From an uncultured Ruminococcus sp. (GTDB lineage Bacteria > Bacillota_A > Clostridia > Oscillospirales > Ruminococcaceae): a DNA stretch of 18,922 nt. Below are positions 1 through 18,922 of the stretch, one piece after another; the stretch's first letter is position 1, and each line of letters starts with the position of its first letter. Under the pieces are notes generated by a model that made no database searches, was not told the origin of the DNA, and saw nothing but the letters and a program-made list of their open reading frames with translations. The stretch lies in NCBI GenBank assembly GCA_946629405.1, contig CAMOXW010000071.1, positions 1-18,922 of the forward strand, in the 5' to 3' direction. The position numbers were made by a program, and so were the translations under genes.

Positions 1-2
1 AC

Positions 3-569
3 TCTGCGGCAAACGATGTGCTCCTCGATTTTCTTACCCTTGGTATTTACTCTTACTCCCGGAACGACCCGCATAATTACAAAAAAGAGAATGACTACCT
101 CCTCGCGCAGGCGAAAAAGAAATACTCCAGTTTTCTCGCGCCTGAGCCGAAAATTATCATAGCTAAGGGCATCATAAACGGCTGGAGCAAGAAGAAAACT
201 ATCAGGGAAATAAAAAAGGACGATAAGAGCTTCCTCGCTCCGTATGCTTTAGTCAACTTTATTGCCATTGTAGTTTATATCTTCCTTTTTGGCATACTGT
301 ACGCCGTCGTCTTAACAGTGACAAAAGCCGTATCAAACAGAGGAAACGGCTATATCAGAGTTTATGAGCACTCCGTCCGGCTGAACGGCGGCGTTGAGCT
401 TCCCATGAGGGACATTTCGTCTGTCAGGACAACTGAAGACGGCTCGGTCGCCATTACTGCAAATAATACGGAATACAGGCGCGGTCCGTTCGGCAACAGT
501 GAGGAGCTCGCAAGGACGATAACTGAAGCAGCAGGTTTGTCTGACGGCAAAGTCCTTCAGCAGCATTAA
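3..569 (+). CDS. Partial small membrane protein of unknown function (5' end outside window)
   Basis: The reading frame is open from the window's left edge (Ser-Ala-Asn-Asp before the first possible GTG at 18), so the gene almost certainly starts upstream and only its C-terminal ~189 residues are present. The visible part has a basic, hydrophilic stretch, then a hydrophobic segment of about 28 residues (YALVNFIAIVVYIFLFGILY...) long enough for one or two membrane passes. A C-terminal ~65-residue region follows, with alternating beta-like pattern (GYIRVYEHSVRLNGG...) that could be a PH-like or other small beta domain. I do not recognise the family. No clear terminator follows; the next gene has its own promoter 6 bases after the stop codon. 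Confidence 0.6.
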   Translation, partial: SAANDVLLDFLTLGIYSYSRNDPHNYKKENDYLLAQAKKKYSSFLAPEPKIIIAKGIINGWSKKKTIREIKKDDKSFLAPYALVNFIAIVVYIFLFGILYAVVLTVTKAVSNRGNGYIRVYEHSVRLNGGVELPMRDISSVRTTEDGSVAITANNTEYRRGPFGNSEELARTITEAAGLSDGKVLQQH

Positions 570-574
570 TTTAC

Positions 575-602
575 TTGACAATACAGATATTTGTGGTATA
601 AT
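575..602 (+). promoter_or_regulatory. Sigma-A promoter of metY
   Basis: TTGACA at 575-580 and TATAAT at 597-602 are both exact consensus hexamers, separated by 16 bases. They lie 45 bases upstream of the metY start, leaving a leader of about 38 bases. That is too short for a SAM riboswitch or T-box, and none is visible. Confidence 0.85.
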
Positions 603-646
603 TATAAAGTACGCTTCTTGCGTAAATGATCATATGGAGGTTTAAC

Positions 647-1912
647 ATGAAAATCGAAACAAAATGCCTGCACTCAGGCTATACACCCAAGAATACAGAG
701 CCCAGAGTCGTTCCGATAGTCCAGAGCACTACCTACGTTTACGACTCGACTGACGATGTTGCTGCTGTTTTTGACGACCCCACCAAGAGCCTGATCTACT
801 CCCGCTTTGAGAACCCAACGGTTATGGCTGTTGAGGAAAAGATCGCTGCTCTCGAGGGCGGTATCGGTGCTATGTGTACCTCCAGCGGTCAGGCAGCATC
901 CCTGCTCTCGCTCCTCAATATCCTGAAGGCGGGCGACAGCTTCATTTCCGCTGCCACTATCTACGGCGGTACGATCAACCTCTTTGCTTATACACTCAAA
1001 AAGCTCGGCATAGAGTGCATCTTCGTCAACGCCGATGACCCCGAGGACAAGATCAGAGCTGCCTTCAAGCCCAATACAAAGGCTGTTTTCGGCGAAACTC
1101 TCGCTAATCCCGCTCTTTCGGTATTCGATATCGAAAAGTTTGCCAAGATCGCTCACGACAACGGCGTTCCGCTCATCATCGACAATACCTTCCCTACACC
1201 TGTGCTCTGCCGTCCGTTCGATTTCGGTGCTGATATCATTGTTCACTCTACCACGAAGTATATGGACGGTCACGCTGTGCAGGGCGGCGGTGTTATCGTT
1301 GACAGCGGAAACTTCGACTGGACAAACGGCAAGTTCCCAGAGTTCACCGAGCCTGACGAGAGCTACCACGGCACCATTTATACAAAGGCTTACGGCAAGG
1401 CTGCTTATATCATAAAGGCAAGGATGCAGCTCATGAGAGATTTCGGCTGCTATCCGTCAGCTCAGTCTGCCTTCTACCTCAATCTCGGCCTGGAGACGCT
1501 CCCGATACGCATGGAGCGCTACTGCCAGAATGCACTCACCGTTGCCCAGTTCCTTGAAGCGAACGACAAGGTCGAATCAGTGAACTACCCTGCACTCAAG
1601 AGCAGCAAGTATCACGATCTCGCTCAGAAATATCTCCCCGGCGGTACAAGCGGCGTTATATCGTTCGTTATCAAGGGCGGCAGAGACACCGCTGTGAAGT
1701 TCATGGATTCGCTTAAACTTGCTTCAAACGAGGTACATGTTGCTGATATCCGCACCTGTGTGCTTCACCCCGCAAGTGCTACTCACCGCCAGCTTACTGA
1801 CGAACAGCTCGTCGCTGCCGGCATCAACGGCGGCCTCATCAGACTTTCCGTCGGCCTGGAGAATATCGACGACATCCTTGATGATCTCAGACAGGCTTTC
1901 GCTAATGTATAA
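647..1912 (+). CDS. metY: O-acetylhomoserine sulfhydrylase (aminocarboxypropyltransferase), PLP-dependent
   Basis: This Cys/Met-metabolism PLP enzyme would make homocysteine from O-acetylhomoserine and sulfide in the cytoplasm. The start is ATG 647 because GGAGG at 636-640 sits 6 bases before it; an in-frame ATG at 626 would add seven residues but lacks a ribosome site. The 421-residue product begins KIETKCLHSGYTP, typical of MetY. It has the substrate/cofactor region SRFENPTV, the PLP-ring Asp in IIDNTF (about residue 179) and the Schiff-base lysine in HSTTKYMDGH (about residue 204), followed by a GGG loop. The C-terminal part keeps SLGL-like and LRLSVGLE-type patterns of the fold. Length fits MetY better than the ~380-residue cystathionine synthases or lyases, though those relatives cannot be fully excluded. 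It is a single-gene unit with its own promoter and terminator. Confidence 0.9.
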   Translation: MKIETKCLHSGYTPKNTEPRVVPIVQSTTYVYDSTDDVAAVFDDPTKSLIYSRFENPTVMAVEEKIAALEGGIGAMCTSSGQAASLLSLLNILKAGDSFISAATIYGGTINLFAYTLKKLGIECIFVNADDPEDKIRAAFKPNTKAVFGETLANPALSVFDIEKFAKIAHDNGVPLIIDNTFPTPVLCRPFDFGADIIVHSTTKYMDGHAVQGGGVIVDSGNFDWTNGKFPEFTEPDESYHGTIYTKAYGKAAYIIKARMQLMRDFGCYPSAQSAFYLNLGLETLPIRMERYCQNALTVAQFLEANDKVESVNYPALKSSKYHDLAQKYLPGGTSGVISFVIKGGRDTAVKFMDSLKLASNEVHVADIRTCVLHPASATHRQLTDEQLVAAGINGGLIRLSVGLENIDDILDDLRQAFANV

Positions 1913-1926
1913 GGTGATCCCTAAAG

Positions 1927-1961
1927 CTAATCAGGGCAGCTATTTGCTGCCCTTAGTTTTT
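1927..1961 (+). terminator. Rho-independent terminator after metY
   Basis: GGGCAGC (1934-1940) pairs with GCTGCCC (1946-1952) around the loop TATTT. The stem can extend through CTAA/TTAG. It is followed by a T-rich tail ending in TTTTT at 1957-1961, 15 bases after the metY stop codon. Confidence 0.9.
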
Positions 1962-2019
1962 GAAGTATATAATTAAATGAAAAATAATTTATTTGGACTT
2001 TTCAAACGTCCGGAAATGT

Positions 2020-2028
2020 GATATAATA
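2020..2028 (+). promoter_or_regulatory. Extended -10 promoter of the pcrA transcript
   Basis: TGA-TATAAT (2020-2028) is a full extended -10 element. No good -35 lies at normal spacing; TTTCAA at 2001-2006 is the nearest match, 16 bases upstream. The transcript would carry a ~75-base leader containing a small hairpin (2064-2083). Confidence 0.65.
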
Positions 2029-2111
2029 TATACTAAGGATATTATTTATACATAAGAAAACAGCCGGCACCTGATCGCGCCGGGAAATTTTTCATTAATT
2101 GGAGATTTGTT

Positions 2112-4475
2112 ATGAGCAGTATTTCTTACGACGAAGCTAAACGCGCTGCGCTGAAAAAATATTTCAGCCGGATGAATGATATGCAGCAGGAAGCCGTTTT
2201 CACTGTGAACGGTCCCGTTCTTGTGCTCGCAGGCGCCGGAAGCGGAAAAACTACCGTCATTGTCAACCGTATCGCCAATATGATAAACTTCGGCAGCGCT
2301 TATTCTGATACCTCGCGTACCGGAAACAGCGATGATATCGCCTTCCTCTGCGACTATGCCGAGGGCAGGACTGACGATTTCGATACCCTCAGGGACATCG
2401 TTGCCGTCGATCCGGTAAAGCCGTGGAATATACTTGCTATAACCTTTACAAATAAGGCTGCCGGTGAGCTCAGGGAACGCCTTTCCGCTCTGCTCGGCGA
2501 GGAAGGCATGAATATCAATGCCTCTACCTTCCACTCAGCCTGCGTGAGGATACTCCGCAGCGAGATAGGGGCTCTCGGCTACGGTCAGAGCTTTACGATA
2601 TACGACTCCGACGACAGCCAGCGGCTCATAAAGAACATTATGGCTGAGCTCGATATTTCCGAAAAACAGCTCGCCCCGCGTGCTGTACTCAGCGAGATAA
2701 GCTTCGCCAAGGACAAAATGACCGATCCCGCTCAGATGAAGGCTGACGCTGGCATGGACTACCGCAAAAAAACCATCGCGCGCATCTACCGCCGCTATCA
2801 GGAAAGCCTCCTTGCCGCAAATGCCGTTGACTTCGATGACATACTCTGCCTCACGGTAGAGCTGTTCGAGAAGTTCCCAGAGGTGCTCCGGAAGTATCAG
2901 AACCGCTATAAATACATAATGGTGGACGAGTATCAGGACACTAACCACGTTCAGTTCAGGCTTGTTTCACTGCTCTCAGAGGGTCACGGAAACCTCTGCG
3001 TTGTCGGCGACGACGACCAGAGCATCTACAAGTTCCGCGGCGCTAATATCGAGAATATCCTCGGCTTTGAAAAACAGTTCGAGGGCGCTAAGGTGATCCG
3101 CCTTGAGCAGAATTACCGCTCGACACAGACTATCCTTGATGCCGCAAATTCCGTTATTTCCAACAATCAGGGCAGAAAGTCCAAGACACTCTGGACCGCC
3201 GGTGACAAGGGCGGCAAGATATACTGGTACAAGGCTGTCGATGAGAACGATGAGGCGAGATTCGTCGCCGATACTATCCTCTCCGGCTATAAGCAGACCG
3301 GAAAATATTCGGACAATGCCGTTCTCTACCGCATGAACGCACAGTCAAACGTTATCGAGCGCGCACTCGTCAGGTCCGGGATCCCCTACAAGGTCTACGG
3401 CGGTATGCGATTCTTCGACCGCAAGGAGATCAAGGACGTCACCTCATACCTTGCCTTCATCAATAACCCCAATGATCTCCTGCGCTTCCGCAGGATAATC
3501 AACGAGCCCAAGCGCGGCATCGGCGATAACACCGTCACCCTCATAGAGGAGATAAGCCGTGACCTGAAGCTCTCACCGTTCGAGGTGCTCAGGACCTGCG
3601 AGGAGTATGCTCCGCTTGCGAAAAAGACCTCACCGCTCAAAAATGCCTATGTGATGTTCGACTTCCTCATGCAGCAGGCCGAAAACCTTCCGCTTGACGA
3701 ATTTTTCGATGTACTCATCGACAAGACGGGCTACCTCGATTACCTCAAAACGCTCGAAAATCCCGATACCAAGATCGAAAACGTTCAGGAGCTCCGCTCC
3801 TCGATCGTTCAGTATATGCAGGAGGCTGAGGAGCCTGACCTAAGCGGCTTCCTCGAGGAGGTCGCTCTCTATTCTGAGGCTGACCGCGATAACTCAACCG
3901 ACGACCGCGTTACCCTCATGACGGTACATTCCGCAAAGGGTCTGGAATACGAGAACGTCTTCGTCATCGGCCTCGACGACGGTATCTTCCCGAGCTCCCG
4001 CAGCTTCGACAGCGAGGAGGACATGGAGGAGGAACGCAGACTTGCCTATGTCGCTATAACCCGCGCTAAAAAGCAGCTGTACCTCACCAATGCCAGCCAG
4101 CGTATGCTTTTCGGTCAGACCCAGCACAACATTACCTCACGCTTCATGCGTGAGATCGGCAGCGAGCTCATCGAGAAGCACGACAATGCCGCTGCGATGA
4201 AAAAGCAGCTCTCACAGTCAGAGGACAAGGCTGTCACCGCTGTACACTCAGCTTCGCTCCAGCAGCAGCTCGCCCGTAACAAGGCACTCGCAGGTCCTGC
4301 AAACAAGTCCGCTGATACATACACTGCCGGCGAGAGAGTTGTACATAATGTTTTCGGCGAGGGAACTGTTCTTTCCGTCCGTCCTATCTCCAACGACTTC
4401 ATGCTCGAGATCGCCTTTGATAAGGTCGGTACCAAAAAGATCATGGCTAATTACGCAAAGCTCAGGAAAATATGA
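2112..4475 (+). CDS. pcrA: ATP-dependent 3'-5' DNA helicase, PcrA/UvrD family
   Basis: This superfamily 1A helicase would act in nucleotide-excision repair, rolling-circle replication and removal of RecA filaments. At 787 residues it has all the family motifs: Walker A GAGSGKT (residues 41-47), motif Ia ITFTNKAAGE, the DE-box VDEYQDTN (about 271-278), motif III VVGDDDQSIYKFRGA, motif IV LEQNYRST, motif V TVHSAKGLEYENVFV and motif VI RRLAYVAITRAKKQ. The C-terminus ends in a small beta-rich module (GERVVHNVFGEGTVLSV), as in PcrA, where it helps contact RNA polymerase. An insertion of about 40 residues (roughly 59-103) separates motifs I and Ia compared with Bacillus PcrA. The ribosome site is GGAGA at 2101-2105. 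Pyruvate kinase starts 34 bases downstream with no terminator between, so the two are probably co-transcribed. Confidence 0.95.
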   Translation: MSSISYDEAKRAALKKYFSRMNDMQQEAVFTVNGPVLVLAGAGSGKTTVIVNRIANMINFGSAYSDTSRTGNSDDIAFLCDYAEGRTDDFDTLRDIVAVDPVKPWNILAITFTNKAAGELRERLSALLGEEGMNINASTFHSACVRILRSEIGALGYGQSFTIYDSDDSQRLIKNIMAELDISEKQLAPRAVLSEISFAKDKMTDPAQMKADAGMDYRKKTIARIYRRYQESLLAANAVDFDDILCLTVELFEKFPEVLRKYQNRYKYIMVDEYQDTNHVQFRLVSLLSEGHGNLCVVGDDDQSIYKFRGANIENILGFEKQFEGAKVIRLEQNYRSTQTILDAANSVISNNQGRKSKTLWTAGDKGGKIYWYKAVDENDEARFVADTILSGYKQTGKYSDNAVLYRMNAQSNVIERALVRSGIPYKVYGGMRFFDRKEIKDVTSYLAFINNPNDLLRFRRIINEPKRGIGDNTVTLIEEISRDLKLSPFEVLRTCEEYAPLAKKTSPLKNAYVMFDFLMQQAENLPLDEFFDVLIDKTGYLDYLKTLENPDTKIENVQELRSSIVQYMQEAEEPDLSGFLEEVALYSEADRDNSTDDRVTLMTVHSAKGLEYENVFVIGLDDGIFPSSRSFDSEEDMEEERRLAYVAITRAKKQLYLTNASQRMLFGQTQHNITSRFMREIGSELIEKHDNAAAMKKQLSQSEDKAVTAVHSASLQQQLARNKALAGPANKSADTYTAGERVVHNVFGEGTVLSVRPISNDFMLEIAFDKVGTKKIMANYAKLRKI

Positions 4476-4509
4476 GCAGATGCAGCAATATTCAACAGGG
4501 GGCTAAATT

Positions 4510-5934
4510 ATGAGAAAAACCAAGATCGTCTGCACTATCGGTCCCGCTACCGATGACGAGAATATCATGCGCGAGTTAATGCTCGCCGGTATGAATGTCG
4601 CCAGATTCAACTTCTCCCACGGAGATTATGAAACGCACGAAAAGCGCTTCCGCCAGGTCGAAAAGCTCCGCAGGGAGCTCGACCTCCCGATCGCTACTCT
4701 CCTTGACACAAAGGGTCCGGAGATCAGGCTCGGTAAATTCGTCGATAATAAGCCGGTTGAGATCCACGACGGTGATGTATATACCCTCACCACCGAGGAT
4801 GTTCCATGTACCGCGGAGGTCGGCAGCATTAGCTTCAAGAAGCTGCCCCGCGATGTCAGCATGGGTACCCGGATACTCATTAACGACGGCGTTATCGAGC
4901 TGCTTGCCGAAAAAGTCACCAAGACCGATATCGTTTGCCGCGTAATCCACGGCGGTACGCTCTCCAATAACAAGGGCATCAACGTCCCCGGCGTCAAGCT
5001 CTCGATGCCCTACCTCAGCGAAAGAGATATGGATGACCTTGAGTTCGGCTCAAAAATGGGTTTCGACTTCATCGCGGCAAGCTTTGTGCGTTCTGCCGCT
5101 GATATAAACTATCTCAGGAAATTCACCCAGAGCCTCGGATGGTTCGATGTGCGTATCATAGCCAAGATCGAGAACACCGACGGCGTTGAGAATATCGACG
5201 AGATCCTCGAGGCTGCTGACGGTATCATGGTCGCCCGCGGTGATATGGGCGTTGAGATACCCTTCGAGCAGATACCTGCGATACAGAAAACCCTTATCCA
5301 TAAGGGCTATAATGCGGGTAAACAGGTCGTTACAGCTACCCAGATGCTCGAGTCGATGATAACCAATCCCCGCCCCACCCGTGCGGAGATAACTGACGTT
5401 GCAAACGCTATCTACGATGGCACGAGCGCTATCATGCTCTCCGGCGAAACTGCCGCAGGCGCTTACCCGGTCGAGACCGTCAAGACAATGGCTCTCATCG
5501 CTGAGACCACCGAGAACAATATTGACTACAAGGGAAGGTTCTCCAAGCGCAGCTCAAACCCTGACGGAAATGTCGCTGAGGCTATTGCTCACGCTACAGT
5601 TACTACCGCGCATGACCTTGACGCAAAGGCTGTGATCACTGTTTCGCTCGGCGGACAGACTGCAAGACTTATCTCGAAATACCGTCCGCTCTGCCCGATA
5701 ATAAGCTGTACGATGAGCGAGGTCGTATGCCGTCAGATGAACATGAGCTGGGGCGTTATACCCTTCATCATCGACGAAAAAACAAATACGGACGACCTGT
5801 TTGCCGCAGCTGTTGAGGCTGCCGAGGAGCACAGACTCGTCGAGGACGGCGACCTTGTTGCAATTACCGCCGGAGTTCCGCTCGGCGTATCAGGTACTAC
5901 CAATCTGATGAAGGTCGAGAGGATAGGCAAATGA
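4510..5934 (+). CDS. pyk: Pyruvate kinase
   Basis: It converts phosphoenolpyruvate plus ADP to pyruvate plus ATP, the last glycolytic step. The 474-residue product has the N-terminal KTKIVCTIGPA, NVARFNFSHG, the B-domain entry DTKGPEIRLG, IIAKIEN with the catalytic Lys, VARGDMGVE binding the divalent metal, and the signature-containing stretch ending LSGETAAGAYPVE. The length is that of the basic four-domain enzyme. The extra C-terminal PEP-utiliser-like domain of Bacillus pyruvate kinase (about 585 residues) is absent. A GGGGG ribosome site precedes the ATG. It sits between the helicase gene and a PPi-type phosphofructokinase, so two glycolytic kinase steps are neighbours. Confidence 0.96.
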   Translation: MRKTKIVCTIGPATDDENIMRELMLAGMNVARFNFSHGDYETHEKRFRQVEKLRRELDLPIATLLDTKGPEIRLGKFVDNKPVEIHDGDVYTLTTEDVPCTAEVGSISFKKLPRDVSMGTRILINDGVIELLAEKVTKTDIVCRVIHGGTLSNNKGINVPGVKLSMPYLSERDMDDLEFGSKMGFDFIAASFVRSAADINYLRKFTQSLGWFDVRIIAKIENTDGVENIDEILEAADGIMVARGDMGVEIPFEQIPAIQKTLIHKGYNAGKQVVTATQMLESMITNPRPTRAEITDVANAIYDGTSAIMLSGETAAGAYPVETVKTMALIAETTENNIDYKGRFSKRSSNPDGNVAEAIAHATVTTAHDLDAKAVITVSLGGQTARLISKYRPLCPIISCTMSEVVCRQMNMSWGVIPFIIDEKTNTDDLFAAAVEAAEEHRLVEDGDLVAITAGVPLGVSGTTNLMKVERIGK

Positions 5935-5943
5935 TCAGGTTTA

Positions 5944-5969
5944 AAACGCTCCGCTGATACGGGGCGTTT
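5944..5969 (+). terminator. Hairpin after pyk, possible weak terminator
   Basis: AAACGCTCC (5944-5952) pairs with GGGGCGTTT (5961-5969), nine pairs including one G-T, around an 8-base loop. The only T residues are inside the stem and no T-run follows. It may only partly terminate transcription, leaving some readthrough into the phosphofructokinase gene. Confidence 0.5.
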
Positions 5970-6012
5970 CCCGGATATTTCCGGAATACAGACAAAATTG
6001 AGAGGGAAAATT

Positions 6013-7230
6013 ATGATGAACATTGCTGTTGCACAGTCCGGAGGTCCGACCTGTGCGATCAACGCTTCGCTCGTGGGAGTGTTCCGCGAATCACTGAAGG
6101 AATCCTCAATTGACGCGATATTCGGTTCGATAAACGGCATCGAGGGTATCATCCAGAACCACCTCATCGACATGAAGTCGATGATAACTACCAACGAGGA
6201 CATGGAGCTGCTTAAACAGACTCCTTCCACTGTTCTCGGCTCATGCAGGTACAAGCTCGCTGACTGGCGTGAGGACGATACCGTCTACCAGCAGATCGTC
6301 AGTACGCTGAAACAGCGTCAGATAGGCGCTTTCTTCTATATCGGCGGAAATGATTCAATGGATACCGTAAACAAGCTCTCGGAGTATTTCGCCGAAAAAC
6401 AGCTCGATATCAAGGTTGTCGGGATCCCGAAGACTATCGACAATGACCTTTGTGTTACTGACCATACTCCCGGCTTTGGTTCGGCTGCAAAATATGTTGC
6501 CGCAACAATGCGCGAGATCACCCGTGACAGTACAGTTTACAGTATCCCTTCGGTGACGATAGTCGAGGTCATGGGCAGACACGCCGGCTGGCTGACTGCT
6601 TCAAGTGCCGTCCTGCACGCGATAGGTGAGACCGCTCCGCATCTGGTCTATGTGCCTGAGGTGAAGTTCTCGATAGACAAGTTCCTGAAGGACGTCCGCG
6701 GACAGATGGCTAAGCACAAGGCTGTCATAATCGCGGTATCTGAGGGTATCGAGGTGCCGGAGGGAGTTCAGTCCGGAGTGGTTGATAATTTCGGTCACAA
6801 GTATCTCTCAGGCATAGGTAAGTACCTTGAATCCGTAGTTCGCAGCGAGATCGGCTGCAAAGTGCGTTCTATCGAGCTAAATGTTATGCAGCGCTGCTCA
6901 TCGCATATTTGCTCGGCAACAGACATCAGAGAGGCTGAGAGCATCGGAGCTGCCGGTGTGCGCTGTGCTCTTGAAGGCAATACCGGAAAGGTCGTAGTGT
7001 TCCGCAGAGTGTGCGAAAGTCCGTATACCACAGTGATAGACGTTGCCGATGCGTCTGAGATCGCAAATAAGGAAAAGTTCCTGCCTAAGAGCTACATAAA
7101 TTCATCAGGCAACAACATAAGCGATAACGCACTTGATTATTTCCTGCCGCTGATCCAGGGTGAGCCGAATCTCATTATGGAGTGCGGCCTGCCGAAGCAT
7201 TTTACGCTTCAGGAATCCGTTCTGAAGTAA
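6013..7230 (+). CDS. pfp: 6-phosphofructokinase, probably pyrophosphate-dependent
   Basis: It phosphorylates fructose 6-phosphate. The donor motif reads IGGNDS with Asp (about residue 114) where ATP-dependent enzymes have Gly (GGDGS). The following substrate loop is PKTIDND with Lys (about 140) where ATP enzymes have Gly. In the PFK family this Asp/Lys pair marks use of pyrophosphate, which would make the step reversible. TPGFGSAAKY, MGRHAGWL and the C-terminal half match the ~400-residue bacterial PPi-PFK group. ATG 6013 is chosen because AGAGGG (6001-6006) sits 6 bases upstream; ATG 6016 is equally possible and a TTG at 5998 is less likely. Donor use is inferred from motifs. Confidence 0.88.
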   Translation: MMNIAVAQSGGPTCAINASLVGVFRESLKESSIDAIFGSINGIEGIIQNHLIDMKSMITTNEDMELLKQTPSTVLGSCRYKLADWREDDTVYQQIVSTLKQRQIGAFFYIGGNDSMDTVNKLSEYFAEKQLDIKVVGIPKTIDNDLCVTDHTPGFGSAAKYVAATMREITRDSTVYSIPSVTIVEVMGRHAGWLTASSAVLHAIGETAPHLVYVPEVKFSIDKFLKDVRGQMAKHKAVIIAVSEGIEVPEGVQSGVVDNFGHKYLSGIGKYLESVVRSEIGCKVRSIELNVMQRCSSHICSATDIREAESIGAAGVRCALEGNTGKVVVFRRVCESPYTTVIDVADASEIANKEKFLPKSYINSSGNNISDNALDYFLPLIQGEPNLIMECGLPKHFTLQESVLK

Positions 7231-7256
7231 AGGCGTTATTTCGTTCACGGATCAAT

Positions 7257-7300
7257 AACCGTCCATAACGAAGGTCATCTTCTTATGGGCGGTTTTTATT
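7257..7300 (+). terminator. Rho-independent terminator after the phosphofructokinase gene
   Basis: AACCGTCCATA (7257-7267) pairs with TATGGGCGGTT (7284-7294), eleven pairs with one G-T. The loop itself can form a GAAG/CTTC stem. TTTTTATT follows. It closes the helicase/glycolysis stretch 26 bases after the last stop codon. Confidence 0.88.
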
Positions 7301-7307
7301 TATTCTG

Positions 7308-7394
7308 CAAGCTCAGCTTGTTCCCGCCTATGGCTGAGCTGCTCCGGCAAGGTTTCACGCAAGGAAGCCGGCTTATCCGAATATAGCGTATTCG
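7308..7394. repeat. Three consecutive stem-loops in the gap before spoIIGA
   Basis: Between the terminator and spoIIGA (about 300 bases without a gene) lie, in order: AGCTCAG/CTGAGCT (7310-7316 with 7334-7340), overlapping an alternative CAAGC/GCTTG hairpin (7308-7320); CCGGC/GCCGG (7344-7348 with 7367-7371); and CGAATA/TATTCG (7378-7383 with 7389-7394). The order and compactness suggest a dispersed intergenic repeat or a small structured RNA, but no second copy lies in this window, so repeat status is unproven. The antisense open frame here shows no protein-like features. Confidence 0.35.
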
Positions 7395-7449
7395 CTCAAA
7401 ACTGCGGCTTGATTGGCAGAAATTTTGTATATTATTTTTGGCACTTGCC

Positions 7450-7494
7450 TGTCGACCGTTTCCGGCATAATCTGCGCCCTCAATGGCATATAAT
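7450..7494 (+). promoter_or_regulatory. Candidate Spo0A-activated promoter of spoIIGA-sigE
   Basis: TATAAT at 7489-7494 lies 35 bases before the spoIIGA start. No -35 hexamer is recognisable at standard spacing. TGTCGAC at 7450-7456 matches the Spo0A box TGTCGAA at six of seven bases and sits near position -50. This resembles the known spoIIG promoter, where Spo0A-P replaces a poorly placed -35. The assignment leans on that precedent. Confidence 0.35.
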
Positions 7495-7528
7495 AACAAG
7501 TAGCAAGGGGGCGGAAGGAGGCCGTGAA

Positions 7529-8341
7529 TTGCAGACGATCTATCTTGATGTGCTGATAGTCCTGAATATCTATGTGAATTTTTTCCTGCTGCGGATAACC
7601 GCCGGAGTGACCCATTCTCCGCTGAAAAACAGCAGATGCGCTGCAGCCGCAGCCTATGGGAGCCTGTTTTCTCTGACAATAATTGCTCCGGAGCTCGGGG
7701 GAGTAATGTCAGCTCTGATACGCATTTTTGCAGCGGTCACCATAGTTATTGCGGCGTTCGGATATCACGGCAGACGAAGGCTTGCAGTGCTGACGGGAGC
7801 GTTCTTCGGGACAAATTTCGTGCTCGCAGGCACAGTATATGCGGTTTATTCATGGGCAGCGCCGGAGTTCATGCACTTCAGGAACTCTTACTTCTACATA
7901 GATTTTTCGCTGCTGATACTTATACTTACAACTGCGGGGCTATATGCGGCTGCGTATGTTGCCAGGTTATTTCTTGACAAAGCTCCGCCGGGCGGGAGCT
8001 ACCGTGTGCTGGTGAGATATCACGGGAGGGTGGTCAGCCTTGACGGTATCGCGGATACAGGCAACTGCCTTGTGGACTACTTCTCGGGCTCTCCGGTGAT
8101 AGTATGCGACACGGCGGGGTTTCCCGATATTCTGCCGGAAAACGGCGATAAGCCGGCGCGGGGATTCAGGCTGATCCCCTGCATGACGGTCTCGGACAGC
8201 GGAGTGATCCCCGTATTCCGCCCGGACGAGGTGATGATCCTCAACTCCGTGAGCGGCGAGCGAAGACCAGTCGATGCAGTGATAGGACTCGGCAAAAGCT
8301 CCGGCGGAGCAATATTCAATCCAAGATTACTCAGGCTTTAG
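7529..8341 (+). CDS. spoIIGA: Sporulation sigma-E factor-processing peptidase SpoIIGA
   Basis: This septum-membrane aspartic protease cleaves the pro-peptide of pro-sigma-E in the mother cell. The start is TTG 7529: AAGGAGG ends 7 bases upstream, and the protein then begins MQTIYLDVLIVLNIYVNFFL, the expected first membrane segment. The longer open frame back to 7409 has no ribosome site and an un-SpoIIGA-like N-terminus. The product is 270 residues, slightly shorter than Bacillus SpoIIGA (about 309). Several hydrophobic segments cover residues ~5-150, then a soluble half carries the protease motif ADTGN with the putative catalytic Asp at about 176. The ending VIGL..SGGAIFNP.LL is also family-like. 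sigE follows after 15 bases, the usual pairing of protease and substrate. Confidence 0.92.
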   Translation: MQTIYLDVLIVLNIYVNFFLLRITAGVTHSPLKNSRCAAAAAYGSLFSLTIIAPELGGVMSALIRIFAAVTIVIAAFGYHGRRRLAVLTGAFFGTNFVLAGTVYAVYSWAAPEFMHFRNSYFYIDFSLLILILTTAGLYAAAYVARLFLDKAPPGGSYRVLVRYHGRVVSLDGIADTGNCLVDYFSGSPVIVCDTAGFPDILPENGDKPARGFRLIPCMTVSDSGVIPVFRPDEVMILNSVSGERRPVDAVIGLGKSSGGAIFNPRLLRL

Positions 8342-8356
8342 AGGAAGGAGAAGTAT

Positions 8357-9055
8357 ATGAATATTCTGAAAAAAATGCTATGCAGAGTAAAAGCCTTATT
8401 ATCGGGGAGGATAGACTATATCAACGGCTCGGACACGCTTCCTCCGCCGCTTACAAGGGCGGAGGAAGAGGAGGTATTTGTCAGGCTCATGGAAAATGAC
8501 CCCGAGGCGCGAAACTGCCTGATCGTGCATAATCTCAGACTTGTGGTGTATATTGCAAAAAAATTTGAATCGACAGGCATCGGGATAGAGGACCTTGTAT
8601 CTATCGGGACTATCGGGCTTATAAAGGCGGTCAGGACGTTCTGCCCGACAAAAAATATCAAACTTGCGACCTATGCCTCACGCTGTATCGAGAATGAGAT
8701 ACTTATGTTCCTGCGAAAGTCCTCGCAGTACCGCAATGATCTCTCGATCGACGAGCCGCTGAACGTTGACTACGACGGCAATGAGCTTCTGCTCTCGGAT
8801 ATTCTCGGAACTGACGACGATATCGTGAACAAGGGTATCGAGACCGAGGCGGAGCGCGAAATACTGCGTTCGGCGGTGAGCGGACTGTGCGAGCGTGAGC
8901 GTGAGATAATGGAGATGAGGTTCGGTCTCATCAACGGCAGGGAAATGACTCAGAAAGAGGTCGCCGAGCAGATCGGCATATCGCAGTCATACATATCCAG
9001 GCTTGAAAAGAAGATAATCCGCAAGCTCCGTGTAAAGCTTGAAAGCATTACATAA
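8357..9055 (+). CDS. sigE: RNA polymerase sporulation sigma factor sigma-E (pro-form)
   Basis: This is the first mother-cell sigma factor of sporulation. The 232-residue product starts with a short basic/hydrophobic pro-sequence of about 20 residues, followed by the hallmark processing-site region [14 protein letters not shown]. Region 2 ([41 protein letters not shown]) binds core enzyme and -10 DNA. Region 4 ends in a helix-turn-helix ([21 protein letters not shown]) for -35 recognition. GGAAGGAG lies just upstream of the ATG, 15 bases after spoIIGA. In many relatives sigG follows directly; here a terminator and a convergent gene follow instead. Confidence 0.95.
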
Positions 9056-9061
9056 AATTAA

Positions 9062-9085
9062 GCCGCAGAGAATTGTCTCTGCGGC
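9062..9085. terminator. Bidirectional hairpin between sigE and the aldo/keto reductase gene
   Basis: GCCGCAGAG (9062-9070) and CTCTGCGGC (9077-9085) form a perfect nine-pair stem with loop AATTGT. It sits between two convergent genes, 6 bases from one stop codon and 8 from the other. Only short T-rich flanks are present on either side, so it probably serves both strands. Confidence 0.8.
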
Positions 9086-9093
9086 CCGTTTGG

Positions 9094-10089
9094 TTATTCA
9101 GTCAGTATTGCTTCTATTTTTGCGATCTCATCTGGAGTGAACGTAAGATTATCAAGTGCGCCTACGTTGTCGATTATCTGCTGCGGACGGCTTGCGCCTG
9201 CAAGCACGGTCGCAACAGCCTTGTTGTTGAGCAGCCATGCAATAGCCATCTGCGAGAGCTTCTGTCCGCGGCTGCCTGCGAGGTCGTTGAGACGGTTTAG
9301 TTTCGTCACCATAGCCTCGGTGAGCTGATCCTGTATCCATGTATTACCCTTGCCTATGCGGGAATCAGCCGGGATGCCGTTGAGATACCTGTCCGTGAGG
9401 AAGCCCTGGTAAAGCGGGGAGAATACCGCAAGTCCGAGCCCATTTTCTTCGCACATCCTGTCAAGTCCGTCCTCCTCGACCCAGCGGTTGAGCATGGAGA
9501 ACGACGGCTGATTGATGATGAACGGAGTGTGGAGCTCGCGGAATATTGCGAGTATCTCAGCAGTCTGGGCGCTGTTGTAGTTTGAAACTCCGACGTACAG
9601 TGCCTTGCCCTGACGGACTGTGTGGTCAAGTGCAACTGCAATTTCCTCCGCAGGTGCTTCCGGGTCGTAAACATGGTGGTAGAAGATGTCCACATAGTCA
9701 AGCCCCATACGTTTGAGGCTCTGGTCGAGCGAGGCAATGAGATACTTGCGGCTTCCGTGCTTGCAGCCGTAGGGACCGTCCCACATTTCGTAGCCTGCTT
9801 TTGTGGAGATGCAGAGCTCATCGCGGAAACGACGGAGCCCGCGGTCGAGGATCTTGCCGAAATTTTCCTCAGCAGAGCCATTGTACGGCGAGCCGTAGTT
9901 ATTTGCAAGGTCGAAGTGGTTAATGCCGAGATCGAAGGCGGTGCGGCACATATTCTCAGCGTTCTCGAGCGAGCCTCCGAAGCCGAAATTCTGCCAAAGT
10001 CCGAGGGAAATCGCGGGAAGCTTGAGACCGCTTTTGCCGACGCGGTTATAGATCATTTTGCTGTATCTGCTTTCGTCAGGTGTATACAA
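9094..10089 (-). CDS. Aldo/keto reductase, YghZ-like
   Basis: It is a cytoplasmic NADPH-dependent oxidoreductase that reduces small aldehydes or ketones. The 331-residue TIM-barrel sequence shows the AKR tetrad: Asp60 and Tyr65 in FDLANNYGSPYNG, Lys97 in ISTKAGYEMW and His138 or His139 in IFYHH. GSRKYLIASLDQSLKRMG and the C-terminal VLAGASRPQQI cofactor region are also family-typical. The pattern STKAGYEMWDGPYG resembles E. coli YghZ (L-glyceraldehyde 3-phosphate reductase), but the natural substrate cannot be read from sequence. The start is TTG 10089, preceded by AAAGGAGGG with 6 bases between. It has its own perfect promoter but could also receive readthrough from the B12 operon, since no terminator is seen between them. 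Confidence 0.9.
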   Translation of the reverse strand: MYTPDESRYSKMIYNRVGKSGLKLPAISLGLWQNFGFGGSLENAENMCRTAFDLGINHFDLANNYGSPYNGSAEENFGKILDRGLRRFRDELCISTKAGYEMWDGPYGCKHGSRKYLIASLDQSLKRMGLDYVDIFYHHVYDPEAPAEEIAVALDHTVRQGKALYVGVSNYNSAQTAEILAIFRELHTPFIINQPSFSMLNRWVEEDGLDRMCEENGLGLAVFSPLYQGFLTDRYLNGIPADSRIGKGNTWIQDQLTEAMVTKLNRLNDLAGSRGQKLSQMAIAWLLNNKAVATVLAGASRPQQIIDNVGALDNLTFTPDEIAKIEAILTE

Positions 10090-10120
10090 GGTCAGCCCTC
10101 CTTTGAATATTAGTGATTAT

Positions 10121-10149
10121 ATTATACACTGTGAAGGGGAAGGTGTCAA
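10121..10149 (-). promoter_or_regulatory. Sigma-A promoter of the aldo/keto reductase gene
   Basis: On the minus strand TTGACA (10149-10144) and TATAAT (10126-10121) are both perfect, with a 17-base spacer. The promoter lies 32 bases before the TTG start codon and 21 bases after the S-component stop codon. Confidence 0.88.
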
Positions 10150-10169
10150 GAGCCTGACTGAAAAATTCC

Positions 10170-10856
10170 CTAAACACCGTACTTTATCCTGATACGCTCA
10201 AGCTTTTCGCCGAAGGGCTTAGCAAGAAGCGTCAGGAACAGTACGTTCGATACCGCATACGACATCGTATACGGTACTGCGGTCATCATCGCCGCAAGGT
10301 ACAGGTCAGCCCGGAAACCCTCCGCGTACCACAGAACAGTCCAGATGTCCATTATCATCGAGTACGCAACGCCGGCGGCTGCACCGTATATCAGCAGAAG
10401 GAGCCGACTGCGTTTCAGCGGCTCTGAGAGCAGTCCCGCGATCAGCCCGATCATTCCCCACGCAAGCATCTGAAAAGCTGTCCACGGTCCCTGCCCGAAA
10501 TAGAAATTTGACAGCACTGCCGAGAGCGATCCGACAAGGAAACCCGCTTCTCCCCCGAGATACAGAGCTGTGATTATCGTCAGTGCGGTTATTGGTTTAA
10601 GGAACGGTATGAACCTCCCCGCGAAGCACAGTGCGGTCATGACGGCAACTATCACCATGCGTCTTGTGCCGGTGGAGCGTCGCTCGAAGCCTGCCGCAAA
10701 TAGCAGCAGCGCAAGAACTGCAACTACAAGCGAGATTATGATATGCCGTTTTTTGTCAAATGCAAGCGCTCCGATGACCGTAACAGCAGGTATTATCACG
10801 AACGGTACGGCGATTCTTATCGTGTTCCGCAGTGCCCGGCTCTTTATTACTATCAT
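10170..10856 (-). CDS. ECF transporter substrate-binding S component, probably for cobalamin/corrinoid
   Basis: S components are small membrane proteins that bind a vitamin and dock on the shared EcfT-EcfA module. This 228-residue protein has two extra N-terminal hydrophobic segments (about 12-32 and 38-56). The core starts near residue 66: MTALCFAGRFIPFLKPITAL, ALYLGGEAGFLVGSLSAVLS and NFYFGQGPWTAFQM (117-130), then further membrane segments. The GRF.P..KP, GG..GF..G and FGQGPWT..QM pattern fits ECF S components. It is the last gene of a B12-riboswitch-led operon, and its ATG overlaps the EcfA stop codon (ATGA). Specificity for B12 or a precursor, as known for CbrT of Lactobacillus delbrueckii, is inferred from context, not from binding residues. 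Confidence 0.8.
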   Translation of the reverse strand: MIVIKSRALRNTIRIAVPFVIIPAVTVIGALAFDKKRHIIISLVVAVLALLLFAAGFERRSTGTRRMVIVAVMTALCFAGRFIPFLKPITALTIITALYLGGEAGFLVGSLSAVLSNFYFGQGPWTAFQMLAWGMIGLIAGLLSEPLKRSRLLLLIYGAAAGVAYSMIMDIWTVLWYAEGFRADLYLAAMMTAVPYTMSYAVSNVLFLTLLAKPFGEKLERIRIKYGV

Positions 10857-12487
10857 GAAGCGCCTCCCGGACTGTTCAGGCGGCAGAGCCTTGCAGCGTC
10901 ATCAATGGTGACTGCCCTCTCGAATATCCCTCTTGTCATGCGGCTGACTGCCGTCGTGTAAAAACTGTTTGCGGAGAAAAATTCCGCAGGAGCGCCGGCT
11001 GAAACTATCTGCCCGCCGAAGAACATCGCGCACCTGTCAGCGCAGGCTGCTGCAAATTCAACGTCGTGGGTGACGGCAACTACCGTCATACCACTGTTCC
11101 TGAGTTCCCTGAGGATGCGGATAATATTGAGCTTAGTGGCTGCGTCCATTCCCTTTGTAGGCTCATCAAGAAGCAATATCCGCGGCTTTGCGGCAAGAAC
11201 CTTTGCAAGCGCTGTAAGCTGCTGTTCACCTCCGGAGAGGTCGTAGGGATGCTTGTCAAGGAGCTGTGACAGGTCATAGGGGAGTGTTGAGATATCCGCC
11301 CCCGCATCGGCAAGCTCCTCGCGGACGGTATTGCAAAGGAAAACAGTCTGGACGTCCTGCGGGAGCATTGCAAGACATTCGCGGTAGAGTGAGCGGTTGC
11401 GGTAGTCCTTCAGCTTCTTCCCGAAAACGCGGATAGTCCCGCTGTAAGGCCGTATCAGTCCCGCTGCGGCAGAGAGTGCCGTGGTCTTCCCGGAGCCGTT
11501 TCCGCCGAGGATGCAGAAAAGCTCCCCCTGATAAATTTTCAGGTCAAGTCCGCAGAGGACGTCCGGCAGCTCACGCTCATACCGGAAGAAGACCTCCCGG
11601 AATTCAAGCGCACTATCGCTGTGCAGAGCAATTTCCTTCTGCGGGAGCGAGGTGACTTTCCCAGCGAAATCCCGCGTGATATAGTCCCTGCCTTCTCTTA
11701 CGGTAAGCGGACATTTTCCGACAGCGCCGAGGGCGGCGTATAGCCTTGATGCAGCCGGCATACCGCAGAGGATGTCCGCTCTTTCGCGCAGCTCAGTGAT
11801 AACGTCACGCGGAGCACCGTCTGCTATGAGCCTGCCCTTTTCCATGACAAGCAGCCTGTCACATATCGGCACGACGTCCTCGAGCCTGTGTTCGGCAAGT
11901 ATAACTGTTATGCCGAAGTCCTGATTGAGCCTTTTCAGTGTTGCGATGAAGTCCGCAGCAGCTATCGGGTCGAGCTGCGCTGTCGGTTCGTCAAGGATGA
12001 GCACCTCCGGCCTCATGACAAGCACAGCAGCAAGATTGAGAAGCTGCTTCTGACCGCCGGACAGCTCTGCGGTATCGCTGCCGTACCAGCTTATTATGCC
12101 GAAATAGCTCGCTATTTCGGCAGTTCTCCGGGCAATCTCATCCGGCGGAACACCCAGGTTTTCCAGCCCGAAGGCAAGCTCATGCCAGACCTTGTCGGTT
12201 ACGATCTGCTGCTCGGGCTTCTGCATAACGAAGCCTATCCTTGAAGCAGAGTCGGCCTCTGTAAGCTTTTCAAGAGGTGTGCTTCGGTAGAGGACTTCCC
12301 CCGAAATATTGCCGTTCGGGACAAGCCCGCGTTTCATCATTCGCAGGAGAGTTGACTTCCCGCTTCCGGTAGCACCGCAGAGAACTGCGAATTCACCCTG
12401 AGTGATGCCGAGCGAGACATCCCTGACAGCAGGCTCGCTGCACAAGGGGTAGCTGAACGTCAGATCCTTGATTTCAAGTATTTCCAC
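10853..12487 (-). CDS. ecfA: Fused double ATPase subunit of an ECF transporter (EcfA1-EcfA2)
   Basis: This is the ATP-hydrolysing part of the importer, with two ABC domains in one 544-residue chain. Domain 1 has Walker A GATGSGKST (38-46), signature LSGGQ (142-146), Walker B VLILDEP (162-168) and switch His200. Domain 2 has GGNGSGKTT (328-336), LSGGE (417-421), LLLDEPT (438-444) and His474. Both keep all catalytic residues. I place the start at GTG 12487, preceded by GGAGG and beginning MEILEIKDLTFSYP. An in-frame ATG at 12556 would add 23 unlike residues and has no ribosome site. The gene overlaps the end of ecfT by 28 bases, suggesting translational coupling. Most ECF systems use two separate ATPases; the single-chain form suits a dedicated transporter with its own S component. 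Confidence 0.92.
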   Translation of the reverse strand: MEILEIKDLTFSYPLCSEPAVRDVSLGITQGEFAVLCGATGSGKSTLLRMMKRGLVPNGNISGEVLYRSTPLEKLTEADSASRIGFVMQKPEQQIVTDKVWHELAFGLENLGVPPDEIARRTAEIASYFGIISWYGSDTAELSGGQKQLLNLAAVLVMRPEVLILDEPTAQLDPIAAADFIATLKRLNQDFGITVILAEHRLEDVVPICDRLLVMEKGRLIADGAPRDVITELRERADILCGMPAASRLYAALGAVGKCPLTVREGRDYITRDFAGKVTSLPQKEIALHSDSALEFREVFFRYERELPDVLCGLDLKIYQGELFCILGGNGSGKTTALSAAAGLIRPYSGTIRVFGKKLKDYRNRSLYRECLAMLPQDVQTVFLCNTVREELADAGADISTLPYDLSQLLDKHPYDLSGGEQQLTALAKVLAAKPRILLLDEPTKGMDAATKLNIIRILRELRNSGMTVVAVTHDVEFAAACADRCAMFFGGQIVSAGAPAEFFSANSFYTTAVSRMTRGIFERAVTIDDAARLCRLNSPGGAS

Positions 12488-13338
12488 CTGAGACTTACCT
12501 CCGTTTCGATGATGACCGGCAGCGCTGCGAGCAGGCAGAACGCCGCTATGCCGCATTTCCCCAGAACACCGGTTTTTTCGCTGCGGACTGCCGGATAGAA
12601 GCTGAATGCGAGCTCTCCGGAAATAAGCGCAGTGATGCAGATACAGAGCAGCAAAAGTGTTGCCAGCAGCATCAGGATATCGTCCCGTCTGAACCGGAAG
12701 CGCTTCATCTGTGTGCGCCGGTGAATTCCGTAGCCGCGCGCCGCCATGCTGTCAGCGGTGATAATGCCGTTTTCGAGTCCCCATGTTACGAGTATCGAGA
12801 ATATCCTCATTCGTCCGCGGATATCGTCGATGATGTTGTCGTCCTTGAACAGTCCCATTGCGGTCTGCGAGCTTCTGACGCGCTTTGACTGCCGGTTGAA
12901 CAGTGGAACGAAGCGTATCGCCATTGACAGCACCAGTGAGAGCTTCGGCGAGAGCGCTCCGACGGCATACAGCAGCTTTTCACTTGTCATTATCTGCGTG
13001 AACGAGCGGAACCAGTACAGGACACCGACTATCATTGCGGCTGAATTTATGCCATAGAGCAGTGCTTCGAGCGTGACGGGATTGTCGTTCATGATGAACA
13101 GCACGGTCACTCCGTTGTGTGACATGAGAGGATTTGCCGCTGCCAGTATCACAAAGAGTATGAAGAAAAAAAGATGCGATTTAGCGTGCCTGCGGCGGTT
13201 CCTGACAAGATACAGCATTACCGCTCCGGCAAGCGATATTGCCATGAACGGCGGGTATGACGAAAACATTGCAATGCCGGTAACGCTGAAAAAATAGATT
13301 GCAATAACGATCGGGTTGAATTCCTGAAAGCTCCTCAT
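12460..13338 (-). CDS. ecfT: ECF transporter transmembrane coupling protein EcfT
   Basis: EcfT couples the ATPases to the S component. The 292-residue product has several membrane helices (about 10-45, 55-70, 88-110, 215-240 and 250-275). A cytoplasmic helical region holds the coupling helix motif MAARGYG (Ala-Arg-Gly at 200-202), the hallmark that fits into the ATPase groove. LSMAIRFVPLF (137-147) is another family pattern. The second Ala-Arg-Gly coupling motif is less clear: the corresponding segment reads QSKRVRSSQTAMG. The ATG overlaps the stop codon of the preceding gene (ATGA), and the 3' end overlaps ecfA, so it sits mid-operon. Confidence 0.9.
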   Translation of the reverse strand: MRSFQEFNPIVIAIYFFSVTGIAMFSSYPPFMAISLAGAVMLYLVRNRRRHAKSHLFFFILFVILAAANPLMSHNGVTVLFIMNDNPVTLEALLYGINSAAMIVGVLYWFRSFTQIMTSEKLLYAVGALSPKLSLVLSMAIRFVPLFNRQSKRVRSSQTAMGLFKDDNIIDDIRGRMRIFSILVTWGLENGIITADSMAARGYGIHRRTQMKRFRFRRDDILMLLATLLLLCICITALISGELAFSFYPAVRSEKTGVLGKCGIAAFCLLAALPVIIETEVSLRWKYLKSRI

Positions 13339-15200
13339 TGTTCGTATACCTCATTAAGGTCGTGACCAAGTTCGCAGGTGTAGAGCCATTCTATGCGGTC
13401 ACCGTCGCTGAGGACGTACTCGCCGCAGCCGCGGGAGGGAGTGATGCCGTTGACATGATATACCCAGCCGGAAAGGTCGCCGAAATCCATTTCGTAAAGA
13501 TAGTTTATCCCGGCGATGTAGACCATGCCGTGAGCTGAGCCGGCGCTTCCCTTGTTTTCAACCTGTATGTGGTAAGCGCGTGCAGCCTCTATGAGAATAT
13601 CGTAAGCTGTCTCGCCTTCCTCGATATCGAACTCGGTAACGTCAAGGATAATGCCGTCGTCCGGGATGAACTCAGAGTTGAGCCTGTCTGCCACTGTGTC
13701 ACAGCGGATAGTCATAGTTACCGTACCTATGGCGTTTGCCTTGTGCTTTTTCTCACCGGTGTAATAATTGTCAGTGGACTGGAAATCCGTGACGAGGATG
13801 AAGACGGCAGCTCCCGCAGATACAGCGCCTATTGCTATGAAGTTCTTGTAATTTCGCTTTCCTGCAGCAAATGTGATGAGCGAGAGGACAGAAGCAGCCC
13901 CGACGGTAACAGCTATCGCTTTGCCCTTGTAGCCGCCGTGGGAGTCGTCCGTGGTGCCTGCCGCAGCGGATATAGTTGAAGTTGTCGGAGCTGCGGCGGG
14001 CAGGGAAGTTTCCGTTGTCTGTGCCGGCTGAGACGAGGTCAGGGATGAAGTGGTCATTGCCGGAGCGGAGGTCACTGACGTAACGGTAGTTGTTACGGTT
14101 TCCGCAGTCGTCTGCGAAGCTGAGGCTGACTGTACCGCAGCGGTTGTATTTGTGACGTTCGTCTGGGATTGTGCGTCTGATGAGGCAGCTGTAGTGGTGA
14201 CAGTAGTTGTGACGGCAGTGGTGACGGTCACTTCCTGCGGCTTTCTGTTATCAAGGACGAGCAGGGGAGACTGCCGGCGCAGAAGCCGAATGTAAGCCAC
14301 ATATGAGTAATAAGCCTGAACGGTCGCAGTTGTATTTGAAGCACCGCCTGCTGTATGGCAGTAGCTGCCGTCAGGAAGCCTGTAGGAGAGCATTGCGTCA
14401 ATGATGTTGCAGCCGTTTTTGATGAACCGCTCGTCCTTCTGGCAGTCGATACCGAGGGCGGAAAGTGCGGTAAGTACCTGCGCTGCACTTTCGGGATTTT
14501 GCGTACCGAAGCTGCTGTAGCCGCCGTTTTCCTGCTGACGCTCCGAGAGGAAGGCAAGAGCCCTGTCAGCAGCCTGTCTGACGTCTGCATCCGTGCTGTA
14601 ATACGGTGCAAGTGCCTGCAAGGTCATAGCGGTAACGTCAATGTCGCCGTTTTTGCCGAAAAGTGCCCAGCCTCCGTCTTTATACTGCATGGACAGCAGT
14701 TTCCTGACCGCGCCGTCTGCCGTAAATCCGGGAGCGGTATAGCCGTTGTTCATGATATGCAGAGCGTATATCCAGCTCATAATGCCTTGCTTACCGGCTG
14801 AATTTTCAAGCGCCTCAGTGATATAAGAGTCGCTGCTGCCGGCTGCGATGAAGGCGAGGGCGTACTTTTCCTGCGAGGTTGCGGAAAGCCCGGTCTTTGT
14901 GCTGAGGTAGGCGCGCAGAGCCTTCTCATAGGACGAAAAACTGCGCTCTCCTGACTGGCTGAGCCCGAGTATGAACCATTCCGAGGAAATTCCGGCATTT
15001 TCCGTGAGACTGCCGTTTATCCAGTCCTGAATACTGCCTGAGCCGGTAGAATCAAGCTCATAACCGACGATACCGCCGGCAAGATCCTCGACCTCGCCGA
15101 CGGTATATCCAGCGCCTTCGGCGTTCATCCTGAAAAAGCCGAGGCAGAGTATTAATGTGAACAGGCAGCACAGGGAAGTGGAGACTGCCTTATTCCTCAT
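13335..15200 (-). CDS. Membrane-tethered transcobalamin/intrinsic factor-like protein: alpha/alpha-barrel plus DUF4430 domain
   Basis: I propose a surface corrinoid-binding protein feeding the downstream ECF transporter. Residues 1-30 look like a signal peptide. Residues ~35-310 contain prenyltransferase/squalene-cyclase-type repeats, for example LLSMQYKDGGWALFG, LSERQQENGGYSSFG and MLSYRLPDGSYCHTAG, each followed by a helix. Residues ~322-420 are a Ser/Thr-rich linker. Two membrane segments follow (about 427-446 and 454-472) with a short basic turn, then a C-terminal DUF4430 domain (about 492-615: DLSGWVYHVNG..., LSDGDRIEWLYTC). InterPro names that domain transcobalamin-like C-terminal, and animal B12 carriers pair an alpha6/alpha6 barrel with it. 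The cyclase acid motif DxDD is changed to DIDV, so terpene cyclase activity is unlikely. The gene overlaps its upstream neighbour by 11 bases and ecfT by 4. B12 binding itself is inference. Confidence 0.75.
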   Translation of the reverse strand: MRNKAVSTSLCCLFTLILCLGFFRMNAEGAGYTVGEVEDLAGGIVGYELDSTGSGSIQDWINGSLTENAGISSEWFILGLSQSGERSFSSYEKALRAYLSTKTGLSATSQEKYALAFIAAGSSDSYITEALENSAGKQGIMSWIYALHIMNNGYTAPGFTADGAVRKLLSMQYKDGGWALFGKNGDIDVTAMTLQALAPYYSTDADVRQAADRALAFLSERQQENGGYSSFGTQNPESAAQVLTALSALGIDCQKDERFIKNGCNIIDAMLSYRLPDGSYCHTAGGASNTTATVQAYYSYVAYIRLLRRQSPLLVLDNRKPQEVTVTTAVTTTVTTTAASSDAQSQTNVTNTTAAVQSASASQTTAETVTTTVTSVTSAPAMTTSSLTSSQPAQTTETSLPAAAPTTSTISAAAGTTDDSHGGYKGKAIAVTVGAASVLSLITFAAGKRNYKNFIAIGAVSAGAAVFILVTDFQSTDNYYTGEKKHKANAIGTVTMTIRCDTVADRLNSEFIPDDGIILDVTEFDIEEGETAYDILIEAARAYHIQVENKGSAGSAHGMVYIAGINYLYEMDFGDLSGWVYHVNGITPSRGCGEYVLSDGDRIEWLYTCELGHDLNEVYEQ

Positions 15201-16110
15201 TTTTCTTTCTTACAGTGAAAGCAACTGCTGCGGCAGCCGCGAGTACGGCGAATGTCACGCCTGCGCCTGTGTCGCCTGTGGGCGGATTGGAATCGCCTGT
15301 AGCGGGAGCGTTGCTGCCTGTTGAGACCGATGAAGCAGTATTTGTGGAAGTTGCAGATGTAGTAGTTGTTGTTGTGGTGGTAGTAGTGGAAGTATCAACG
15401 GAAGCGGTGTTTCCGCTTACTGTTGCCACAACAGCGTTGGGAACGAGGATCATTGATTCGGAGGTCGCACCGATGTTGAACTTTCCGGCACTTTCAAGCT
15501 TTACATTGACCTTACCCTCTGAATCAGTCACAAAGCTCGTAGCTTCGCCGTTTACAGTGATAACGGCACCCTCGACCGGGAGAGTGACAGGATTCCAGTT
15601 CGCATCGTATCCGGCGCGTGAAAGTGTAAGAGCAAGCTCCTGACCGGCTTCGACCTCAGCCGTATATTTGTCGAAATAGAAGTAAGCATCTGAGAAAGCT
15701 GTTGTGTCCGAGTAAACGAAAGCATTTATGTAGTCGCCGCTCTTTATCTCGTCAGCGAGTCCCATAGCGGCTGTATTATTCACATAGTAGCCGAAGCTTC
15801 CGCCGTTTTCGATGCCCCAGAGCTTGTCCAGAGCGAGGCCGTAAGTTCCTACTGACGAAGCATAGCCGGCAGCAGCACCGCCTTCAAAGTTATTCTCATG
15901 AGCGATGTAGAGAGCGTCGTTGATAGTGAGCTTTCCGTCGCTGTCGATATCAGTAACATTTACCTCCTGCTGGATGAGGTCGAGCTTGTCCTTTCCGCTT
16001 GAAATGGTGACGTAAGCCTTGCACTCAGTACCCTCAGCGGCAGCACTTACAGAGCTGACAGCAGGGCAGGCAAGAAGCAGAGCCGAAGCTGCAATGATGA
16101 TCTTTTTCAT
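15190..16110 (-). CDS. Secreted surface protein with DUF4430-like region, calcium loop and sortase-like anchor
   Basis: This is the first gene of the B12-riboswitch operon. The 306-residue product has a clear signal peptide (MKKIIIAASALLLACPAVSS..., cut near residue 24). Residues ~28-145 include a dockerin/EF-type calcium loop DIDSDGKLTINDA (54-66). The stretch GGSFGYYVNN...SGDYINAFVY (103-133) mirrors GWVYHVNG...SDGDRIEWLY of the neighbouring DUF4430 domain, so I read it as a related beta domain. Residues ~150-230 look like an Ig-like or carboxypeptidase-regulatory beta module. A Thr-rich run (241-251) leads to NPPTGD (275-280), a hydrophobic stretch and RKKNEE, the layout of a sortase sorting signal though not canonical LPXTG. 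The ribosome site is GGAG. The likely role is wall-anchored capture of B12 upstream of the transporter; this is inferred from operon and fold resemblance. Confidence 0.7.
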   Translation of the reverse strand: MKKIIIAASALLLACPAVSSVSAAAEGTECKAYVTISSGKDKLDLIQQEVNVTDIDSDGKLTINDALYIAHENNFEGGAAAGYASSVGTYGLALDKLWGIENGGSFGYYVNNTAAMGLADEIKSGDYINAFVYSDTTAFSDAYFYFDKYTAEVEAGQELALTLSRAGYDANWNPVTLPVEGAVITVNGEATSFVTDSEGKVNVKLESAGKFNIGATSESMILVPNAVVATVSGNTASVDTSTTTTTTTTTTSATSTNTASSVSTGSNAPATGDSNPPTGDTGAGVTFAVLAAAAAVAFTVRKKNEE

Positions 16111-16140
16111 ACTTATTCTCCTTAATTGTAATTACAGACC

Positions 16141-16170
16141 AAAACAAAAAACGCCGGAAATACCGGACGT
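16141..16170 (-). terminator. Intrinsic terminator of the B12 riboswitch expression platform
   Basis: On the minus strand ACG(T)CCGG, loop TATTT, CCGGCGT forms a seven-pair stem with one bulged T, followed directly by TTTTT and then GTTTT. It lies between the aptamer and the first gene, 30 bases before its start codon. This is the expected position for ligand-controlled termination. Confidence 0.8.
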
Positions 16171-16271
16171 CAGGGCGCAAAGCTAAGACCCGCCTCCATT
16201 CGCGGAGGTGAGCAGAGCAGCTCCGTTTTCCCATGTCCGAAAACGCCAGAACGCTGTGTTCTGAGATCTGC

Positions 16272-16360
16272 AAGTCTGACGAGCGACCCGGCTCGGGATT
16301 TCCCACACGGTAGTGACTGCTGCGGCGGATTCTGACCGCACTTCCCTCAGTTTCAGACTT
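16272..16360 (-). promoter_or_regulatory. Cobalamin riboswitch aptamer
   Basis: The outer stem P1 is perfect: AAGTCTGA (16360-16353) pairs with TCAGACTT (16279-16272). Inside, the order of conserved blocks matches the cobalamin aptamer core: GAGGGAAGTGCGGT, then CAGAATCCGCC, a CACTACCGTG block corresponding to the B12-box ACTGT region, and a 3' GTCAGACTTGC corresponding to the usual CAGA..CTGC. At about 89 bases it is a compact version without large peripheral arms. It sits immediately after a perfect promoter and before a terminator and a transporter operon. Ligand type (adenosyl- or methyl/hydroxo-cobalamin) cannot be read reliably. The covariance-model score was not computed. Confidence 0.82.
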
Positions 16361-16368
16361 CTTAGCTT

Positions 16369-16397
16369 ATTATAACACTATTGTAAGTGGTTGTCAA
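16369..16397 (-). promoter_or_regulatory. Sigma-A promoter of the B12 riboswitch operon
   Basis: On the minus strand TTGACA (16397-16392) and TATAAT (16374-16369) are exact with a 17-base spacer. Transcription would begin near 16362, just before the aptamer P1 stem. It lies 46 bases downstream of the truncated cotJC stop codon. Confidence 0.9.
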
Positions 16398-16442
16398 GTT
16401 TATTTTAAATATAAGCAGCTCGGAGAAAGTTTACAGATTCAA

Positions 16443-16556
16443 TTATATCTTTATGGTATCCGGACCGCCAAGCTGTGAAATGATGATCTTTGCCATTTTT
16501 GCGTTTGGTGTCTTGATATTAACGGGGTATTGAAGTTTCTTCTCATACATCCACAT
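16443..16556 (-). pseudogene. cotJC: Truncated cotJC remnant (N-terminal 37 codons of a spore-coat manganese catalase-like protein)
   Basis: The frame starts MWMYEKKLQYPVNIKTPNAK and continues to SQLGGPD, closely matching the start of CotJC, which normally runs on for about 190 residues with a ferritin-like di-manganese domain. Here the match stops after GGPD (codon 33), adds TIKI, and ends at TAA. None of the metal-binding helices remain. GGAG is still well placed before the ATG, and the start is 3 bases after the cotJB stop codon, so translation could still occur. Downstream sequence changes within a few bases into the B12 operon promoter region, which suggests a deletion or rearrangement endpoint. 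I did not find the missing C-terminal part in this window. Confidence 0.8.
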
Positions 16557-16559
16557 AGT

Positions 16560-16808
16560 TTAGCTCCTTTCCCACGGCCACGGGTCGCTGATCCAGTTCC
16601 AGCTTAGCGGGTCGGTGTTGGCGTCGGGGGTAAGAGGGCCGAATTTCGCTGTATACTCGCTTACAGCCTCGCGCCGGAGGCTTGTATAATTGGAGTAGAG
16701 CGCAAGGGCACGGCGGCATTTCGGGTGGGTATCAAGGTAGAGGTTGAGCTCCTTGATCGCAAAGTCATACTTCTTGATCTTGGTGAGAAGGATATTTTTC
16801 TCATTCAT
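16560..16808 (-). CDS. cotJB: Spore coat protein CotJB
   Basis: This is a small 82-residue spore coat component. It shows the family patterns YDFAIKELNLYLDTHPKCRRAL, a central Tyr-rich helix, FGPLTP and the C-terminal WNWISDPWPWE. The ATG at 16808 overlaps the cotJA stop codon (ATGAATGA, 8 bases), and GGAGG lies just upstream. A longer in-frame extension back to 17012 is shadow sequence within cotJA. The protein normally acts with CotJA and the CotJC catalase-like protein, of which only a remnant follows here. Confidence 0.9.
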   Translation of the reverse strand: MNEKNILLTKIKKYDFAIKELNLYLDTHPKCRRALALYSNYTSLRREAVSEYTAKFGPLTPDANTDPLSWNWISDPWPWERS

Positions 16809-17055
16809 TGCGGGCGCCTCCTCTGCCGAATGGAAGGTCGAGCGCGGGGAAAAGCGTTCCGGCGCACAGTGCGTCGTCCTCGCTGTAGACCTCGCCCCAC
16901 TGCTGGAACGGCACATATGCCATTGCAAGGGGCGTATTTTCCGGGAAGCGCGGCATAGGCGCGTCCGCGGGTATATTCTGGGCGCTGCGTGAAAGATAAT
17001 TTTCACGCTCACGCATTATTGATCCGCTCATATTGTCAAACAGGTCAAGGTTCAT
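16801..17055 (-). CDS. cotJA: Spore coat associated protein CotJA
   Basis: The 84-residue protein carries the CotJA core: AMAYVPFQQWGEVYSEDDAL followed by AGTLFPALDLPF. The N-terminal ~35 residues are variable and polar. The start is ATG 17055 with GGAGG 6 bases upstream. It is the first gene of the cotJ operon, made in the mother cell during sporulation in Bacillus and Clostridia, and fits with spoIIGA-sigE elsewhere in the window. Confidence 0.9.
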   Translation of the reverse strand: MNLDLFDNMSGSIMRERENYLSRSAQNIPADAPMPRFPENTPLAMAYVPFQQWGEVYSEDDALCAGTLFPALDLPFGRGGARNE

Positions 17056-17106
17056 GATCGTCCTCCTTTCGTTTTCGCGGAGAACAGCGGAGCTCTCCGC
17101 ACGTTT

Positions 17107-17134
17107 TATGATATGCCGCGTGGGAGGGAAGGGT
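17107..17134 (-). promoter_or_regulatory. Candidate mother-cell (sigma-K/sigma-E type) promoter of cotJA
   Basis: On the minus strand CATATCATA (17115-17107) fits the sigma-K -10 pattern CATAnnnTA exactly and the sigma-E -10 (CATACAAT) partly. An AC dinucleotide lies 17 bases upstream (17134-17133). Between it and cotJA the leader can form a GCGGAGA/TCTCCGC hairpin. No sigma-A promoter is seen. The motif is short, so confidence is low. Confidence 0.35.
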
Positions 17135-17205
17135 GACAGGTATTACAAAGGAATGTAATTCCGGCACTCTGAAAGCCTGCGGATTACTTAAGCTTTTCAT
17201 TATAT

Positions 17206-17234
17206 TTGACATACCCGCCATGATGCTGTATAAT
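17206..17234 (+). promoter_or_regulatory. Sigma-A promoter of the spermidine-synthase-like membrane protein gene
   Basis: TTGACA (17206-17211) and TATAAT (17229-17234) are exact, with a 17-base spacer and a TG just before the -10. Transcription would begin near 17241. This rules out the upstream in-frame start at 17133 and supports ATG 17268. Confidence 0.88.
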
Positions 17235-17267
17235 ATATATTACATAAATATTGAAAAGAGTGAATAT

Positions 17268-18878
17268 ATGGAAAAGAAAAGCAAGCTTTTAGGCAATAAG
17301 CTATACCTCTACCTTACGGAGTTTTTTGCCGGTATGTCTGTGATGGCGGTGGAGCTCGGGGCAAGCAGACTGCTCGCACCGTATTTCAGCTCCTCTCAGA
17401 TAGTGTGGACTATCATCATCGGCACTATCATGATAGCTATGGCACTCGGCAATTACTTCGGCGGAAGGTGGGCGGACAAGTCTCCCGATCCCGACAGGCT
17501 CTACAAAAGGATCCTCATTGCCTCGGTCTGGATAGCTGCTATACCATTTCTGGGAAAATTCGTGATACTCGGAGTTTCCGCGCTGCTCGTCGTGACGGTG
17601 AACACGAATTTCCTGATATGGGCGGCATTTCTGTCGTGCATGGCGGTCTTTGTGTTCCCGCTTTTCCTCCTGGGAACGGTCACTCCATCGCTTGTCAAGT
17701 ACACCACTGACAGCCTCGACGACAACGGAAAGACTGTCGGTACCCTCGGAGCCTTCAACACCATCGGCAGCATCATCGGGACCTTCGCCCCGACCTTTAT
17801 TACTATCCCTACGGTCGGAACGGCTGTTACATTCCTGATATTTTCCGGTATACTGCTGCTCCTCGGGATCGTCTACTTTGTTTCGTGCAGGCGTAAGAAG
17901 GTACTTGTCGGCGTGACTGCGGCAATGTTCGCGGCGTGCTGTGTGTTCAGCAATACGCTCGGCTTCGCCTTCTGGGAGAAGGACCTTGTCTACGAGGGAG
18001 AGAGCGTCTACAATTATCTTCAGGTAACCGAGGACGATGAGAAGGTCATTCTTTCGACAAACGTGCTGTTCGGCGTCCAGTCAGTGTATATGAAAAACGG
18101 CGGTCTTACCGGGCTTTACTACGATACCGCAATGGCTGCACCGCTCATGTCCGGAGGCGGCGAAAGAAGCGATATCCTTATCCTCGGAAACGGTACCGGT
18201 ACCTATGCAAAGCAGTGCAGGAGGTACTTCCCGGAGGTCGGCGTGAAGGGCGTTGAGATCGACGAGAAGATCACCGAGCTTGCCTATAAATATTTCGACC
18301 TTGACGAGGATATCGAGGTCGTCACCTACGACGGCAGAGCCTTTCTTAACGGCTTGAAAAAGGACAGCGGCAGCACGAAATACGACGTTATCATGGTCGA
18401 TGCCTATCAGGATATCACAATTCCCTTCCAGATGTCATCGGTCGAGTTTTTCAGGCTTGTGAAGGACTGCCTCAGCCCCGACGGCGTCATGGTCGTTAAT
18501 ATGAATATGCACTCCGACCGGAAGGGAAGCATAAACTATGCCATCAGCGATACGATATGCGAGGTATTTGACTATGTGTATACCGCGAATGTTCCCGGCT
18601 CAACGAACCGCGAGCTGTTTGCCTCGAACAATTCGGCTATGCTGCGGAATTTTGCCAATAATCAAGCAAAGCTCACCGACAGCGGCCTCGCCGATGCTAT
18701 GCACAGCGTCGATGTCCGGCTCGAGAGATACGAAAGTCAGGGGACTGTCCTCACCGACGACAAAGCTCCCGTTGAACTGCTCGGAATGAGAGAGATAGAC
18801 AGCCGTATCTCCGACGAGCTCGAACACTACAGGCAGCGCTTCGACGAGGACGGCTTCCGCGGTCTCATCGACGACTGA
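17268..18878 (+). CDS. Membrane protein with C-terminal spermidine synthase-like Rossmann domain
   Basis: The 536-residue product has an N-terminal membrane half (about residues 12-230, some seven hydrophobic segments). It includes patterns seen in fused MFS/spermidine synthase-like proteins: FAGMSVMAVELGASRLLAPYFG-like start, GNYFGGRWAD (61-70), GTVTPSLVK and GAFNTIGSIIGTF. The soluble half (about 240-536) resembles spermidine synthases and methyltransferases: ILILGNGTGTYAKQ (304-316), acidic VEID (329-332), TYDGRAFL and IMVDAYQD (375-382). The glycine loop reads GNGTG rather than the GGGDG of true aminopropyltransferases, so polyamine synthesis is uncertain. The ATG is chosen from the promoter position; its ribosome site is weak (AAGAG). 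It is a stand-alone gene divergent from cotJA. The tail carries many acidic residues. Confidence 0.8.
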   Translation: MEKKSKLLGNKLYLYLTEFFAGMSVMAVELGASRLLAPYFSSSQIVWTIIIGTIMIAMALGNYFGGRWADKSPDPDRLYKRILIASVWIAAIPFLGKFVILGVSALLVVTVNTNFLIWAAFLSCMAVFVFPLFLLGTVTPSLVKYTTDSLDDNGKTVGTLGAFNTIGSIIGTFAPTFITIPTVGTAVTFLIFSGILLLLGIVYFVSCRRKKVLVGVTAAMFAACCVFSNTLGFAFWEKDLVYEGESVYNYLQVTEDDEKVILSTNVLFGVQSVYMKNGGLTGLYYDTAMAAPLMSGGGERSDILILGNGTGTYAKQCRRYFPEVGVKGVEIDEKITELAYKYFDLDEDIEVVTYDGRAFLNGLKKDSGSTKYDVIMVDAYQDITIPFQMSSVEFFRLVKDCLSPDGVMVVNMNMHSDRKGSINYAISDTICEVFDYVYTANVPGSTNRELFASNNSAMLRNFANNQAKLTDSGLADAMHSVDVRLERYESQGTVLTDDKAPVELLGMREIDSRISDELEHYRQRFDEDGFRGLIDD

Positions 18879-18922
18879 CCTTTATTTGTATGGGGTAGTT
18901 TGTACGGCTATCGCTGGGGGAA

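Follow-up and report, generated by a model that had tools for sequence, protein, structure and literature searches.

A putative transcobalamin-like surface system for corrinoid capture encoded with an ECF transporter in Ruminococcus

Introduction

Surface capture of vitamin B12 by Gram-positive gut bacteria is little described. The available part of one study reports that variations of known B12 machinery occur in some of these bacteria and that an ECF transporter serves one of them (PMC6977713). An operon in an uncultured Ruminococcus sp. raises the question of whether such a transporter can be served by surface proteins built like the B12 carriers of animals. The operon lies in an 18,922-nucleotide stretch of DNA (contig CAMOXW010000071.1 of assembly GCA_946629405.1), referred to here as the window. 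A sequence-only reading had interpreted one of its open reading frames as a bacterial transcobalamin-like protein belonging to a B12 system, and that interpretation is supported by the analysis described here, with corrinoid binding and hand-off to the transporter both putative.

Organization of the operon and its relatives

According to the list of open reading frames in the window, the operon is composed of five genes in the order NPXTG-TCL-T-A-S, with neighbours overlapping; all coordinates given for the operon, its domains and its leader refer to the minus strand. Gene 1 (15190-16110) encodes a 306-residue NPXTG-anchored surface protein, recognized from NF033846 and from related proteins that occupy the corresponding position in other loci. 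It is followed by the gene for TCL (13335-15200), a predicted two-domain, transcobalamin-like, membrane-tethered protein of 621 residues, assigned from the reading frame together with Pfam, AF2 and Foldseek. The remaining genes encode the transmembrane component EcfT (12460-13338), a fused EcfA-EcfA' ATPase whose true start is uncertain (10853-12556) and a CbrT-like S component with ~60 extra N-terminal residues (10170-10856). Elsewhere in the window, a SpoIIGA-like gene can be recognized by eye and, after it, a gene for a sporulation sigma factor (7409-9055), and a CotJA gene is located at 16801-17055 (PF11007); together these point to a spore-forming lineage. The gene at 17133-18878, divergent from the CotJA gene, encodes a membrane protein in which one domain resembles spermidine synthase (PF01564).

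The closest relatives of the window come from Ruminococcus of the rumen and gut. The database protein P0001 differs from the window's TCL at a single residue and, P0001 aside, the nearest proteins are 66% identical among the best 120 of 1042 listed. A total of 237 relatives were found in genome contigs, and the best 80 loci were used for comparison. The complete five-gene order is present on one strand in 67 of these 80 loci and the TCL-T-A-S order in 71. The 13 loci that deviate from the full order include contig ends, loci in which the NPXTG protein has no match, the rearranged locus L044 and the six TCL-S pairs L045, L046, L048, L049, L051 and L071. In each of the pairs the S gene directly follows TCL, and the fetched locus contains no match to T, A or the NPXTG protein; the contig of L051 ends right at the pair. 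TCL keeps company with the S component even where the ECF module sits elsewhere, and the two-gene unit probably borrows a shared module.

Domain structure and fold of TCL

TCL consists of an N-terminal alpha/alpha toroid (residues 31-315; 14256-15110), a linker containing two transmembrane helices and a C-terminal DUF4430 domain (residues 529-608; 13377-13616). The toroid matches SQHop_cyclase_C over residues 135-267 (28.1 bits, cut-off 26.1), with further Prenyltrans matches, and the C-terminal domain matches PF14478 with 53.3 bits against a cut-off of 23.8 (E 3.9e-14). DUF4430 is fused to the alpha domain in all 29 TCL family members scanned. In the AF2 model the toroid extends over residues 34-307, with pLDDT block means of 78-97 (most above 90), and the DUF4430/beta domain is poorly predicted, at low confidence. 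Hydropathy indicates a signal-like N-terminal hydrophobic segment and two transmembrane segments, which coincide with AF2 helices at residues 424-445 (13866-13931) and 451-470 (13791-13850). The basic loop AAGKRNYK between these helices suggests a hairpin that turns in the cytoplasm. The earlier description of this 621-residue frame, with cyclase-type repeats and a C-terminal DUF4430 domain in one protein predicted to be secreted and membrane-tethered, is thus borne out by Pfam, AF2 and hydropathy.

Structural similarity to B12 carriers, as claimed in the sequence-only reading, is supported with reservations. Foldseek ranks rat and human transcobalamin, intrinsic factor and haptocorrin 1-7 among PDB matches to TCL, with alignments of 607-626 columns that span both domains, but TM-scores by target are only 0.29-0.46 and rank 8, a terpene cyclase (E 8.7e-5), follows almost level with rank 7 (7.6e-5). 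In VIA, the alpha domain alone retrieves terpene cyclases first, and the best rows consist of cyclases and sugar epimerases; B12 carriers are absent among the 50 matches listed, which we did not count as contrary evidence. A TCL profile searched against PDB sequences gives significant matches to cyclases only (drimenyl diphosphate synthase and squalene-hopene cyclase chains), with neither transcobalamin nor intrinsic factor among them. PF01122, which models the alpha domain of the animal carriers, has no match at E <= 0.003 in any of the 29 TCL proteins, and TCL is therefore not filed as a member of that family. The source name of one TCL relative, P0056, begins 'Transcobalamin-like C-terminal d'.

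The DxDD motif is the defining mark of class II terpene cyclases. It is found in none of the 29 family members (residues 31-320), and the window's TCL has DIDV instead, as had been noted from the sequence. The AF2 models contain a toroid and small beta domains; a seven-bladed beta-propeller of the BtuG type is not seen in them.

The NPXTG wall-anchored protein

The first protein of the operon contains a predicted transcobalamin-beta-like domain (residues 28-135; 15706-16029), an Ig-like domain (residues ~142-233; 15412-15687) and an NPXTG sorting signal (residues 275-304; 15199-15288), the last matching NF033846 with 30.9 bits over a cut-off of 23.5. Structure prediction places the first domain in the transcobalamin beta-domain fold (CATH 2.170.130.30), with the transcobalamin beta domain itself only 13th in the Foldseek ranking. 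At the sequence level, PF14478 has no match in this protein at E <= 0.1, hhalign of the domain against DUF4430 is not significant and PDB sequences give no significant match. Full-length hhalign of the two surface proteins (A1 versus A2) aligned the anchor/transmembrane region alone. The accessible text of PMC13385337 places both 3u7z and the beta domains of transcobalamin and intrinsic factor in CATH 2.170.130.30. This solved relative of the beta fold is RUMGNA_00854 of Ruminococcus gnavus and is titled 'putative metal binding protein'; the literature linked to the structure, as far as it was available, gave no function for it.

Two different proteins of the same operon, TCL and the NPXTG protein, match B12 carriers structurally. 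The NPXTG beta-domain protein was absent from the sequence-only reading, and as modelled it makes the operon a putative two-receptor system.

The ECF module and its S component

A complete ECF set lies downstream of TCL on the same strand, as had been proposed: EcfT, two EcfA ATPases (fused) and an S component. The only Pfam match of EcfT is PF02361 (CbiQ), at 23.7 bits just under the cut-off of 25, and the assignment is accompanied by the TCL-T-A-S order kept in related loci. The fused EcfA-EcfA' protein contains two ABC_tran stretches and matches TIGR04520 with 338 bits over a cut-off of 315.

The S component is nearest to CbrT, in line with the B12 transporter reading. It matches 6fnp_A in phmmer with an E-value of 9e-9, and a family profile of 18 sequences matches the same chain over residues 61-227 with an E-value of 1e-18; the next S component, 4hzu, follows at 0.0067. 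According to the available part of PMC5997447, 6FNP is ECF-CbrT of Lactobacillus delbrueckii, which transports cobalamin and cobinamide. The ~60 extra N-terminal residues, which precede the CbrT-like core, include two hydrophobic segments. The S components of L044 and L126 begin without such a stretch. In the window's protein, this stretch could be a docking site for the transmembrane hairpin of TCL.

The operon leader

A sigma-70-type promoter (TTGACA-17-TATAAT; 16369-16397), assigned by consensus match only (12 of 12 positions), is located just upstream of a candidate cobalamin riboswitch aptamer of the AdoCbl type (16241-16372). Rfam gives no match in the window at gathering threshold. With relaxed thresholds, RF01482 (AdoCbl) matches positions 16372-16241 with 33.9 bits (E 1.2e-4), below its gathering score of 50; the alignment is full-length (model positions 1-149), and the conserved core and paired helices are present. 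Because this match falls below gathering, a model was built from the leaders of relatives. This model, R1, was trained on 21 leaders, excluding the window, and was searched against 81 sources (the window and the 80 loci), with E-values that are rough. In the window it matches 16225-16378 with 100.6 bits (E 1.3e-20). The cobalamin riboswitch named in the sequence-only reading is thus upheld by the model of its relatives, but not at the gathering score of the Rfam family.

R1 matches 61 of the 81 sources once each: all 21 training loci, necessarily, and 40 of the 60 non-training sources. The matches in the 60 loci are all on the operon strand, and in each case the first operon gene with a match lies 64-773 bases downstream. 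E-values are <= 1.3e-7 for 52 of the 61 matches and range from 0.0046 to 0.44 for the remaining nine. R1 misses 20 of the 80 loci; in four of these (L027, L039, L050 and L054) the contig begins <130 bases before the first matched gene, six are the TCL-S pairs and ten are without explanation.

Across the 61 leaders (60 distinct), in an alignment fitted to R1 itself, standard pairs occupy 96.6% of pair cells, 11 of 18 pairs have changes in both partners and covariation scores 0.328, versus 0.124 in shuffles and <=0.072 with partners slid. Taken by itself, the leader has an unremarkable folding energy (z -1.25). As an independent check, RF01482 was searched in 30 operon-bearing genomes. It matches in 13, and coordinate comparison places one match on the operon leader in each of 8 genomes; the gathering score is exceeded in only one relative (G026/L073, 53.8 bits), and 17 of the 30 genomes have no match anywhere. 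RF00174 has no match in G001, though this genome has the operon. The full-length RF01482 alignment, the R1 matches, the covariation and the leader matches in relatives together indicate, at the level of sequence, that the operon leader is a divergent AdoCbl-type riboswitch.

DUF4430 and cobalamin riboswitches across Clostridia

DUF4430 is present in 40 of 79 Clostridia genomes and, under stricter filters, a cobalamin riboswitch is detected by RF00174 in 63 of 79. Of 94 DUF4430 matches, 55 have a cobalamin riboswitch 0-8 kb upstream on their own strand and 39 do not; matches in one long protein were scored separately, and G001 is counted as a miss despite its operon. The linkage occurs in 29 of the 40 DUF4430-bearing genomes (none in 11), and 34 of 128 riboswitch matches have DUF4430 downstream. 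Chance co-location was rejected, with a rough expectation of 0.0026 per match. Together with the R1 matches, these counts show that the homologues are not consistently found away from B12 genes.

The best DUF4430 loci of 30 genomes contain a relative of the alpha toroid in 24 cases, EcfT in 20, EcfA in 19 and the S component in none, the last because the loci are short (~3.2 kb each); a small number of these matches are self-matches, since some queries came from the same genomes. Among twenty longer stretches, chosen non-randomly for their context, one layout recurs: a large DUF4430 protein, a protein with the alpha toroid, a second DUF4430 protein that has a hydrophobic stretch at its N-terminus, and then EcfT and EcfA (ten proteins from five stretches were scanned with Pfam). 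The single-chain content of TCL therefore often corresponds to two adjacent genes. DUF4430 was also matched in the control genomes of Lactococcus lactis and Methanosarcina acetivorans. Partial TCL relatives with 34-44% identity are encoded in three faecal records that are labelled 'Bacteriophage sp.' and have no annotation (MT837027.1, MT835727.1 and MT839226.1); these represent either mis-sorted bacterial contigs or phage cargo.

PF01122 gives six matches in 5 of the 79 genomes, two of them, within one genome, over the cut-off. Five of the six contigs with such matches also contain DUF4430, and all six contain a cobalamin riboswitch match. Excised alpha domains of SLH-type relatives match PF01122 in five of six cases at E <= 0.01, which is no independent count since five of the six were preselected by the PF01122 scan. 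A 1395-residue protein (L115:5124-9311) combines PF01122 (residues 681-863; 51.4 bits, over the cut-off), DUF4430 (1038-1110) and SLH, and on sequence grounds appears to come near to what could strictly be called a bacterial transcobalamin. Two further beta-like stretches are visible in it by eye. BLASTP aligns TCL with this protein at 32% identity over 102 residues (E 6e-7). A profile of six bacterial PF01122-like domains did not retrieve transcobalamin from the PDB, and phmmer with one such protein reached it only at E 0.27; sequence homology to the animal carriers therefore rests on PF01122 and DUF4430.

Relatives that carry the operon appear to need B12. A B12-binding domain is present in all 12 operon-bearing genomes tested (12 of the 30), with CbiD in 10 and CobS in 10, so that import is not the sole corrinoid source of those ten relatives. 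Neither CbiD nor CobS is present in G028 or in G001, a genome with one of the TCL proteins nearest to that of the window; genome incompleteness may explain such an absence. Salvage alongside synthesis is likely in many operon-bearing genomes.

Proposed function and alternatives

We regard it as quite probable that the operon encodes a bacterial transcobalamin-like system for corrinoid (B12) capture and import at a Gram-positive surface, with putative binding and relay. Low intracellular adenosylcobalamin would permit expression through the riboswitch. The NPXTG protein would be exported and fixed to the cell wall, where its predicted beta domain may act as an outer corrinoid trap. TCL would also be exported and held by its transmembrane hairpin, with the toroid and DUF4430 domain facing outward on flexible linkers. 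These two domains, given the predicted domain plan, may close over the corrinoid as in transcobalamin and deliver it to the homologous CbrT-like S component. The EcfT/EcfAA' module would then reorient S, as its ECF homology suggests, and the corrinoid would be released inside.

The best-surviving alternative, which we consider unlikely, is a resemblance of fold only: toroids and DUF4430 are common scaffolds, and the surface proteins could bind another ligand (a glycan, peptide or other cofactor) or serve as a transporter anchor or sensor. The cyclases and epimerases heading the VIA rows, the lack of PF01122 in the TCL family and the 39 DUF4430 matches that have no same-strand cobalamin riboswitch within 0-8 kb upstream are in its favour. 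It does not account for the riboswitch linkage of R1 and DUF4430 matches, the CbrT-like S component, the PF01122 matches beside cobalamin riboswitches in some relatives or the resemblance of two operon proteins to B12 carriers.

Far less probable is a B12-controlled ECF system for the uptake of cobalt (or nickel), in which the surface proteins would scavenge the metal. Cobalamin riboswitches control cobalt importers too, the single Pfam match of EcfT is CbiQ and the title of 3u7z suggests metal binding. CbiQ, however, is the general EcfT family, the S component is CbrT-like (E 1e-18) and the nearest two-domain folds carry B12 rather than metal ions; cobalt transport was rejected. The idea that TCL, in the operon by happenstance, actively processes prenyl or terpene substrates as an enzyme has next to nothing to recommend it beyond the SQHop_cyclase_C, Prenyltrans and cyclase-chain matches, and such activity was rejected on the absence of DxDD and the DUF4430 fusion in all 29 members, predicted export and tethering, and the B12 operon.

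Corrinoid capture and import thus being the preferred reading, a broader scheme can be put forward tentatively, at somewhat less than even confidence. Transcobalamin parts may form a Gram-positive surface relay, from a wall- or S-layer-anchored carrier to a tethered alpha+beta carrier and on to ECF-CbrT, and the animal and bacterial carriers may share a common, possibly bacterial, ancestor. If the reading is correct, many DUF4430 genes (40 of 79 sampled Clostridia genomes) would gain a function, corrinoid competition in the rumen and gut would gain a Gram-positive receptor comparable with BtuG, and it would become testable how intrinsic factor and transcobalamin originated. The TCL and NPXTG proteins are small, exported and easily assayed.

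Comparison with known B12 systems

DUF4430 is described as the C-terminal domain of TCN proteins in the accessible portion of PMC4350170. With the available parts of PMC13385337 and PMC9963975, this means that the relation between the domains is already on record, as is the notion that a cobalamin ECF system can have an additional lipoprotein. The two-domain transcobalamin plan with a B12-capture role in bacteria was not found in the open-licence PMC literature as available (bioRxiv excluded, few subscription papers).

The S component of ECF-CbrT from L. delbrueckii (6fnp) is homologous to that of the window's operon, and both systems have all parts of an ECF module. The operon differs in that it contains the ECF module itself, with fused ATPases, ~60 extra S residues and two putative surface capture proteins; in the available text on ECF-CbrT, cbrS lies in a gene cluster and no capture protein is described (PMC5997447). 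A table in the accessible part of PMC9963975 lists K8Q211 of Lacticaseibacillus rhamnosus as 'Additional lipoprotein component of putative cobalamin ECF transporter'. Under this label, as in our reading of TCL, a cobalamin ECF transporter has a further component, there a lipoprotein; that part of the paper mentions neither an alpha toroid, a wall-anchored partner nor binding. It separately reports that L. rhamnosus has, next to rtpR, a protein with DUF4430 whose function is unknown (PMC9963975).

According to the available part of PMC6143338, BtuG of Bacteroides captures its ligand at the exposed cell surface and is linked to genes for B12 transport. It is a seven-bladed beta-propeller lipoprotein of Bacteroidetes (PMC6143338), whereas TCL combines an alpha toroid with a beta domain at a Gram-positive surface. 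The closest parallel in domain plan is provided by animal transcobalamin, intrinsic factor and haptocorrin, in which an alpha toroid is likewise followed by a DUF4430-type beta domain across a flexible linker. TCL differs from these carriers in being bacterial, in the transmembrane hairpin within its linker and in an alpha domain that does not match PF01122. The animal carriers deliver B12 to an endocytic receptor, whereas TCL, with its putative B12 binding, is tied to an ECF importer.
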